From Halostagnicola larsenii XH-48 (GTDB lineage Archaea > Halobacteriota > Halobacteria > Halobacteriales > Natrialbaceae): a DNA stretch of 64,000 nucleotides. Shown one piece after another: positions 1 to 64,000 of this stretch; within the stretch, counting starts at the first letter, position 1, and each line of letters begins with the position of its first letter. Both the position numbers and the translations under genes were made by a program. The stretch covers positions 1,488,001 to 1,552,000 of the forward strand of contig NZ_CP007055.1 in NCBI RefSeq assembly GCF_000517625.1. Direction: 5' to 3'. The notes below the pieces were generated by a model that did not search any database, was not told the origin of the DNA, and saw nothing but the letters and a program-made list of their open reading frames with translations.

Positions 1-1069
1 CGCTCGTCGGCATCGACTCGAGCGAGGCGTCACGCGCCTCCTCAACGCCACAGCGTACGCCGTGTTCGTCACCTACAGGGACGACGGGTTGGTTCGTCTT
101 CCGGCAGTCCGCCGTCGCGGACGGACAGCGGTCGGCGAAGACGCAGCCGGCGGGGGGTACGGACCGGTCAGATGGCTCTCCCTCGAGCGTCGGGAGTCGA
201 GTCCCGGGCTCGGACCGGCCGGGGAGGGATCCCAGCAACGCCTTCGTGTAGGGGTGGGTGGGATTCGAGCGAACCGAATCGACCGATCCTCGCTCGACGA
301 CGACACCGTCGTACATGACGAGGACTCGATCGCAGCGTTCCGCGACGACCCCGAAGTCGTGGCTGATCAACAGAATACCCATCTCGGTAGAGTCGGTGAG
401 CGCGTCGAGGCGATCCAAAATCGCGCTCTGGGTCGTCGTATCCAGTCCCGTCGTCGGCTCGTCGGCGATCAGTACCGACGGCTCGCGGGCGAGCGCGACG
501 GCCAGCAGCACTCGTTGGCACATCCCACCGCTCAACTGGTGGGGGTAGGCGTCGATCCGTTCTTCGGGCTGGGGGATGCCGACCGTCTCCAGCAACTCGA
601 GGACCCTGGTTCTCGTCTTTCGAGACCGGAGGCGCGAACTCGCTCCGACCGCGAGTTCCCTGAGCAGTGACTGGGCGTCCGGTCGCCGGCTGACGCGGAG
701 CGCCTCGGCGATCTGCTCGCCGATCGTGTAGACCGGATTGAGCGCCGTCGAGGGGTCCTGCGAGACCAGCGCGAGTTCTCGAGCCCGAAGGTGTTGCAGC
801 GTTCGGTCGTCGGCCGTCGTGAGCTCTGTCCCGTCGAATCGGATGTTTCCACCGACGATTTCGCCGGGCTCCTCGAGGCCGACGATCGATCGCGCCGTGA
901 CCGACTTTCCGCAACCACTCTCGCCGACGAGACCGACGATTTCGCCGGACGCGACCTCGAACGACGCGCCGTTGACGGCGTGGACCGGATCGCCCCCGGT
1001 CCGGAACCGGACGTGCAGGTCGTCGACTGAGAGACTCGGGCTCACGTCAGGGTCGCCCCCGTTTCCCAT
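1..1069 (-). CDS. dppD: Peptide-type ABC importer ATP-binding protein (partial)
   Basis: ATPase subunit of an Opp/Dpp-type peptide (or nickel) importer, working on the cytoplasmic face of the membrane. The 356 codons in view hold Walker A GESGCGKS near residues 49-56, a Q-loop (SQDP, ~103), signature LSGGMCQR (~179-186), Walker B VLIADEP (~199-205) and an H-loop (LLISHDF). The Cys-containing C-terminal segment (FADRCP) typical of OppD/DppD follows. The ATG at 1069 lies 23 bases inside the end of the dppC-like gene, which supports translational coupling. The gene runs off the left edge with no stop, so a following or fused second ATPase cannot be judged. Substrate cannot be read from the sequence. 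Confidence 0.93.
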   Translation of the reverse strand, partial: MGNGGDPDVSPSLSVDDLHVRFRTGGDPVHAVNGASFEVASGEIVGLVGESGCGKSVTARSIVGLEEPGEIVGGNIRFDGTELTTADDRTLQHLRARELALVSQDPSTALNPVYTIGEQIAEALRVSRRPDAQSLLRELAVGASSRLRSRKTRTRVLELLETVGIPQPEERIDAYPHQLSGGMCQRVLLAVALAREPSVLIADEPTTGLDTTTQSAILDRLDALTDSTEMGILLISHDFGVVAERCDRVLVMYDGVVVERGSVDSVRSNPTHPYTKALLGSLPGRSEPGTRLPTLEGEPSDRSVPPAGCVFADRCPSATADCRKTNQPVVPVGDEHGVRCGVEEARDASLESMPTS

Positions 1070-1976
1070 CCTCAAGGTGATTCGGATCCAGTACGTCTCG
1101 CAGTCCGTCCCCGAGCAGGTTACAGCCGATCACGGTGAGCGCGATCGCGACGCCCGGCACGGTGATGAGCCACGGTGCGGACCGGAGATACTGCCGGCCG
1201 TCGGCGATCATCGTCCCCCATTCGGCCGTAGGCGGTTGCGCGCCGAGGCCGAGAAAGGAGAGGCCGGCGGCGGCGAGGACGACGGTTCCGAGGTTGAGCG
1301 TCGCGAGAACGACGACCGGACTGACGACGCTCGGTAGCAGGTGGCGTCTGGCGATCCGCCGTTTGGGCGTCCCGTAGAGGCGAGCACACTCCACGAACGG
1401 TCGTTCTTTGACGGCAAGGACGGTTCCGCGCACGACGCGAGCGTAGGTGGCCCACCCGACTACCGAGAGTGCGATCACGACGTTGTGCAGGCTTGGACCG
1501 AGCGTCCCCGCGATCACGAGCGCCAGAACGAGTCCGGGAAACGCCAGTTGAACGTCGACCAGCCGCATCAGGACGGTGTCGACGATTCCGCCGTTGACGG
1601 CCGCGACGAGGCCGATAGCCGTTCCGAGGACCATCCGGACCCCCGTCGCGCCGACCGCGAGAGCGAGCGAAACGCGCGCTCCGTAGACGAGGCGGGTCGC
1701 CACGTCGCGACCGAGCGCGTCGGTCCCGAGCGGGTGGGCGAGCGACGGCCCCTGAAGACGGGCCTCGAGCGCCTGTGCCGTCGGGTCGTACGGGGCGAGC
1801 ACCGGTCCGACGATAGCGACGAGGGCAAGCGTGCACACAATTGCGCCGCCGAGGCGAACCTGTCCGTTCGTTCGAAGCGCCGTCCCGAAACGGGTCCGTG
1901 GGAGTCCACGAATCGTTTCGAGGACCCGTGTCGCGGCCAGACGTAACCGCTCTCGACCAGCGACGTGTTCGCTCAT
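1047..1976 (-). CDS. dppC: Peptide-type ABC importer permease, DppC-like
   Basis: Second membrane subunit of the importer, 309 residues. After a polar N-terminus there is a first membrane span (~45-65), the N-terminal DppC segment with GTDALGRD (typical of OppC/DppC), and about five more spans. The EAA loop that docks on the ATPase is visible (ECARLYGTPKRRIARRH). Its start overlaps the stop of dppB by four bases (ATGA) and its end overlaps the ATPase start by 23 bases, so the three genes form one tight operon. No substrate-binding protein gene lies next to them in the window. Confidence 0.93.
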   Translation of the reverse strand: MSEHVAGRERLRLAATRVLETIRGLPRTRFGTALRTNGQVRLGGAIVCTLALVAIVGPVLAPYDPTAQALEARLQGPSLAHPLGTDALGRDVATRLVYGARVSLALAVGATGVRMVLGTAIGLVAAVNGGIVDTVLMRLVDVQLAFPGLVLALVIAGTLGPSLHNVVIALSVVGWATYARVVRGTVLAVKERPFVECARLYGTPKRRIARRHLLPSVVSPVVVLATLNLGTVVLAAAGLSFLGLGAQPPTAEWGTMIADGRQYLRSAPWLITVPGVAIALTVIGCNLLGDGLRDVLDPNHLEDGKRGRP

Positions 1977-2926
1977 CGGCGTTCACCTCCGCTCGAGGTC
2001 GGCCCGAGGCGCGGATCGAGCGCGAGGTAGGCGAGGTCGACGAGATGATTCGTCGCGACGAACGCGGTGGCGGTCACCAGAACGACTCCCTGGATAACCG
2101 GGAAATCTCGAGCGAAGACCGCATCGACGAGGAGCGTTCCGAGGCCCGGCCGCTGAAAGACGACTTCGACGATTACCGCCCCGTTGAGGACGAAGCCGAA
2201 CTGGAGGCCGACGATCGTCACCACGGGGATCAGCGCGTTCCGAAGCGCGTGTTTGTACACCACGAGCCGCTCTCGGAGCCCTTTCGCCCGCGCGGTATCG
2301 ACGTATTCCGCTTCGAGCACCTCGAGCATCGAGGCTCGGACCAGCCGCGTCACGACCGCCGCCGTTCCGGTGCCGAGGGTGATCGCGGGGAGCACGAGAT
2401 GGCCGAGCGTCCCAACGCCGGAAACGGGGGTTAGTCCTAACCAGAGCGAACAGACGAGAATCAGCAGGTAGCCCACCCAGAAGTTCGGCATCGAAACGCC
2501 GAGCAACGCGACGACCTGGCTGGTTCGGTCGATCCACGTATCGCGGTGGACGGCGCTGGCAACGCCCGCCGGAACGGCGAGCAACAGCGAGACGGCGATG
2601 GCTGCCAGGGCAAGCTCGAGCGTGTTAGGGAAGTACTCGACCAGCAGCGACGCGACGGGTTCCGAGCGGGCGTAAGAGGTGCCGAGGTCGCCCTGAAGAA
2701 CGTCCGTAAGCCACGAGATGTACTGAGAGAGAAACGGCTCGTTGAGACCGTGCTCGGCCCGGAAGGCCTCTATTTCGGCCTGCGAGGGCGGGCTCTGGCG
2801 TTGCTCTCTGAGGATCGTCGACGCAGGATCGCCCGGCGTGAGAAACACGAAGCTGTAGGTGAGAAGCGAGACGCCAGCGAGCACGACCGCGAACGATCCA
2901 ATCCGACGGAAGAGGGCGCATATCAT
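1973..2926 (-). CDS. dppB: Peptide-type ABC importer permease, DppB-like
   Basis: First membrane subunit of the importer, 317 residues from the ATG at 2926. This start puts the first membrane span (RIGSFAVVLAGVSLLTYSF) at the usual place. A longer frame to 3028 would add a polar, non-conserved extension and is rejected. The classic DppB features are present: FLTPGDPA after the first helix, a GxSY segment (GTSYARSEPV), and an EAA loop (YVDTARAKGLRE). It heads the dppBCD operon. The AT-rich promoter-like DNA lies 230-400 bases upstream, leaving either a long 5' leader or a closer promoter I cannot recognise. Confidence 0.93.
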   Translation of the reverse strand: MICALFRRIGSFAVVLAGVSLLTYSFVFLTPGDPASTILREQRQSPPSQAEIEAFRAEHGLNEPFLSQYISWLTDVLQGDLGTSYARSEPVASLLVEYFPNTLELALAAIAVSLLLAVPAGVASAVHRDTWIDRTSQVVALLGVSMPNFWVGYLLILVCSLWLGLTPVSGVGTLGHLVLPAITLGTGTAAVVTRLVRASMLEVLEAEYVDTARAKGLRERLVVYKHALRNALIPVVTIVGLQFGFVLNGAVIVEVVFQRPGLGTLLVDAVFARDFPVIQGVVLVTATAFVATNHLVDLAYLALDPRLGPTSSGGERR

Positions 2927-3440
2927 GGGTCGCAACTCCGAGTTGTCGTCGTCATGGATGGTTCCGTAGGCGACCGCGTCCGGCCCGTCAGCCGACAGAC
3001 TCGCCTGTCTCGCACGCGGGCTGTCCAACGGGAGGCGACCGGGAGGGTTCGAACGGTCTCGGCGTTCGTCACCCGATCGACTATCAGCCGTTCACAGGCC
3101 TCGAGACGCCTGCCATCCGAGTGATTGCAGTCGAAACGGCAATTCACGCCAATCAACTCAACTTTAGCTAATGAAACATTGGTTGTAATACTTTGGGTTT
3201 GCCTATCGAAACGGATCGTCGAGAGGCCTTGGTCCGATTGGAGCGCCCGGAGATGGAATCCACCCATCATTATCACTGAAACCCATCCATATATTAAATA
3301 TTATTATTTCAGTTGAAGATTTAATAATACGCCCGTCCGCACACCGTCACTCACCCGCTCGAGTGAAGCGGTTGAGCCGACGGAAACCGCCCATTGTGCT
3401 GGACACACGGTTTTTGTATCATCCGGCCGAAACGCCGGTA
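2927..3440. other. Divergent intergenic region (dppB / HD hydrolase)
   Basis: No convincing gene in this 514-base stretch. The part from about 3160 to 3330 is far more AT-rich than the surroundings and contains several TATA-like strings. An 8-base inverted repeat, TATTAAAT at 3292-3299 and ATTTAATA at 3319-3326, has a 19-base spacer. A TTTTTGTATC string at 3411-3420 is correctly placed for a leaderless start at 3441. The region probably carries the promoters for both flanking transcripts. Confidence 0.6.
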
Positions 3441-4679
3441 ATGAAGGTGATCAAGGATAGCGTCCACGACCACATCCAGATCGACGGCATCGCCCGCGAT
3501 CTGATCGATACGCCTCCGCTACAGCGGCTCCGTCGAATCAAACAGCTCGGAACGGTCTCGCTCGTCTATCCGTCGGCGAATCACACTCGGTTCGAACACA
3601 GCCTCGGCGTCTACCACCTGGCGTGTAACGCCCTCGAGCAACTCGGCGTCGACGGGCAACTGGGAAAACGCGTCCAGGCCGCCGCCCTGTTACACGACGT
3701 CGGACACGGGCCGTTCAGTCACAACCTCGAGTCGTTGACCTACCGCCGGACGGGCCGATACCACGACGACGTTCACGACCTGCTGGCCGAAGGCGACGTT
3801 GGAGACGCGCTACGGGACCACGACTTGGACCCGGCGGCGGTCGCCGACTTGGTCGCCGGCGACGGCCGGTTCGGGCAACTGATATCGGGCGAACTCGACG
3901 TCGATCGGATGGACTACCTCGTCCGGGACGCCCACCATACGGGCGTTCCGTACGGAACGATCGATCACGGACGCCTCGTGCGCGAACTCTCTTTCGTCGA
4001 CGGCGAACTCGTCCTCGCCGAGGGGAACGTCCAGACGGCAGAAAGCCTGCTCGTCGCTCGTGCGCTCATGAACCCGACCGTCTACAGCCACAGCGTCGCC
4101 CGAATCAGCAAGGCGATGCTCAGACGTGCGGGCGAACGGCTTCTCGAGCAAACCGAAACCGACGCGGCGACGCTCCAGCGGATGGACGACCACGACCTGG
4201 TCGCAGCCCTGCGCTCGAACCCCGAGACGGCGGAGTACTCTCGCAGACTCGACAACCGCGATCTCTACAAACGCGCCGTCTGGGCGGAGATAGACGACGT
4301 TCCCGGCGGGATCATCGAAGCCGACCACGACTCCATCCGCGAGTTCGAACACGAAATCGCGGCCGAAGCGGATGTCGACTCCGAAGCGGTGATTCTGGAC
4401 GTACCGGATCGACCGTCGATGACCGAATCCACGTCTCGAGTGATGGTAAACGGCGACGTTCGATCGCTGGGCCAGCAGTCGCCGCTGGTCGATGCACTGC
4501 GCGGGTCCCAGTACTCACAGTGGCGACTCGGGGTCTACTCGCCCGCTGACTCGAGTGTCAGGGTCGGGAGGGCGGCGCTCGACGTGCTCGGTCTCGACAT
4601 CGACGGCCCGCTCGTTAGCGACGTTCGCGACGGCCTGTACACGACCTTAGATCAGTTCGTCGGCGACTCGAGCGACTGA
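3441..4679 (+). CDS. HD-domain phosphohydrolase (dNTPase-like)
   Basis: Metal-dependent phosphohydrolase of the HD superfamily, related to SAMHD1/dGTPase-like proteins; the true substrate is unknown. From the ATG at 3441 it has 412 residues. It starts with the family's KDSVHDHI segment, followed by LQRLRRIKQLG, RFEHSLGVYH (~50-59) and the metal-binding LLHDVGHGPFSH (~83-94). A further conserved DVDRMDYLVRD segment comes later. An upstream in-frame ATG at 3363 would add 26 residues outside the family. The chosen start has a TATA-like TTTTTGTATC 21-30 bases before it. It stands alone, convergent with the lipoprotein gene. Confidence 0.88.
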   Translation: MKVIKDSVHDHIQIDGIARDLIDTPPLQRLRRIKQLGTVSLVYPSANHTRFEHSLGVYHLACNALEQLGVDGQLGKRVQAAALLHDVGHGPFSHNLESLTYRRTGRYHDDVHDLLAEGDVGDALRDHDLDPAAVADLVAGDGRFGQLISGELDVDRMDYLVRDAHHTGVPYGTIDHGRLVRELSFVDGELVLAEGNVQTAESLLVARALMNPTVYSHSVARISKAMLRRAGERLLEQTETDAATLQRMDDHDLVAALRSNPETAEYSRRLDNRDLYKRAVWAEIDDVPGGIIEADHDSIREFEHEIAAEADVDSEAVILDVPDRPSMTESTSRVMVNGDVRSLGQQSPLVDALRGSQYSQWRLGVYSPADSSVRVGRAALDVLGLDIDGPLVSDVRDGLYTTLDQFVGDSSD

Positions 4680-4684
4680 CCGGC

Positions 4685-5143
4685 CTACTCGGTGGTAATT
4701 TCGACGCGCAGGTCGTCGCCGTCGGACAGCGTGTATTCGGTCGGGTCGACCTCCTCGTCGTCGACGAAACACGCGATTTCGGTGCCCTCTTCGCTGGCGT
4801 CGTACTCCGTTCCGTCGATAGTGAGACGGCGATTTCCACTCTCCTGGGTGTACTCGAAGTCAGGAAGGAGGTCGAGGCCCTCCGCGACCGTTACTCGACT
4901 CTTTCCTTCCATGTACCAGTCGTCGTCGCCCTCGTGGAGGTGAAAGGAGAGCGACTCGGTGTCGACGTTTTCGGATTGAAACTGGTCCTGGGAGAGGTCG
5001 AACTCGGAGCCGTCGATCAGCAGTTCGATATCGCCGGTGGCGTTGATCCGGTCGGAATCCTGATTCCCGCGGCCTTGCCCACCGTTCAGACAGCCGGCCA
5101 GCGAGAGCGTCACGGCGCCGACGAGCACCGCCCGTCTCTTCAT
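4685..5143 (-). CDS. Small secreted lipoprotein
   Basis: 152-residue protein of unknown function, probably anchored outside the cell membrane. It begins MKRRAVLVGAVTLSLAGC: a twin-arginine pair at residues 3-4, a short hydrophobic stretch, and a lipobox with the acceptor cysteine at residue 18. This is the usual pattern of haloarchaeal Tat lipoproteins. The mature part is very acidic and beta-rich, with two similar IDG(S/T)E segments and no catalytic motif I recognise. The start at 5143 was chosen because the signal peptide begins there; a longer frame to 5194 would put 17 polar residues before it. Divergent from the amidohydrolase gene. Confidence 0.8.
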   Translation of the reverse strand: MKRRAVLVGAVTLSLAGCLNGGQGRGNQDSDRINATGDIELLIDGSEFDLSQDQFQSENVDTESLSFHLHEGDDDWYMEGKSRVTVAEGLDLLPDFEYTQESGNRRLTIDGTEYDASEEGTEIACFVDDEEVDPTEYTLSDGDDLRVEITTE

Positions 5144-5269
5144 ATCGATTGGTAGCGGGTCGACGGTCAAAAGATATCCGTTCCGTTCTCGCACTCGCCG
5201 CCATTGCAGGACCAGTTCACGCTAGCCCACCAGCGAACGGTTCAAGGGGGTGACAACGAAAGGAGGTGT

Positions 5270-6292
5270 ATGGAACGCACGGGCACGATTCTTCGGGGGA
5301 GGGAGTTCGAACCCGTCGAAGGACGAATCGTCGTCGGTAGCGACGGTCGAATCGATCGAATCGAAGAAGAACGCGTCGAGAGCGACGATATCATTATCCC
5401 CGCGTTCGTCAACGCGCACACTCACATCGGCGACTCGATCGCCAAGGAGGCCGGCGGCGGGCTCTCGCTCGAGGAACTGGTCGCGCCACCAGACGGGCTG
5501 AAACACCGGTTGCTGCGCGAGGCATCGCGAAACGAACTCGTCTCGGCGATGAGCCAGTCGCTACAGTACATGGAACGGGCGGGCACGGCCGCCTGTCTCG
5601 ACTTTCGCGAGGGTGACGTCGAGGGCGTCGAGATGTTTCGCGAGGCCGCCGCCGGAAAAGATATCGAGGCGTTCGCGCTGGCTCGCGGCTCGGTCGAGGC
5701 GATGGAAGCGGGCGACGGATTCGGGGCCAGCGGCGCGAACGACGACGTTTTCGACCGCGAACGCAGGGCGACGCGAAACGCGGGCAAGCCGTTCGGGATC
5801 CACGCCGGCGAGGTCGACGAGAGCGACATCAACCCGGCGCTCGACCTCGATCCGGACTTTCTCGTCCACGTCGTCCATCCGCGACCACTTCACCTAGAGC
5901 GGATCGAAGACAGCGAGGTGCCGATCGCCATCTGTCCGCGCTCGAACCTCGTCACGGGTGTCGGCTTACCGCCCGTCTCGGACCTCCTCGAGCGAACGAC
6001 GGTCGCGCTCGGGACCGACAACGTGATGCTCAACTCGCCGTCGATGTTCCGCGAGATGGCGATGCTCGCGAAGCTCACCGACGTTCCGGCCGCGGAAATC
6101 CTCCGAATGGCAACGGTCAACGGCGCGGAGATCGCCGATCTCGAGTACGGCGTGCTCGAGCCCGGCAAGAAGGGGAAACTCGTCGTCTTCGACGGCGACT
6201 CGAGAAACCTCGGTGGAGCAAGAGACCCGGTCCGCGCGGTCGTTCGTCGCGCGAGCGTCGACGACATCCGCGAGGTCATCTTTTCGAACTGA
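5270..6292 (+). CDS. Amidohydrolase-family metal-dependent hydrolase
   Basis: 340-residue cytoplasmic enzyme of the amidohydrolase superfamily (cytosine deaminase / TRZ-ATZ-like branch). Metal-binding NAHTHIGDS lies at residues ~48-56 (His50, His52), an IHAGE segment near the middle, a second His in VHVVHP, and the conserved GTDN near residue 248. The ring substrate cannot be predicted. The ATG at 5270 follows an AGGAGGTG string with only one base between, too close for a normal Shine-Dalgarno, so that match may be accidental. The 3' end (IFSN-stop) is followed by an extra decayed copy of itself; see the repeat at 6274-6330. Confidence 0.85.
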   Translation: MERTGTILRGREFEPVEGRIVVGSDGRIDRIEEERVESDDIIIPAFVNAHTHIGDSIAKEAGGGLSLEELVAPPDGLKHRLLREASRNELVSAMSQSLQYMERAGTAACLDFREGDVEGVEMFREAAAGKDIEAFALARGSVEAMEAGDGFGASGANDDVFDRERRATRNAGKPFGIHAGEVDESDINPALDLDPDFLVHVVHPRPLHLERIEDSEVPIAICPRSNLVTGVGLPPVSDLLERTTVALGTDNVMLNSPSMFREMAMLAKLTDVPAAEILRMATVNGAEIADLEYGVLEPGKKGKLVVFDGDSRNLGGARDPVRAVVRRASVDDIREVIFSN

Positions 6293-6330
6293 ACGGTCGT
6301 CTTCTCGAACTGAACGGTCACCTTTCCGAA
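6274..6330. repeat. 21-base tandem repeat across the amidohydrolase stop codon
   Basis: Copy 1 (6274-6294) encodes the last residues and stop of the amidohydrolase. Copy 2 (6295-6315) repeats it with two differences, including the CGAACTGAAC with the TGA. Copy 3 (6316-6330) is a partial match, GGTCACCTTTCCGAA. The period is exactly 21 bases. Confidence 0.9.
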
Positions 6331-6372
6331 GGTGTAATCGTCCGTTCGAACCGCGTCCGTGAACGCGTCGTC

Positions 6373-7152
6373 TCAGAGCTGGCCGGACCGAATCCGTTCT
6401 TCGGCCGCTGCGAGCGCTTGCTCTCGGTCGAAGTCCTCGACGATCCGCCGCAGGGTCGACTCCGTCTCGTCCTCGAGATCCAGGGCCTGCTCGGTCATGT
6501 TCGGGACGGCGCGAATGATGTTGTCGACGATCGGAATCTCGGCGACCTGCGGTGACCGCGAGAGCGGGTTGAGGTCGATGACGATTTCGGTCTTGCCCAT
6601 GGCCTCGAGCGCTTCGGCTCGGTCGCCGTCCTCTAAGGGAACCACGACGACGTCTGCCGTGTAAATGCCGTCCGAGTCGACCTTCGCGCGCTTGTGGTCC
6701 AAGTTCGGAATGCGGGCGTCCGCCTCGATCCCCTTTACGTCCTCGGCCCCGTGCTCAACGAGGTGTTCGGCGATGGCGTCGATCCGCTCGGGCGTGCGAT
6801 TGAACAGGTTGACCTCGAGGTCGGCGTCGACGGCGGCGGCGAGATCGACCATTTCTCCGGGGACGAGCGCGGCGACGTTCCCGTTGATCGAGAGTACCGG
6901 GTGCTCGGCGAGCAGTAGTTGTGCGGCTGCCGCACGTTCTGCGGCCGCGGCGCTCGGAATCGTCTCCTCGCCGAGGAGGTAATCGAAGGCGCTCCCGCGG
7001 CCTTCGGCGTGCATTCCCTGCAGGTGCGTGATCCCCTTCTCTACGCCAGCTTCGATCCGATGGCGCGTGAGCAGGTCCTGATATCTCGGGTGATCCTCGG
7101 GAATCTCCTCCTCGCGGTCGACCTCGGCGGGGACGGTCTCGTGATCGCTCAC
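6373..7152 (-). CDS. 4-phosphopantoate--beta-alanine ligase (phosphopantothenate synthetase)
   Basis: Archaeal CoA pathway enzyme (COG1701) that joins 4-phosphopantoate to beta-alanine using ATP to give 4'-phosphopantothenate. Family segments visible include HPRYQDLLTRHR, GMHAEGRGSAFDYLLGEE, NGNVAAL and NLFNRT. A GTG start at 7152 gives 259 residues. It is favoured because a TATA-like CTTTTTATC lies 22-29 bases before it, as in leaderless haloarchaeal genes, and the family begins just here. An ATG at 7305 would read through that promoter and into the next gene. The pantoate kinase gene, which makes its substrate, is directly upstream. Confidence 0.92.
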   Translation of the reverse strand: MSDHETVPAEVDREEEIPEDHPRYQDLLTRHRIEAGVEKGITHLQGMHAEGRGSAFDYLLGEETIPSAAAAERAAAAQLLLAEHPVLSINGNVAALVPGEMVDLAAAVDADLEVNLFNRTPERIDAIAEHLVEHGAEDVKGIEADARIPNLDHKRAKVDSDGIYTADVVVVPLEDGDRAEALEAMGKTEIVIDLNPLSRSPQVAEIPIVDNIIRAVPNMTEQALDLEDETESTLRRIVEDFDREQALAAAEERIRSGQL

Positions 7153-7170
7153 GAATCGTCGCTCGCGTCC

Positions 7171-7182
7171 GTCGATAAAAAG
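7171..7182 (-). promoter_or_regulatory. TATA-like box of the phosphopantothenate synthetase gene
   Basis: Read on the minus strand this is CTTTTTATCGAC, with its core 22-29 bases before the GTG at 7152. It decides the start of that gene. Confidence 0.6.
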
Positions 7183-7268
7183 CCGACCGATTCCCGCGGA
7201 CGCCCGTCTCGGTGGTCGACCAACTCGTCTTTCCGCTCGAGGCACTGCGAAAATCGGAGACCGCGACG

Positions 7269-8096
7269 TTATCTGAGGACTGCGCCCGCCGGATACGTCT
7301 CGCATGCGTCGGGTTCGTAGCCCGCATCCGAGAGCCCGGTTCCGAGCGCGAACACCGTGTCCCCCAGCATCGCCATCGACGCTTGCCCGCCGACGTCGGC
7401 CACGTCCTCGAGCGCGTCGCGAACGGCCGGCGTGAGCAACTCCGCCTCGCGAGCGAAGCCGCTCGAGGCCTCGACGAACGTCTCGAGGGTCGGTTCGTCG
7501 ACGACGCGCGCGAGTGCTCGCTCGCCTGCAGCCGATAGCAGCTCCGTATCTCCCGACAACACCTCGGCCGTCGAAAGCTGCCCGAACGAGACGTACTCGA
7601 CGCGCGCTCGTGCCGGAATGCCGTCCAGTTCGTTCGACGCCGGCGCGCCCGGCTCGAGGCGAATCGGAACGCCGCCGCGGGCCTGTGCGACGACGTCGCC
7701 CAGCCCGGTTCCGGCCCGCACTTCGGCAACGTGGGCGACCGTCACCAGTTCGTTTCTCGAGCGCGTCCGATCGAAGACCTGATTTGCCGCCAGTGCGGTC
7801 CCGAGCGCCATCGCCCCCGAGACGCCGAATCCGGACCCGAGGGGAATCTCCGATCGAGCCTCGACGCGGGCGGACGCCTCGAGGGACTCGAGGACGCCGG
7901 TCACGGGTTCGACGTCGATTTCTCGTCCGTCGAGGACGGTGACGGACTCCTCGGCCGGAGAAACCGTCACCTCGACGCCGTCGGACAGGGTGAGCCCCGC
8001 TCCTCGAGAGCCGGCGCTGGTCGGGTCCTCGTTCGGATGTGCGCTAAAAAATCCCGTAATATGCCCTGGTACGAACGCCGTCGCCTCCTCGCGCAT
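7269..8096 (-). CDS. Pantoate kinase (GHMP family)
   Basis: Phosphorylates pantoate with ATP to 4-phosphopantoate, the first step of the archaeal CoA branch (COG1829). 275 residues from the ATG at 8096, starting with FVPGHITGFF, a pantoate kinase N-terminus. The GHMP ATP-binding loop IPLGSGFGVSGA lies near residues 80-91, and a C-terminal GLSDAGYEPDACETYPAGA matches the family end. A GTTATACTCC box lies about 20-30 bases before the start. A longer frame to 8342 runs through the neighbouring regulator and is rejected. Followed after 116 bases by the synthetase gene, which has its own promoter-like box. Confidence 0.92.
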   Translation of the reverse strand: MREEATAFVPGHITGFFSAHPNEDPTSAGSRGAGLTLSDGVEVTVSPAEESVTVLDGREIDVEPVTGVLESLEASARVEARSEIPLGSGFGVSGAMALGTALAANQVFDRTRSRNELVTVAHVAEVRAGTGLGDVVAQARGGVPIRLEPGAPASNELDGIPARARVEYVSFGQLSTAEVLSGDTELLSAAGERALARVVDEPTLETFVEASSGFAREAELLTPAVRDALEDVADVGGQASMAMLGDTVFALGTGLSDAGYEPDACETYPAGAVLR

Positions 8097-8173
8097 TGGC
8101 GACCCTTGCGACTGGGGGAGTATAACGTTGCGGATTCGAATTACACCGCAGTTGTCGGCCGATTTTTCTATTA

Positions 8174-8866
8174 TCACGCGTTCTGTGTTTCCGATTGCCT
8201 CCCCGGCCGGTTCGCGACGGTCACGGTGACGAGTCTGGACTCGATCCGTCGAAGCGTCTGCCCGACTGAACTCGCGGAACAATCCAGTTTCAGTGCAATA
8301 TCCTCGTAGGTTGCCTCTCGAGGGACTTCGTAGTACCCGCATTCGTAGGCCGTGGACAAGACCTCGCGCTGTCGGGCGGTGAGTTCGTACAACTGCTGGC
8401 TGGCGGTGTGATCGTATTCTGAAACCGTCTCGACGGTGAGATCGGTGAGGTCACGGGTCTCGGCGACGAGTTGCTGGACATCCTCGGACGGCCCCGCGAC
8501 CGTCACCTTCAGGGACGATCGCATCGGATCGACAAACACCATCGGATATTGTATAAATACCGCATGATTCCGATGAGGTTCGAGAATCGCGCGATTGAAC
8601 TCGGTTGGGCGATAGCGAAGTTGTACCATCGCCGTCCGATGGGTGCGATTGATTTCACAGTGTACCAACCGGGGCAGGTCCTCGTCGAAGGATCGCCGAA
8701 TCGCCGACACCTCGCCCGTCACCTCGAGAAACACTGTTATCGTCCCGTCCGTCAAAATATCTACCTCGTGGATCGACTCGAGTGTCACCCCGTTCTCCCG
8801 AAACCGACGTTGCGTCGGGTCGAAGTACGCCCTCTGTGGGGTGACAACATACGTCACTCGTTTCAT
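8174..8866 (-). CDS. HTH_10 (bacterio-opsin activator type) transcription regulator
   Basis: 230-residue DNA-binding protein. The C-terminal ~55 residues form the HTH_10 domain of haloarchaeal Bat-like regulators: LTARQREVL, ECGYYEVPREATYEDIA, then SASSVGQTLRRIE. The N-terminal ~165 residues are a beta-rich region that may be a sensory domain, although no GAF or PAS signature is evident. The ATG at 8866 was chosen because conservation-like content begins there; the upstream frame to 9049 is unlike haloarchaeal protein. It lies immediately upstream of pantoate kinase with a 77-base gap. Its target is unknown. Confidence 0.85.
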   Translation of the reverse strand: MKRVTYVVTPQRAYFDPTQRRFRENGVTLESIHEVDILTDGTITVFLEVTGEVSAIRRSFDEDLPRLVHCEINRTHRTAMVQLRYRPTEFNRAILEPHRNHAVFIQYPMVFVDPMRSSLKVTVAGPSEDVQQLVAETRDLTDLTVETVSEYDHTASQQLYELTARQREVLSTAYECGYYEVPREATYEDIALKLDCSASSVGQTLRRIESRLVTVTVANRPGRQSETQNA

Positions 8867-9028
8867 AGAGCGGGACACAATTACCAATGGTAAAAACATT
8901 CCGGCCTGCGTTAACAGACAAACGACTGTGACCGTACTTGAGGCCGGTACGTTCCGACCCGGATATAAATGAGTTCGTTCCTGAAGAATCGAATCTTTGC
9001 TTGCGTCTACCGACAGTTTGCCCGTAAT

Positions 9029-9940
9029 ATGGCAGATAATAACAGCCACAGTACGGGCAGCAATGGGCCGGCACTTGAAACGTCAGAGCAGCAGCTGTCA
9101 GCGGAGACAGAATCGACAGCGACGACACGGCGAGGGCTTCTCGCAGCGACCAGCGTGACGCTCGCGGGCGTTACGGGATTATCCGCAACGACGCTGACAG
9201 CGACGGCAGCACCCTGGGATATCGAACGTATCGAAATCGACGACGGACTGTTGGGGTGGAACGCCGATGGCAGCCTCCCCGTCACGGACGAATTGTTCGT
9301 CTTCATCCACGGTTGGTTCGGCGATTCGACCGCACGGAGTCAGGCTGATGACGTGCTTGGATCTATCGAGTCGGGCGGGTTCTCTCCGGACGAAAGCGTC
9401 GTTCTCGAATGGCCCGCGAGCACGGTCAACTACTTCGGCGCGGAAGGGGACACCGAGGACGTCGGCGAAGTCGCCGCCGGCCTCGCCGAGGAGTTCTACG
9501 ACAACGGCGGGGGCAACATCCGCCTCGTCGGCCACTCTCTGGGCGGGCGGTGTGTCCTGTGGACCGCGGACAAACTCAGTTCCGGCTACGAACTCGAAAC
9601 CGTCGCTTCACTCGGCGCAGCCGCCGACGGATCGGCGGTCTGTGGCTCCCCGTGGAACGACGGCCTCGGCAACACCTGTGAGGTCCGCAACTACCACTCC
9701 GAGAACGACTCGACTGTCGGCGGTGCGTACGGCGGGCTCGGTGACACGGCGCTCGGAAACGAAGGCGCGGGCTGTTCCCCGGCCACGAACTATACGGACA
9801 TCGACGTTACGGCCAGCGTCGGGGGTCACCTCGAGTTCCTCGGCGACGAAGCTGTCGGCTCCGATCTCGCAGACGCGATCAGCAGCGGGAGTTGTACGGA
9901 TAACGACGATAACGACGACGATGACGACGGGTGGTGGTAA
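9029..9940 (+). CDS. Secreted Tat alpha/beta hydrolase (lipase/esterase-like)
   Basis: 303-residue secreted protein. A polar N-terminus is followed by a twin-arginine signal (TRRGLLAATS, RR at 34-35) and a hydrophobic stretch ending near ATAAP (~62). The mature part is an alpha/beta hydrolase: HG oxyanion element in FVFIHGWFG (~92-98), nucleophile elbow GHSLGG with Ser170, and a late His in GGHLEF as likely catalytic base. The protein ends in an Asp/Asn-rich tail (DNDDNDDDDDGWW). Four or more cysteines in the mature part could form disulfides. The ATG at 9029 was preferred to 8969, which would extend the Tat leader without reason. Lipid substrate is inferred only from the motif. Confidence 0.85.
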   Translation: MADNNSHSTGSNGPALETSEQQLSAETESTATTRRGLLAATSVTLAGVTGLSATTLTATAAPWDIERIEIDDGLLGWNADGSLPVTDELFVFIHGWFGDSTARSQADDVLGSIESGGFSPDESVVLEWPASTVNYFGAEGDTEDVGEVAAGLAEEFYDNGGGNIRLVGHSLGGRCVLWTADKLSSGYELETVASLGAAADGSAVCGSPWNDGLGNTCEVRNYHSENDSTVGGAYGGLGDTALGNEGAGCSPATNYTDIDVTASVGGHLEFLGDEAVGSDLADAISSGSCTDNDDNDDDDDGWW

Positions 9941-10038
9941 CCGCCGGTCTTCCAGTCAATTACCTCGAAAAACGAACCGCGATCGACGAAAGCGACCTTG
10001 CTTACGTCGACAGGCGCTGCCTGTCCGGCGTCTTCGTC

Positions 10039-11343
10039 CTACGGACTCAGACGTTGACGATCACGCGGGAAGAGAACAGCCTCTCGAATGTTCTCGAGGC
10101 CGAGAATCGTCATCACGAGTCGCTCGCCGCCGAGTCCGAAGCCGGCGTGGGGCGGCATGCCGTACTTGAACATCTTCGTGTAGTACTCGAACTGGTCGGG
10201 GTCGAGTCCCTGCTGTTCGAAGCCTTCGATGAGCTTCTCGTGTCGGTGTTCGCGCTGGCCGCCGGAGACGAGTTCCATCCGCGGATGCATCAGATCGAAG
10301 CCGGTCGAGAGCTGTTCGTCGTCGTCGTGGTCTTTGATGTAGAACGGCTTGATCTCGCTCGGCCAGTCGGTGATGAAGTAGTGGCCGCCGACGTCGGCGC
10401 CGAGGGCCTCTTCTGCCGCCGTCGAGAGGTCGTCGCCCCAGACGAGCTGTTCGTCCAGTTCACCCGTGGCGTTGATCCGCTCGATGGCGTCCTCGTAGCT
10501 GATGCGCGGGAACGCCTCGTCGGGCACCTCGAACTCCTCCTCGAGACCGAGCGCCTCGAGTTCGTCCTGACAGTTCTCCGAAATCGCCTCGTAAGCTGCG
10601 GTGACGACGCCTTCGACGACATCCATCGCGTCGTTCTGGTCGCAGAACGCGCCCTCGAAGTCGATCGAGGTCGCCTCGTTCAGGTGTCGCGGCGTGTTGT
10701 GCTCTTCGGCGCGGAAGATCGGGCCGATTTCGAAGACCCGCTCGACGTTCGAGCCGGCGATGAGTTGCTTGAACAGCTGCGGCGACTGGTTCATGAAGGC
10801 CTCCTCGCCAAAGTACGTGATCGGGAACAGTTCCGTCCCGCCCTCGGTCCCCGTCGCGACGATTTTCGGCGTGGTGATCTCCGTCGAACCGAACTCGCGG
10901 AACTGCTCGCGAACGGCCCGAAGGATCTCCGCGCGGATCTCGAAGACGGCCTGTACCTCCTCCTTGCGGAGGTCGAGGGTCCGGTTGTCCAGTCGGGTCG
11001 ACATCTCCGCGTCGACCTTCCCCGACGGATCGAGCGGCAGTTCGGGATCCGCAGCCGAGATGACCTCGAGCGATTCGGGCGTCACTTCGACACCCGTCGG
11101 CGCGCGCGGTTCTTCCTCGACTGCGCCGGAGACTTTCACGACGCTCTCTCGAGCGACGCCGAGTCCCGTCTCGACGAGGTCCTCGTCCATCTCGTCTTTC
11201 TCGAACTTGACTTGGATCTTCCCGGTCGCGTCGCGGAGGATCAAGAAGGCGATGCCGCCGAGGTCTCGGATCTCGTGGACCCACCCGGCGACGGTTACGT
11301 CGTCACCTGGCTCGGCGTCGGCAGTGTAGGTTCTGTCCTGCAT
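10039..11343 (-). CDS. aspS: Aspartate--tRNA(Asp/Asn) ligase
   Basis: Class II aminoacyl-tRNA synthetase, 434 residues, archaeal AspRS type. An N-terminal OB-fold anticodon-binding domain ([21 protein letters not shown]) is followed by the catalytic core with motif 2 ([14 protein letters not shown]) and motif 3 ([11 protein letters not shown]). Many archaeal AspRS are non-discriminating and also charge tRNA-Asn; whether this one does cannot be told here. The ATG at 11343 fits the family start and has a GCTTAAGTTTC TATA-like string 22-32 bases before it. Divergent from sir2. Confidence 0.97.
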
Positions 11344-11364
11344 ACCCACCGATTCTCGGAGCCG

Positions 11365-11376
11365 AAACTTAAGCGC
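11365..11376 (-). promoter_or_regulatory. TATA-like box of aspS
   Basis: On the minus strand this reads GCTTAAGTTTC, about 22-32 bases before the aspS ATG, fitting a leaderless transcript. Confidence 0.5.
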
Positions 11377-11511
11377 CATCGTTCGCGCTCGCGGGCGAAA
11401 CGACTGACCAAAACGAACGGTCGAGATCGTCACACCGAGTACACGGCCGGGCCGATCATCACCGACAGCACCCATCAAACAGCCTTTGGGGTACCGGCTC
11501 GAGTCTCGAGT

Positions 11512-12321
11512 ATGGACGACCTCGAGCGACTCGCCGACGAAGTCGAACGAAACGGGACGGTCGTGGCGTTCACCGGCGCAGGAATCTCCGCGCCCTCGGG
11601 CGTCCCGACGTTCCGGGGTGAGGGCGGCGTCTGGGAGCGCTTCGACGAAGGCCAGTTCACCTACGGTCGATTCCGGCGGGATCCGGCCGGATTCTGGGAG
11701 GATCGACTCGAGCTCCACGAGGCGATGTTTGGCGACGGCTACGAACCGAACGTCGCCCACGATGCGCTCGCGACGTTGGGAGCGGCGGGGTACGTCGACG
11801 CGATCATCACACAGAACACGGACGGGTTGCACGAGCGGGCGTTGCCGGCTAACGAAACGAATGCTGACGAGGGGTGGCAGAACGAATCCGGTACCGACCG
11901 CGACGATGAGACGACGCTGCTCGAGCTTCACGGGAACGCACATCGAGCGGTCTGTACGGCCTGCGGTCGTCGGATCGACGCCGAGGAAGCGTTCGACCGA
12001 GTCGCTGATGGCGAACTCCCGCCGACCTGTGACTGCGGCGGGACGTACAAACCCGACGTCGTGCTCTTCGGCGAGCAGCTTTCGGGTGCGACGCTCCAGC
12101 GCGCTCGCACTCTGGCTCGCGAAAGCGACATCTTCCTCGCTATCGGTTCGTCGCTCGTCGTCGAACCCGCCGCCTCGCTCCCTCGAGCGGCGAGTTCGAC
12201 CGGGGCGACCCTCGGAATCGTCAACCTGGAGTCGACGCCCTGTGACGACGCTGCGGCGGTCGTCCGTCGCGAGGACGTGACGACGGCGCTGCCGAGACTC
12301 CAGACGCTTGTCCTCGAGTGA
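11512..12321 (+). CDS. NAD-dependent protein deacylase, Sir2 family
   Basis: 269-residue sirtuin that removes acyl groups from lysines using NAD. The NAD-binding [15 protein letters not shown] (~22-36), QNTDGLH (~101-107) and catalytic His140 (LELHGNAH) are present. The structural zinc site is Cys148-Cys151 (CTAC) and Cys173-Cys175 (CDC); the second pair has only one residue between, instead of the usual two to four. FGEQL and GSSL segments complete the family pattern. The ATG at 11512 places the Rossmann glycine loop at the normal distance. A much longer open frame upstream is the shadow of aspS. Confidence 0.93.
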
Positions 12322-12355
12322 AATAGCCGACAGTTCGCCGAATAAGCCTGATAGC

Positions 12356-13006
12356 CTACACGAGGTACGCTTCTATCAAACGGGCCTGTCCCCGACGGAT
12401 TCGTTCGCTGACGGCCTGGTCAGAGATGCCGAGCGCGCCGGCGATGTCGCTCAGGGTCGCTTCGCGGGGCACCGAAAAGAACCCGTATTCGTTCGCGAGC
12501 GTTAGCGCCTCTCGCTGGGATTGAGTCAGCACCGTCTTTGTTTCCCCCGCCTCCTCGCCGTCGGCTATCCGCAGGAGGTCGAACTCGACGCCGTGGTGCT
12601 CGAGGAACTCGTGGTACTCGGTAAAGGAGTCCCGGTCCGGAAACCGCATCTCGAACACCCAGCGACCGTCGGCGGCCCGGCCGGTGAGTAACTCGCCGCC
12701 CAGAGACACCCATTGGCGGTAGCTCTCGACGACCTCCGTCCGGCTTCGGTCGCTGCGCTCGAGTCTGTACAGGTCCCTCCCTCCGCTCCGTTCTAACAGG
12801 TCGAATCGCGCGACTGTTCGATCCCTCTCGAGCACGCGTTCGACGTTCGTCTCGCTAGGGGAGCGGATCCAGCAGAAGAGAATCGGTCGATCCGACTCGA
12901 GTGCGTACTGGCGCTCGAGTTCGATGTCGAGCGCCGGCACGGCCTCGAGCGTCGGCCCCAGCACGAAGTCTGGAGACGTTACTTCGAATTCGGCGAGGAG
13001 GCTCAT
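12356..13006 (-). CDS. HTH_10 (bacterio-opsin activator type) transcription regulator
   Basis: 216-residue regulator with the same C-terminal HTH_10 module as the protein at 8174-8866: [34 protein letters not shown], then [12 protein letters not shown]. The N-terminal ~150 residues carry a beta-rich region common in Bat-like proteins lacking PAS. The ATG at 13006 (MSLLAEFEV) is the usual beginning of this subfamily; the upstream frame to 13111 is not protein-like. It is convergent with sir2 and stands alone. Target genes unknown. Confidence 0.87.
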
Positions 13007-13114
13007 ACCCCACGTGGCCGGCCAACACGCAAAACTGTTTAGGCCATTGATACTTTTTCCAGCGCGATCAGTGTGAGTACAACGCCGGTGGCAGGTCTTG
13101 TCTCCTATCAAACA

Positions 13115-13816
13115 TTATGCGTCGTTGGCCGCCTCGACCGTGTCGCGAACCGCGTCGACGCCGGCTTCGTGAGCGAGGTTCCCGACGACGATCACGTCGG
13201 CGTGTGTCGCCATCCGGAAGGCCGAATCGTAGCCGTCGATGCCGCCGCCGTAGAACAGGGTCGACTCGTCGGTCGCCTCGGCCGCCGCCTCGACGATTGA
13301 AGGATCGCCGAACGTGCCGGAGTACTCGAGGTAGACGATTTCCTGGCCGAACATCCGCTCTGCGACCTCTGCGTAGGAGGCGACGTCTTCGGCCGAGAGG
13401 TCACAGTCCGCTTCCGTGTAGGTCGCGACGTCCGCGTCGGGGTTCATGACGATGTAGGCTTCCGTCGCCGTTCGCTCCCAGTCGAGTTCGGTGTCGAGTC
13501 GAACCCACTCCTTGTGCGCGCCGGTGATCCAGAACGGCGAGCCCGCGTTGAACACCGTCGGAATGAGATAGCCGTCGAGCGCGTCGTCTTCGACGACGAC
13601 GTCGGGGCTCGAGGGTTCCTGATAGAGCGCGACGTCGTGTTCTGCACACGCCTCGATGACGGCGCTCATGTTCTCCTCGGTGATTCCCATCGTCCCGCCG
13701 ACTTCGACGGCGTCGGTCCCGGTCGCACAGAGATCGCCGTAGGTGACACCCTCCGGCAGATCCTTGTCGGGATCGATCTTGAGGATGTGGTTCCAGTCCT
13801 CCCATGGCGTAGTCAT
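13115..13816 (-). CDS. Geranylgeranylglyceryl phosphate synthase
   Basis: Makes the first ether bond of archaeal lipids by joining geranylgeranyl diphosphate to sn-glycerol-1-phosphate. 233 residues, TIM-barrel GGGPS/PcrB family. Visible family segments are KIDPDK (~13-18), [10 protein letters not shown] (~33-42), [12 protein letters not shown], the phosphate-binding [10 protein letters not shown] and YGGGIDG, and a late VVGNLAHE. The ATG at 13816 (MTTPWEDW) is the normal start; longer frames to 13954 or 13967 add non-conserved sequence. Monocistronic in appearance. Confidence 0.95.
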
Positions 13817-13967
13817 ACCGCCCCGTTTCCCGACAACGAGCAAAAGCCCTGCGAATCGATCGTTTCTCGAGAATCGGCGCGTATAGCGTTTTTGGCCGCC
13901 ATTTTGTGGTTCCGGATCGAACGGGTTGAACACGGGCAGCCACCTCGAGCGCACCGATCGGTCTCAC

Positions 13968-14288
13968 TCAGACGACTGCTCTGAACGCCACGACGGCGAC
14001 GACGCCCGAGACGAGCGCCAGTAATATGTTCTCCGTACGCCACATGACGAGCAATACGACGCCGCCGGCCCCCCATTCGGCGGGTCCGCCCGCCGCGAGT
14101 TCGGGACCGAGTAGCGCGATCACGATCGCGCCGGGCAACACCGAGAGTCCCGCCTCGAGCCGATCGCTCACGTCGAACCGGCTGAGCAGCCACAGGCCGC
14201 CGACTTTCGTGACGACCGTGGCAGCCGCCATCGCTACGATTACGGCGACGACGATCGGCTCGAGCGAGAGCGCTCCTTCACTCATCAT
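13968..14288 (-). CDS. azlD: AzlD-family branched-chain amino acid export subunit
   Basis: 106-residue membrane protein with three or four hydrophobic segments, matching the small AzlD subunit (DUF) that works with AzlC in branched-chain amino acid export. Two ATGs stand in tandem at 14288 and 14285; both overlap the end of azlC by 8-11 bases, so the pair is translationally coupled. Known role in bacteria is export of leucine or azaleucine; the archaeal substrate is inferred. Confidence 0.85.
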   Translation of the reverse strand: MMSEGALSLEPIVVAVIVAMAAATVVTKVGGLWLLSRFDVSDRLEAGLSVLPGAIVIALLGPELAAGGPAEWGAGGVVLLVMWRTENILLALVSGVVAVVAFRAVV

Positions 14289-15051
14289 GGCGAATCACCT
14301 CGACGAGCGCGGCCGCGAGTCCGCCGACGATGACGTACCACTGTCCGGGGAGGACGCTCGCGGCGGCGATGGCCGTTCCCAGCGCGACGAGCCAGGGGAC
14401 AAGCGTCGAGGTCCCTTCCCAGAGTTCGACCGCGAGTGCGACGAAGACCGCCGCCAGGATGAAATCGAAGCCGTACTGCTGCGGATCGCCGATCGCACCG
14501 CCAACGGTCGCCCCGAGGACGGTCGAGATGACCCAGAACAGCCACAGGATGAGTCCGCTTCCGAGGAGGAACGCGCCGCGTCCGCTGCCCGACTTGAGGT
14601 CGCGCATGGTCAGCGCCCAGTTCTCGTCGGCCATGAAAAACAGGCTCCCGTAGGCCTGTTTCGAGGTGAGTTTGCGAAACCACGGTCGGAGCGCAGCGCC
14701 CATCAGCGAGTACCGCAGGTTGATCGCGAACGTCGCGAAGACGATGGCCGCGACCGGGATGGGGTCGGCCCAGAGTTCGACCGCGACGATCTGGGACGCG
14801 CCGGCCAGCACCACCGCGCTCATCAGCGCCGCCTCGGCGACGCTCAATCCGGACTGGCGCGCGAGCACGCCGAAGGCGACGCCGTAGCCGGCGACGCCGA
14901 TCGCGATCGGAACGCACGTGAGGATTCCGGTCCGGATTCCGTCTCGAGAGAACGTCACGGACCCGGACTGGGTCTCGGTCGGAGAGCGTTCGCTCGCGGG
15001 GTCGGACGACTCTGGAGGGGCGGACCCGCCCGTATCCGGATCAGTCGACAT
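14278..15051 (-). CDS. azlC: AzlC-family branched-chain amino acid export permease
   Basis: 257-residue multi-spanning membrane protein. After ~45 polar, Ser/Asp-rich residues it has about seven hydrophobic segments. Typical AzlC segments are GVLARQSGLS, AGASQIVAVEL, FATFAINLRYSLMGAAL and FFMADENWAL. The long acidic N-terminal extension is common in haloarchaeal membrane proteins. Its 3' end overlaps azlD. The two together form the exporter. Confidence 0.9.
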   Translation of the reverse strand: MSTDPDTGGSAPPESSDPASERSPTETQSGSVTFSRDGIRTGILTCVPIAIGVAGYGVAFGVLARQSGLSVAEAALMSAVVLAGASQIVAVELWADPIPVAAIVFATFAINLRYSLMGAALRPWFRKLTSKQAYGSLFFMADENWALTMRDLKSGSGRGAFLLGSGLILWLFWVISTVLGATVGGAIGDPQQYGFDFILAAVFVALAVELWEGTSTLVPWLVALGTAIAAASVLPGQWYVIVGGLAAALVEVIRHDE

Positions 15052-15168
15052 TGATTCTGTCTCCTCGGATCGAAGACGCTCGGTGCGTAAATCGCTCTCG
15101 GAACCGCACGACTACGGCCGGTTTCCGTGTTACCGTCAGCCACGCCATCGGCCACGACGCGGTACCGA

Positions 15169-15915
15169 TCATTCGGCGATCCAGACCATCTCCTGGCTCG
15201 CGTCCTCGAGCGGTTCGCGCTCGAAGTCGCCGAACACCCGCCACGAAGCGAACGGTGAGAGTCGAAAGAGCAGTTCGAACTCGCGTCTCGAGACCAACGC
15301 CAACGGCGTGTCGGTCCGGAATAGCTGGTCGCCGTCCCCATCGAAAACCACCGCTCGAATCCGAGCGAGCTGTTCGACTTCGTCGACGATTTCGGTTTTC
15401 GTTCGGTACGTGTACGACGCCCCATCGACCTCGAGCTGGCGTTTTTCCCACGTGCCGTACTGCTCGCAGATGACCTCGAAGCTCGGGGCGAACGCGTTGA
15501 GGACGAGACGGCCGTCGGACGCGAGGGCGTCGTGAATCCGCTCGAGGGCTTCGAGTTGGTCGTCGAGTTCTGTGAGGTGCAAGAACGCGCGAAACGGGAC
15601 GATCACGAGCGCGTACTCCCGGTCGGCCTCGAACTCCGTCACGTCGGCTTTCCAGACACTCGGCTCGAGTCCGTCTTCGACCGCCGTTTCGCGAAGAACG
15701 TCAAGCATTCCCCTCGAGACGTCGATGCCGTCGGCGTCGACGCCCGCTCGAAGCAACTCGAGGTAGATCCGACCCGTGCCACAGCCGACCTCGAGAACGG
15801 GACCGTCCGCATCGGTGGCGAGATCACGGTAGAACTCGCGGTCGCCATCGATGCTTTCGCCGTAGACGGCGTCGTAAAACGCGGCAGTATCGTCGAAGTA
15901 TTCCTCGACCTCCAT
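15169..15915 (-). CDS. SAM-dependent methyltransferase (class I)
   Basis: 248-residue enzyme with the class I methyltransferase fold. It starts with EEYFDDTAAFYDAVYG, has the SAM-binding motif I VLEVGCGTGR (~44-53), an acidic motif II (ADGIDVS) and a post-motif IV segment (PFRAFLHLTELDDQLEALERIHDALA) as in the DUF/Methyltransf_25 group. The acceptor substrate is unknown. The ATG at 15915 is the family-like start; a frame to 15981 adds a hydrophobic, non-conserved stretch. Neighbours give no clue to function. Confidence 0.85.
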   Translation of the reverse strand: MEVEEYFDDTAAFYDAVYGESIDGDREFYRDLATDADGPVLEVGCGTGRIYLELLRAGVDADGIDVSRGMLDVLRETAVEDGLEPSVWKADVTEFEADREYALVIVPFRAFLHLTELDDQLEALERIHDALASDGRLVLNAFAPSFEVICEQYGTWEKRQLEVDGASYTYRTKTEIVDEVEQLARIRAVVFDGDGDQLFRTDTPLALVSRREFELLFRLSPFASWRVFGDFEREPLEDASQEMVWIAE

Positions 15916-16100
15916 GCGACCGACAACGAATCGAGACACAAAAACGGTAGCTGTGGTATGTGCTACGATAGCAATGACCAATAGGCCTCGTTCGTCGGCG
16001 CTGGCGATGTGCCAGAATCAGACACCAACGCTCGGATCTGCTCGTTTCGGCGCTCGGATTCTGCTACCCGTGCTCAGCGCCTGCCATTCGTGCTCAGACC

Positions 16101-16162
16101 CTATGGTCCATCCGAACGCAGGTTTCGTGGCCCACCAGCCTTCAGATTCCGTGGCCCATCAG
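16101..16162. repeat. 24-base tandem repeat across the threonine synthase stop codon
   Basis: Three copies with a 24-base period. GTGGCCCATC at 16151-16160 encodes the last residues (MGHG) of threonine synthase. GTGGCCCACC lies at 16127-16136 and ATGGTCCATC at 16103-16112, both past the stop codon. Nearby, TGCTCAG at 16091-16097 and CGTGCTCAGCG just upstream form a further short direct repeat. Confidence 0.85.
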
Positions 16163-17335
16163 GTGACTGCGCAACACGTCGGCTTCCTTGTTCCCGGTGC
16201 CGGTGTTCAGGATCACGATCGTTTCGTCGCCGTCGAACTCGCCGTTCTCTGCGAGGTCCCATGCCCCACTCGCGGCGGCGGCGCAGGTCGGGGCCATCTC
16301 GAGACCCTCCCCTTTCGCCACCGCGATCGCGGCCTCGAGGATGTCGTCGTCGTCGGTGGCGACCGCGCCGCCGTCGGTCTCCCTGAGCGCCTCGAGGATC
16401 CACGGACTCGCGCCGGGATCGGGGATCTCGATCCCACCGCAGATCGTATCGGGGTGCTCGACGGGTTCGTGAACGTTCCGTCCCGCCTCGAACGCCTCGA
16501 CGATGGGCGCACAGCCCTCGGCCTGTGCGGCGTAGAGTTTCGGCAGTTCGTCGGTTATGCCGAGTTGTTCGAATTCCTGGGCGGCTTTGTACATCCCCAC
16601 GAGCCCGACGCCGCCGCCGGTCGGGTAAACGATCGCGTCGGGAACCGCCCACTCGAGCTGTTCGACGATCTCGTAGAACATCGTCTTTTTCCCCTCGTGA
16701 CGGTAGGGCGTCGAGAACGTCTGCAGGGAGTACCACTCGTCGTTCTCCGCGAGCGCCTCCTCGAAGGCAGCGCCGGCGTCGCCGATCCGCCCCCCGACGA
16801 CGTTCATCTCGCCGCCGTGGACGTTGATCATCGCCTTGTTCGTGAACCCCGAGCGGGAGGGCACGAAAACCTCCGAGTCGAGGTCGGCCCGTCCGGCGTA
16901 GGCCGCCCCGGCCTGTCCCGCGTTGCCCGCGGACGCCAGCGCGACGGTATCGGCCCCGTGCTGCGTCGCGGCCGTCACGGCGACGGTCTGGCCCCGATCC
17001 TTGAACGTCCCCGTCGGATTCCGGCCCTCGTCTTTGACCAGCACCCGGCCGACCCCCAACTCTTCGGCCAGCTTTTCGCACTCGACTAACGGCGTCGCTC
17101 CCTCGTCCATCGTCACCGCCGAGTCCCGGGCGAACGGCAGTAGCTCCTCGTAGCGCCACAGCGAGTCGAACGGCCGCGACTCGATCGAGTCGCGGTCGAG
17201 GTCGATCGCCCCGTACTCGTAGGTTGGATCGAGAATCCCCCCGCAGTCGGGACACTCGTGGGTCGCGTCCTCGGCGTCTACCGTCGCCCCGCAGTCGATA
17301 CACTCGAGGCCACGGAAGGCGTCTGTCGTCTCCAT
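16142..17335 (-). CDS. thrC: Threonine synthase
   Basis: Converts O-phosphohomoserine to threonine, PLP-dependent. 397 residues. An N-terminal zinc ribbon with Cys12, Cys15, Cys28 and Cys31 is followed by the fold type II core. The PLP lysine is Lys112 in NPTGTFKDRG. Other family segments are ASAGNAGQA, YPTGGGVGLVG and the late ILNTGTGNKE. The ATG at 17335 starts just before the ribbon (METTDAFRGLECIDCG); an in-frame upstream start at 17389 is less likely. Many haloarchaea hold several paralogues, so the physiological substrate should be checked. The 3' end is duplicated in decayed form downstream. Confidence 0.92.
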   Translation of the reverse strand: METTDAFRGLECIDCGATVDAEDATHECPDCGGILDPTYEYGAIDLDRDSIESRPFDSLWRYEELLPFARDSAVTMDEGATPLVECEKLAEELGVGRVLVKDEGRNPTGTFKDRGQTVAVTAATQHGADTVALASAGNAGQAGAAYAGRADLDSEVFVPSRSGFTNKAMINVHGGEMNVVGGRIGDAGAAFEEALAENDEWYSLQTFSTPYRHEGKKTMFYEIVEQLEWAVPDAIVYPTGGGVGLVGMYKAAQEFEQLGITDELPKLYAAQAEGCAPIVEAFEAGRNVHEPVEHPDTICGGIEIPDPGASPWILEALRETDGGAVATDDDDILEAAIAVAKGEGLEMAPTCAAAASGAWDLAENGEFDGDETIVILNTGTGNKEADVLRSHLMGHGI

Positions 17336-17499
17336 ACCGCTCGGTTCGTCGCCCAGAACTAAGGACTGTCCATTACCGGCAACGGACACGCGAGCGAGCG
17401 GGTCGCTTGGCGGTGTAAAACTGAACTCCCATCTCGATCACAAAACGGTCAGTCGCTCGTCTCGCCAACGGCAGACAGCAGACGCGGATACCTGCAGAA

Positions 17500-17676
17500 T
17501 CAGTTGTCGCCGGTCTTCGACTGCCACTCGTACTCGCGTCGTTTGGCGGACTTACCGAAGCCACACGAGGAGCACTTGCCTTTCTTTACGTGGTACGATT
17601 TTTCGCCACAGCGTCGACACTTGACGTGTGTCGTTTTGTTCTTCTTTCCTTGGCTCGGGGTTCCTGCGCCAGTCAT
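17500..17676 (-). CDS. rpl37e: Large ribosomal subunit protein eL37
   Basis: 58-residue zinc-ribbon ribosomal protein, absent from bacteria. It begins [14 protein letters not shown] and has two CxxC pairs (Cys20/Cys23 and Cys35/Cys38) in a Lys/Arg-rich body ending [12 protein letters not shown]. Its ATG overlaps the stop codon of the lsm gene by four bases, an arrangement already described for haloarchaea (Haloferax volcanii lsm / L37e). Its basic composition stands out against the acidic neighbours and fits rRNA binding. Confidence 0.97.
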
Positions 17677-17900
17677 GGAGTGATCGAAACGACGTTATCG
17701 CCGCGTATAATGGTTGTGTCTTCGCCCGAGGCGTCGTCTGCGAGTTCGTCTTCCACGGGAATCGTCACGTCCTCTAAGACGAGGTTCATGTGTTGATCGT
17801 AGCCGGTGAGGTTACCGACGTACTCGTCGCCGCTCTTTAATCGGACACTGACCCGTTCGTCGAGTGACGCCTCGAGGACGTCCAGCGGTCGTCCACTCAT
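17673..17900 (-). CDS. lsm: Sm-like RNA-binding protein (LSm)
   Basis: 75-residue archaeal Sm protein that forms a heptameric ring and binds U-rich RNA and small RNAs. The Sm1 motif ([26 protein letters not shown]) and the Sm2 motif (IRGDNVV) are complete, with the acidic linker between them that haloarchaeal LSm proteins carry. The ATG at 17900 is preceded by a GATTAAGTG box at 17924-17932. Co-transcribed with rpl37e through an ATGA overlap. Confidence 0.97.
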
Positions 17901-17923
17901 ACGAAAGACCGCAGGTGATGGAC

Positions 17924-17932
17924 ACTTAATCG
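17924..17932 (-). promoter_or_regulatory. TATA-like box of lsm-rpl37e
   Basis: CGATTAAGTG on the minus strand, 24-32 bases before the lsm ATG. It implies a leaderless lsm mRNA. Confidence 0.5.
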
Positions 17933-17953
17933 TACCGGTCGTCTCCGATAACG

Positions 17954-17978
17954 GGCGAGTATTACGAAAATACTCGCC
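17954..17978. promoter_or_regulatory. Perfect 10-bp inverted repeat upstream of lsm
   Basis: GGCGAGTATT at 17954-17963 and AATACTCGCC at 17969-17978, with a 5-base loop. It sits 54-78 bases before the lsm start, just upstream of its TATA-like box. It may be a protein-binding site or the hairpin end of a transcript coming from the other side. Confidence 0.6.
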
Positions 17979-18242
17979 TCATGACTTGAAACGCCATAAT
18001 ACGAGTGATTACATAGTGCTGTCTGTGGGGTATCACTCTCAAAATACGCTCTTAGGTAGGTGATCGTTGATACGGACGCGGTCACCAAAGGTGAGGTCAA
18101 AACTAGTCCTGTGAGTGGCATTGTTTCCAGACTGTGTTTCTACCAGACCAATATGAATCGGAAGACTGCACTACATCAACAATTGGCTACGAAGAGTATC
18201 TCCTTTACCAGTGACCGGCAATAGAACGACTATCCGAAAGCG

Positions 18243-18255
18243 TTTATTTTATAAT
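18243..18255 (+). promoter_or_regulatory. TATA-like box of the ABC permease gene
   Basis: TTTATTTTATAAT ends 22 bases before the ATG at 18278. The ATG at 18260 is only five bases away and could not be the start of a transcript from this box, so the downstream ATG is preferred. Confidence 0.6.
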
Positions 18256-18277
18256 CCATATGTTTGTGATTCATCAT

Positions 18278-19195
18278 ATGAAGGACCACAGATTAGATCG
18301 AATGTATTCGAAGACACGACTCGCTCTCGTCAAGAAGCAATTTTCCACATACATCACGAAGTATCGGTACTGGCTCTTCCCAGTAGTGCTGTTTGGACTT
18401 GCCGTCGCATCGTCAACAGAACTCGCGTTTAGTTATGTTGAGGCCAAGCAAAATCTGGGCTCACGGTATCCAATCGTTGCGTTTCAATGGTTTCTATCGA
18501 TTATCGGCGGCTTCACTGCTATCTTTGCCGGATACGCATCAGTTACGGCTGACCGAAATACTGGCCGCCTCCCGCTGATACTGAAACTTCCGTACTCTCG
18601 GAATGAATACCTCCTTCAGAAATTTCTCGGCCATGCAAGTGCACTCTCGGCACTTCTACTCCTTGTATTGAGTTGCGGATTTCTCGTCTGCTCGTTCGTT
18701 CTAGGACCACCGCCGATACTCGCGGCACTTGCGTTTATTGCTGTTTCAGTCCTCTATATCCTCGTCTGGCTCTCGCTTGCAATGACCGTCTCGATGCTCG
18801 TTAAAACCGGTCGCCGAGCAGTCGCCGTTCTTATTCCAGTCTTCATCGGAACCGGAATGCTCTGGCGCATGACGTTCACCTCAATTTTGACCCCTATTTT
18901 CGGAGAGATCCCACAAACAATATCTCTTTTAATCACTCGTCTCGTGCCATTCCGAGCGTATCTCGTTGCAACGAACTGGCTGACGGGGCTTCCGAACTCG
19001 CATAGCTACGGTACGTCGGTTGGTCAGGATCTTAACGCCGAGTTTGTCTCATACTCAACCATCGTCCCTCTCGAGTTAAGTAACGGAGTCCCATGGTATC
19101 TGAATGAGTGGCTAACGATACCAATTCTTCTCTTTTGGCTTGTCGTTCCACCCCTCGTCGCGACACGACGATTCAACGCTGTCGATCTCGTTTGA
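18278..19195 (+). CDS. ABC-2 type transporter permease
   Basis: 305-residue membrane protein with about six hydrophobic segments: ~25-45, ~70-90 (GGFTAIFAGYASV), ~115-140, ~145-170, ~180-200 and the last near 285. The DRNTGRLPLILKLPYSRNEYLL segment after the second span is typical of ABC-2 / NosY-like permeases that follow a Bcr/Nat type ATPase. Base composition is clearly less GC-rich and codon third positions are more mixed than in the surroundings. Its ATPase partner is the convergent gene at 19218-20120, 22 bases beyond its stop. Substrate unknown. Confidence 0.85.
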   Translation: MKDHRLDRMYSKTRLALVKKQFSTYITKYRYWLFPVVLFGLAVASSTELAFSYVEAKQNLGSRYPIVAFQWFLSIIGGFTAIFAGYASVTADRNTGRLPLILKLPYSRNEYLLQKFLGHASALSALLLLVLSCGFLVCSFVLGPPPILAALAFIAVSVLYILVWLSLAMTVSMLVKTGRRAVAVLIPVFIGTGMLWRMTFTSILTPIFGEIPQTISLLITRLVPFRAYLVATNWLTGLPNSHSYGTSVGQDLNAEFVSYSTIVPLELSNGVPWYLNEWLTIPILLFWLVVPPLVATRRFNAVDLV

Positions 19196-19217
19196 GTCGT
19201 TTCGTTTTCTCGCTCTG

Positions 19218-20120
19218 CTATTTCGCGGCAGTATATTCTGCGAAGATGTCCTGAAGCGACGCAGACTCGACATCGAAATCCTGTGGGTCGGCACCGAGTT
19301 CCTCCAATGTTGTAAGCACATCTACTTTCGCCCCGTCCACACATTCGACTAAGATTGTCTCGTCTGCCGTTCGAACGGCGGACACCGACTCGAGTGCTGA
19401 AAGTGCCGTTAGGTCGTCCGGAACACGTTCGACTGAGACGCGCATCGTCATCTCTGTCTGGAGTTCAGAGCGGAGCGAATCAATCGCATCGACTGCGACG
19501 AGTTCGCCGTCCCGAAGGATACCAACACGGTCGCAGACTGCTTCAACCTGCGCGAGAAGGTGACTCGAGAAGAAAACGGTCGTTCCACGATCAGCGCGCT
19601 CGCGGACGACCTCTTGCATCAGTTTAACGCCATTCGGATCGAGACCGGTAGAGGGTTCGTCGAGGATCATCAGATCCGGGTCTCCCGCTAGCGCCATTGC
19701 AAGGAGCAGGCGCTGGGTCATTCCGCGGGAGTACGTAGTCGCGACGCGGTCCGCGTCGTCCCCGAGCCCGACCCGCTCGAGGAGGGCGGTTGGATCGTCG
19801 TCGACGCCGCGAGAAGCGATTTCGAACTCGACATGGTCGCGGCCGGTCCAGTTAGGCATCATCGTACACCCGTCGGGAATAACGCCGCACCGCCGACGGA
19901 TCGCTGGCCCATCTTCACGCGGATTGAGACCGAAGATGGACGCCGTTCCTGATGTCGGACGGATTAAATCCAGCAATATATTGATTGTCGTCGATTTGCC
20001 GGCCCCGTTAGGCCCAAGAAAACCGAACACCTCGCCCGATTCAACACGGAGGTCCAGCGATTCGAGGGCGGTGGTGTTACCGTATTTTTTCGACAGGTTC
20101 TCGGTTTCAAGTACACACAT
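19218..20120 (-). CDS. ABC transporter ATP-binding protein (ABC-2 type exporter)
   Basis: 300-residue ATPase. Walker A GPNGAGKST (~36-44), signature YSRGMTQR, Walker B LMILDEP and H-loop FFSSHLL are all present, followed by a C-terminal ~90-residue domain common in CcmA/NatA-type ATPases (ELQTEMTMRVSVERVPDD). It reads toward the permease gene, so the two subunits are convergent and must be expressed from separate promoters. AT-rich DNA with AAAATTAATAATT lies 24-37 bases before the ATG. Confidence 0.9.
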   Translation of the reverse strand: MCVLETENLSKKYGNTTALESLDLRVESGEVFGFLGPNGAGKSTTINILLDLIRPTSGTASIFGLNPREDGPAIRRRCGVIPDGCTMMPNWTGRDHVEFEIASRGVDDDPTALLERVGLGDDADRVATTYSRGMTQRLLLAMALAGDPDLMILDEPSTGLDPNGVKLMQEVVRERADRGTTVFFSSHLLAQVEAVCDRVGILRDGELVAVDAIDSLRSELQTEMTMRVSVERVPDDLTALSALESVSAVRTADETILVECVDGAKVDVLTTLEELGADPQDFDVESASLQDIFAEYTAAK

Positions 20121-20438
20121 GCTTCATCAATAAGTCATATACCAATTATTAATTTTGGAACTACATTACCACCACTTCTTTTTATAAAAGTGTCTGCTGA
20201 ATAACCATGGAGTTACTCGTGCCGTCACAACTGTGGACAGGCTCGAGTATTCTCTGTGAGGCCTCTCGAGAGGTATAAGTAGGAAGAAACGTAGTATCAA
20301 CCCCTCGGATCTCGCAACGGGTTACTGGTACGAATACACCGGGAGAACGAACTGGTCTCCTCGAGGTCTTCCCGCACCCACCGAACCACCGTTCGTCCCA
20401 GCACAACGGCTAAGTGTGCACCCGTGGACTGGTATCGT
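20121..20438. other. Intergenic region with several promoter-like sites
   Basis: No gene. The left part (20121-20200) is AT-rich. It holds the likely ATPase promoter and a symmetrical TTTTATAAAA at 20180-20189 framed by CACTT (20173) and AAGTG (20188-20192). The right part has the palindrome plus TATA at 20262-20280. A GGCTAAGTG string at 20408-20416 is at the right distance for a leaderless start at 20439. Confidence 0.55.
20262..20280 (+). promoter_or_regulatory. 12-bp palindrome abutting a TATA-like box
   Basis: CCTCTCGAGAGG (20262-20273) is a perfect palindrome followed directly by TATAAGT. A transcript from here would start near 20305, about 130 bases before the next ORF. Confidence 0.45.
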
Positions 20439-20735
20439 ATGGGCAAGAAATTTACCCTCATCGAGTTGCATCTGGACGGCGACGCGCAACTGGGACCGAA
20501 AACGATCAACGACGCGCTCCCCTTCGGCAAGGGCGTCGAGTCCGAAGACGCAGCGTCCGAGGACGATGACGAGGCGGCGGCCGACGACGACTCGAGCGGG
20601 AAGGGCGCTATCGGCGTCCTCGTCGGACTCGCTCTTCTCGTCGGCATCGGCGTCGCGCTGAAGAAGTTCCGCGGCGACGATGCGGAGGAGGAGACGTACG
20701 AACAACGCGACGAACCGGACGTCATCGTCAACTAG
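20439..20735 (+). CDS. Small conserved-type membrane protein
   Basis: 98 residues, function unknown. A basic-hydrophobic start (MGKKFTLIELHLDG) is followed by an Asp/Glu/Ser-rich linker (~33-50), one membrane span (GAIGVLVGLALLVGIGVAL, ~53-71) and an acidic tail. The ATG at 20439 is chosen over 20424 because a GGCTAAGTG promoter-like box lies 23-31 bases before it and MGKKFTLIELH looks like a natural start. It precedes the zincin gene by 75 bases in the same direction. Confidence 0.75.
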   Translation: MGKKFTLIELHLDGDAQLGPKTINDALPFGKGVESEDAASEDDDEAAADDDSSGKGAIGVLVGLALLVGIGVALKKFRGDDAEEETYEQRDEPDVIVN

Positions 20736-20810
20736 TCCGTCTGCGTCGCCGAGTATACGCAGACAGCGACCGAGCCGAACGCTTTTGCGTCCGCTTGTCC
20801 TACTCACGCT

Positions 20811-21767
20811 ATGAACCTCTATCGCAGCGCTCGAGCGGTTGCGGGCGCATCGGGGGACGACGCGGTCGACTGGCGCTCTGCCGCCGAGGCCGCAAAGGCT
20901 GCGACCGACGCCGGGTCGCTCGATCTCGCTCCGGGTGAGCGCGAGGCCTACGCTCGAGACGTTCGCGAAGCCAGGGCGGGAATTCGGGACGTTTCGGGGG
21001 CCGCGTTCGACGTTCCCGACACCATCGAGATCCAGAACCGCCACCACTGGATCGACGCCAACGTGGCGACCTTCGAGCGGGTGATGGCCCCCGTCGAAAA
21101 CCACACGGAGGTGTTCCCGGGCGTGGCCCGAACGATCAACACGGGAACGATGACGGTCCTGCTATCCTTTCTCGGGCGAAACGTCCTCGGGCAGTACGAC
21201 CCGCTGTTGCTCGCCGACAGGCCCGCGGACGATCACGCGCTCTACTTCGTCAGACCCAACATTCTCAACGCGGCCGCGGCCCTCGAGGTCGACCCGAACC
21301 GGTTCCGGCGCTGGATCGCGTTCCACGAGGTGACCCACGCCGCCGAGTTCGGGGCCGCACCCTGGCTCTCCGACCACCTCGAGAGCCGGATGGAACAGGG
21401 GATCGATGCGCTCGCCGACGGAAACTTCGACAGGGCGACGTTCCGCGAGTTAGACGCCGCGATGACCGTCGTCGAGGGCTACGCCGAGTTGCTGATGGAT
21501 CACGCGTTCGACGACGAGTACGAGGACCTGCGCCGAAAGCTCGACGCGCGGCGGCAGGGTCGCGGTCCGCTTCAGCAGCTGTTCCGTCGACTGCTCGGAC
21601 TGGGTCTCAAACAGCGCCAGTACGAACGCGGGAAGAACTTCTTCGAACACGTCGTCCGGATACGGGACCTCGAGACGGCGAGCCGGGTGTGGGAACAGCC
21701 CGAAACCCTGCCGAGCCACGACGAACTCGATTCGCCGGAAACGTGGGTTCGTCGTATCGAACGGTAG
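20811..21767 (+). CDS. Zinc-dependent metalloprotease-like protein (DUF2342 / zincin_2)
   Basis: 318-residue protein of the family sometimes labelled 'coenzyme F420 biosynthesis associated'; its real function is unknown. A zinc-binding HEVTHAAEF motif lies near residues 166-174, and a downstream Glu in TVVEGYAELLMDH could be the third ligand. Other family features are NTGTMTVLLSFLGRNVLGQYDPLL and a C-terminal RQYERGKNFFEHV. No signal peptide, so cytoplasmic. The actinobacterial relatives are also of unknown substrate. Confidence 0.85.
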   Translation: MNLYRSARAVAGASGDDAVDWRSAAEAAKAATDAGSLDLAPGEREAYARDVREARAGIRDVSGAAFDVPDTIEIQNRHHWIDANVATFERVMAPVENHTEVFPGVARTINTGTMTVLLSFLGRNVLGQYDPLLLADRPADDHALYFVRPNILNAAAALEVDPNRFRRWIAFHEVTHAAEFGAAPWLSDHLESRMEQGIDALADGNFDRATFRELDAAMTVVEGYAELLMDHAFDDEYEDLRRKLDARRQGRGPLQQLFRRLLGLGLKQRQYERGKNFFEHVVRIRDLETASRVWEQPETLPSHDELDSPETWVRRIER

Positions 21768-21842
21768 GCGGCGGTTTGCTGTGTCTCCGCTTTTTCCCGT
21801 GCAGGAACGGACCTAAAAGGACCGCCCTCGAACGGAACCAGC

Positions 21843-22931
21843 ATGGACACGGGCGAGTTGAATGCCGTTCTCGAAGACGCCGGACTGTCCCCGTATCAGG
21901 CCGACGCGTACGTCACCCTCCTCGAGCTGGGATCGGCGTCGGCGAGCGAACTCGCGTCGGCCAGCGGCGTCCCCCAGCCGCGGATTTACGACGTTCTCCG
22001 CGCGCTCGAAGACGAGGGATACGCGGTCGTCTACGAACGAGACCAGCTCTACGCGCAGGCGAACGATCCGTCCGAGGCGCTCTCGGGGCTGCGAACGGCG
22101 ATCGATCGCTACGAGACCGCGATTTCGGAAATCGAGCGACGATACCGGGAGCCGGCCGCCGAGGATGGCGCGGTCTCGCTCGTCAAGCGACTGCGAACCG
22201 TCTTCGAACACGCCCGCGAGAACCTCGAGGCGGCGACCGAGCACGTGCAACTCGCCGTTACTTCGGATCGGTTCGCCGATCTTCGGCCGCTGCTTCGAGA
22301 CGCACGCGACCGCGGCGTCTACGTGCAGGTTTCGCTGTACGTCCCGCCCGACGAATCGGTTCCGTTCGATCGCTCGACGTTCGAGGGCGTCTGTACGGAA
22401 GTGCGCCGACGCGACCTCCCCGGGCCGTTTCTCCTCCTGACAGACCGCCAGCGCGCGTGTTACGCGCCTCAGAACCGCCTGTCCGACGAGTACGGCGTGA
22501 TCGTCGACGACTACACCACGGCCTACGTCTTTCACTGGTATTTCCTGACTCGACTGTGGGAAGTCTACGAGACGGTCTACAACGGCCGCTCCGACGAACC
22601 GCCGTTTTCCTTCGTCGAAATCACGGACTGCATCCGCGGCCTCGAGCCGCGACTCGCCGAGGGGGCGCGGATAACGGGCCGGGTGATCGGGGAGTTCGTC
22701 GGAACCGGTCGGCCCTGCGAACTCGAGGGCGAGTTTATCGGTGTCGAGTACACCGGCTCGCGTTCAGACGACGAACCGGCTTCGCTGCTCGAACTCGCGG
22801 CGGAGGCGACGATCCGCTTCGAAACGGACGATGGGGTGTACACCGTCGGCGGGTGCGGCGCGGATACCGAAGACGTCGCCGGGAAGCGGTTTATCGTCGG
22901 ACGGATCGATGAGCGGCGGGCCGACGAGTGA
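21843..22931 (+). CDS. TrmB-family transcription regulator
   Basis: 362 residues. The N-terminal winged helix (LSPYQADAYVTLLELGSASASELASASGVPQPRIYDVLRAL shortened here to its pattern) is followed by a short coiled coil (~75-100). A C-terminal TrmB effector domain, expected to bind a sugar, carries PPFSFVEITDCIRGLEP. TrmB proteins control sugar uptake and central carbon genes in archaea. The gene ends 21 bases from the convergent MFS transporter gene, whose promoter holds a perfect palindrome, so it is a candidate regulator of that gene. This is inference only. Confidence 0.9.
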   Translation: MDTGELNAVLEDAGLSPYQADAYVTLLELGSASASELASASGVPQPRIYDVLRALEDEGYAVVYERDQLYAQANDPSEALSGLRTAIDRYETAISEIERRYREPAAEDGAVSLVKRLRTVFEHARENLEAATEHVQLAVTSDRFADLRPLLRDARDRGVYVQVSLYVPPDESVPFDRSTFEGVCTEVRRRDLPGPFLLLTDRQRACYAPQNRLSDEYGVIVDDYTTAYVFHWYFLTRLWEVYETVYNGRSDEPPFSFVEITDCIRGLEPRLAEGARITGRVIGEFVGTGRPCELEGEFIGVEYTGSRSDDEPASLLELAAEATIRFETDDGVYTVGGCGADTEDVAGKRFIVGRIDERRADE

Positions 22932-22952
22932 GTCAGACGCCCGTGCGACCGG

Positions 22953-24182
22953 TCAATCCGAGGTCGTTACCTCGCCGTCGGCGGCGGTTCGAGGGCCGTG
23001 CGGGAGAATCGCCGTGAAGAGCACGATCGCGGCGACCAGTACCAGCGCCGGGACGAACGCGAGCCGGAGCGTCGCGGTTTCGGCGACCATTCCAATCGCG
23101 ACCGGGCCGATGACGAACCCGCCGTATCCCGCCGAGGAGACGGCCGCGATTGCCGGTTCAGTCGGAGCCTGCGGGTCGTGGGTGCCGGCCATACTCAAGA
23201 TGACCGGCATGACGCCGGCGAGGCCCAAGCCCAGCAGTCCGAACCCGAACAGCGAGAACAGCGTCTCGCCCACGAGCGTTATCGCGAGACCCGCCGCGGA
23301 GACGACCGCTGCGATGCGGATGAACCGGTGGGAACCGAACGTTTCGACCGCGCGATCGGAGAGAAACCGTCCGACCATCATCATCGAGGAAAACGCCGCG
23401 AACCCGAGGGCGGCGACGCTCGCCTCCGCCCCGGTTGCGCTCTCGAGGAAGACGGCGCTCCAGTCGTTCGCGACGCCCTCGACGAACAGCGCGCAGAAAC
23501 CGATGGCACAGAAGCCGACGAGCGTTCTCGAGGGAAGCGCGAACGTCGGACCCGTCCCCGCGCTCTCGGATTTCGGAAGGAGCCAGCCGCTGATCGCGAG
23601 GCCGGAGAGGAGCAGTCCGCCGCCGACGAGCGAAAAGTGCGCCCGAACGGGGAGTCCGATGCCGGCGGCGACCGCCCCCAGACCGGCTCCGATCAGTCCG
23701 CCGGCGCTGAACATGGCGTGGAAGCTTCCCATGATCTGTCCCGGATACCCCCGCTCGATCCGCACCCCCTGTGCGTTCGCGGCGACGTCGACGAGCCCTT
23801 TCCCGAAGCCGAAGACGACCAGCAGGCCGACGAGCGTCCAGAGCCCGTTCGCGAACGCGGCCAGCGGGAGCGCGAGACAGTAGACGATCAGGCCGGCGCG
23901 GATGACGGTCCGCCCGCCGCGGGCGGAGACGAGCACGCCGCTCGTTGCGAGGCCGCCGATGCTTCCGAGCGCCAGACCGAGCAGTGCGAGCGCGATGTCG
24001 CCCTCGGAAAGCCCGAGCGAAGCGCTCACCGCCGGAATGCGGACGGCCCACGTCGCGAACAGTACCCCGACGATGCCGAACGCGAGCGAGTCGGCGACTC
24101 GAGCACGGGATGGCCTCGCGCTTGCCGCGTCGGGAGACCACCGATTCGACAGGCCGGCTACCAGGCGGGTTCGAAGTCCCAT
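22953..24182 (-). CDS. MFS transporter
   Basis: 409-residue major facilitator with about twelve membrane spans. A short basic N-terminus precedes span 1 (LAFGIVGVLFATWAVRIPAV). The loop after span 2 contains SARGGRTVI, the form of the MFS motif A region. YPGQIMGSFHAMFSAGGLIGAGLGA matches the YbjJ/FucP-like branch. A GTG at 24185 directly precedes the ATG at 24182; the ATG is preferred. The promoter contains the palindrome at 24206-24222. Substrate not predictable. Confidence 0.88.
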   Translation of the reverse strand: MGLRTRLVAGLSNRWSPDAASARPSRARVADSLAFGIVGVLFATWAVRIPAVSASLGLSEGDIALALLGLALGSIGGLATSGVLVSARGGRTVIRAGLIVYCLALPLAAFANGLWTLVGLLVVFGFGKGLVDVAANAQGVRIERGYPGQIMGSFHAMFSAGGLIGAGLGAVAAGIGLPVRAHFSLVGGGLLLSGLAISGWLLPKSESAGTGPTFALPSRTLVGFCAIGFCALFVEGVANDWSAVFLESATGAEASVAALGFAAFSSMMMVGRFLSDRAVETFGSHRFIRIAAVVSAAGLAITLVGETLFSLFGFGLLGLGLAGVMPVILSMAGTHDPQAPTEPAIAAVSSAGYGGFVIGPVAIGMVAETATLRLAFVPALVLVAAIVLFTAILPHGPRTAADGEVTTSD

Positions 24183-24205
24183 CACCCACGGGTCCGCCTC
24201 AGCGA

Positions 24206-24222
24206 CTGATAAGACTTATCAG
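24206..24222 (-). promoter_or_regulatory. Operator-like palindrome in the MFS promoter
   Basis: CTGATAAG-A-CTTATCAG, a perfect 8-bp inverted repeat with one central base, 24-40 bases before the MFS ATG. It covers the place where the TATA box should be (CTTATC on the minus strand), so a protein bound there would block transcription. Confidence 0.65.
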
Positions 24223-24363
24223 ATTTTGAACAATTGCTGTTGTACTATCCGCGCGGACACCGAGGCAGCCTGCTACCCCATCGTGATTATCTGCGATTGG
24301 AGACAGTCTGTCGAACCGACACCGAGCAGTTCAGCTATATCGATCGGATACCACTAGACAGTA

Positions 24364-24699
24364 ATGGTTTCCCTCAACACCGTTTTCGAACTGCTCAGCG
24401 ATGAACGCCGGCGGCACGTACTCTACTATCTGAGAGATCACGGCGGCGAGGTTTCGGTAGAGGAGTTGATCGACACCGTCGCGGAGTGGGAAACGAATAC
24501 CCCGCCGCCTGCGATTCCCGACGAGTTCCTCGCCGAACTCGAACTCGAGTTACAGCACGTCCACCTCCCGAAAGCGAGTACCGTCGAGTTTATCGAGTAC
24601 GTTCCGGAGGACGGCGTCGTGAGAATTCGGGGAGCGCCCTCGGAGTTCACGACCGTCGTGACCGTCGCCCGGCTCATCGAACGACCGACCGAGGAGTGA
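24364..24699 (+). CDS. Winged-helix protein of the haloarchaeal DUF7344 type
   Basis: 111 residues. The N-terminus NTVFELLSDERRRHVLYYLRDHGGEVSVEELIDTVAEWE is the ArsR-like winged-helix pattern found in many small haloarchaeal regulators. The rest is short and acidic. A CTATATCG box lies about 25-30 bases before the ATG. It is divergent from the MFS gene, sharing its upstream region, so it is an alternative candidate for the palindrome-binding protein. Confidence 0.75.
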   Translation: MVSLNTVFELLSDERRRHVLYYLRDHGGEVSVEELIDTVAEWETNTPPPAIPDEFLAELELELQHVHLPKASTVEFIEYVPEDGVVRIRGAPSEFTTVVTVARLIERPTEE

Positions 24700-24845
24700 C
24701 CACCTTCGCGCACCCTCGCTTGCCATCACAGTCCGACGCAATCGCTGGTGACGACCGCGTACCGCGGCCCAGGCGAGCAGGCGCGACGACCGCGTTCTAC
24801 AGCCCAGCGCGAGCGGTCGTGCCGACGAAAAACCGCCGCGACGCG

Positions 24846-25046
24846 TCACCCAACGATCCAGCGGAGATACCAGAGCAAACAGCCGCCCACTACCAGACCG
24901 GCCAGCATCGCAACGCCAACGACGAGTACGGATCCGTCGCCAAAAAGCGCCATCAATCCGCTCGAGAGCCCGACGATGACGACGAAGCCGGTCTGCAGCC
25001 GAGTCTCCGCAGGGCCGTCGCTCCCGGTCGTATTCCGACGGCTCAC
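24846..25046 (-). CDS. Small two-span membrane protein
   Basis: 66 residues from a GTG at 25046. Polar start (VSRRNTTGSDG), then two hydrophobic segments (FVVIVGLSSGLMALF and VLVVGVAMLAGLVVGGCLLWYL). The GTG overlaps the stop of the NTF2-like gene as GTGA, which decides this start and links the two genes translationally. A longer in-frame ATG at 25088 would overlap that gene by 46 bases. Function unknown. Confidence 0.65.
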   Translation of the reverse strand: MSRRNTTGSDGPAETRLQTGFVVIVGLSSGLMALFGDGSVLVVGVAMLAGLVVGGCLLWYLRWIVG

Positions 25047-25426
25047 AGCTGCTGCGGTGCGCTGACGTGCATCGTTCGGAACCTCCATTCGTCCTCGGCT
25101 CCCTCCCGGCGCTCTAGCGTCCCGCTCCAGCGCGTCTCGAAGTGCCACCGTTCCCCGCTCCGCGTATCGGTCCACGCGAGCGTCACCTCGTCCGCGAAGG
25201 TGGCGTACGCGCCGTGGTCGTCGACGAGAAGATTGTGACTCTCGACGGTCCACTCGCTCGTCGTCTCGGTCTGTTCGGAAAGCGCGTCGGCGACCTCGTC
25301 GTAACCGAACAGCGACTCGCTCACGCCGAATTTGGTCGTCGAGTCAGCCTCGAGAAAGTACAACTCCAACTGGCCGCCTCGACGCAACGTTTCGTAGTAC
25401 GCGCGAATCGTGTCCTCGACGGTCAT
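25043..25426 (-). CDS. NTF2-like / SnoaL-fold protein
   Basis: 127-residue small cone-shaped alpha+beta protein. It starts MTVEDTIRAYYETLRRG and contains TTKFGVSESLFGYDEVADAL and a beta-rich second half (HGAYATFADEVTLAWTD, WHFETRWSGTLE), the DUF3225/SnoaL_3 pattern. Such proteins bind small molecules or act as isomerases or subunits; no active site residues can be assigned. The ATG at 25426 is preferred to 25486. It is followed by the membrane protein gene through a GTGA overlap. Confidence 0.75.
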   Translation of the reverse strand: MTVEDTIRAYYETLRRGGQLELYFLEADSTTKFGVSESLFGYDEVADALSEQTETTSEWTVESHNLLVDDHGAYATFADEVTLAWTDTRSGERWHFETRWSGTLERREGAEDEWRFRTMHVSAPQQL

Positions 25427-25520
25427 ACGTGGTGACTCGAGGCCGGCGTACAAAGCCTCACCGGCAACTGGGGGCCCTCCCGGCAACCAGCGTGCACAAG
25501 TCCCACGAGGAGTCCTCGTC

Positions 25521-26072
25521 TCACATGAACCCGCGGTCGACCTCGTCCGCTTCGATGAGGTCGTCGAGTTCCTCGCTCAGTAGCTTCTCGGCCTCGTCGA
25601 AGCGGTCGGCAAGGCTATCGAGTTCGTCGGGCCGGTCGTACTGGTCGTACTCCATCGGGCCGAAGGCCGGACTCTCGAGGGCGTCCATCATGTCGTCGAA
25701 GAAGTCTTCCGGCGTCGTCGGCGCGTCCGCGTGGGTTTCGACGACCGTTTGCAGCCGCTTTGCGACCGACTCGGCGTGGTCTTCGTCCTCGGGCGGAGAC
25801 TGGACGGCGAACCGACCGCCGCTCTCGCGTTCGGGGAGAAACGAGCCGATTTCGTCGTCGAGATTCCGGGCGACTCGCGCCCCGACTCCGTGGACTTCGA
25901 AGGGATTCTTGGCGTAGGTCTTCAGAAAGAAGACGCCCGCGCGGGGATGGGCGAGATACATATCTTCGCCGACCCCGCCGGCGCGGTCACCGGCGACCGC
26001 CCGCCAGTCCTCCGGGTCGGCGTCGTGGTCGGTGACGTCCTCGAGTACGTCTTTGAACTCTCGGATCCGCAT
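25521..26072 (-). CDS. Haloarchaeal protein of unknown function
   Basis: 183 residues, very acidic, mostly helical. It contains DMYLAHPRAGVFFLKTYAKNPFEVHGVGARVARNLDDEI, which looks like a compact globular domain, and a C-terminal predicted coiled region (RPDELDSLADRFDEAEKLLSEELDDLIEADEVD). No membrane span and no catalytic motif that I recognise. The ATG at 26072 (MRIREFKDVLEDV) is a natural start; a frame to 26168 is less likely. It stands alone. Confidence 0.75.
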   Translation of the reverse strand: MRIREFKDVLEDVTDHDADPEDWRAVAGDRAGGVGEDMYLAHPRAGVFFLKTYAKNPFEVHGVGARVARNLDDEIGSFLPERESGGRFAVQSPPEDEDHAESVAKRLQTVVETHADAPTTPEDFFDDMMDALESPAFGPMEYDQYDRPDELDSLADRFDEAEKLLSEELDDLIEADEVDRGFM

Positions 26073-26198
26073 AATAGGAGATTGGAAAGCGGAAAGAAAG
26101 AACGTATCGATCCGGCAAACGAGGGCCCGAATATCGGCGGCCGGACCAAAAAGAATACGACGGGCCATCCCTCAGCACTGGTAACCGTCGTTTAAATC

Positions 26199-26444
26199 AT
26201 GCTCTGGGTTGAAACAATCAGGTACGCGGAACTGTTTCGTACGTCACCGATCGAATGCTCGCTCACCTCCGTCGTCCCGCTGGCACTCGCACTGGGTCAA
26301 CTGGGAAATAGTTACGTCAACGGCGTCTCCCCGGTGATCGCCGCCGGATTCGCGCTCACGATGATCGTCTTCGCCGTCGTCGCGACTGGCCACCACGCCG
26401 CTTCCCATCGACTCCGACAGCTCGAGTCGACGGCGTCCCGGTGA
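26199..26444 (+). CDS. Possible small membrane protein
   Basis: 81 residues with two hydrophobic segments (SVVPLALALGQLG and ISPVIAAGFALTMIVFAVVATG pattern) and a His/Arg-rich tail. Codon third positions are mostly G or C in the second half, as in real neighbours, but less so at the start. A TTTAAATC string lies only five bases before the ATG, too close to serve it, so the true start may be internal or the ORF may be accidental. Confidence 0.45.
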   Translation: MLWVETIRYAELFRTSPIECSLTSVVPLALALGQLGNSYVNGVSPVIAAGFALTMIVFAVVATGHHAASHRLRQLESTASR

Positions 26445-26492
26445 GCGAGGGGCCTTCACCGCTTTTCAGTGTTTTACCGCGATCCAATTCGC

Positions 26493-27044
26493 TTACCGCC
26501 GTGTCGAGTTAGGATCCGTCGCGACCGTTCTCGCTTCGCGAGATTCGTAGGCGTTGTATCCCGCCAACCCGGCGATGAGCAGTCCGGAGACGACAGTGCT
26601 CCAGAACGGTCCCGTCCCCATCTCGAGGAGCACCGGTGCGACGATCAACCAGATTCCGAGGATCGCGACGAGCGTCGCAATACCGGTACTGAGCGGGATA
26701 TCGTTCGAGAGTCGGTAGTAGTTGTATCCTCCAGCGAGGAAGACGACGCCACCGACGGCGATGTTGTTCCACAGCGAGGCCGTTCCAACGTCGTAGACGA
26801 GCACTGAGAGGGCGACCCAGATGCCGATTACGGCGACGACGCCGCTGACGAACGCGCTATTCCGCCGGCGCTCGGCGTTTGCGATTTGGGTCGACTCGTC
26901 CCGCGGATCGCCGTCGTCACCCCGGCCTGCATTGTTGACCCGCTCATCCGATTCGATCCGTTCGTCCGCGCCGATGTCCTCGTCTCCCGCCCGGTGGTCC
27001 GAACCGACGTTCGTCTCGTCGTCGCCGGGACTGGGATCGCTCAT
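26493..27044 (-). CDS. SPW-repeat membrane protein
   Basis: 183 residues. The first ~60 are a hydrophilic Asp/Glu-rich cytoplasmic tail. Four membrane spans follow as two similar repeats: each has a GIW-containing helix, then SLWNN or GPFWST, then a helix ending in GYN-Y. This is the SPW repeat architecture (PF03779), whose function is unknown. The ATG at 27044 is the only sensible start. No operon partner. Confidence 0.82.
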   Translation of the reverse strand: MSDPSPGDDETNVGSDHRAGDEDIGADERIESDERVNNAGRGDDGDPRDESTQIANAERRRNSAFVSGVVAVIGIWVALSVLVYDVGTASLWNNIAVGGVVFLAGGYNYYRLSNDIPLSTGIATLVAILGIWLIVAPVLLEMGTGPFWSTVVSGLLIAGLAGYNAYESREARTVATDPNSTRR

Positions 27045-27196
27045 GCGGAGACCGATTCGAGTTGGGACGCAAAAGCGTCCGTGACCGTTCCGCGCGCGTT
27101 CACCTTCCCGTCGGCGGTAACATCGTATTACCGCCTCGAATCACGATTCCTTCGTTTGTGTTGTTGACGCTTCTATCTCCGGCAGCCGAACGCGCA

Positions 27197-29596
27197 TCAC
27201 GTTTGTAGGGAAAACGAAAACGTCGATCCTTCGCCGGGTTCGGAGTCGACCCAGATGTTCCCGCCGTGGCGTTCGACGATTCGCTCGCAGATCGCGAGTC
27301 CGATCCCGGTACCGTCGTACTCCGCGCGGCTATGCAGGCGATCGAAGACGTCGAACACCCGATCGGTGTTCTCGGAGTCGATCCCGATCCCGTCGTCGCT
27401 GACCGAAACGATCACGTTCCCGCCGTGGTTCTCGCTCGAGACGTGGATGCGAGGGGGCTTCTCGCCGCTGTACTTGATCGCGTTACTGAGAAGGTTTTGC
27501 AGGACCTGTCGTAACTGGCTCGGGTCCCCGGTGACTCGCGGGAGGGGATCGGCGGTGATCTCCGCGTCCTGTTCTTCGACCTGGATTTGGAGACTGTCGC
27601 GAACGTCCTCGAGAATATCGTCCAGCTCGACCGACTCGAAGGTGTTACCGTGCGTCTCTACGCGGGAGTAGGTGAGCAACGCATCGATCATCTCCCGCAT
27701 GCGTTCTGCGCCGCCGACGGCGAACTCGAGGAACTCCTGTCCGGTGTCGTCGAGTTCGTCACCGTACCGACGGTCGATGAGTTCGAGGTAACTCGAGACC
27801 ATCCTGAGCGGTTCCTGCAAATCGTGAGAGGCCGCATACGCGAACTGTTCCAGCCGCTCGTTCGACTCTTTGAGGTCTTCTTTCCGCCGTTTCTGTTCGA
27901 GTTCGTATTTGACCCACTGCCCCATCAGGTGGTGGAACGTTCGTTCTGCCGGCGAAAACTCCCGCGAGCGTTCCTCGGCGGAGACGAAAAAGAACGTTCG
28001 GTCCTGACACTCCTCGAGTTCGATCCGCGTGCCGAGGTAGGATTCGATTCCGTACTCGCCGTAGGCGTCGGTGTCTTCGAACCCGTCGCCGACTGGATCG
28101 GTAACGCTCACCGTTTCTTTTCCGCTCGAGATCGCCTGACAGTACGCCTCCGAAAGCGGAACCGTGCGGTCAGGAAGGAACTTGGTGTCGGATTCGCTCG
28201 CGAGTTCGATATCCAGCGAGTCGTTCGATTCGTCGATCCGGGCGATACAGCCGACTTCGAGGTCGAAGCGCTCGCACCCGAGTTCGAAAATCGCGTCGAG
28301 TTTCTCCTCGAACGTTCGATCGGTGTCCGCTGCGATTTCGTATAACGTTCGCTGGTGGCGTTCGCGTTCTTCTTGCTCCAGTTCGTATTTGACCCACTGG
28401 CCCATCAGTTGATGGAACGCGCGTTCATCGTCACTGAACCCCTCCGAGCTGGCGTCGCCGGAAACGAAAAAGAACGTCCGGTCGGTCGCGGTTTCGAACG
28501 CGAGGTGAGTTCCGAGGTACGTTGATAGGCCACACTCCTGATATGCCGCGGTGTCGCCGTAGTCGGCTAGCGGTGGATCAGTGACGGTTGCAACCCCGGG
28601 TTCGTCGATCACCGCGGGACAGAACGTCTCCGAAAGCGGGAGCTCGAGACCCGGTTCGAACGTATCGTCGGGAGCGTTCGTGTACTCGAGTTCGAACGAG
28701 TTCGTGTCCGGATCGACGCGAGCTAATCCGCCGAACTCGAGGTCGAACCGCTCGCACCCGAGTTCGAACAGCGACTGTAGCTTCTCCTCGAAGCACTGGG
28801 TCCCGTCCGCCATAATCTCGTTTTGTTCTTGCAGGGACTGGCGGCGCTCTTTCAATTCGTTTTTGGTCGTCGACCGGTCGTAGAGCGTATCTATCATCCG
28901 ATCGACGGTGTTTCCTGGGGTTTCCGGGCCGAAGAAGTCCTCGGGTGGCGTGTAGTAGAAATTCTGGCAGATCGTCTGCTGCTGGACGACGTATGGATGA
29001 GTCTCGATGACATCCTGAATCAGTTCCGCCGGAAGCTGCTGGCGGTCGTACTGACAGAGCGTGATGATGTCTTCGCGGGGAATCAGCTCATTGAGTCTGG
29101 TTTCGTACTCGATGAGGTCCTCGAGGCAGACGGCAGTTTCGAGCACCCACGTCATCTCGCCGGTCACTCGAAAGCCGGTGTACGCATCGGCGGCCTCGTC
29201 TATTTCCTTCGAGAGGAGCGACAGCATCTCGTCGGGGTCGAAGTCGCCGTTTCGGAGGTACGAATTCTCGACTGTATCGATCGTCAACGCGCCGGACTCG
29301 AGGGCTGCTTCCGTGTCGATTCCTGCACGTTCCATCACCGATTTGATCTCCGCCCTGTCGTGTTCGTCCGCGATGTACAGACACCGCTCGCCCCGTTCGA
29401 GCCCCTGTCGAACGAACGGGATTGCCGTTTGAAGCTGTTCGTCCCTCGAGTCGTAGACGAGCGCGAGGTGATCGTTCGACTCGTGATGTCTCGAGGATTC
29501 GACCGGGCCTCGAAAGTCGGGGCTCGCCTGAAGGGATTCGACGCCACGATGGGCTCCCGACTCGTCCGTCTTCGTGTTGTGTTTGGTTTTGCTCAT
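27197..29596 (-). CDS. Sensor histidine kinase with MEDS domain and tandem GAF domains
   Basis: 799-residue soluble signalling kinase. Residues ~40-210 form a MEDS/DcmR-like sensory domain (HLALVYDSRDEQL...FVRQGLERGE). Residues ~268-408 and ~428-568 are two GAF-type modules, almost copies of each other. The HisKA domain carries the phospho-acceptor SHDLQEPLR (His near 591), followed by a HATPase domain with N-box NLLSNAIKYS, G1 DDGIGID and G2 GTGIGLAI. No membrane span and no receiver domain. No response regulator lies nearby, so it is an orphan kinase. GTG at 29602 is possible, but the ATG at 29596 (MSKTKH) is preferred. Confidence 0.9.
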   Translation of the reverse strand: MSKTKHNTKTDESGAHRGVESLQASPDFRGPVESSRHHESNDHLALVYDSRDEQLQTAIPFVRQGLERGERCLYIADEHDRAEIKSVMERAGIDTEAALESGALTIDTVENSYLRNGDFDPDEMLSLLSKEIDEAADAYTGFRVTGEMTWVLETAVCLEDLIEYETRLNELIPREDIITLCQYDRQQLPAELIQDVIETHPYVVQQQTICQNFYYTPPEDFFGPETPGNTVDRMIDTLYDRSTTKNELKERRQSLQEQNEIMADGTQCFEEKLQSLFELGCERFDLEFGGLARVDPDTNSFELEYTNAPDDTFEPGLELPLSETFCPAVIDEPGVATVTDPPLADYGDTAAYQECGLSTYLGTHLAFETATDRTFFFVSGDASSEGFSDDERAFHQLMGQWVKYELEQEERERHQRTLYEIAADTDRTFEEKLDAIFELGCERFDLEVGCIARIDESNDSLDIELASESDTKFLPDRTVPLSEAYCQAISSGKETVSVTDPVGDGFEDTDAYGEYGIESYLGTRIELEECQDRTFFFVSAEERSREFSPAERTFHHLMGQWVKYELEQKRRKEDLKESNERLEQFAYAASHDLQEPLRMVSSYLELIDRRYGDELDDTGQEFLEFAVGGAERMREMIDALLTYSRVETHGNTFESVELDDILEDVRDSLQIQVEEQDAEITADPLPRVTGDPSQLRQVLQNLLSNAIKYSGEKPPRIHVSSENHGGNVIVSVSDDGIGIDSENTDRVFDVFDRLHSRAEYDGTGIGLAICERIVERHGGNIWVDSEPGEGSTFSFSLQT

Positions 29597-29909
29597 GATC
29601 ACTATTGTGTCCAGCCTCGGGGGACCACCGGATGCGTATCGGATGGGTACAACGAGATCGGCGAGAGCGACGAGACGGCGGGTAGCAGCGAGTCAGCAGC
29701 GGTCAGTAATTCAGTCCGGTCTCCCGGAGGGGAGATTGTATACTACGAAATCAATGGACGAACACCTAAAAGTCCGGGGGTGGGTTTGCCACCAGTTATG
29801 CCTGTTGGCACGCACAGGGCGTGCCGAGACGTTTCGCGTCCGAGAAGGCCCCCAGATTCGGTGGCATCGTTCAAGAACGCATAAATCCCTGCCGCGGTTG
29901 GGTCCACCT
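29597..29909. other. Intergenic region upstream of tyrS with hairpins
   Basis: No gene. It contains a CTAAAAG box at 29766-29772 and two short hairpins after it: GGTGG/CCACC at 29779-29793 and GGCACGC/GCGTGCC at 29807-29825. The tyrS TATA-like box at 29879-29888 lies at the right end. The left end must hold the kinase promoter, but no clear TATA box is seen there. Confidence 0.5.
29879..29888 (+). promoter_or_regulatory. TATA-like box of tyrS
   Basis: GCATAAATCC, 22-31 bases before the tyrS ATG; supports the short form of TyrRS and a leaderless mRNA. Confidence 0.55.
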
Positions 29910-30890
29910 ATGGACGCGTACGAGCGGATTATGCGAAACGCTGAGGAGGTCGTCACCGACGAGGAGGTCAGGGAACTCGCCGCCGATCCGGCGGGCAAGC
30001 GCGCTTACGTCGGCTACGAGCCCTCGGGGGTTCTTCATCTCGGACACCTGTTGACCGCGAACAAACTGATCGATCTGCAGGAAGCCGGCCTCGAGGTCGT
30101 CGTCTTGCTCGCGGACGTCCACGCCTACCTCAACGGAAAAGGCACGTTCGAGGAGATCCGCGAGACCGCAGAACAGATGAAAGCCCAGTTCATCGCCTAC
30201 GGCATCGACGAGGACTCGGCGGAGTTCGTCTACGGCTCGGAGTTCCAACTCGAGAAGGAGTACACGCTCGATCTGCACGCCCTCGAACTCGAGACGACGC
30301 TGAACCGCGCCCAGCGCGCGATGGCCGAAATTCAGGGCGGCGAGACGGCGAAGGTGAGCCACGTCGTCTACCCGCTGATGCAGACGCTCGACATCGAGTA
30401 CCTCGATCTGGACCTCGCCGTAGGCGGGATCGATCAGCGAAAAGTCCACATGCTCGCCCGCGAGGAGTTGCCCGAACTGGGCTACGAGGTACGGCCAGCA
30501 CTGCACACGCCCATCGTCGCCGACCTCACGACCGGCGAGGGGAAGATGTCCTCGAGCGAGGGCGTCACCATCTCGATGGAGGACTCGACCGACGAACTCG
30601 AGGAGAAGGTCAACTCCGCGTTCTGTCCGCCGACGGCCGATCCCGAGGGCGACCTCGAGAACCCCGTCCTCGAACTGTTCGAGTACCACGTCTTCCCGCG
30701 CTTTAGCGAAATCGTCGTCGAGCGTCCCGACGAGTACGGCGGGAACGTTACCTACGAACAGTACGAGTCGCTCGAGGCGGACCTCGAGTCCGGCGAACTC
30801 CACCCCGCGGACGCCAAGGGAACCCTCGCGAGCTACCTCGACGAACTGATCGCACCGGGCCGCGAGAAGCTTCGAGAGATCCGGTCCTGA
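29910..30890 (+). CDS. tyrS: Tyrosine--tRNA ligase
   Basis: Class I synthetase, 326 residues, the short archaeal/eukaryotic TyrRS type. HIGH-like PSGVLHLGHLLT (~37-48) and KMSSSEG (~211-217) signatures are clear, with YVGYEPSG, VVVLLADVHAYLNGKG and VGGIDQRKVHMLARE in between. The start at 29910 (MDAYERIM) is set by family length and the TATA-like box at 29879; an open frame from 29574 is not coding upstream of it. Confidence 0.97.
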   Translation: MDAYERIMRNAEEVVTDEEVRELAADPAGKRAYVGYEPSGVLHLGHLLTANKLIDLQEAGLEVVVLLADVHAYLNGKGTFEEIRETAEQMKAQFIAYGIDEDSAEFVYGSEFQLEKEYTLDLHALELETTLNRAQRAMAEIQGGETAKVSHVVYPLMQTLDIEYLDLDLAVGGIDQRKVHMLAREELPELGYEVRPALHTPIVADLTTGEGKMSSSEGVTISMEDSTDELEEKVNSAFCPPTADPEGDLENPVLELFEYHVFPRFSEIVVERPDEYGGNVTYEQYESLEADLESGELHPADAKGTLASYLDELIAPGREKLREIRS

Positions 30891-31335
30891 GGGGTTCTCG
30901 AGCGAGGTAAGGGCCAAAATTTTCAGCGGAATAATACCGAATCGCACGGACTCCAGAACGACAGAACCACCTGCGGTGGCGCGCGCTGAATCGCGCTGAG
31001 TGAGGCGAAGCGCGATTCGGTGATGTGCGAGGTCTTCGGTCACTTCGTGACCGAACGGCTTGGAAGTCGCGAAGCGTCTTCCAGTGGATGAACGAACGAA
31101 TCCGTGAATGAGTGAATCGGCTGGGGAGGACGTGGAAATCACTGTTGCCAGCGTGAGTTAGGTACTGGTAGCATGAGTCGAGTGCTATCTGTATACCCGG
31201 TAGTAGCAGCGTACGTCGGGTAGCCGAAAGCCACCGCATTCTTCGCAAACCTAGTCACCTCCATCGATCCTTCTCTCGAGACCGAAAAAGAAGCGGCTTC
31301 GTCGCATTCAAGAGCCAGCCACGCAAGCACCCGGC
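30891..31335. other. Intergenic region with three consecutive hairpins
   Basis: 445 bases without a convincing gene. Three inverted repeats follow each other between 30988 and 31083 (see that entry). The right part (31140-31260) is unique sequence with stops in all frames; no promoter for the following gene is clear. Confidence 0.6.
30988..31083. repeat. Array of three inverted repeats
   Basis: Stem 1: GAATCGCGCT (30988-30997) with AGCGCGATTC (31009-31018). Stem 2: TTCGGTCAC (31035-31043) with GTGACCGAA (31047-31055). Stem 3: TGGAAG (31061-31066) with CTTCCA (31078-31083), plus an inner CGC/GCG around a GAA loop. It could be a multi-hairpin RNA, a terminator cluster after tyrS or a small repetitive element. 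Confidence 0.75.
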
Positions 31336-32511
31336 ATGGAAAAACTCGAGCGACTCGAGGACTATCTCGAGGATCGCGACCTCGACTCGATCTGGTTCGC
31401 GCGTCCGAACTCCTTCGCCTGGCTCACTGGCGGTTCGAACGTCATCGACCGATCGGCCGACGCCGGGGTCGCGGCGATCGGCTACGACGGCGACGAACTG
31501 ACGCTGCTCGCCGACAACATCGAAGCCGACCGCATCCTCGCCGAGGAGTGTCCCGATCTCGAACACACACCCGAAATCGAGCGGTTCCCGTGGTACGAAA
31601 CGGACCTCGAGGACGCGCTCGCGGAGTACGCCGGCGAAAATGCCGCGGCGGATATCGACATCCCGTGGTTCGAACGCGTCGACTCGAGCGCGCTCCGCCA
31701 ACCCCTGACCGAGCAGGACCGCCAGCGGTACCGCGACCTCGGCGCGGAAACCGCCGCCGCCGTCGAATCGGTGTGTCACGAACTGCGAAGCGAGGACACC
31801 GAACACGAGGTCGCCTCGGCGCTGCGAGTCGCGCTCTCGGCTCGAGAGATCGAAGCCCCGGTGTTGCTCGTCGGTGGCTCCGAACGCGCCCCGACGTATC
31901 GTCACTACACGCCGAAACGCGAGCAGCTGGGCGAGTACGCGCTCGTTTCGGTGACCGCCGAGCGAGACAGGCTACACGCGAGTTGTACCCGAACCGTCGC
32001 GTTCGATCCGCCCGAGTGGCTCGAGCAGCGCCACGAGGCCGCAACCCGCGTCGAGACCACGGCACTCGCGGCCACGCAAGAATACGCGAACTCGAGCGTG
32101 AACACGACGATGTCGAGCGCGAAACCGGGCGAAACAGGCTCGAACGAATCTGGCTCGAGCGAGACGAGAAACACAGCCGGCACGGCGGGCGACGTGTTCG
32201 CCGAAATCGAGCACGCCTACGACGCGGTCGGCTGGGAGGGCGAGTGGCAGAATCACCACCAGGGCGGTGCGGCCGGGTTCGCGGGCCGCGAATGGATCGC
32301 CACACCGGGCCACGAGGCGACCGTCCGGACGCCGATGGCCTACGCCTGGAACCCGACGGTCCAGGGTGCTAAAAGCGAGGGGACCGTTCTCGTCACCGAC
32401 GACGAGTTCGAACCGCTGACGACCACCGGGCAGTGGCCGACGGTGACCGCTCGAGCGGTCGACAGCGACCTCGAACTCGAGCGACCGGGCATTCTCGGCA
32501 TTCACGACTGA
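31336..32511 (+). CDS. M24-family protein with apparently lost metal site
   Basis: 391 residues with the Xaa-Pro dipeptidase (creatinase N-terminal + pita-bread) layout: LEDYLEDRDLDSIWFARPNSFAWLTGGSNV at the start and the second domain from ~115. The positions where M24 peptidases place two Asp, a His and two Glu look changed: the usual D-x-TRT region reads RLHASCTRT, and the GHGIG/H region reads NHHQGGAAGFAGREW. It is therefore probably not a normal metallopeptidase. A low-complexity Ser/Asn/Glu insert (~255-285) interrupts the core. Function unknown. Confidence 0.75.
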   Translation: MEKLERLEDYLEDRDLDSIWFARPNSFAWLTGGSNVIDRSADAGVAAIGYDGDELTLLADNIEADRILAEECPDLEHTPEIERFPWYETDLEDALAEYAGENAAADIDIPWFERVDSSALRQPLTEQDRQRYRDLGAETAAAVESVCHELRSEDTEHEVASALRVALSAREIEAPVLLVGGSERAPTYRHYTPKREQLGEYALVSVTAERDRLHASCTRTVAFDPPEWLEQRHEAATRVETTALAATQEYANSSVNTTMSSAKPGETGSNESGSSETRNTAGTAGDVFAEIEHAYDAVGWEGEWQNHHQGGAAGFAGREWIATPGHEATVRTPMAYAWNPTVQGAKSEGTVLVTDDEFEPLTTTGQWPTVTARAVDSDLELERPGILGIHD

Positions 32512-32622
32512 GAGTCGGCGACCGATTGCTGACGCCGACACCGCTGCACAGCGATCGACGCGACGAAAAGAGCCTCGAGTCGTGTTTTCGCTCGAGTCCG
32601 CTCAGCTAGTCGAACCGAGTCC

Positions 32623-33267
32623 CTAGTTCGAACTCGAGCCCGACGACGAATCGTCGTCTTCGGACGGCTCATCGGATTCAGACCCGTCGACGGATCCTGT
32701 CTCCTCGTCGGATACCTCTCCAGTGGTGGATTCCGCCTCACTGTCGGCATCCGATTCGTCCTCAGGCGTCTCGTCGTCGACCGTGATCGTGACCGGGTCG
32801 GTGTCCTCGCCGTTCTCGAGTTCCGTCGTCCCGTCTCGATCGAGGAGTCGGTCGAGCGTGAAGATGGTGTTCAGTTCCTGCTGAACCTGATCGACGACGC
32901 CGCCGACGAGCTCGCTCGGCTGAATCGCCGTGTACTCGTAGGGGTTGTTTCCCGCACCTTCGCTGGCGCGTTTTTCCCGGATGACCCGATCCTCTTCGTG
33001 CAGTTCCGCGAGCGCTTCGCGGACGGTGCTCGGATAGAGGCCGGTCCCCTTCGCGACCTCTTCTGACGTGCTCCCCGCGTTGGCCAGCAGGTAGACGTAT
33101 ATCTTCGCTCGCGTTTCCGTGTCGAGGATCCACGAGAGGAGATCGACGATCCGCTGGTCGACCTCGTCGGCCGCCGTCTCGCGCGTTCGGTCGCCAGACC
33201 CGTCGGATCCGTCGTTCCGATCGTCCGGATCGTCCGGCTGGTGGCCGTCGATCTCATCCGAAGCCAT
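32623..33267 (-). CDS. Winged-helix transcription regulator with acidic tail
   Basis: 214 residues. After ~35 acidic residues, IVDLLSWILDTETRAKIYVYLLANAGSTSEEVAKGTGLYPSTVREALAELHEEDRVIRE gives a TrmB/MarR-like winged helix (~40-105). The last ~75 residues are a disordered Asp/Glu/Ser/Thr tail. The ATG at 33267 is preceded by two AT-rich TATA-like strings (CCTTTAATTC and AGATTTAAC); a longer frame to 33456 is not protein-like. It is followed by no partner gene; target unknown. Confidence 0.82.
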   Translation of the reverse strand: MASDEIDGHQPDDPDDRNDGSDGSGDRTRETAADEVDQRIVDLLSWILDTETRAKIYVYLLANAGSTSEEVAKGTGLYPSTVREALAELHEEDRVIREKRASEGAGNNPYEYTAIQPSELVGGVVDQVQQELNTIFTLDRLLDRDGTTELENGEDTDPVTITVDDETPEDESDADSEAESTTGEVSDEETGSVDGSESDEPSEDDDSSSGSSSN

Positions 33268-33361
33268 GTTCTTTCTTCCCGAATTAAAGGTGTCCGTACT
33301 GTTAAATCTTTGCTGACGGCCGCCTGCGTGGCGAACGCCCGCCGTCTCCGTCTCGGTCCCG

Positions 33362-34444
33362 CTACTCGGTCTCGAGGAACAACGAGTCACAGAGGGCGTC
33401 GTCACCCCGGGTCTGACGTAGTCGTCGCTGGGATTCGGCTCCGCTCGAGGCCTCATACACGGCTTTGATCCCGTCGATTCCGAGCCGTTCGCACTCGCGG
33501 TCGACGACCTCGCCTAACTCGAGTGTGCCCTCGAGGTCGCGGTCGATGAACGCCGCGTCGTGGCCGTGGCGGATCGCCCGCCACTTGTTCTCGTCTAAGA
33601 GTTCGCGTCGGTGTCTCCGACCCGGCGTTCCGTCCTCGTACTCCTCGGCGAGCGCTTCGACGAGCGCGTGGGCGTACTCGACGAACGCGAGGACAATGTT
33701 CGGATCGGCCTGCCCGTCGGGCGTTCGAATCTCGACGGTGCCGTGTTCGGTGTGCGGACGCACGTCGTACCACAGTTCGCCCCTGTCCCGAATCGACTCC
33801 GTCTCGAGCATCCGGCGCTCGAACGTGTCGAAGGCCTCGTAGTCCTCGAAGTACGTCGGCATCCCCGTGTTCGGCAGCGCTTCGAAAATCTTCGCCCGCG
33901 CCGACTCGAGCCCCGTGTCGAACCCGCACCAGTACGGCGAGTTCGCAGAGAGCGCGAGCATGATCGGGACGTACCACCGGAGTTCGTTGGCGATCCAGAC
34001 CGCCTTGTCGGCGTCGTCGACGCCGACGTGGACGTGGACGCCCGCCGTCGTGTTCCGGTGCTGTGGATACTGAATTCGGTCGAGCTGGGACTGGTACCGG
34101 GGCTTTTCGGCGTGTTCGAGTTCGCGCCACTTCGCGAGCGGGTGCAGCCCCGCGGCGGCGATCCGGTAGCCGTGGGCCTCGGCGTGCTCGACCAGCGCCC
34201 GTCGAATTTCGAGAAGCGCATCTCGAGCGTCTTCGGGGCGTTCGATCAGCGGCGTCTGGGTCTCGATGACGAACTTGAACAGTTCGTGATCGAGTCGCCC
34301 CTCGAGAATCTCGGGCGGGTCGTGTTCGTAGACGAGTTCGTCCGTCCCGCTCGTGGGCCGTCCGTCGCCGTCGACGACGAAACACTCCTCTTCGATGCCC
34401 AGTGTGCCCATCCGTGTGAACGATTCCGACGACCCGCGTTCCAT
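33362..34444 (-). CDS. gshA: Glutamate--cysteine ligase (GshA, haloarchaeal type)
   Basis: ATP-dependent enzyme that makes gamma-glutamylcysteine, the main low-molecular-weight thiol of haloarchaea. 360 residues of the GCS2 / YbdK-like family. Visible segments are [11 protein letters not shown] (~14-24), [52 protein letters not shown] and [20 protein letters not shown]. An in-frame ATG 11 codons later (MGTLGIEEE) is an alternative start. Longer frames upstream to 34624 are rejected. Biochemically the role was shown in Haloferax volcanii; assignment here is by family. Confidence 0.88.
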
Positions 34445-34538
34445 CGTCCGTGGCTTTCGTGCGCGGCGGTAAATACGGTTTGGACTCGGACGGATCGGCC
34501 GACGCGAGGAAACGGTCGACGGCCCTCCAGCACTTCCC

Positions 34539-35180
34539 TCACTTCGGCCGTGCGACGATTGCGAGGTGATCGGTATGGTAGTCGTCCAACCGCTGGGTCT
34601 CGAGGATCTCGTATCCGTCATCACCCGTCGTCAGTTCGTCGCGGGCATCCGCGAAGACGGCTTCGGGATCGCGCGTTACGTCTTCGCTTCGTGCCTTGAT
34701 GGCGAGCAACAGGCGGCCATCCTCGGCCAGAAACCGGCGGTTCTCAAGTGCGACGCGTGCCTGCCCGCGCGTCGCGACGTCCTGGACGATCGCGTCGACG
34801 CCGGATTCCACGACGTGTGCGTACGTATCCGGCTTGCGGGCGTCTTTCAACAGCGGAAACAGGCGCGGTCGCGACTCGGCGGCAGAAAGGAGCGCTCGTG
34901 CCGGCCGGGGCGCGAACTCCACCGCGTAGGTCGGCCCGGCGAAGTCGGCGACGTGGCTCACGGTCGTTCCGCTGGCCGCGCCGAGGTACAACACTGTCTC
35001 CCCGCCCTCGAGTCCGTGGTCCATTCCGAGTTCGAACATCGCGCCGAGTTTCGACCGATGGGGGTCCCACGCACGCCAACCGTCTTCGGTCGGCTCGCCG
35101 TAGACCGGCTCTCCTCGGGTGGCGAGTCGCTCCTCGCCGTCGATTTGTCGTCGCTGTATGCCGTCGAGGAGCTTACTCAT
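34539..35180 (-). CDS. flpA: Fibrillarin-like rRNA/tRNA 2'-O-methyltransferase
   Basis: Catalytic subunit of the box C/D RNP, which methylates ribose 2'-OH positions guided by sRNAs. 213 residues. Typical segments are [22 protein letters not shown], the SAM site [16 protein letters not shown] (~67-82), [12 protein letters not shown]-like [20 protein letters not shown] and DAIVQDVA, and a conserved Lys in LAIKARSED. Its ATG overlaps the end of the Nop5 gene by eight bases, so both core subunits come from one transcript. Confidence 0.96.
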
Positions 35181-36081
35181 CCGTCTCCCCTCCGTTTGCA
35201 TTCTCGACTGCACCACTATTGTCGTTGCCGCCGTCGTACTCGTCGCCCGTGCGAGCCCGAATCGTCTCGAGTCGCTCGGTCAGTTCGGCCTCGAGATCGG
35301 GGCGGTACTCACCCGAGTAGTGATCGACGCGCGCGGCGATCGAGAGCTTCCCGGCGAGCGCCCGTGCGGCAGAACCGCGATTTTCCATCGGCGTTCCGCG
35401 AACGCCGTCGTGCGTGTAGATGATCCCGTGTTTCGGCGACGGGGCGTGCCCGCGGAGGTGGGCGAACAGGGCGTCTTCGGCCCCGAGCACCTGGACGGTG
35501 CCGCTCGGTTTCTTCGCCAGCGACTCGAGGCCGCCGGCCAGCGAGACGAGTCTCGCCCCGAGTACCGGACCGGCCAGCGCGGCCAGGTTCGGCGCGACGG
35601 TCGGCATCGTCTGCTCGATGTAGGCCCGCAGCCCGTCTGCTTCTTCCTCGAGGGCGACCACCTGCTCGGCCAGCGAGACGACGGCCGTTGTCCCCGGCTC
35701 CGGTTCCGTGGTCGCAAGGTCTCGCGCGTATTCGATTCCCGTTCCGGCGTCGGGATCGAGCGTGCCGCCCCACTCCGCGACCCGCTCTGCGAGTTCGTTC
35801 GCGGTCCGCTGGCAGTCGTCCATCGCGCGAATCGCGTGGATCAACTGGCTGTCGTCGGCCCGCTCGCGTTCGGTGACGGCCGCTCGAGTCGCGGCCATCG
35901 TCGTCCGGTGCAGGCGGTCGTAGTAGGCGTCCTCGTCGTCGACGACCCCCTCGTCGACGGCCCGCTCGGGCCAGGAATCCGGTTCGTCAGCGCGTCCGTC
36001 GCGTACCGCGTCGACGAGCGCGTCGTCGTCTGCGTCGGGGTCGGCCGCGAGCGTGGCGAACCACCCCGCTGTTTGGGTCAT
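35173..36081 (-). CDS. Nop5 (Nop56/58-type) box C/D RNP protein
   Basis: 302-residue scaffold that binds L7Ae-bound sRNA and recruits fibrillarin. A ~100-residue N-terminal domain is followed by a coiled coil (~100-150) and the NOP domain with APNLAALAGPVLGARLVSLAGGLESLAKKPSGTVQVLGAEDALFAHL and PKHGIIYTHD. Compared with other archaeal Nop5 it lacks the long basic tail and ends in a Gly/Asn/Glu-rich stretch. It precedes and overlaps the fibrillarin gene. Confidence 0.95.
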   Translation of the reverse strand: MTQTAGWFATLAADPDADDDALVDAVRDGRADEPDSWPERAVDEGVVDDEDAYYDRLHRTTMAATRAAVTERERADDSQLIHAIRAMDDCQRTANELAERVAEWGGTLDPDAGTGIEYARDLATTEPEPGTTAVVSLAEQVVALEEEADGLRAYIEQTMPTVAPNLAALAGPVLGARLVSLAGGLESLAKKPSGTVQVLGAEDALFAHLRGHAPSPKHGIIYTHDGVRGTPMENRGSAARALAGKLSIAARVDHYSGEYRPDLEAELTERLETIRARTGDEYDGGNDNSGAVENANGGETDE

Positions 36082-36250
36082 GCTCGTTCGTTTCCGCCGC
36101 GCGTGATTAAAGGCCCCGCTCGCTCGGTCCAGCCTCCCGCTGTTCGATGGGGATTGAGAGCATCTCGAGCGAGAGGCAGAAACAACACGAACGGGACTCG
36201 AGTAGGTGAAAATATCGAACGACGAACGACCGGGAGAACAGCTCTCGCGT

Positions 36251-37378
36251 TCAGACGCCGAAGGTCGCCCTGATCATGTCCCGCGTTCCGGGGCCGAGTC
36301 CGACCGCGACGACGGTGATCATGAGCAAGATCGCATAGCGCGGACTGTCCTCGAAGACCGTCTCGTCGAAGATCCAGATGACGAAGACGGCGGCGGCCAG
36401 TTTCACGAGCAAGAACGGCCACGCGTCGCCAGTCACCGCGACGATATCTGCGGGAAGGACGGATCCCGTCGTGTTGACGATCCACCGGTTGATCGGATGT
36501 TTGGGAATGAGGTTCGCCGAGTGCCCGAAGACGGTCGCCCAGTCGAGGCCGACGACGTTCGCGACGCCGTCGACGGCGTGGGCCCAGATAACGACGATTC
36601 CCATGTACTCCGTCCCTCGGTTGAGACCGGGTGCGAACTGCTGTATCAACAGCCACGTTATCGCCGTCGCGATCGTCGCGCCGCCGAGCGTAACGAGCAA
36701 CAAGCCGGGGTAGAACTCCACATATGGTTTCGTCGCCGCGAGGTAGCCCAGATAGCCGAGCGCAGAGGCGAGCGCGAGCGTTCCGATTCCCGCGAGCGGA
36801 TACTCGTAGCCCGAGACGTAGCCGTTTCGCTCGAGCCAGACCGAGACGAGGACGGCAAAGAGCGTGAAGAAGAAGACGGTGAAGTAGATGAGCGGGCTGA
36901 TCAGGATGCCGTTCCAGGGCATCTGAATCGGAAGCTCACCGGTTGCGGTGTAGGTCGCAACGTTCGCGTCCTCGACGACTCGAAGCACGCCGCCGAACAG
37001 GAAGAACGGGAACAACCCGTAGAAGCCGGCCCGATAGCGGTCGATATCGAGTCGCTTGATGATGAAGATGATACCTATCAACAGGATTACGAGCGTCGGA
37101 ATGTAGCCCGCGTACGACTGTACGGTATACCCTGGCGAGGCGGTCGGCCCAGCGTCTCCCGGTGCGGCCGCACACTCGAGTTGTTCGCCGCCGGCCCACG
37201 TAACACAGCTCCAACCGTGGGCGTCGGCGACCACCGGCCCCCAGAAGTAGTGCCAGATGATGTCGACGTACACCCGTTGTGGAAAGAGGATCGCCCCGAG
37301 CGTGATCGCAGAGGCAAGGAGTGCGACGGTGGCGGCCCACACCCGGACCGGACCGTACCGATCGATGAAGTCGTCCAT
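36251..37378 (-). CDS. DUF63 family membrane protein
   Basis: 375 residues with about nine to ten membrane spans. This archaeal-only family has no known function. Typical segments are [12 protein letters not shown] (~44-55), [28 protein letters not shown], and [35 protein letters not shown], the last being the most conserved part of DUF63. Divergent or lone; nothing nearby hints at a partner. Confidence 0.88.
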
Positions 37379-37591
37379 GATCGATATCCGTTGGGGCGAC
37401 CGCTTACCATTTCCGGTTTCGCTGACGGATCGAACCCGATCGGCCCTGCCACAGCCGTCTCGCCGCGAGGTTCAGTCGTCGGGCGATCTGGTCGAAGCGT
37501 AATTGCTGAGGCGGTACGAATCCTAGTTACTCGAAGCAGTGGAACCGTGGTCGCTCGAGTCGGCCTCAGTCGTCGGTCGGTTGGGCCGGAC

Positions 37592-38395
37592 TCAGCTATC
37601 GATCGCCTGGGTCGCCTCGAGCAGTTCGTCGTGGATCGCACCGTTCGAGGCCACCAGCCCGGTGCTGTCGTGTTTCCAGCGCTCGCCTTCGAGGTCGGTG
37701 ACCGTGCCTCCAGCCTTCCGGATCATCGCGACGCCGGCGACGGTATCCCACGAATTCGTCGGGAGGTTCGTCATCGTCCCGTCGAGACCGCCGCAGGCGA
37801 CCATCGCGAGGGTGGCCTGGGCGCTACCGAAGCGTCGCATGTCGCCGAATCGCTCGACGACCTCGCGGGTGGCGGTGGCGTACTGATCGCGCTGATCGAA
37901 GTCCCACCAGAACGTCGGGGAGACGGTCGCGGCTTCGGGGTCTGCGGTCTCGCTGACCGAAATCTCCCGGTCGTTTCGGTAGACCCCCGACGGCCCGGCG
38001 CGGTAGGTATCTCCGAGCGCCGGAAGAACGGTCGCCCCGGAGACCGGTTCGCCGTCGATAACCGCCGCAACGGCGGTGCCGAACACCCGGATACCGCGAA
38101 CGTAGTTGTTCGTCCCATCTATCGGATCGACGATCCAAGCGGGGCCGGATTCGGGGACCTCCTTCAGTTCGTCTTCTTCCTCGCCGACGACCGGATCGTC
38201 GGGGAACTCCTCCCGAATCGTGTCGATGACGGCGACCTGCGCGTCGCGGTCGGCCTGCGTGACGACATCGGTCTTCCCGTCTTTCGTCTCGACCTCGAGT
38301 GTCGTTCGAAACGACTCCTCGGCGATTTCAGCACCCGCTCTGGCGGCACGGAGCGCAGTCTCTGCCCGTTCGTCGGCCCGCTCGAGTTCGTCCAT
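37592..38395 (-). CDS. Inositol-monophosphatase family phosphatase
   Basis: 267-residue Mg-dependent sugar phosphatase (IMPase/FBPase family). Metal-binding residues are visible in GEEED (~71-75), DPIDGTNN (~90-97) and the second Asp motif NSWDTVAG (~213-220). In archaea such enzymes often act on both inositol-1-phosphate and fructose-1,6-bisphosphate, so the substrate is uncertain. The ATG at 38395 (MDELERADERAE) is the family start. Divergent from the SDR gene with 127 bases between. Confidence 0.9.
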   Translation of the reverse strand: MDELERADERAETALRAARAGAEIAEESFRTTLEVETKDGKTDVVTQADRDAQVAVIDTIREEFPDDPVVGEEEDELKEVPESGPAWIVDPIDGTNNYVRGIRVFGTAVAAVIDGEPVSGATVLPALGDTYRAGPSGVYRNDREISVSETADPEAATVSPTFWWDFDQRDQYATATREVVERFGDMRRFGSAQATLAMVACGGLDGTMTNLPTNSWDTVAGVAMIRKAGGTVTDLEGERWKHDSTGLVASNGAIHDELLEATQAIDS

Positions 38396-38522
38396 TGCTC
38401 GAGTATGGGGTGTCGAAACGAAAAGTTGTGGTGGTTTGACGGCTCCAGGGGTCGAAAACTGCAACTGGTACCAGCCCGTCAGCACTGAGAAAGACCCGAT
38501 CCAACATGACAGAAACCAATCT

Positions 38523-39290
38523 ATGACGGACGCATTCAATCTCGACGGACGAGTCGCAGTCGTAACGGGCGGTGGACGCGGCATCGGGCGAGCGATCGCA
38601 CTCGAGTTGGCCGCCGCCGGCGCGGCGGTCGTTCCGACCGCTCGAACGAGCGAGGAAGTCGAGGCCGTCGCCGCGGAAATCGAGGACGCAGATGGCACCG
38701 CGATAGCCGCCACCGCGGACGTAACCGATCGAGACGCGGTTTCGGCGGTGATCGAGCGCACCGAAGCCGAGTTGGGCGGGATCGACATCGTCGTCAACAA
38801 CGCCGGGTTCAATCCGGACGACGCGCTCGGTCGGCCTGAGGACGTGTCGACCGAGAGTCTGGGGGACGTGCTCGCGGTCAACCTCGAGGGAGCATTCGAG
38901 GTGACGACCGCCGCGGCGGAATCGCTGTTTGAGAGCGGCGGGGGCGCGGTGATCAACGTCGCGAGCGTCGGCGGGCTCGTCGGGCTTCCCCGTCAGCACC
39001 CGTACGTCGCCTCGAAACACGGCCTCGTCGGGCTTACCAAGAGTATGGCGCTCGACTGGGCACCCGAGGTCAGAGTCAACGCCGTCGCGCCGGGGTACGT
39101 CTCGACGGCGCTAACCGAAGACCTCGAGGCGAACGAACGGCTCCGGCAGTCGATTCTGGATCGAACACCGCTCGAGCGATTCGCCACGCCCGAGGAAATC
39201 GCCGGCCCGGTCGTCTTTCTCGCGAGCGACGCCGCAAGCTACGTGACCGGCGAGTGTCTGGCGGCCGACGGCGGCTGGACCGCGCGCTAA
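38523..39290 (+). CDS. Short-chain dehydrogenase/reductase (FabG-like)
   Basis: 255-residue classical SDR. The NAD(P) motif TGGGRGIG lies at ~15-22, NNAG at ~90-93, the active-site Ser in NVASVGG, YVASK with Tyr/Lys near 155-159, and a C-terminal SDAASYVTGECLAADGGWTAR. An Arg in TARTSEE after beta-2 suggests NADP. Substrate unknown; FabG-type 3-oxoacyl reductase or a sugar or alcohol dehydrogenase is possible. The frame is open far upstream, but the ATG at 38523 is the family start. Confidence 0.9.
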   Translation: MTDAFNLDGRVAVVTGGGRGIGRAIALELAAAGAAVVPTARTSEEVEAVAAEIEDADGTAIAATADVTDRDAVSAVIERTEAELGGIDIVVNNAGFNPDDALGRPEDVSTESLGDVLAVNLEGAFEVTTAAAESLFESGGGAVINVASVGGLVGLPRQHPYVASKHGLVGLTKSMALDWAPEVRVNAVAPGYVSTALTEDLEANERLRQSILDRTPLERFATPEEIAGPVVFLASDAASYVTGECLAADGGWTAR

Positions 39291-39440
39291 CGGCCTCAAT
39301 TTCGGGACAGTCACGTCAAATGCGTCGCTACCGCTCGAGTTCGGATTTCAGGAGTAAGTTGCGAGGGAAGATCGCTTCGTGTTGATCTTCCGCATCGTGG
39401 CCGGTCGCTACCGCGTGCGGGCGAAAGCGCCGGACAGTGA

Positions 39441-39523
39441 TGCGAGGGGAGGGAATTGAACCCACGAACGTCTACACGAACGGATCTTGAGTCCGTCGCC
39501 GTTGGCCGCTTGGCTACCCTCGC
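39441..39523 (-). tRNA. tRNA-Leu (anticodon CAA)
   Basis: 83-base class II tRNA. Acceptor GCGAGGG pairs with CCCTCGC, discriminator A at 39441, no CCA encoded. The D-arm stem is GCC/GGC. The anticodon stem ACGGA/TCCGT encloses the loop CTCAAGA with anticodon CAA at 39487-39489, reading UUG. The long variable arm forms CGT/ACG. The T arm GTGGG/CCCTC has one U-U mismatch. No intron is seen. Confidence 0.95.
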
Positions 39524-39639
39524 ACACACGCACTCGTTCGCTCCGGGGTGGTTAAAACGTCCCGATTTCGCCCTCGAGCGAATCCTCGAACGAACGCCGC
39601 CGAAGGACGGGAACTTGTCGAGAGAAACAGCCTGCGTCG

Positions 39640-39795
39640 TCAGTTCGCCGGCGCGGCGACTTCGACGGACTGGGAGTCGCCGTCGAAGAACGTCTCGTCG
39701 TAGCGTTCGCCGCAGTTCCCACACCTGTACCCACCATCGATATGTTCGTACAGACGCTCACCACAGTCCTCACACCGACCGTACGGCTGTTTCAT
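39640..39795 (-). CDS. Small zinc-ribbon protein
   Basis: 51 residues with two CxxC pairs (Cys8/Cys11, Cys25/Cys28) in MKQPYGRCEDCG and GYRCGNCGERYDE, a typical minimal zinc ribbon. The tail is short and neutral. A TCTTTATCCG box lies 26-35 bases before the ATG at 39795, as expected for a leaderless gene, which also rules out the longer frame. Function unknown; many such haloarchaeal mini-proteins are thought to be regulators. Confidence 0.8.
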   Translation of the reverse strand: MKQPYGRCEDCGERLYEHIDGGYRCGNCGERYDETFFDGDSQSVEVAAPAN

Positions 39796-39820
39796 TAACT
39801 GAAACTTTCGATGGGGTTCG

Positions 39821-39830
39821 GATAAAGACA
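39821..39830 (-). promoter_or_regulatory. TATA-like box of the zinc-ribbon gene
   Basis: TGTCTTTATC on the minus strand, 26-35 bases before the ATG at 39795. Confidence 0.5.
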
Positions 39831-39964
39831 TCGGCCGTTTTAGGGTTCGGGCTCGAGTCGGCGACTCGAACGCGAGAGAGAACAACTGACGCACAAACCC
39901 GAACGCGAAGACCGACCGGCGCACGGACCCGAACCGATATTCCGCTGGCTGCGTTCGTGTCCCC

Positions 39965-40447
39965 ATGGACGAACACACGAACGATCCGACGGTCGGGCCG
40001 CCCGACGGCAACCCGCCGGGGTGGTCCGCGGACGGGGAGCGCTGGGAACACGCGACGCTCCGTCGAGCCACGGTCCACGGCGTTCGGTTGTTCAACGCGG
40101 GCGAGTACCACCGTAGCCACGATTGTTTCGAGGACGAGTGGTACAACTACGGCCGCGGACGCACCGAGAGCGCGTTCCTCCACGGGATGGTGCAGGTCGC
40201 CGCCGGAGCCTACAAACACGTCGACTTTCGGGACGACGACGGGATGCGCTCGCTGTTTCGAACGGCCCTCGAGTACCTTCAGGGCGTGCCTCGCGATTAC
40301 TACGGCGTCGACGTCCTCGACGTCCGCACCGCCCTGACCAACGCGCTCGAGTCGCCCGAGCGCATCGACGATTGGCGGATCCGGCTCGACGACGCGCATC
40401 CGACGGCTCGTGAGATTGACCGCGCATACGCGGATCGCCTCGAGTGA
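39965..40447 (+). CDS. DUF309 family protein
   Basis: 160 residues. The core of DUF309, [18 protein letters not shown] (~43-60) followed by [16 protein letters not shown], is complete; its His, Glu and Asp residues are suited to bind a metal, but the function is unknown. The first ~25 residues are an extra Pro/Gly-rich leader. The ATG at 39965 is preferred for its position after an AT-poor 5' region; no clear TATA box was found. It lies upstream of the deacylase gene in the same direction with a 168-base gap. Confidence 0.85.
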
Positions 40448-40615
40448 CCGCCTCGATTGATCGTCGACCCATCGACTGAGTACCGGCCGACAGTTCATCA
40501 ACGCACATTGCCAATATTTGACAGTCGCTACCGGGGCGCGTTTCGCCGTGGTACGCCGCCCCGAGAGTCGTTCGTAACCGAATCGCCTTTGAGGCTGACG
40601 AACCTATTGCTGGTA

Positions 40616-41413
40616 ATGAGAGTTGCACAGATTGGCTCCGGAACGCCGGAGCTGGCGATTCTCGCCGGCATTCACGGCGACGAGCCCTGCGGCGTTCGAG
40701 CCGTCGAGCGGTTGCTCGAGCAGCGGCCGGCCGTCGAACGGCCCGTCAAACTCGTCGTCGCGAACGAGCGAGCGTTAGAGCAACAGGTCAGATACGTCGA
40801 CGAAGACCTCAACCGCGCGTTTCCCGGCAATTCGGACGCCGAGACGCACGAAGGGCAGTTAGCTGCGAAACTCACGGACGAACTCGAGGACTGTCTCACC
40901 TTCTCGATGCATTCGACCCAGAGTCACAACGAACCGTTCGCCATCGTCAAAGACGTCACTGACACTGCACGGGAACTCTGCCCGCAACTCCCCGTCGCGG
41001 CGATGGTCGAGACTGGGAACTTCTCGGAGGGGCGGCTGTTCACCGAAATCGACACGATCGAGGTCGAGTGCGGCTTACAGGGAAGCGAAACGGCCGCCGA
41101 AAACGCCTACAGTCTCACGCGGGCGTTTCTCACCGCGACCGGCGCACTGCCGGGCGATACGGTCAGCCGTGATCTCCCCGTCTACCGCCTCGTCGACTGC
41201 ATCTGGAAGGACCAGGCCGATACCTACGAAGTGTTCGTCGACAACTTCACCCGCGTCGAGCAAGGCGACTCCTTCGCCGCAGCGGACGGCGAGATGCAAG
41301 TCGCCGACGAGCCGTTTTATCCCGTGCTCATGTCCGCCAACGGCTACCGCGACGTGTTCGGCTATACCGCGGAAAAACTCGACGTTCTCTCCTCGCCCAC
41401 GGCCGCCGACTGA
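40616..41413 (+). CDS. Succinylglutamate desuccinylase / aspartoacylase family protein
   Basis: 265-residue zinc-dependent deacylase related to carboxypeptidase M14. Zinc ligands His20 and Glu23 are in AGIHGDEP, with the third in SMHSTQSH (His99). DLNRAFPG and a catalytic-type Glu in IEVECG complete the pattern. The acyl-amino-acid substrate cannot be told. The ATG at 40616 (MRVAQIGSG) is the natural start; an open frame from 40457 is not typical protein. Confidence 0.88.
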   Translation: MRVAQIGSGTPELAILAGIHGDEPCGVRAVERLLEQRPAVERPVKLVVANERALEQQVRYVDEDLNRAFPGNSDAETHEGQLAAKLTDELEDCLTFSMHSTQSHNEPFAIVKDVTDTARELCPQLPVAAMVETGNFSEGRLFTEIDTIEVECGLQGSETAAENAYSLTRAFLTATGALPGDTVSRDLPVYRLVDCIWKDQADTYEVFVDNFTRVEQGDSFAAADGEMQVADEPFYPVLMSANGYRDVFGYTAEKLDVLSSPTAAD

Positions 41414-41524
41414 CGCTAGTGGATTATCGATCACCGGAAGTACCGATCTCCTCCTCGAGCCGAACCACCGGAAAAACGGACGCCGACCAAAGCACAGTCG
41501 TGTCTCCGCATCGTTCCCGTTCGC

Positions 41525-42850
41525 ATGGATCGTCCGTCACGACGACGCGTTCTGCAGACGGCCGGTGCGGTCTCGATTCTGGCCGCCGGGTGTCTTCGAG
41601 ACTCGACCCAGACGGAACTCGCGGAACCTGGGGACGCCCCCGATTACGAGTGGGAAGAACCGGACTGGGAGCCCGCCGAGGGCGCACCTTCCGAAGCCGA
41701 TGTCGAACCGACGACGGTCGTGTCCGGCCTCGAGATCCCGTGGGATCTCACGTTCGCAGATACCGACGCGTTCCTGACCGAACGAGACGGCGGCGTCCGG
41801 CGCTTCGAAGCCGGCGCAATAGGCGAGGAGACGGGACTCGAGCCGACGGCTGGCGAGGCGGTTCTCGAGGCCGACGACCTACCGGATCGGTCGGCACCGG
41901 GCGAAGGCGGAACGCTCGGCGTCGCGGCACATCCGTCCTACCCCGACGAGCCGGCGTTGTTCGTCTACTACACGGTCGATACCGGCGAGATCGAAAACCG
42001 CGTCGTCCGGTACGACCTCGAGCGCGACGAAATCTCGCCGATCGTCGAGGGGATTCCGGGTGCGGCGATTCACAACGGCGGTCGCCTCGCGTTCGGACCG
42101 GAGGGCAATCTCTGGGTGACGACGGGCGACGCGGAAACGCCGTCCCAGACCCAGGATCCGTCGTCGCTCGCGGGGGCAATCCTTCGCGTGACGCCCGACG
42201 GCGACGCCGCGCCGGGGAACCCCGACTTCGGTGCCGAAAGCGATCCCCGGACGTACTCGCTCGGCCACCGAAACCCGCAGGGAATCGATTTCGGACCGGA
42301 CGGAACGGCGTTCGCGGCCGAACACGGCCCGACCAGCCGAGACGAGGTTTCGATCGTCGACCCCGGCGGGAACTACGGGTGGGACGTCGTTCGCGGCGGT
42401 CCCGACGATCCGGAGTACGGAGCCTACGGCGACGAGTACGACCGGGTCACGCCGCCCGTGCTCAACACGGGCCCCGAGACGACGTGGGCACCGTCGGGGA
42501 TCGCATTCGCCGACGGGGACGCGATTGCGAACTGGCAGAACCGGCTGTTCGCCTGCGGGCTCGCCTCGCAAACGCTGTATTCCGTTACGCTAACCGTGCC
42601 CGGCGAATCCTCGAGCGCTGTCGACGGTGATGGCGAGGTCGCGTACGACGCGGACTGGCTCGACGACCGGCTGACCGCGGTCGCCCACCCGCTTTTCGAG
42701 GGCGAGTACGGTCGTCTCCGACACGTCGAGCAGGGGCCCGACGGAGCGTTCTATCTCCTCACATCGAACCGGGACGGTCGAGCTGGCGGCGGGTTTCCCC
42801 GGGCGGACGACGACCGGATCGTCCGCCTCGAGCAGTTCGAAGAGTCGTAA
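41525..42850 (+). CDS. PQQ-dependent sugar dehydrogenase-like lipoprotein
   Basis: 441-residue exported beta-propeller of the GDH-B / Asd / Hhip type. Signal: MDRPSRRRVLQTAGAVSILAAGC, a twin-arginine motif and lipobox with Cys23. The propeller has LEIPWDLTFAD, GEGGTLGVAAHP, NGGRLAFGPEGNLWVTTGDA, GHRNPQGIDF, AEHGPTSRDEV and GGNYGWDVVRGG, all typical of soluble quinoprotein glucose dehydrogenase relatives. It may oxidise sugars at the cell surface; the electron acceptor is unknown. One upstream promoter cannot be clearly identified. Confidence 0.88.
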   Translation: MDRPSRRRVLQTAGAVSILAAGCLRDSTQTELAEPGDAPDYEWEEPDWEPAEGAPSEADVEPTTVVSGLEIPWDLTFADTDAFLTERDGGVRRFEAGAIGEETGLEPTAGEAVLEADDLPDRSAPGEGGTLGVAAHPSYPDEPALFVYYTVDTGEIENRVVRYDLERDEISPIVEGIPGAAIHNGGRLAFGPEGNLWVTTGDAETPSQTQDPSSLAGAILRVTPDGDAAPGNPDFGAESDPRTYSLGHRNPQGIDFGPDGTAFAAEHGPTSRDEVSIVDPGGNYGWDVVRGGPDDPEYGAYGDEYDRVTPPVLNTGPETTWAPSGIAFADGDAIANWQNRLFACGLASQTLYSVTLTVPGESSSAVDGDGEVAYDADWLDDRLTAVAHPLFEGEYGRLRHVEQGPDGAFYLLTSNRDGRAGGGFPRADDDRIVRLEQFEES

Positions 42851-42961
42851 GCATCGACGCCCGCGTTCGATGCCGAAACAGTTGGAGTACTAATGAATTC
42901 ACAGGTGGTTCGCGGGGAGAATGACGCAAGGCCTATCTGACACACTCCCGTATGGACAGAC

Positions 42962-43306
42962 ATGGACTTCCCACCGAACCAGGGCCTTGATCAGGACGAA
43001 GTCGACGAACACGTCGAAGAAACCCTCGCAGAGAACGAGGTCGTTCTGTTCATGAAGGGAACCGAACTGATGCCCCAGTGTGGGTACTCCCGGAACGCAC
43101 TGGGTCTGATCAGCGAGCACCGCGACGAGTTCGAGACCGTCGACGTGCTGGATTCACTCGCCGAATACCGCGCGGCACTCGAGGCACACAGCGGCTGGGA
43201 GACCATCCCGCAGACGTTCGTCGACGGCGAGTTCGTCGGCGGCTCTGACATCCTTTCGGAACTCGAGGAGCGCGGCGAACTCGAGGAAACGCTCAACGCC
43301 GCCTAG
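42962..43306 (+). CDS. Monothiol-type glutaredoxin
   Basis: 114 residues, thioredoxin fold. Active-site CGYS (Cys40-Ser43) in MPQCGYSRN, preceded by VVLFMKGT and followed by WETIPQTFVDGEFVGGSDIL with the cis-Pro TIPQ. This is the Grx4/GrxD class, which often takes part in iron-sulfur cluster handling. Haloarchaea lack glutathione but hold gamma-glutamylcysteine, whose synthase gene lies in this window. Followed by a DUF7110-type gene. Confidence 0.92.
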   Translation: MDFPPNQGLDQDEVDEHVEETLAENEVVLFMKGTELMPQCGYSRNALGLISEHRDEFETVDVLDSLAEYRAALEAHSGWETIPQTFVDGEFVGGSDILSELEERGELEETLNAA

Positions 43307-43435
43307 GCGCGTATTGGACGAATTGACGAACGACCAACATTGGTACGGACCCGACGTGTCCGTATATAACAGCAGGTCATATATGGCACGCTCCCGTACT
43401 ACAACCAACGACTGTCGCCGGCACACCTTCCCACC

Positions 43436-44017
43436 ATGTCAACAGAGGATTCAAGACACGTATATCGGCTCCACTCGACCCTCGAATTGCCACTCGAAGA
43501 CCTTCGCGAGCATCTGGACGAGGCGGTCTATCCGGATGGCGTGACCGATGTCGAACTCACGCGTCGGAACAACACGCTGATACTCAAGGCCGTCTCCGAA
43601 GACGAATCGGTAAGCAAGTACACGCCAGCGGCCCAGCTCAAAGCCAGCGTCACCGAGAACAGAGTCTACGAGGAGGATCCCGAAGAGCGGCGCAACTCCT
43701 TCCGCTGGGACGAAGAAGACGAAGAGGAGATCGAATCCGAACTGGTCGAGTTCGCCGCGTTCAAAGGCGACCGGGAAACCGTCCTCCAGAACTCTCTGTT
43801 GCAGTACGAGATGTTCCTCGTGCTCTGTGATATCGCACAGGCCGCCGAGAAGGGGACGTTGACGGCAATCTCCGAACACGACGGCGATCTCGAGGCCACC
43901 CGGATCGTCGACGGCGAACCGCGACCGGCGGACGTGGAGGTCGTCGAAGGACCGGGGGACCGCAAGGCCGCCCAGACGGGCGTCAACTGGCGAGATAACA
44001 AGTTCATTAGCGACTAA
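43436..44017 (+). CDS. Haloarchaeal protein of unknown function (DUF7110-type)
   Basis: 193 residues, acidic, no membrane span. It has an N-terminal alpha/beta region (HVYRLHSTLELPLEDLREHLDEAVYPDGVTDVELTRRNNTLILKAV), a charged middle (DEEDEEEIES), and a helical C-terminus with LLQYEMFLVLCDIAQAAEKGTL. No catalytic motif was recognised. Two TATA-like strings, GTATATAAC and CATATATGG, lie at 43367-43385; with either the mRNA would have a leader of a few tens of bases. It follows the glutaredoxin gene in the same direction. Confidence 0.78.
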   Translation: MSTEDSRHVYRLHSTLELPLEDLREHLDEAVYPDGVTDVELTRRNNTLILKAVSEDESVSKYTPAAQLKASVTENRVYEEDPEERRNSFRWDEEDEEEIESELVEFAAFKGDRETVLQNSLLQYEMFLVLCDIAQAAEKGTLTAISEHDGDLEATRIVDGEPRPADVEVVEGPGDRKAAQTGVNWRDNKFISD

Positions 44018-44187
44018 GATCGACACGACTCGGTACCGGATACGACGTGCGACGGCGGACTACTACTTCGTGAGAGATCGCTCTCTAGTGACTTCGGTGG
44101 AATCTGACCCGTGATCGTAGAGTCGACCATCCGAACATCGACTCGAGGAGAGGCGATCTGAAATCAGCAACTGTTGGGGAAATTCGG

Positions 44188-45585
44188 TCAGTACAACAGT
44201 GAAAACACCGCGAACTGGAGCGGGAGTAAGAACGCGATGGTCGCGAGCGAACACGCGATTGTCGTGGTGATCAACTCCTTCGTTTCCACGTCGCCCTCCG
44301 CGAGCATCACGATCAACACCGCCGATTGGTACGGGAAGAAGTACGAACTCAACGCCACCACCTCGGACATCAACACTGGCGTGAGCGGCAGCCCTGCAGC
44401 CTCCGCGTAGGGTATCAGAACAGGGGTGAGGACGCTTGCGACGGCCAGTCCCTCCATCACGAACGTCAGTGCCAAGGTGATGAAGAAGATACACGCGAAG
44501 ATTATCGCGAGCGGCGCGTCCGTCGGGATCAACTCGAGGAGATACGTGGACGCGCCGTCGGAGAACCCGGTCTGAGAGAGTCCGTCGCCGATGGCGAACA
44601 CGGCCGCGATGAAAAACAGGATCGAGTAGTCCGTCTCCCCACCTACCTCCCGAAAATCGACGACGCCGACAGACGGCAGGAAGGCGAGGACGACGACGAC
44701 GAGCGCGCCGACGACGGGGTGAAAGCCGTGGACGAAATCGGTCGCCCAGACGACCGCCCCGACGAGCAAGATGAGCAGCATCCGCTTTTCGGTCTCCCCG
44801 GCAGTTCCACCGTCGGTGTCGGGAAGCTCGAATCCGGAATTTGTCTCGGGACGGAACAGGTAGTAAGTGACCGCGATGACGAGCAATACGCGTAAAATTC
44901 CCATTACGGGGTACATGTGGAGCGCCCACTCCGTCCACGTGATCTGCTGGCCGGCGATCGACTGTGCGAAACCGGTGAGAATGATGTTCGGCAGATCGGC
45001 GGTCAGGATACCCGGCGAGCCGTAGAACGTCGCGAACAGCGGACCGAGGTAGATCCCGACTCGAGCCTGCCGCGAGTCGAACAACGAGCCGGTCTCCTTG
45101 AGGATTGGTGCCAATACGAGGATCCGCACGAGCGAGGAGGGGACGAGCAACGCGAGCGCGTGTGCGCCGAGCGAAAGCACGAGCAGGAGCCGCCGATACG
45201 CCCGGGTGGGATCCGATCGAACTTCCGGAGAAATACTTCGGCTCGTCATCCAACTTCCCGCCCAGTTCGCGAGGCCGCTTCGCCGCGTCGCCTCACCCAT
45301 GAGCAGTCCGAATCCGATCAGCCAGGTTGCCGGTTCCTGAAAGCCGGTCAGTGCCAGATCCGTCGAAAACGTGACCGCGATGAGCCCGATTCCGAGGATG
45401 CCGGTGAAGGCCGGTGGTACCGGCGTGAGAACCCAGAGGATAATGCAAAAGAGCGTGATCGATAGCATCGTCGCCATCGTCCCAGTGTCGGCGAGGGCGA
45501 CCCACGTGACGAGTGCGACCGCCGTGGCGAAGAAAAACGAAACCGGCGGCGACTTGACTCGCCCGAGTACCGTCCGACGTTCCAT
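44188..45585 (-). CDS. SLC13 / DASS family anion transporter
   Basis: 465 residues with eleven or more membrane spans, divalent-anion:Na+ symporter family. Typical elements are the SLC13-like N-terminal PPVSFFFATAVALVTWVAL, GFGLLMGEATRRSGLANW, FATFYGSPGILTADLPNIILTGF (with the SNT-like Na+ site region modified to TADLPN), and the second-repeat GLAVASVLTPVLIPYA. A GTG at 45594 would add three residues; the ATG at 45585 (MERRTVLG) is preferred. Substrate may be a dicarboxylate or sulfate; not decided. Confidence 0.85.
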   Translation of the reverse strand: MERRTVLGRVKSPPVSFFFATAVALVTWVALADTGTMATMLSITLFCIILWVLTPVPPAFTGILGIGLIAVTFSTDLALTGFQEPATWLIGFGLLMGEATRRSGLANWAGSWMTSRSISPEVRSDPTRAYRRLLLVLSLGAHALALLVPSSLVRILVLAPILKETGSLFDSRQARVGIYLGPLFATFYGSPGILTADLPNIILTGFAQSIAGQQITWTEWALHMYPVMGILRVLLVIAVTYYLFRPETNSGFELPDTDGGTAGETEKRMLLILLVGAVVWATDFVHGFHPVVGALVVVVLAFLPSVGVVDFREVGGETDYSILFFIAAVFAIGDGLSQTGFSDGASTYLLELIPTDAPLAIIFACIFFITLALTFVMEGLAVASVLTPVLIPYAEAAGLPLTPVLMSEVVALSSYFFPYQSAVLIVMLAEGDVETKELITTTIACSLATIAFLLPLQFAVFSLLY

Positions 45586-45734
45586 TGCCGGCACTCGGCA
45601 GTCCGGCTATAAATGACACGTGATCGCGGCATTCGCCGCCGTCAGACGGTTCGATTTCCATACGTATCTTGATGAGCATTCGCTCGCTCGGATCAGAACG
45701 ACGAAATAGCTGCGATACGCTACCTCGAGTACGA

Positions 45735-46682
45735 ATGTCGAACGTCGTCACGCTGGGCAGCGTCAATGTTGACAGGGCCACCTACTGTTCCCGAGGCGAG
45801 ATCCGAACGCTCGAGTCGGCCTACGACTGGTTTCCAGCGCTAGGAGAAACCGTCCGAACGGAACGCATCCCGGCGGCGATCGCCGACGACGAGTTTCGAA
45901 ACAGAATCGGCGGCAAAGGGTCGAATCAAGCGGTCGCTGCAGCGTCGGGTGGGGCTGAATCTACGTTTCTGGGAACCGTAGGGAAGGACGAACGAACCTA
46001 CGAGGTCCTCTCGACGCTCGAGGACCGCGGCGTCGTCGTCGACTCGGTCGCGGTGGCCGAGTGCGAGACGGGCAAGGCGTACATCTTCGTCGACGACGAC
46101 GGGGAGTCCTGGATCGCGATTCTCGGCGGCGCGAACGAAGCGGTCGGCGCTCGCTACGTCGAGCGCCACTACGATCGGATCCGGAACGCGGACACGTGTC
46201 TCCTGCAGAACGAAATCCCCCTCTCGACGATGCAATCGTTGCTGGGGAAACTGGCCGGGGAGGCGGTCCGGCCGACGGTCGTCCTCAACCCGGTACCGAC
46301 GGACGGCGTCGAACCCCTTCTCACGGAACCTGCCGTCGACATCGTCGTGGTCAACGAAGCCGAGTACGACGCACTCGAGGGCGAACTCGAGGCTTTCGAG
46401 GGAACTATCGTCCGCACGCGCGGGGGCGACAACGTGATCGTCTCGGGCGAGACGTCGCATCGCGTTACCCCGCCGTCGGTCGATCCGGTGGACACGACCG
46501 GGGCCGGCGACGTCTTCTGTGGCTACCTCGGCGCGCAGTTGGCGGACGGCCGTTCGATCGAAACGGCAACCGATATCGCGACGGTCGCAGCGTCGGTGGC
46601 GACCGAGACGGAGGGCGCACAGGAGTCGATACCAGCGCTCGAGGAGGTCACGGATCTCGAACCCGTCGTGCCGGGCCAGTAG
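45735..46682 (+). CDS. PfkB-family carbohydrate kinase
   Basis: 315-residue ribokinase-fold kinase. It has the first PfkB signature GGKGSNQAVAAA (~59-70), a TFLGTVGKD strand and the C-terminal signature VDTTGAGDVFCGYLGAQ with the catalytic Asp. The substrate may be 2-keto-3-deoxygluconate, ribose or a nucleoside. The GRS region and the glycan/sugar context (sugar dehydrogenase-like neighbours) fit sugar metabolism but do not choose. ATG at 45735 (MSNVVTLGSVN) is the family start. Divergent from the SLC13 gene. Confidence 0.88.
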   Translation: MSNVVTLGSVNVDRATYCSRGEIRTLESAYDWFPALGETVRTERIPAAIADDEFRNRIGGKGSNQAVAAASGGAESTFLGTVGKDERTYEVLSTLEDRGVVVDSVAVAECETGKAYIFVDDDGESWIAILGGANEAVGARYVERHYDRIRNADTCLLQNEIPLSTMQSLLGKLAGEAVRPTVVLNPVPTDGVEPLLTEPAVDIVVVNEAEYDALEGELEAFEGTIVRTRGGDNVIVSGETSHRVTPPSVDPVDTTGAGDVFCGYLGAQLADGRSIETATDIATVAASVATETEGAQESIPALEEVTDLEPVVPGQ

Positions 46683-46762
46683 GTCGAGAAACCACGATTC
46701 GAGAAACGCCGATATTCCAACGCGCGGGCCGGATAGATCGAGCCGGTTCCGAATGCATACAG

Positions 46763-46772
46763 GTTTTAATAG
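46763..46772 (+). promoter_or_regulatory. TATA-like box of the Gfo/Idh/MocA gene
   Basis: GTTTTAATAG, 22-31 bases before the ATG at 46794. Confidence 0.5.
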
Positions 46773-46793
46773 CAATCCGTTCTCTGTCCGAGT

Positions 46794-47792
46794 ATGGATT
46801 TTGGTGTGCTCAGCACGGCGGGAATCGCCCAAAAAGCGTTCCTCCCGGCCGTCGAGTCGAGCGATCACGAAACGGTTGCGATCGCCTCCCGAAGCGAGGA
46901 CCGAGCAGCAGTCGTCGCGGACGAGTACGACATCGAACACGTCTACGACGGGTACGGCAGTCTGCTCGAGGACGCGCCGATCGACGCCGTGTACATTCCG
47001 CTTCCGAACGGCTTGCACGCGGAGTGGACGAAGGCCGCGGCGGACGCGGGCGTAGACATCCTCTGTGAGAAGCCGCTGGCGGTCGACACGGTCGAAGCGC
47101 GGGAGGTCGTCGATTACTGCGAGCAACGCGACGTGACGCTGATGGAAGGGTTCATGTACCTCTATCATCCCCGAACCCAGCGCGCGCTCGAGATCGCAGA
47201 CGAACAGTTCGGAACGATCCGCTCTGTCACGGCGTCGTTTAAGTTTTCGTTGCGCGGACGACCGAACGACATTCGCCTCTCTCCCGACCTGTACGGCGGC
47301 AGCCTCATGGACGTCGGCTGTTATCCGGTGTCGGTCGTCCGCCAGTTCCTCGGCGAACCGTCTCGCGTCTACGCCCACGCCGACGACTCGCGCGATGCCG
47401 GCGTCGACACGGAGCTGGCCGGCATCCTCGAGTACGCAAGCGGCGCGTCGGCTCGTATCGCCTCGGGCTTCGATACGCAGAAAACACAGTCCTATCGGGT
47501 CGAGGCCGAAAACGGCTGGCTCGAGGTCAGAGACGCCTTCGACGTTCCGTCGGGCGAACCGCTCGAGCTCGAGTACGCGATCGACGGCCGACGCGTCGTA
47601 GAGACCTTCGAGCCGGTCGATCAGTACCGTCTCGAGGTCGAGCACTTCGCAGACTGCGTGGAGAACGGGGAGGCGCCGCGAACGGACGGATCTGAAGCGA
47701 TCTCGAATATGGCCGTGCTGGACGCACTCGCCCAGAGCGCCGACGCTGGCACCGCAGTCGACATCGGGGCGGCGGTCGACGTCGAATACTGA
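46794..47792 (+). CDS. Gfo/Idh/MocA family sugar oxidoreductase
   Basis: 332 residues. The N-terminal Rossmann fold begins MDFGVLSTAGIAQKAFLP, with the conserved CEKPLAVD segment (~88-95) and the C-terminal GGSLMDVGCYPVS. It resembles haloarchaeal D-xylose/glucose dehydrogenase-like proteins, but substrate is not fixed by sequence. TATA-like box at 46763. It lies downstream of the PfkB kinase in the same direction but with its own promoter, so the two may be co-regulated rather than co-transcribed. Confidence 0.9.
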   Translation: MDFGVLSTAGIAQKAFLPAVESSDHETVAIASRSEDRAAVVADEYDIEHVYDGYGSLLEDAPIDAVYIPLPNGLHAEWTKAAADAGVDILCEKPLAVDTVEAREVVDYCEQRDVTLMEGFMYLYHPRTQRALEIADEQFGTIRSVTASFKFSLRGRPNDIRLSPDLYGGSLMDVGCYPVSVVRQFLGEPSRVYAHADDSRDAGVDTELAGILEYASGASARIASGFDTQKTQSYRVEAENGWLEVRDAFDVPSGEPLELEYAIDGRRVVETFEPVDQYRLEVEHFADCVENGEAPRTDGSEAISNMAVLDALAQSADAGTAVDIGAAVDVEY

Positions 47793-47856
47793 CGGTTCGA
47801 CCGCCGGCCGGAGCGCAGCAGGAAAACTTACGGTGTATCGGTAGTTTGGGTTCCGT

Positions 47857-48603
47857 ATGTCTACCCGGTCTCGCTCTGGTGGTGGTGGTATCGTTGGCGC
47901 TGTGAGGGTCGATTTACAGCGGTTACACGGCGCTTGGATGGAACTGATCTTCCCGCGACAGCGCGGTCGCGGACACTCGGTCATGGGCAAGTGGGAGCCG
48001 GAAACCCTTCCACAGCGGGTTGGCTACCGCGTCTGGAGTCTTCTCGGTCTGGTCAGTCTGCTCGCGGTCTATCCGATGACCGTAGTCGGTTTCGCGATGC
48101 GGTTTTACGCCTCGAAGCTGGATTCGACTCGAACTCGGATCGGTGTCGTCGGTGTGACCGCCATCGCCCTCGTTTTCTGGGGCGGCGTGACCGTCGTCGC
48201 CCACCTCCAGTTACCGACCGATGCAGTGATCCCCATCGCGGCTGCAAGCGGTGTGGCAGTCGTCTCGACAGCACTGGCGGCCACCTTCTCGAAAGTGGGC
48301 GGTCGATTCGTCTCGGTGATTCTCGCCTACCCGTTCGCGATGACGGCGATCTTTCTCCCGCCAGTCGTCGCTGCGCTCGTCACGCCCTCGCTCGAGGGGG
48401 TTGTTCTCGAACCCAGCTACGATTTTGCGGTCTGGATCCTCGATAACGTCCTGTTCGTCGGCGGAATAAACGACTACCTTCGCGAGAACTTCCAGCTCGA
48501 GGGTGCAGCCTACGCGGGGATGTGGGTCGGGATCTCCTTCCCGCTCGGCTGGTTCTTCGGCATTCTGATCGCGCTCGCGAATCTCGTGCGACCGTCTGGA
48601 TAA
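47857..48603 (+). CDS. Multi-span haloarchaeal membrane protein
   Basis: 248 residues, about five membrane spans (~57-80, 95-115, 120-140, 150-172, 225-245). A polar, Gly/Arg-rich N-terminal stretch precedes LHGAWMELIFPRQRG. No catalytic or transporter motif I recognise. It follows the oxidoreductase by 65 bases and precedes a small membrane protein by 95 bases, all on the plus strand. Confidence 0.75.
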   Translation: MSTRSRSGGGGIVGAVRVDLQRLHGAWMELIFPRQRGRGHSVMGKWEPETLPQRVGYRVWSLLGLVSLLAVYPMTVVGFAMRFYASKLDSTRTRIGVVGVTAIALVFWGGVTVVAHLQLPTDAVIPIAAASGVAVVSTALAATFSKVGGRFVSVILAYPFAMTAIFLPPVVAALVTPSLEGVVLEPSYDFAVWILDNVLFVGGINDYLRENFQLEGAAYAGMWVGISFPLGWFFGILIALANLVRPSG

Positions 48604-48697
48604 TCCAGTCGCGCTCGTAAGTTGTCGTTTCGACCTGCGTTCGTGGCGCCGTTTCTGGTTCCGTTCAGCTTACAAGAACTGACTCCTCAGTACGAGT

Positions 48698-48907
48698 ATG
48701 GGACTCGATTTACCGAAGACGATCGGCGCGTTCGTCCTCGTACTGCTCGTCGGAATCGGCGGACTGGTCGTCCTCCCCGAAATCACACCGATGACGCCGA
48801 TGGGGATGGACACGATCATGATGATGGTGTTGCCGTCGATGGCGCTGTTCGGCGCGATCATGCTCGCGATCGGCGTCAAACACGGCGAGTATCGAGTGAC
48901 GAACTGA
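48698..48907 (+). CDS. Small two-span membrane protein (DUF7333-like)
   Basis: 69 residues: a span near the start (GAFVLVLLVGIGGLVVL), a Met/Pro-rich turn (TPMTPMGMDTIMMM), a second span and a short polar tail. It resembles small conserved haloarchaeal membrane proteins, but without a search the family name is tentative. Function unknown. Confidence 0.7.
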   Translation: MGLDLPKTIGAFVLVLLVGIGGLVVLPEITPMTPMGMDTIMMMVLPSMALFGAIMLAIGVKHGEYRVTN

Positions 48908-49047
48908 CCGGCTCCTATTCACCCCACTTACTAGTATGACTCCCGATAACGGGCCACAGGCGGTCCGGCACGCTCTCGAGTCCAAGCTGTAAACGCGATC
49001 AAAAAGACGATCGACGGTCGTATCTCAGTTCTCGCTGTCGGCGTGGC

Positions 49048-50019
49048 CTACATGTAGCCCAGATCGCGCAGGCGCTCCATCAGGTCCTCTTTGTCCTGGG
49101 CGCGGCCCGCACGTTCGGTCGTCTCCGCTAAGTTTTGCAACCACGCGGGATCGTTGTCGGCCTTTTCGGTCGATACCTCGCTGCCGAGCGAGCGGAAGCC
49201 GGCGAAGTACTTCGGCGAGACCGGAATGTCCTCCTGCGTGAGGTCGTTCGGCAGGTCGTCGTCGCTCTGTGGAACGTAGCCGTCGTCGGGGAACTCGGAG
49301 ACGGTGTCCGGCACCGCGAAGTTCCAGAACGCCTCCCAAACGGCCGCCTCGTCGAACTGGAGGATGGGCTGAACGCGGTCGTGGGGTGGGTAGATGTCCG
49401 GATCGTGTCGCGGCGAGAAGAACGTCTCGTCGGCGCGAGCCTCCTGCTCGTCCCAGCGGACGCCCGAGAGGATGCCGTCGATATCGTACTCCTCGAGGGC
49501 GTCGTTGAGCGCGACGGTCTTGAGGAGGTGGTTCCCCGCGTAGGTGTCGAGCAGGAACGGGAAGGTGTCCTCCTCGTACTCGAGGATGTTATCGACGTGA
49601 TGTTGGTTGTGTTCGGATAGTTCGGAGATGTCGATGTCGTCGCCGGGTTCGAGGTCGTGCTCCTCGACGTACTCGCCGATGTCTTCGTTACGCGCGTAGA
49701 TGACTTCCAGATCCCACTCGTCGGCCCAGTGGTCGACGAAGTCGTGGATCTCGTCGAAGTGCTGGTAGTGATCGATGAAGATCGCCGGCGGAACCTCGAG
49801 GTCGAACCGGTCTGCGACCTCCTTGACGAAGTAGAGCACGAGCGTCGAGTCCTTGCCGCCGGTCCACATGACCGCGGGGTTCTCGTACTGTTCGAGTCCC
49901 TGACGGGTTACCTCGATGGCCTTCTCGATTTTGTCGTGAATGTGTGGATACTCCTCGGGCGTCTGACCGTCGCCGTCGTCGTAATCGACGTCGACGTAGT
50001 CGGGAAAGTTCTCGGTCAT
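49048..50019 (-). CDS. PAPS reductase / sulfate adenylyltransferase subunit 2-like protein
   Basis: 323-residue member of the PP-loop ATPase-related CysH/CysD group. The pyrophosphate-binding MWTGGKDSTLVL is at ~51-62, IDHYQHFDEI near 83, LSGVRWDEQEARADETF near 190 and a C-terminal RVQPILQFDEAAVWEAFW segment typical of CysD/CysH. No catalytic ECGLH-like cysteine pair of assimilatory APS/PAPS reductase is visible, so an adenylyltransferase or thiolation-type role is more likely. Its promoter holds an 18-base palindrome just before the start. Confidence 0.82.
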   Translation of the reverse strand: MTENFPDYVDVDYDDGDGQTPEEYPHIHDKIEKAIEVTRQGLEQYENPAVMWTGGKDSTLVLYFVKEVADRFDLEVPPAIFIDHYQHFDEIHDFVDHWADEWDLEVIYARNEDIGEYVEEHDLEPGDDIDISELSEHNQHHVDNILEYEEDTFPFLLDTYAGNHLLKTVALNDALEEYDIDGILSGVRWDEQEARADETFFSPRHDPDIYPPHDRVQPILQFDEAAVWEAFWNFAVPDTVSEFPDDGYVPQSDDDLPNDLTQEDIPVSPKYFAGFRSLGSEVSTEKADNDPAWLQNLAETTERAGRAQDKEDLMERLRDLGYM

Positions 50020-50024
50020 CGTCT

Positions 50025-50042
50025 GTAATTAGATATAATTAC
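50025..50042 (-). promoter_or_regulatory. Operator-like palindrome before the PAPS reductase-like gene
   Basis: GTAATTA-GATA-TAATTAC, perfect 7-bp arms with a 4-base centre, 6-23 bases before the ATG. It lies between the TATA-like box (50047-50056) and the start codon, where a bound protein would block initiation. Confidence 0.65.
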
Positions 50043-50046
50043 TTCG

Positions 50047-50056
50047 CTTAAACCGT
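50047..50056 (-). promoter_or_regulatory. TATA-like box of the PAPS reductase-like gene
   Basis: On the minus strand CGGTTTAAGC, 28-37 bases before the ATG at 50019. Confidence 0.5.
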
Positions 50057-50225
50057 TTGGGGGAGCGGAAACGTCTGTCGGAATTTCGGATCGCCGGAGA
50101 GCCACTCGTATGCGGTGTATTCGCACGGAATTTGCGCTCCGACGACTGAGCATATCGAGTCGCAACGTGCTTGCTTGTCATCTTTATGGTCCGCTGATGA
50201 TCGATCTGGGATGAACGTCAGTGGG

Positions 50226-51341
50226 TCAATCCGCGAGTCCGTTCGATAACGGCTCGACGGACGGACTCGAGTCGTCGTCGATGGCCTGCTGGAGGAGTCC
50301 GACGATCCGTCGACTCGCGATGCCGTCGCCGTACGGTTGTGGCGTCGAGTGGGTGCCTCGTTCTCGTGTGAGCGCGTCACGAATTCGGTCCTCGTCCGGA
50401 CCGACGAGTTCGTTCCACCCGGCCTCGACCGTCTCGGTCCACTCGGTTTCCCGCCGGAGCGTCACGCAAGGCGTCTCGAGGAAGAACGCCTCCTTCTGGA
50501 CGCCGCCGGAGTCGGTCGCAACTCGTTCGGCCGCATCGAGGAGTCGAACGAAGTCGAGATAGCCCTGCGGTTCGATCAGCCGAAGCACCTCCTCGGCGCG
50601 CGCTCGAAGTCCGTACTCTTCGAGGCGGGCTATCGTCCGCGGATGGGCGGGAAAGACGACGGGTAGCGACGACGACGCGAGGCCATCGAGGATCGATTCG
50701 AGGTTCGACCGGTCGTCCGTGTTGCTCGCGCGATGGACCGTCGCCAGCACGAACCCGTCGGGGGTGAGTTCGAGATTCTCGAGGATCGTCGACCGGTCGT
50801 GGGCTCGAGTGCGAGCCTCGAGGATCGTATCGTACATCACGTCGCCGGTCCAGTAGACGCCGTCGTCGATGCCCTCCGCGGCGAGGTTCGCGACTGCCTC
50901 CTCGCTGGGCGCGAAACAGAGGTCAGAAACGTGATCCGTGAGCACGCGATTGGTCTCCTCGGGCATATCGCGGTTGTAACTTCGTAGTCCAGCCTCGACG
51001 TGGGCGACGGAAACGTCGCGCTTGGATCCGACGACCGCCCCGGCGAGCGTCGAGTTCGTATCGCCGTACAACAGGAGGACGTCGGGATCGGTCTCCTCGA
51101 GAACGGGCTCGAGGGCGGCGATCATCGCCGCCGTCTGCCGACCGTGGGTGTCCGACTCGACGCCGAGGTTGTAGTCGGGTTCCGGAATCTCGAGTTCGTC
51201 GAAGAACACGTCCGACAACTCCTCGTCGTAGTGCTGTCCGGTGTGGACGAGGACTTCCTCGCCGACCGCTCGAAGCTCCCGGGAGACGACCGCAGCTTTG
51301 ACGAACTGCGGTCTGGCACCGACGACCGAGCAGACCTTCAT
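50226..51341 (-). CDS. wecB: UDP-N-acetylglucosamine 2-epimerase (non-hydrolysing)
   Basis: 371 residues, GT-B fold. Interconverts UDP-GlcNAc and UDP-ManNAc for surface glycans. Segments: VVGARPQFVKAA (~6-17), HTGQHYD, THGRQTAAMI, LLYGDTNSTLAG, EAGLRSYNRDMPEETNR and the UDP-binding TDSGGVQKEA with the late CVTLR. ATG at 51341 overlaps the stop of the DUF354 gene by four bases. Related hydrolysing forms exist; the ManNAc product is inferred. Confidence 0.92.
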   Translation of the reverse strand: MKVCSVVGARPQFVKAAVVSRELRAVGEEVLVHTGQHYDEELSDVFFDELEIPEPDYNLGVESDTHGRQTAAMIAALEPVLEETDPDVLLLYGDTNSTLAGAVVGSKRDVSVAHVEAGLRSYNRDMPEETNRVLTDHVSDLCFAPSEEAVANLAAEGIDDGVYWTGDVMYDTILEARTRAHDRSTILENLELTPDGFVLATVHRASNTDDRSNLESILDGLASSSLPVVFPAHPRTIARLEEYGLRARAEEVLRLIEPQGYLDFVRLLDAAERVATDSGGVQKEAFFLETPCVTLRRETEWTETVEAGWNELVGPDEDRIRDALTRERGTHSTPQPYGDGIASRRIVGLLQQAIDDDSSPSVEPLSNGLAD

Positions 51342-52417
51342 CCGCTCACCTCCGCGACATCGCCGAGGGTCGTCCCGGATGTCGACTCGGTGAACGTCAA
51401 CGCGACGGCACACAGGAGATCCGTGAGGTTCACCATCTCGGAAACGTACTCGTCGCGGCGTCGTTCCCACCGCTGGGGCACCGACTCGTCGGCGAGCAGC
51501 GTTCGTGACCGCTCGAGGACCGCATCGAACGACGAGAGGTTGTAGATGAGCCCCTCGTCTTCGAGCTCGAGGAAGTTGCCCATGTCCGACTCGCCGACGA
51601 AGGAGTTCGACCTGATCGCCGGTGTTCCGAGCAGTGCGGCTTCGGTCACCATCGTCTGGGTATCCGCGACCAGCAAGTCGGCTTCCGAAAGCGCGTCGTG
51701 GAGTTTCGCCGGGTGCAGATCGAACGGCCGAACGTCGAGGTTCCCGAGGTCGAGGTCGCTTCCCTCGTCCGAAACGAAGACGGTCGTTTCGGACGCCAGC
51801 GCCTCGAGTAACCGTCGGCGCTGTTCGAGCGAGAACCCCTTCCGTCCAACGTCGTGGTGGCCGTTAAAGGAGTTGAGCCGAACGATCGCGAACGACTCGT
51901 CGGGATCAACGCCGAGGGCGTCGCGAATGTCGGGATCGGCCTCGAAGATATCCGGGTGGAGGTAGGCCGACTCTTTGAACCCGTGGAACCGGTAGTGGTT
52001 CTCGCCCAGTTCCTTCTGGAAGGCCTCCGGCGTGAGAAACGCGCGGACGAACGGTCGGGCGACAACGTGATCCAGCGAGGGCTCCGAGTCGAGCACTGCG
52101 ATCGCAGGCGACCGTGTCACGAGGCCGGTGTAGGCGGCGTAGGGACCGATCCCGAATATTACGTCGGGGCTAAATTCTCGGGCTCGGCGGACGATCCGAC
52201 CGAGTTGAACGGGCAGTTCCCACAACAGCGAGTGTTTCGCCTCTCCCCGACCGCCGTAGATCACGTACGGGAGCCCGTGGGCTCGAAGCAGGGCTTCCGT
52301 ACACTCGTCGCTTCTGGCGAACACGAGAACGTCGTGGCCCAACTCCTCGAGGCGGGCGATGGTGTGTTTGTAGAGATGAACGTGTGCTGGCGTATTCGTA
52401 AAAAAGAGACAGTTCAT
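51338..52417 (-). CDS. DUF354 family (glycosyltransferase-like, GT-B) protein
   Basis: 359 residues with a glycosyltransferase-B-like layout. It begins MNCLFFTNTPAHVHLYKHTIARLEELGHDVLVFAR and has a UDP-sugar-like pocket region at VADTQTMVTEAALLGTPAIRSNSFVG. The DUF354 family is often found beside WecB in surface-sugar loci and is related to UDP-GlcNAc 2-epimerases; no donor or acceptor is known. It is followed by wecB with an ATGA overlap, so the two form one operon, likely for an exopolysaccharide or S-layer glycan. Confidence 0.85.
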   Translation of the reverse strand: MNCLFFTNTPAHVHLYKHTIARLEELGHDVLVFARSDECTEALLRAHGLPYVIYGGRGEAKHSLLWELPVQLGRIVRRAREFSPDVIFGIGPYAAYTGLVTRSPAIAVLDSEPSLDHVVARPFVRAFLTPEAFQKELGENHYRFHGFKESAYLHPDIFEADPDIRDALGVDPDESFAIVRLNSFNGHHDVGRKGFSLEQRRRLLEALASETTVFVSDEGSDLDLGNLDVRPFDLHPAKLHDALSEADLLVADTQTMVTEAALLGTPAIRSNSFVGESDMGNFLELEDEGLIYNLSSFDAVLERSRTLLADESVPQRWERRRDEYVSEMVNLTDLLCAVALTFTESTSGTTLGDVAEVSG

Positions 52418-52733
52418 TCAGGTACACCTCGTGCATTCATTACACGTCGGGCTACACGTCGGCCGTATATTGTTATGAGACGGCTATGGCTCGAGACTGC
52501 CGTTTCGGTGGTTTAGTCCCTTCTACCGGGCCGAGAACGTTGCGTCGTTTCCGCGTAAGTGGGTCCCTCACCCGCTGAAACGATCACCTTCTCTGATAGG
52601 TGTGTGCGTGCTCGTCGTTCAGCCACGCCATTCCGAGCGGCGGTCGCTCCTGGTTATCGAGAAAGGCAATCGGAACGACAGAATCAGTGGCGTCTCGAGT
52701 GGAGGCGGGATCACTCGACGATTCAGTTGGGAC
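52418..52733. other. Intergenic region between DUF354 and aldo/keto reductase genes
   Basis: 316 bases without a convincing gene. Left: promoter of the wecB operon with the TACACGTCGG repeat. The rest carries short frames only on wrong strands; no RNA or insertion element seen. Confidence 0.55.
52441..52462 (-). repeat. Tandem direct repeat before the DUF354-wecB operon
   Basis: TACACGTCGG occurs twice with a 12-base period (52441-52450 and 52453-52462), between a TATA-like ACAATATACGG (52463-52475, minus strand) and the operon start. Confidence 0.55.
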
Positions 52734-53564
52734 TCAGTTCCAGGGGCCGAACGCCGGATCGACTTCCCGGTGGGTTTCCTTGATCGCATCGATCGCCTCG
52801 AGGTCCTCCCGATCGAGTTCGAGCGTCAGCGATTCCCAGTTGTCTCGGATGTGGGCTTCGCCGGTCGCTTTCGGAATCGCGCTGACGCCGCGTTCGCGGA
52901 GCCACGCGAGGCTGACCTGCACTTCGTTCGCGTCGTGTTTGGCCGCGAGTTCCTCGAGGACGGGCTGGTCGAAGACGCCGCCGCGGGCCAGCGGGGAGTA
53001 GGCGACGACTTCGATGTCGAGGTTCTCGCAGGTCTCGCGGATATGCTCCTGCGGGAGCAACGGATGCAATTCGACCTGGTTGGCAAAGATCGGCGCGTCG
53101 CAAACGTCGACTGCGACCTGGAGCTGTTCGGGTTCGAAGTTGCTCACGCCGACGTTGTCGATCAGCCCGTCGTCGTACAGTTCCGAGAGGGCACCGAGCG
53201 TCTCCTCGGGGTCGTAGGCCTTGGTCGGCCAGTGGACGTACAGCAGGTCGACCGAGTCGACGCCGAGGCGGTCGAGGCTCTCGCGGGTCGTCTCGAGGAC
53301 GTCTTCGCGCCCGAGATTTTCCGGGAGGAGTTTGGTCGCGAGGAAGATATCCTCCCGGTCGACATCGGCTCGAGCGATACCCTCGCCGACGGCCGACTCG
53401 TTCTCGTACATCTGGGCGGTATCGATGTGTCGATATCCCGTCTCGAGGGCGGTTCGAACGCTTTCGGCGCACTGTTCGGGGTCGGTGTTTTGCCACGTGC
53501 CGAGTCCGAGCATCGGCATGCCGCTTGCTGTCGGACACGTTCCGGGTGCGAGGTCGTCTGCCAT
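52734..53564 (-). CDS. Aldo/keto reductase
   Basis: 276-residue NADPH-dependent oxidoreductase. The catalytic tetrad is in place: Asp48 (GYRHIDTA), Tyr53 (MYENE), Lys78 (ATKLL) and His111 (YVHWP). The coenzyme loop IPKATGEAHIRDNW is the AKR NADP-binding site. Substrate unknown. The ATG at 53564 is the family start; a longer upstream frame is rejected. Downstream bases repeat the GGACTCAGTT pattern weakly, which is not significant. Confidence 0.92.
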   Translation of the reverse strand: MADDLAPGTCPTASGMPMLGLGTWQNTDPEQCAESVRTALETGYRHIDTAQMYENESAVGEGIARADVDREDIFLATKLLPENLGREDVLETTRESLDRLGVDSVDLLYVHWPTKAYDPEETLGALSELYDDGLIDNVGVSNFEPEQLQVAVDVCDAPIFANQVELHPLLPQEHIRETCENLDIEVVAYSPLARGGVFDQPVLEELAAKHDANEVQVSLAWLRERGVSAIPKATGEAHIRDNWESLTLELDREDLEAIDAIKETHREVDPAFGPWN

Positions 53565-53622
53565 GTGCGAGTATTGGGCGACGAACGGAAAAGGGGATTG
53601 TGAAAGCGGAAGGGGATGAGGG

Positions 53623-53689
53623 GTGGTCAGTACTTCGGCTCCACACCGGTAAAGATGGGCGTGGTCAGTACTTTGGCTCCGCGCCGGTG
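53623..53689. repeat. 38-base tandem duplication at the geranylgeranyl reductase 3' end
   Basis: Copy B (53661-53689) contains the end and stop of the reductase gene (GTGGTCAGTACTTTGGCTCC at its start). Copy A (53623-53651) repeats it with about four differences, and its minus strand also reads a FTGVEPKY-like end with a stop. Offset 38 bases. Confidence 0.85.
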
Positions 53690-55035
53690 AGGTCGTAGAC
53701 GGAATCCATGACGCCGTCTCGGTCCTGCCGCCAGGCGTCGAAGTATTTAGGGTTCGAGGGGTAGCTGTCGTAGATCTCTTTGAGCGAGTTCGCCTCCTGC
53801 TGGAGTTTGTAGAGCTTGTAGAGGATGTCCCAGTGGCCGACCGTCTTGAGGATCGTCTTGAGCTTCAATCCGAGCGTCATCTCGGCGGTCCCTTTCTTTC
53901 CGAGTGCGTCGACGAGTTGCTGTCCCGGCAAGGCGGTGATGACGCCGATCAGATCGTCGATTTCGTGTGCGCCGCCGAAGATGTTGTAGAGGTCCATCGC
54001 CGCGAAGCGCTTGCCGAAATCGGTCTGGACGCGGCGGTTGTACTCCCAGAGAGCCGCCTCGCTCACGTCGCCGTCGCTGATAGCCTCGGTCGCGACCTTC
54101 GCCGCCCAGTGGCCCGCCTTCGCAGCGCCCGGAATCCCGCCGCCGGTACAGGGGTTGACGTGTCCCGCCGAATCGCCGACGGCGACGTAGCCTGGATGTA
54201 CCGCGGAATCGTAGGGCCGTCGCGTCGGGAGCGCGGCACCGAGTTTGTTCTTGACCGTCGCACCCTGGAATTCGGGGTGGGCCTCGAGGTCGTCCTTGAG
54301 GACGTCGACGAGCTTCATCGAGGGTTTGTTCATCTGGAAGCCGAGTCCGGCGTTGATCTCGGTCGACGAACGCGGGAAGTACCAGAGGTAACCCAGTTCC
54401 GCGGTCGGCTTGAATACGAGCGCGTCGTCCCACTCGACCGGCTCTGGAACCTCGAGGACCTCGCGGTAGGCCGAGCAAAACTGCGAGTAGTCGACGCGGG
54501 TATCGAAGGTAGATGCGGAGAAGTCAGTCTTGTCTTGGAGGAGGGAGAGCGCGCCGGCGCCGTCGATGACGACCTCGGCCTCGTACTCGACCGGGTCGCC
54601 GTTTCGGACTGCCCTGACGCCCTCGACGCGTTCGTTCGGCTGGATAACGTCGGTTACGACCGTGTTGTAGTGGAGGTCGACGCCGGCCCGATCCGCTTCG
54701 TCGAGGAGGATCTGGCCGTACTTCCAGCGGTCGATGACGGCCCCGGTTTCGTTGAAGGGAATGTCGACTTCCTCGCCCGTCTGGGGGTTCTGGAAGATCG
54801 CCCGCTGGATTTTTCGGTTGGTGAACGACTCCGACTTGAGCCGGTCTCTGTCGATCACGTCCGGAAGCGAACTCTTGCCTTTCAGGCCGTCGCCGCACGC
54901 GATCTTCCCGCCTTCCTCCTCGGTTTTCCGCTCGAGCAAAACGACGTCGAGGCCCTCCCGCGCAGCGGTCGCCGAGGCGAAACAGCCGGCCGTTCCGCCG
55001 CCGACGACCACTACGTCGTGGGATTCCGTAATCAT
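53665..55035 (-). CDS. Geranylgeranyl reductase (digeranylgeranylglycerophospholipid reductase family)
   Basis: 456-residue FAD-dependent reductase that saturates the isoprenoid chains of archaeal membrane lipids. FAD-binding VVVVGGGTAGCFASATAA is at ~8-25, with the GGR substrate-site motif YLWYFPRSSTEINAGLGF and a later GDSAGHVNPCTGGGIPGAAKAG. ATG at 55035 is chosen because CGTATTTTTTACG lies at 55063-55073 before it, and the N-terminal Rossmann motif follows at once; the upstream frame to 55185 is rejected. Its 3' end is duplicated beyond the stop. Confidence 0.93.
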   Translation of the reverse strand: MITESHDVVVVGGGTAGCFASATAAREGLDVVLLERKTEEEGGKIACGDGLKGKSSLPDVIDRDRLKSESFTNRKIQRAIFQNPQTGEEVDIPFNETGAVIDRWKYGQILLDEADRAGVDLHYNTVVTDVIQPNERVEGVRAVRNGDPVEYEAEVVIDGAGALSLLQDKTDFSASTFDTRVDYSQFCSAYREVLEVPEPVEWDDALVFKPTAELGYLWYFPRSSTEINAGLGFQMNKPSMKLVDVLKDDLEAHPEFQGATVKNKLGAALPTRRPYDSAVHPGYVAVGDSAGHVNPCTGGGIPGAAKAGHWAAKVATEAISDGDVSEAALWEYNRRVQTDFGKRFAAMDLYNIFGGAHEIDDLIGVITALPGQQLVDALGKKGTAEMTLGLKLKTILKTVGHWDILYKLYKLQQEANSLKEIYDSYPSNPKYFDAWRQDRDGVMDSVYDLTGAEPKY

Positions 55036-55062
55036 CTCTATGGCCCCTGAACGACCCCCGTC

Positions 55063-55073
55063 GTAAAAAATAC
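55063..55073 (-). promoter_or_regulatory. TATA-like box of the geranylgeranyl reductase gene
   Basis: GTATTTTTTACG on the minus strand, 28-38 bases before the ATG. Confidence 0.5.
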
Positions 55074-55215
55074 GTGGAACCTTTCTGACGGAAATCAACC
55101 GACAGGAACGGGCCAGTCGTTGAACACGTCTGCGTTCGAGACTGTTCGAATCACGCCGGACGCGGCGATATCTCTGCAATATCACCGAAGTCGCTCCCGT
55201 CGAGCACTGAATACC

Positions 55216-55956
55216 TCACTGATACATTCGTAACGGCCGCGCTTGCGAACTCTCTTCTTGTCCGATCTCTTGCATTCGTTTGGCGAACTGTTCGCGGTGT
55301 TCTTGAATCTCTTCGTCCCGCTCTATGAGCCTGTCTACGTCGATGGAGAGGTCCGTAAGCGGCGCGATCGCGTGCTCGAGCAGTTCGCTCGCGGCTTCGG
55401 GATCGGGGAAGTTCGGATTGCACTCGACGATTAGCCCGAGGGCGTCGTAGTCCTGCTGTGCAGCCCGGTTGATCAACGCGCCGGTGGGACCGCTGATGAC
55501 GCCGTCTTCGGACGGCGGATCGACGCCGATCTCGTCCAGAGCGTCGCCCGCATCCCCCGTTGCGACGCCGGTGATCTGGGGAATTCCCTCCTGCTCGGCC
55601 GGTCGGCCGCTCAGGTAGACCGGTCGCACGCCTTCGTCGACGAGCCACCCGGTGAGACAGGACGCGACGGTATCGACGGCACTGGCGCTGATCGGCGTGT
55701 CGCTTTGCAGGGCGAGCACGTTCTTGTCTTCGCTGACGTAGAGTCGAACCGGCGGGCGAACGGTTCGGTCTCCTTCGCGGTAGATCCCAACACGTGGCAG
55801 CCCTTCGCAGTGGACGCTCGCGTAGTAGCGCATATCCAGCTCCTCGATGAGGTGATCGGTGGCGATCTTGCCGACCAGTCCGATTCCGGGAAACCCCTCG
55901 ACGAGCGTCGCGTTCTCGAGGTCGACTTCCGGTCCCTGGATGCGGATACGTGACAT
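55216..55956 (-). CDS. PAC2 family protein (proteasome assembly chaperone-like)
   Basis: 246 residues. The PAC2 family, related to proteasome assembly chaperone 2, has no fixed role in archaea. Typical parts are the N-terminal LVEGFPGIGLVGKIATDHLIEEL, the DRTVRPPVRLYVSEDKNVLALQSDTPISASAV region and GPTGALINRAAQQDYDALGLIVE. C-terminal ~40 residues are helical and charged, ending RPLRMYQ. The ATG at 55956 (MSRIRIQGPE) is the natural start; the upstream frame is short. Confidence 0.88.
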   Translation of the reverse strand: MSRIRIQGPEVDLENATLVEGFPGIGLVGKIATDHLIEELDMRYYASVHCEGLPRVGIYREGDRTVRPPVRLYVSEDKNVLALQSDTPISASAVDTVASCLTGWLVDEGVRPVYLSGRPAEQEGIPQITGVATGDAGDALDEIGVDPPSEDGVISGPTGALINRAAQQDYDALGLIVECNPNFPDPEAASELLEHAIAPLTDLSIDVDRLIERDEEIQEHREQFAKRMQEIGQEESSQARPLRMYQ

Positions 55957-56128
55957 ACTGTGTGATGACCCGGAGTGCTCATAAAACAACAGGCAAACGA
56001 TTAGTACGAGCTACGCTCCGGACGTAAAACGGCAGCGGGCCGATGTCACGAGCGCGAGTACCGCTCGACTGTTCCGTCCGACGAGCGGTCCGAAACCCAC
56101 AAACGAGGTGCGGCCGAAGGTGGGCCCA

Positions 56129-57037
56129 ATGGAGCCATTCGAGCGGTATCGACCCATTATCGACGATTTCGAGGCGTTTCTCGAGGCGTGCCGGCGGCCG
56201 CTCGGAACCGCCGTCCGCGTGAACACGATCAAGGCGTCGGTCAAGCGAACGATTGCGGTGCTCGAGGAGACGGGCGTCGCGTACGAACAGGCCGAGTGGA
56301 ACCCGCGCGTGTTGCGCCTCGAGACCGATTCGCCGGGATCGACGTGGACGTCGTTTCACGGATTCACCTACGGGCAGGAGGAAGTCTCGGCGGTGCCGGC
56401 GGGCGTACTGAATCCCCAACCGGGAGAGCGAGTCTGGGACGCCTGCGGCGCGCCGGGCGGAAAGACCACTCAAATCGCGGCGCTAATGGACGACCGCGGA
56501 ACGGTCGTCGCGAACGACAACAACCTCGGCCGCCTGTCGGCGCTGCGATTCAACGCCGAGCGACTCGGCGCGACGAGCCTGGCGGTCACGAATCAGGACG
56601 CCCGAAACTTCTCGATAAAGCCCTTCGAGTTCGACCGCTTCGATCGGGCGCTCGTCGACGCCCCGTGTTCCTGCGAGGGAACCATTCGAAAGAACCCCGA
56701 CGCGCTCGAGGACTGGTCCGAAGACCACATCCACTCGGTCGCCGGGATCCAGAAGGGGATCCTCCGGCGGGCGATCCAGACGACTCGCGAGGGCGGCACC
56801 GTCGTCTACTCGACGTGTACGTTCGCCCCCGAGGAAAACGAGGCCGTCGTCCAGCACGCTCTCGAGAACGAGCCCTGCGAGGTCGTCGACTTCGATCTCA
56901 GTTTGGAGCACTCGCCGGGGCTCACGACCTGGGACGACGAGGAATACGACTCGTCGCTCGAGCGGGCCGCGCGGATCTACCCCCACCAGAACGACACCGG
57001 CGGCTTCTTCGTCGCGAAACTCGAGGTGACCGCCTGA
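56129..57037 (+). CDS. RsmB/NOP2-type RNA m5C methyltransferase
   Basis: 302-residue SAM-dependent cytosine-5 methyltransferase of the NOL1/NOP2/Sun family. The SAM site DACGAPGGKTTQIAALMDD (~104-122), the catalytic DAPCSCEG (Cys180 in the PC motif, ~178-184) and the second cysteine in STCTF (Cys230) are present. The short N-terminus lacks a PUA domain, which instead is encoded by the next gene. Target may be tRNA or rRNA. The ATG at 56129 follows the CAAT context; 56108 would add seven residues. Confidence 0.92.
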   Translation: MEPFERYRPIIDDFEAFLEACRRPLGTAVRVNTIKASVKRTIAVLEETGVAYEQAEWNPRVLRLETDSPGSTWTSFHGFTYGQEEVSAVPAGVLNPQPGERVWDACGAPGGKTTQIAALMDDRGTVVANDNNLGRLSALRFNAERLGATSLAVTNQDARNFSIKPFEFDRFDRALVDAPCSCEGTIRKNPDALEDWSEDHIHSVAGIQKGILRRAIQTTREGGTVVYSTCTFAPEENEAVVQHALENEPCEVVDFDLSLEHSPGLTTWDDEEYDSSLERAARIYPHQNDTGGFFVAKLEVTA

Positions 57038-57609
57038 TGGCGAGAGACGACGAGTCGGCAGCCGGGTCGGCAGTCGAACCCGACGACGAGGCGCTCGAGG
57101 AGAACGTCGGCCACCGATTCGATCGACTGCCGGCGACAGCGGCCGAGCGCCGGGTCGACGGACGGGCCACCCGCGAGGAGGTCGTCGACTACTTCGCGGA
57201 TCGCTTCGGTATCCCCGCCGAAACCTTCGACGAGTACACCTTTTGGGAGAAAGGCGCGGGTAAGATCTGGATCTACGCAGGGGAAGCCCCATCGCCGATC
57301 GAAATCGAAGCGATCGGGATGACCTGCCTGCGGACCCGCCAGGAGCACTGGAAGCCGACGACCGACTTCGTCCAGCGCTTCGGCCGCCACGCGACCGACT
57401 GCGTCATCGAACTCTCCCGCGAGGAGGCTCGAGCGTTCACCGACGGCCAGGATCAGGAACTCGAGTGGGACGGCGACTGGGGCTACCTGATCGTTGCCCA
57501 TGAAATTGGTGAAGAACTCGAGCCGCTGGGCGTCGGCCTCTACGTCCACGGCGAACTACAGTCGGTGGTCCCGAAGGGCCGCCAGCGGTCGGTTTCCGAT
57601 CGCCGGTGA
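57037..57609 (+). CDS. NOL1/NOP2 C-terminal-like protein (COG3270, PUA-like)
   Basis: 190 residues. In many relatives this PUA-like domain is fused to the m5C methyltransferase; here it is a separate gene whose ATG overlaps the methyltransferase stop by one base (TGATG). Typical segments are FWEKGAGKIWIYAGEAPSPIEIEAIGMTCLRTRQEHWKPTTDFVQRFG. The N-terminal ~25 residues are disordered and acidic. It probably positions the target RNA for its partner. Confidence 0.82.
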   Translation: MARDDESAAGSAVEPDDEALEENVGHRFDRLPATAAERRVDGRATREEVVDYFADRFGIPAETFDEYTFWEKGAGKIWIYAGEAPSPIEIEAIGMTCLRTRQEHWKPTTDFVQRFGRHATDCVIELSREEARAFTDGQDQELEWDGDWGYLIVAHEIGEELEPLGVGLYVHGELQSVVPKGRQRSVSDRR

Positions 57610-57705
57610 ACGGCTGCTGGGGTAATTGACACTGCAGGTAGGTGGCCAGCGGTCACAAACGGAGCGTTTGATTATCGTCGGCGTCTATTTCTCAAACAGT
57701 GTTCA

Positions 57706-58587
57706 GTGAGCGACGACGCGCCGACGGGCGTCCAACGAACGGAAGATGAACGCATGGTTTCACTAGTCGAGTTATTCGTACGGATTGTCGGTGACGACCC
57801 GGTGATTCAGGGGCTCGTCGGCGGAATCGTTATCGCGATGTTGAACCTGTTCGGAGCGTCGCTGGTGCTCGTCTGGCGGAACCCGTCGGACCGGGCACTC
57901 GACGGTGCGCTCGGATTCGCGGCCGGTGTGATGCTTGCCGCGGCGTTCACCAGCCTTATCATCCCGGGAATCGAGCAGTACTCCGGAGGAGACCCGATTC
58001 CCACGCTCGTGGGCGTTGCGCTCGGCGCGATCTTTCTCGATCGAGCGGACGTGCTCGTCCCACACGCACACTATCTGCTGACCGGTCGCAAACGAGCGGA
58101 TCAGGCTAACCCGGGCACGTCGCTTCCCCTCGATAACGAACGGGTGGTGCCCGTCGTCCTGTTTATCCTGGCGATCACGCTCCACAACATGCCGGAAGGG
58201 TTGGCCGTGGGTGTCGGCTTCGGCTCCGGCGATGTCGAAAGCGCGATTCCGCTCATGCTCGCCATCGGCATCCAGAACATTCCCGAAGGGCTCGCCGTCT
58301 CCGTAGCCGCGATCAACGCCGGGCTCGACCGACGCTTTTACGCGGTCTTCGCCGGGGTGCGCTCGGGCGTTGTCGAAATCCCGCTCGCCGTGGTCGGCGC
58401 GCTGGCGGTGAGCGCCGCAGAACCGCTGCTTCCCTACGCGATGGGATTCGCCGCGGGAGCAATGCTCTTCGTGATCTCCGACGAAATCATCCCCGAAACC
58501 CACACGCGCGGATACGAACGGATCGCTACCCTCGGGTTGATGGCCGGCGTGATCGTGATGCTCTACCTCGACGTTAGTTTGGGATGA
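57706..58587 (+). CDS. ZIP family metal transporter
   Basis: 293 residues with eight predicted membrane spans, typical ZIP layout. The metal path motifs are TLHNMPEGLAVG and GIQNIPEGLAVS in spans IV and V. A His-containing HAHYLLTGRKRADQ loop follows span III. The start is GTG at 57706 (VSDDAPTG) or ATG at 57754; the GTG has a CTATTT string ~20 bases upstream but this is weak. Likely imports or exports zinc, iron or manganese. Confidence 0.88.
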   Translation: MSDDAPTGVQRTEDERMVSLVELFVRIVGDDPVIQGLVGGIVIAMLNLFGASLVLVWRNPSDRALDGALGFAAGVMLAAAFTSLIIPGIEQYSGGDPIPTLVGVALGAIFLDRADVLVPHAHYLLTGRKRADQANPGTSLPLDNERVVPVVLFILAITLHNMPEGLAVGVGFGSGDVESAIPLMLAIGIQNIPEGLAVSVAAINAGLDRRFYAVFAGVRSGVVEIPLAVVGALAVSAAEPLLPYAMGFAAGAMLFVISDEIIPETHTRGYERIATLGLMAGVIVMLYLDVSLG

Positions 58588-58652
58588 TCGCCACTGTTTA
58601 GCCGAGAATACGCATGAAACTCAACAGCCACAATAGATTCGGCTGTTACAGC

Positions 58653-58991
58653 TTACTCGATCGACTCCCCCTCGACCGGACAGCCACAGGGATAGGCGGT
58701 GCGGTGGGTCGGAACGAGTTGGATCACTGCCGTCACTTCGCGTCCACATCGGGGGCACTCGGGCGGGGGCGACGGCGGGTCGTCGGTCACCCAGACGCCG
58801 TGGCTTGTCACGGCGAGCGAGACGCCCCGTACCTCGAGGCGAACTTCGATCGCACTGTCGGCGGAGTCGAGCAGTCGAGCGAGTGCTTCGGGGTCGAATT
58901 CCGTGCCGAGCTGGTAGGAATCTCGAGGGACCCCTTCTTTCTCGAGCGTGCGGACGATCTCGAGGACCAGACTGTTCGTTGGCGGGGTCAT
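58653..58991 (-). CDS. HalOD1-like output domain protein with zinc knuckle
   Basis: 112 residues. The N-terminal ~75 residues resemble the haloarchaeal output domain HalOD1 (LVLEIVRTLEKEGV, FDPEALARLLDS, VRLEVRGVSLAVTSHGVWVTD). The C-terminal part has a CxxC (CPRC) and a C-x-C (CGC) suited to bind one zinc. Such small proteins are thought to act in signal output; partner unknown. It stands alone. Confidence 0.75.
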   Translation of the reverse strand: MTPPTNSLVLEIVRTLEKEGVPRDSYQLGTEFDPEALARLLDSADSAIEVRLEVRGVSLAVTSHGVWVTDDPPSPPPECPRCGREVTAVIQLVPTHRTAYPCGCPVEGESIE

Positions 58992-59322
58992 GGCTCGCGC
59001 TCACCCTCGAGTGCGTGTGCCGTGGCTGGTGGTGATTGAGCAGCAGGTGGTGCGTTCACAGCTGCTGGCGGTAGTCGACTTCGATTCGTCTGTCGGACGG
59101 GATGTTTAAGCCCGCGGAGAAGATATCCAATCATGGCAACCGATCCATTGAGCGGTCGGAAGCCACGTCTCGGGTGCCCTAATCACCCGGGGCATTTCAA
59201 TACAAAACGCCCCCTTCAGCGGAGTGTGTGGCTTCCATTCGAGCCAACGTCCTGTAGTGTCATATAATTACTGTTTTCGACCGGGAATAATGTCGTGCCG
59301 GAAACCGACGTGTTCTCGATTG
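58992..59322. other. Intergenic region with a structured candidate RNA
   Basis: 331 bases. A TTTAAG box at 59105-59110 could start a transcript near 59133 that covers the inverted-repeat element at 59158-59236. A 44-codon ORF (59133-59267) exists in the same place, but its codon third positions are not GC-biased. The rest shows nothing. Confidence 0.55.
59158..59236 (+). ncRNA. Candidate structured non-coding RNA
   Basis: Closing stem GGAAGCCAC (59158-59166) with GTGGCTTCC (59228-59236), perfect over nine pairs. Inside are CGGGTG/CACCCG (59171-59189) and a GGGC/GCCC pair (59190-59212). TGCCC/GGGCA is an alternative to the first inner stem. TTTAAG lies about 25 bases before the likely start at 59133. 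No known RNA family is recognised. Confidence 0.4.
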
Positions 59323-59673
59323 CTATCGCTCGCGTTCAGTTGCGGATTCCGCGATACCGACTGAGAGTGAAAATAGCATGAGGCCGATCCCCGTTATACC
59401 GACGGCGATAGAAACCTCCAACAGTAACGAAACCGAGAATGCGCTGACCCCTCCGATAGTGGCTCCACGGATTCGGTCGGAGAAATCCTTCTTTCCCATT
59501 CGAAGGCTTCGAGACCACTCGGACGTGTGGCTCAGCACGAACGCGGACGTCGTCGTGTAAAGCGGGAATACCGCCAAAAATAGCAACCCTTCGGCTCCTG
59601 CGACCCACACTGTGAGTGCGGTAACGCTCAGTCCGACTACGATCGAGATAACGTAGCGGATAACGCGATTCAT
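59323..59673 (-). CDS. Small four-span membrane protein
   Basis: 116 residues with about four hydrophobic segments (~6-24, 28-48, 70-92 and 92-110) and one polar loop (SHTSEWSRSLRMGKKDFSDRIRG). Unusual among neighbours for Ser/Thr-rich spans and lower GC. ATG at 59673 (MNRVIRYVISI) is preferred to the frame from 59736. Function unknown. Confidence 0.7.
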   Translation of the reverse strand: MNRVIRYVISIVVGLSVTALTVWVAGAEGLLFLAVFPLYTTTSAFVLSHTSEWSRSLRMGKKDFSDRIRGATIGGVSAFSVSLLLEVSIAVGITGIGLMLFSLSVGIAESATERER

Positions 59674-59818
59674 GATTTGAATTACACTATCCGTCGGAAA
59701 TATTCGTCGGAATCGACACGAAATCGCTGTGAACACGCGGCGCGATCAGCGGGTACAGTGGAGTACCGACCAGCGAGATTGCTGTTTGATGATGTTCACC
59801 GCCACGGGTGGAGAGCCA

Positions 59819-59828
59819 CGTTTATCGG
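59819..59828 (+). promoter_or_regulatory. TATA-like box of the MBL-fold gene
   Basis: CGTTTATCGG, 23-32 bases before the ATG at 59851; decides the short start. Confidence 0.55.
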
Positions 59829-59850
59829 TGCGGGCGGTGTCGACCCCACC

Positions 59851-60585
59851 ATGCGAGTCACCTTTCTCGGAACCGGAAGCGCGATGCCCACCGGCGAGCG
59901 GTTCCAGACGGGAATAGTCGTTCAGGAAGCCGAACACACCCTCCTGATCGACTGCGGATCGGGCGTCCTCCACCGGCTCCAGCAGTCGGGGATCGGCTAC
60001 GAATCGATCGCGAGCGTCCTGCTTACTCACCACCACCTCGACCACGTCGCCGACTTGCTCCCGCTGATGAAAGCCCGCTGGCTCGCGGGCGAGGAAACCT
60101 TCGAGATCGTCGGTCCGCAGGGAACCAAAGCGATGGTTGACGGGCTTCTCGAGGTCCACGAATACATGCAGGGCAAACTCGAGGTGCAGGTCAGGGAGGT
60201 CGTTCCCGGCGACTTCGACGTGGCGGGGTTCGACGTGTCGGCGTACGAAACTCGCCACTCGCTGCCCTGTCTCGCCTACCGGTTCGACGACCGGTTCGCC
60301 TACAGCGGCGACAGCGAGGCGTTCCCCGGACTGGTGAACTTCGCCGACGAGTGTGCGATTTTGGTCCACGATTGCTCGTTCCCCGACGACGTGGACGTGT
60401 CGAACCACCCGACGCCCGAGAAGCTCGGCAGGGCGCTCGAGGGGTCGGACATCGGCCGCGTCTATCTGACCCACCTCTACCCGCACACCGACGGACGCCA
60501 CGAGGAGATGCTCGAGTCCATCTCGAGTCGATACGACGGCGACGTTCGGTTCGCCGAGGACCTCCAGACCGTGTCGATCAAGTGA
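59851..60585 (+). CDS. MBL-fold hydrolase, ribonuclease Z-like
   Basis: 244 residues. The metallo-beta-lactamase zinc motif THHHLDH is at ~59-65, with the N-terminal FLGTGSAMPTGERFQTG typical of the RNase Z/ElaC branch, DCGSGVLHRL, and later YSGDSEAFPG and THLYPHTDGR. It may process tRNA 3' ends; length is shorter than many RNase Z and lacks a clear exosite arm, so a related hydrolase role is possible. Start at 59851 is supported by the TATA-like box at 59819. Confidence 0.82.
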   Translation: MRVTFLGTGSAMPTGERFQTGIVVQEAEHTLLIDCGSGVLHRLQQSGIGYESIASVLLTHHHLDHVADLLPLMKARWLAGEETFEIVGPQGTKAMVDGLLEVHEYMQGKLEVQVREVVPGDFDVAGFDVSAYETRHSLPCLAYRFDDRFAYSGDSEAFPGLVNFADECAILVHDCSFPDDVDVSNHPTPEKLGRALEGSDIGRVYLTHLYPHTDGRHEEMLESISSRYDGDVRFAEDLQTVSIK

Positions 60586-60882
60586 GTCAACGCGGCCGGC
60601 GCTCGTGACGGAAGATACCATTCTGGTTTCGTCCTCGAACCTCCATTTTGGACGGTCGCTTACTCGGTCCTGAATATATCAAATCGAGATAGTTTTCTCT
60701 CGAGGACACATTCAGATACAATTGAATTAGTCCCTTCTTCCGATTATGCCCGGATTCATCAACAGTTACGACATTCACGATAATGTTTGATTCCCAATAA
60801 GTACTTGGCCGAGCGTTTTGTAGGATCGTAACAACAACATGGTTTCTGCCGATCCCAGCGCTCTCTTCGGAGGGCCGCATCG
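60586..60882. other. Intergenic region upstream of the RND exporter
   Basis: 297 bases, AT-rich (60660-60840), no gene I accept. A minus-strand frame (60587-60880) is not protein-like. A short leader frame, 60839-60886, ends in an ATGA overlap with the next gene. TTTTGTAGG at 60816-60824 could be its TATA-like box. Confidence 0.5.
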
Positions 60883-60886
60883 ATGA
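60839..60886 (+). CDS. Possible 15-residue leader ORF before the RND gene
   Basis: ATG GTT ... CGA TGA: fifteen codons from 60839 with its TGA overlapping the RND ATG as ATGA (60883-60886). If the mRNA starts near 60839, this short frame would be translated first and couple initiation of the transporter. No sequence support beyond the overlap. Confidence 0.25.
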   Translation: MVSADPSALFGGPHR

Positions 60887-63800
60887 GTCTTCCCGAGCGT
60901 ATCGCCGACGTCGTCACGACTCGTACCAAAACTGTCATCGTCGTCCTTCTAGTGTTGACCGCCCTCGTGGGGGCGGGGGCGACGATGGTCGACGACGATT
61001 CCTCGCTCGACCAGTTCGAGAGCGACTCGCCGGAGGGCGAGGCACAGGCCTACATCAACGAGAACTTCACCGCCGAAGAGGCCGAAAACACGACGAGCGT
61101 ACAGTTGATATACACGACTGAAAACCGTTCTGACAGCGCTGGTGGAGGGACCCAGCCTGCCGGCACCTCCAAAAACGCGCTCTCGCAGGAGTCGTTGCTC
61201 GCCTCGCTCGAGTTCCAACAGGAGCTACGGGACAACGAGTCGATCAACGACACCCTCGCCGAAGAGAACCCGATCGTCGGCGTCGAAAACCTCGTGGCCT
61301 ACACCGCGATCGCCGACGAGCAAGTCGCCGAACTCGAACAGCGGGGAAGCGAACTCGAGAACCGAAGCGCCGAACTCAACGAGACCAGCGAGCGACTCAG
61401 CGCAGGTATCGACGACGTTCGCGAAACCCAGCGAGCCTACGAGCAATTGAACGCGACGGCCGAGCCCGGTACGCCTGAGTACGAGACCCAAGCCCAGGAA
61501 TACGAGACGCAGATCGACGAAACCGTCGCCGAGGCGACCGCGGGACTCGACGACGAGCAGACCGCCGCGTACGAAGACGCGATCGAGAACGCCCGCTCGA
61601 TCGAATCCCAACTCGTGGCACTCGAGGCCGAGTACGGGGAGCAAGCCCAGGAGCAGGACGCCTATAGCGAACTGACAGCGCAGATGGAAGACGTCTACAC
61701 CGCCGCGACGATGGGCGTTCTCGAAGACGAGTACGCAGCCCTCGAGTCCGAATCCGAACGGCTCGAGGAAGACCAGGCGGCGCTCGAGGAGAGCGCTCAG
61801 AGCGACGAACAGCCAGCCCTCGATGACCAGATCGAAGCGCTCGAGGATCTCGACGACGAGGAGTTCGAAAGCGCCGTCGAGCGGACGCTCAGCGACGACA
61901 CCGACGCAGGCGACGGTTCGGCGCTCGGACTGATGCCGTCGTCGTACGAACCCGGGTCGACCGAGGCCGACGCGCGGATGACCTCGATTACGCAGTCGGC
62001 TTCGGACAGCGGTAGCGGCGGGTCCGAGATGGGTGCAGTTAGCGACCGAATCGTCGACAGTCAACTCGACATTCGCGAACTCGCGACCGACTACGACGAC
62101 GACGAACTCGCCGGCGGCTACATCGTCTTCGGCGGCGGTATCCTCACCGACGAGATCGACGGCTCGATGGCGGACAGTCTGGCTATCGTCGGCCCGCTCG
62201 CGCTTCTTTTCGTCGTCGCCGCGTTGGCAATCGCCTACCGCGATCCGATCGACATCGTCCTCGGCGTCGCGGGTATCGGTGCCGTGTTGATCTGGACGTT
62301 CGGATTCATGGGGTGGGCGGGAATCGCGTTCAACCAGATGTTCGTCGCCGTCCCGGTCTTGCTCATCGGGCTCTCTATCGACTACGCGATTCACGTCTTT
62401 ATGCGCCATCGCGAGCAGCGCGGGGCGGCAGACAGTTCGGCCGCGCAATCGGGGGCCGAGGCGACCGGCGAGCAACACGAACCAGACGATGTCCGCGGGT
62501 CGATGCGGATCGCGCTGGCTGGCGTGGGCGTCGCACTCGTCTGGGTCACCGCGACGACCGCGATCGGCTTCCTCGCGAACCTGGTGAGTCCCATCGGCCC
62601 GATTCAGGAGTTCGGCATCGTGAGTTCCGTCGGTATCGTCGCCGCGTTGATCGTCTTCGGCGGCCTCATTCCCGCGGCGAAAATCGAGATCGACTCGTTC
62701 CTCGAGGCACGGGGCTACGACCGACGAAAGCGAGCCTTCGGGACCGGCGAAGGCCGGTTCAGCGACGTCCTCGCCGTCGGATCGACCGCGGCACGGAAGG
62801 CCCCGCTGATCCTCATCGTCGCCGTCCTGTTGCTGACCGCTGGCGGCGTCTACGGCGCGACGCAGGTCGACACCAGTTTCAACCAGGAGGATTTCCTCGC
62901 GGAGAGTCCACCCGGGTGGACGGAGAACCTACCCGGACCGATGAGCCCCGGCGAGTATCAGGCCACCGACGACCTCGATTACGTCAACGAGAACTTCCAG
63001 CGCGCGGACTCGCAAGCGGAGATACTCACGCACGGGGCGGTTACCGACGACGAGACGCTCGAGCGAATACAGGGGGCGGAAGCGGAGGCGACTGAAAGCG
63101 ACGTCGCCTACACGCTCGCGAACGGCGAGGCCGAGGTGCAGAGTCCGCTCTCGGTGATGGAAGACACCGCCACACAGAACGAGTCGTTCAACGAGTCGTT
63201 CACCGCCGCGGATACGAACGGCGACGACGTTCCCGACGAAAACGTCTCCGCGCTGTACGACGAACTGTTCGAGGTAAACGAGGAGGGTGCCAGCGAGGTC
63301 ATCCACCGAACCGACGGCGGCGAGTACGAGTCAGTCCGCATGGTCGTCGCCATCGACGGGGACGCCGGCTTCGACAACACGACCGACGAGATGCGAACGA
63401 TCGCCGCGGGAATCAGCGATGGCGGCGGGGGCGGCGACCAGTTTGTCACCGAACCCGACGGACGCTGGAGTGCAATCGCGACCGGCGACCCGGTCGTCAG
63501 CTACGTCGTCGAGCAGGACCTTCTGGAGACGGTCTTGCAGAGCCTCATGATCACGCTCGTGGCCGTCTTCGTCTTCCTTTCCGTGGCCTATCGCCTGACC
63601 GGCAACAGCGCGACGCTGGGTGCCGTAACGTTGCTCCCGGTCGCGTTCTCGGTGAGCTGGATCCTCGGGACGATGTACCTCATCGGGATGCCGTTTAACG
63701 TCTTGACGGGGATGATCACGAGCCTGACCATCGGGCTCGGCGTGGCCTACAGCATCCACGTGAGCGCTCGATACACCCTCGAACTCGAGCGCCAGGGCAA

Positions 63801-64000
63801 CGTCTGGCATGCGATGCATACAACCGTCACTGGAACCGGCGGCGCGTTGCTCGGGAGCGCGGCGACGACGGTCGGCGGCTTCGGGACGCTCGCGTTCGCA
63901 ATCTTGCCCGTGCTTCGCCAGTTCGGCATCATCACCGCGCTGACGATCACGTACGCGTTCCTCGCGAGCGTCGTCGTCCTGCCGACGCTGCTCGTGCTCT
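60883..64000 (+). CDS. RND/MMPL-superfamily exporter (partial)
   Basis: 1039 codons in view, continuing past the right edge. Span 1 is at ~18-36, followed by a large extracytoplasmic loop that includes a long Glu/Gln-rich coiled coil (~140-310). A block of membrane spans begins near 430 (SLAIVGPLALLFVVAALAIAY) with the RND-type GLSIDYAIHVFMRH segment. A second periplasmic-side domain follows (~665-880), then a second block with GLGVAYSIHVSARY. The repeat of the (G-L-S/G-I/V-x-Y-x-I-H) motif is typical of MMPL/HpnN-like and SSD-containing exporters. Hydrophobic or lipid substrate is likely, but not shown. Confidence 0.88.
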   Translation, partial: MSLPERIADVVTTRTKTVIVVLLVLTALVGAGATMVDDDSSLDQFESDSPEGEAQAYINENFTAEEAENTTSVQLIYTTENRSDSAGGGTQPAGTSKNALSQESLLASLEFQQELRDNESINDTLAEENPIVGVENLVAYTAIADEQVAELEQRGSELENRSAELNETSERLSAGIDDVRETQRAYEQLNATAEPGTPEYETQAQEYETQIDETVAEATAGLDDEQTAAYEDAIENARSIESQLVALEAEYGEQAQEQDAYSELTAQMEDVYTAATMGVLEDEYAALESESERLEEDQAALEESAQSDEQPALDDQIEALEDLDDEEFESAVERTLSDDTDAGDGSALGLMPSSYEPGSTEADARMTSITQSASDSGSGGSEMGAVSDRIVDSQLDIRELATDYDDDELAGGYIVFGGGILTDEIDGSMADSLAIVGPLALLFVVAALAIAYRDPIDIVLGVAGIGAVLIWTFGFMGWAGIAFNQMFVAVPVLLIGLSIDYAIHVFMRHREQRGAADSSAAQSGAEATGEQHEPDDVRGSMRIALAGVGVALVWVTATTAIGFLANLVSPIGPIQEFGIVSSVGIVAALIVFGGLIPAAKIEIDSFLEARGYDRRKRAFGTGEGRFSDVLAVGSTAARKAPLILIVAVLLLTAGGVYGATQVDTSFNQEDFLAESPPGWTENLPGPMSPGEYQATDDLDYVNENFQRADSQAEILTHGAVTDDETLERIQGAEAEATESDVAYTLANGEAEVQSPLSVMEDTATQNESFNESFTAADTNGDDVPDENVSALYDELFEVNEEGASEVIHRTDGGEYESVRMVVAIDGDAGFDNTTDEMRTIAAGISDGGGGGDQFVTEPDGRWSAIATGDPVVSYVVEQDLLETVLQSLMITLVAVFVFLSVAYRLTGNSATLGAVTLLPVAFSVSWILGTMYLIGMPFNVLTGMITSLTIGLGVAYSIHVSARYTLELERQGNVWHAMHTTVTGTGGALLGSAATTVGGFGTLAFAILPVLRQFGIITALTITYAFLASVVVLPTLLVL

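Follow-up and report, generated by a model that had tools for sequence, protein, structure and literature searches.

In the CopA/CopT-tap-repA system of the IncFII plasmids, a structured leader is combined with a coupled short reading frame and with an antisense RNA that arises from inside the leader. Haloarchaeal transcripts are mostly leaderless (PMC3986360), so that a large leader family supported by covariation would not be expected in these organisms. Coupling of translation by ATGA or TGATG overlaps has been measured in Haloferax volcanii (PMC6728339), and zinc-finger micro-proteins with C(P)XCG motifs have been described in Haloferax (PMC11241148). HRAMP, an array-less haloarchaeal RAMP system and CRISPR derivative, is the subject of PMC8730458 and PMC12669027, the only ones that by title concern it among the papers listed for its name; the accessible portions of these two descriptions mention no leader RNA. 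A literature search on Natrialbaceae non-coding RNA returned nothing, and the papers listed on haloarchaeal riboswitches, small zinc-finger proteins and antisense leaders with zinc fingers do not, in their titles and the beginnings of their abstracts, describe the element reported here.

The window, a 64,000-nt stretch of Halostagnicola larsenii XH-48 (NZ_CP007055.1, positions 1,488,001 to 1,552,000 of the forward strand), carries near its right end an element that we regard, with a probability of roughly 60% and judging from sequence comparisons, as the structured and conserved 5' leader of mRNAs for small zinc-finger proteins, transcribed from the minus strand and acting as a translational on/off switch. 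Its parts in window coordinates are as follows.

59262-59267, minus strand: putative TATA-like box of the leader promoter (TTATAT on the minus strand), with transcription expected to start at about 59239
59228-59236, minus strand: T arm of helix P2, the first arm of the leader RNA, pairing 9/9 with 59158-59166
59189-59214 (limits approximate), minus strand: P4 hairpin, GGGGGCGUUU...GAAAUGCCCC, from minus-strand folds and alignments
59171-59189, minus strand: P3 hairpin, with stem 59171-59176 / 59184-59189 and variable 7-nt loop 59177-59183
59158-59166, minus strand: M arm, which forms P2 with the T arm or P0 with the F arm next to the start codon
59132-59141, minus strand: F arm including the start codon (ATG at 59134-59132 on the minus strand)
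58988-59134, minus strand: leader reading frame (uORF) of 48 codons, its stop overlapping the next start (ATGA; gene start 58991)
58653-58991, minus strand: coupled HalOD1/zinc-ribbon gene, 112 aa, with a weak HalOD1-like part and a C-terminal zinc ribbon CPRCG..CGC
59098-59114, no strand assigned: dyad CGGG/CCCG around TTTAAG, which may form an mRNA hairpin (P5), belong to a promoter, or both
59105-59110, plus strand: TTTAAG, a putative TATA box for an antisense RNA (positions -28 to -23 from 59133)
59133-59165, plus strand: P0+P1, the hairpin at the 5' end of the putative antisense RNA, from plus-type wobbles and plus fold stability

What the first-pass annotation had observed in this stretch is confirmed. 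The 9-bp stem and the first of the hairpins it encloses are P2 and P3; the second enclosed hairpin and the mutually exclusive alternative pairing can be recognised both in the letters themselves and in predicted folds, the TTTAAG box lies 23-28 nt before the plus-RNA hairpin, and the 44-codon ORF is present on the plus strand at 59133-59267. Covariation, which it had proposed to look for, is strong among the copies, and a covariance model finds a family, as detailed below. The annotation had placed the element downstream of a HalOD1-like gene; this gene runs on the minus strand, from 58991 to 58653, so that the element is upstream (5') of it. Its interpretation of the element is partly supported and is taken up below.

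Folding energy alone does not distinguish the element from chance (z = -1.43, with equal or greater stability in 20 of 200 shuffles); it is the recurrence with covariation that makes it more than a chance fold. With blastn, ten strong places were found in the H. larsenii genome (the window's own included, 81-100% identity) together with two weak ones, and matches were found in 47 of the 149 genomes searched, H. larsenii included, only the best few matches per genome being scored. A covariance model built from 51 copies detects 15 copies in this genome and reaches 45 of 194 genomes of the class at E <= 0.001; locus L009, which repeats L001, was excluded from the copy set. Built from 46 copies, of which 20 are distant, a broader model reaches 63 of 194 sampled Halobacteria genomes at E <= 1e-5, with at least 19 copies in several single genomes, and 7 of 148 genomes of a phylum sample at E <= 1e-4, all within the same order; a more permissive search added only partial and opposite-strand matches, which were set aside. 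Weak matches in other families keep the order of the parts with changed stems. An exact pattern scan of named genomes yielded 104 stretches, and the 80 of these that were listed fall in genera that, by name, we take to be Natrialbaceae, Halostagnicola among them. Copies were also found in 12 plasmid records, from Natrinema, Halomontanus, Halopiger and Natribaculum, none with an annotated feature under the matching stretch, and phage records gave no match. With every copy set tied to a single kind of gene, a mobile repeat would be a less likely explanation. Against Rfam 15, no family exceeded its gathering threshold at the element in the window, where a single tRNA was found elsewhere, and a search of 59000-59400 at E up to 10 gave two matches far below threshold. 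Nothing was found at the element in loci L127-L130, L136 and L021, RF03135 (L4-Archaeoglobi) matching elsewhere in L136.

The substitutions among the copies indicate that the RNA structure is real. In the alignment of 51 copies, 11 of 21 pairs show double changes, and the 44 double-change cells compare with 17.7 in shuffled alignments, a count of 44 being reached by none of 500 shuffles; the fraction of paired cells is 91% in register and no more than 50% once the partners are shifted by 1-3 columns. In a second alignment of 46 rows that includes distant members, and that was fitted to the first model and so is biased towards the structure of that model, both partners change in 16 of 21 pairs, with 132 cells as opposed to 39.6 when shuffled. 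Double changes in P2 rise accordingly from 5 of its 9 pairs in the first alignment to 7 in the second. The P3 stem is nearly invariant in the Natrialbaceae (515 of 516 cells Watson-Crick over 86 copies), and three of its six pairs covary once distant members are included. The best co-varying pair outside the helices consists of the first and last nucleotides of the P3 loop, in non-Watson-Crick combinations, and mutual information gave no clear additional helix. Read on the minus strand, the loop carries U at position 2 in 44 of 54 seven-nucleotide loops of the Natrialbaceae, with purines near its end; the operon-type set in the loop analysis counts some loci twice. All 15 loops of the H. larsenii genome differ from one another. 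This diversity was considered as proof of kissing-loop specificity, a case weakened by the U-N-R pattern that the loops share. The F-M pairing is also kept with changes, its register having been chosen to maximise pairs; the T-M and F-M pairings are thus both conserved, but the wobbles in F-M point to a plus-strand RNA.

The plus-strand CATGG at which the 44-codon ORF appears to start is CCATG on the minus strand, and its C, A, T and G are invariant in the 51 aligned copies. In the Natrialbaceae, this minus-strand ATG is the first codon of a uORF, 28-79 codons long, in 74 of 79 copies, the frame continuing into the zinc motif in three of the 79. In 66 of 72 copies the uORF stop falls between -14 and +4 relative to the closest start of the zinc gene, with an ATGA overlap in 44; in a control restricted to ATG starts this holds for 62 of 68 copies in the true frame, compared with 3 and 0 of 68 when either of the two other frames is used. 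A conserved uORF-encoded protein is not supported: in the 57 copies outside a group of 22 close same-genus ones, codons 2-19 show no amino-acid constraint (nonsynonymous over synonymous changes at 1.46 times expectation), and within those 22 there are too few changes to judge by (4 synonymous, 6 not). Because the uORF is unconstrained as protein outside the close copies, the strong conservation around TTTAAG/TTTATA lies at the DNA or RNA level, where it may reflect a promoter of a plus-strand RNA, the mRNA hairpin P5, or both. The hexamer in the 57 copies is TTTATA in 31, TTTATG in 14 and TTTTTG in 10, TTTAAG being the consensus of the 22 close copies. At the other end of the leader, the TATA-like box appears in other genera as a conserved CTTATATCTACTG. 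Its distance from the P2 arm, measured in 78 copies, is 24-25 nt in 65, and the remaining spacings were mostly mis-anchored by the search pattern.

The coupled gene of the window encodes a protein that scores 19.4 bits against Pfam HalOD1, below the cut-off of 26.3. Used as a query, this protein has a match beside all 22 close copies, reading away from the plus-strand RNA of the first-pass annotation, and beside 43 of 57 copies overall. The part shared with other genera is the zinc ribbon CPxCG..PCGC and not HalOD1; it was found at 63 of 79 distinct copies. Ten of the other 16 stand beside a second, CxxC..CxxC family, L011 has a HalOD1 match, L025 is cut by a contig end, and at L037, L053, L055 and L100 no zinc-type neighbour was found. 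Within the H. larsenii genome, 14 of the 15 RNA copies lie beside matches to the window protein (four of them weak and confined to the zinc part) and the fifteenth, at 2603985, lies beside the second CxxC..CxxC family; at least one good match to the protein, at 406911, has no RNA nearby. At L004, L039 and L040 (2098773, 1577304 and 2486590) the protein matches are in two pieces, two of them with an internal stop. A ZIP zinc transporter gene (57706-58587, plus strand) adjoins the HalOD1/zinc-ribbon gene in the window, probably by coincidence.

Outside the Natrialbaceae type, the distant copies L108, L109, L115 and L116 head an operon that encodes a CxxC protein and a 313-residue protein, the latter found in 52 of 194 genomes. 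AlphaFold modelling of the 313-residue protein gave a pTM of 0.71 and a mean pLDDT of 66.4 (a first model from four sequences only, with a pLDDT of 37.5, was unusable). This model returned 20 Foldseek matches at E <= 0.001, all of them by title CRISPR effector complexes, in which the matched chains are presumably Cas7 subunits; the best VIA-align match had Z 10.0 and an rmsd of 4.7 over 203 aligned residues. A PDB sequence-profile search with a 28-row alignment gave only chance matches. The model thus suggests a Cas7-like fold for the 313-residue protein, which would supply the operon-type copies with the Cas7 of HRAMP. Nucleases were found at one locus, L127, with Pfam HNH and PDDEXK_4 above cut-off and with HNH, PD-(D/E)XK and exonuclease-like genes following within 8 kb, and the operon-type loci fit the HRAMP description. 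As to the Cas5 homologue of HRAMP, a GGARNYGFG protein, which may be the second RAMP subunit, follows the Cas7-fold gene in L127 and L129 (the one from L129 has no Pfam match), as does a protein of ~300 residues without a Pfam match.

Of 30 Cas7-fold loci, a subset of a longer match list, 26 have the RNA immediately ahead of the operon, with the model match opposite to the operon strand; four of the 30 had trained the model, leaving 22 of 26 untrained loci that carry the RNA. No RNA match was found in L155, L160, L164 and L166, and a strict hand-made pattern found the RNA in only 2 of the 30. In 24 of the 25 operon-type copies inspected, the CxxC gene begins at the conserved AUG, L165 differing; L144, whose RNA is identical to that of L143, was left out of this count. 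By eye, these copies have no TATA box inside the element, and most have a TATA-like element past the T arm, e.g., GGAAAAGTTTATACC on the operon strand of L153. In some, such as L137 and L140, the right-hand promoter is surrounded by short repeats, some of them inverted and possibly an operator (by eye). Genome G255, of another family, has at least 19 copies of at least two subtypes; at the 11 loci read (L110, L117-L126) they precede genes for proteins of ~180-210 residues with a C..C..C.H motif, which resembles a degenerate SWIM zinc finger (the one protein tested had no Pfam match). In distant copy L114, the protein that begins at the start codon matches the SWIM zinc finger with 17.4 bits, slightly under the Pfam cut-off of 19.6. 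Small winged-helix-like genes lie ~160-220 nt past the RNA on the plus strand in L107, L111, L112, L113 and L114, two in tandem in L111; the protein from L107, the sole one of this set compared with Pfam, scored below cut-offs.

A G.U wobble on one strand is an A.C mismatch on the other, and wobbles in fixed columns of 86 copies number 1 plus-type to 36 minus-type in P2 and 70 plus-type to 10 minus-type in P1; in P0 without its outermost column pair they number 41 to 1 (Natrialbaceae). When pairing is left free and P2 may extend, the Natrialbaceae P2 count becomes 167 plus to 64 minus, opposite to the fixed-column result, an excess putatively attributed to added outer pairs. Under free pairing, the 26 operon-type copies give 21 plus to 49 minus for P2, 14 to 12 for P1, which is no bias, and 34 to 3 for P0, or 7 to 2 when P0 is restricted to positions 2-7, omitting positions 8-9 and the first position, which is fixed by the start codon. 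P4 shows no strand bias (50 to 65 and 15 to 12), the folding energies of the P2-P4 domain give no minus-strand preference (45 of 86), and the P0+P1 hairpin is more stable as a plus-strand fold in 68 of 86 copies. From these counts P2 is taken as a minus-strand helix and P1 as a plus-strand helix, the P1 assignment being the better supported. Since its wobbles assign the small start-codon hairpin to a plus RNA, an antisense RNA is probably produced as well from the copies of the Natrialbaceae. Once the start codon had been recognised, a reading that assigned every helix to a plus-strand RNA next to a divergent gene was abandoned; its "divergent" gene is the one now placed downstream of the leader. 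Of the plus-strand RNA gene proposed by the first-pass annotation, the P1 wobbles and the TTTAAG/TTTATA box speak in favor, and the P2 wobbles and the minus-strand start codon speak against; such an RNA may also exist, and would then be antisense to the leader.

A sense/antisense pair following the logic of CopA/CopT-tap-repA, in which the plus RNA would start at the complement of the start codon and block the uORF and its coupled gene, with the P3 loop as a paralogue-specific partner, is a possibility to which we would give a little less than even odds. It would account for the plus-type wobbles of P1 and P0, for the TATA-like hexamer at -28 to -23, for the coupling of the uORF to the zinc gene and for the 15 differing loops of a single genome. 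As a general mechanism it is contradicted by the operon-type copies, which by eye lack the TATA box at that place and whose P1 is unbiased; the loops, with their U-N-R tendency, are not free to vary, and the conserved dyad around the hexamer may instead be an mRNA hairpin, its wobbles numbering 32 minus-type to 9 plus-type, 27 of the 32 coming from a single pair (the pairs were counted in other copies, the window copy being read from sequence). In the operon-type copies a promoter can be seen for the minus RNA alone, which makes a translational switch in an mRNA leader the simplest reading. The plus-type wobbles of P0 and P1 in the Natrialbaceae, and of P0 in the operon-type copies as well, do not fit a stem around an mRNA start codon and count against it.

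Cas7 proteins bind guide RNA, and the RNA could be a partner in an RNA-protein complex, serving as a guide or scaffold of HRAMP and elsewhere binding a zinc-finger protein. Its position before the Cas7-fold operons and the Cas7-like fold itself, with a Z of about 10, would agree with this; we nevertheless consider it unlikely, as the H. larsenii genome has 15 of the RNAs and no such Cas7 (no match to the 313-residue protein was found there), no spacer-like stretch was seen, and a start codon lies inside the element. An extension of the same idea, also improbable in our estimation, would make the leader the long-missing RNA of HRAMP, bound by the zinc-finger protein of the first gene, and the stand-alone Natrialbaceae copies RNA/zinc-finger modules escaped from or ancestral to HRAMP, with loop and antisense RNA of their own as an identity tag. 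Equally doubtful is a metabolite or metal riboswitch whose three-way junction binds a small ligand, for which zinc would suggest itself first, given that the genes under control encode zinc fingers of several families: mutually exclusive helices beside a start codon and several different CxxC-type motifs downstream would suit it, but in the loci read no transport or metabolic gene was seen immediately behind the leader, and paralogue-specific loops are unusual for a riboswitch. That the plus strand carries a gene for a small protein of 44 residues is very improbable. Its ATG does lie at a leaderless distance from TTTAAG, but in the alignment, judged by eye, indels shift the frame among copies, so that the conserved 44-residue frame that the first-pass annotation had named as the sign of a protein gene is missing; the product has no Pfam or NCBIfam match, and the changes follow base pairing. 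The annotation's preference for an RNA over a peptide is thereby upheld.

Under the leader-switch reading, minus-strand transcription would start at the right-hand TATA box and the leader would fold as a three-way junction, with P2 enclosing P3 and P4. Pairing of the M arm with the T arm (P2) would leave the start codon free, and pairing with the F arm (P0) would hold it in a stem. In the Natrialbaceae, control of the uORF would be passed to the overlapping zinc-finger gene by termination-reinitiation, and there is probably a further layer of control by a plus-strand antisense RNA that begins opposite the start codon. Sequence comparison itself establishes the structure, the place of the start codon, the geometry of the coupling and the association with zinc-finger genes, whereas the switching between the two pairings, the promoters, the antisense RNA and the trigger are inferred. 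As to the trigger, nearly all readable linked genes encode a likely zinc-binding protein, and a first guess is therefore that the encoded zinc-finger protein binds its own leader, with a ligand or the antisense RNA as alternatives; that the downstream zinc families are not all alike counts against simple autoregulation. As a relative of the element heads CRISPR-derived operons with no known RNA, the element is probably an unrecorded RNA switch.

Compared with the described systems, the family shares with the archaeal ribosomal-protein leaders in Rfam (e.g., RF03135) the position of a structured cis-regulatory leader before a gene, and differs from them as a separate RNA family, no Rfam family reaching threshold at the element. 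The linked proteins resemble the C(P)XCG micro-proteins of Haloferax in being small haloarchaeal proteins with CPxCG motifs, but the accessible part of that report mentions no leader RNA (PMC11241148). HRAMP is likewise described, in the portions available, as array-less and with no mention of a leader RNA, and the H. larsenii genome lacks such a Cas7; the likeness lies in the operon-type copies, which head operons with a Cas7-fold protein and nucleases. The family is of interest as one that is linked to zinc-finger genes and precedes an array-less CRISPR derivative whose RNA is, in the available accounts, an open question. From CopA/CopT-tap-repA the Natrialbaceae copies differ in governing zinc-finger genes in place of a replication gene and in having an antisense RNA that is so far proposed from sequence, and no sequence relation is claimed; they resemble it in the combination of a structured leader with a coupled leader reading frame, which the stop positions and the frame control place at the start of the zinc-finger gene.
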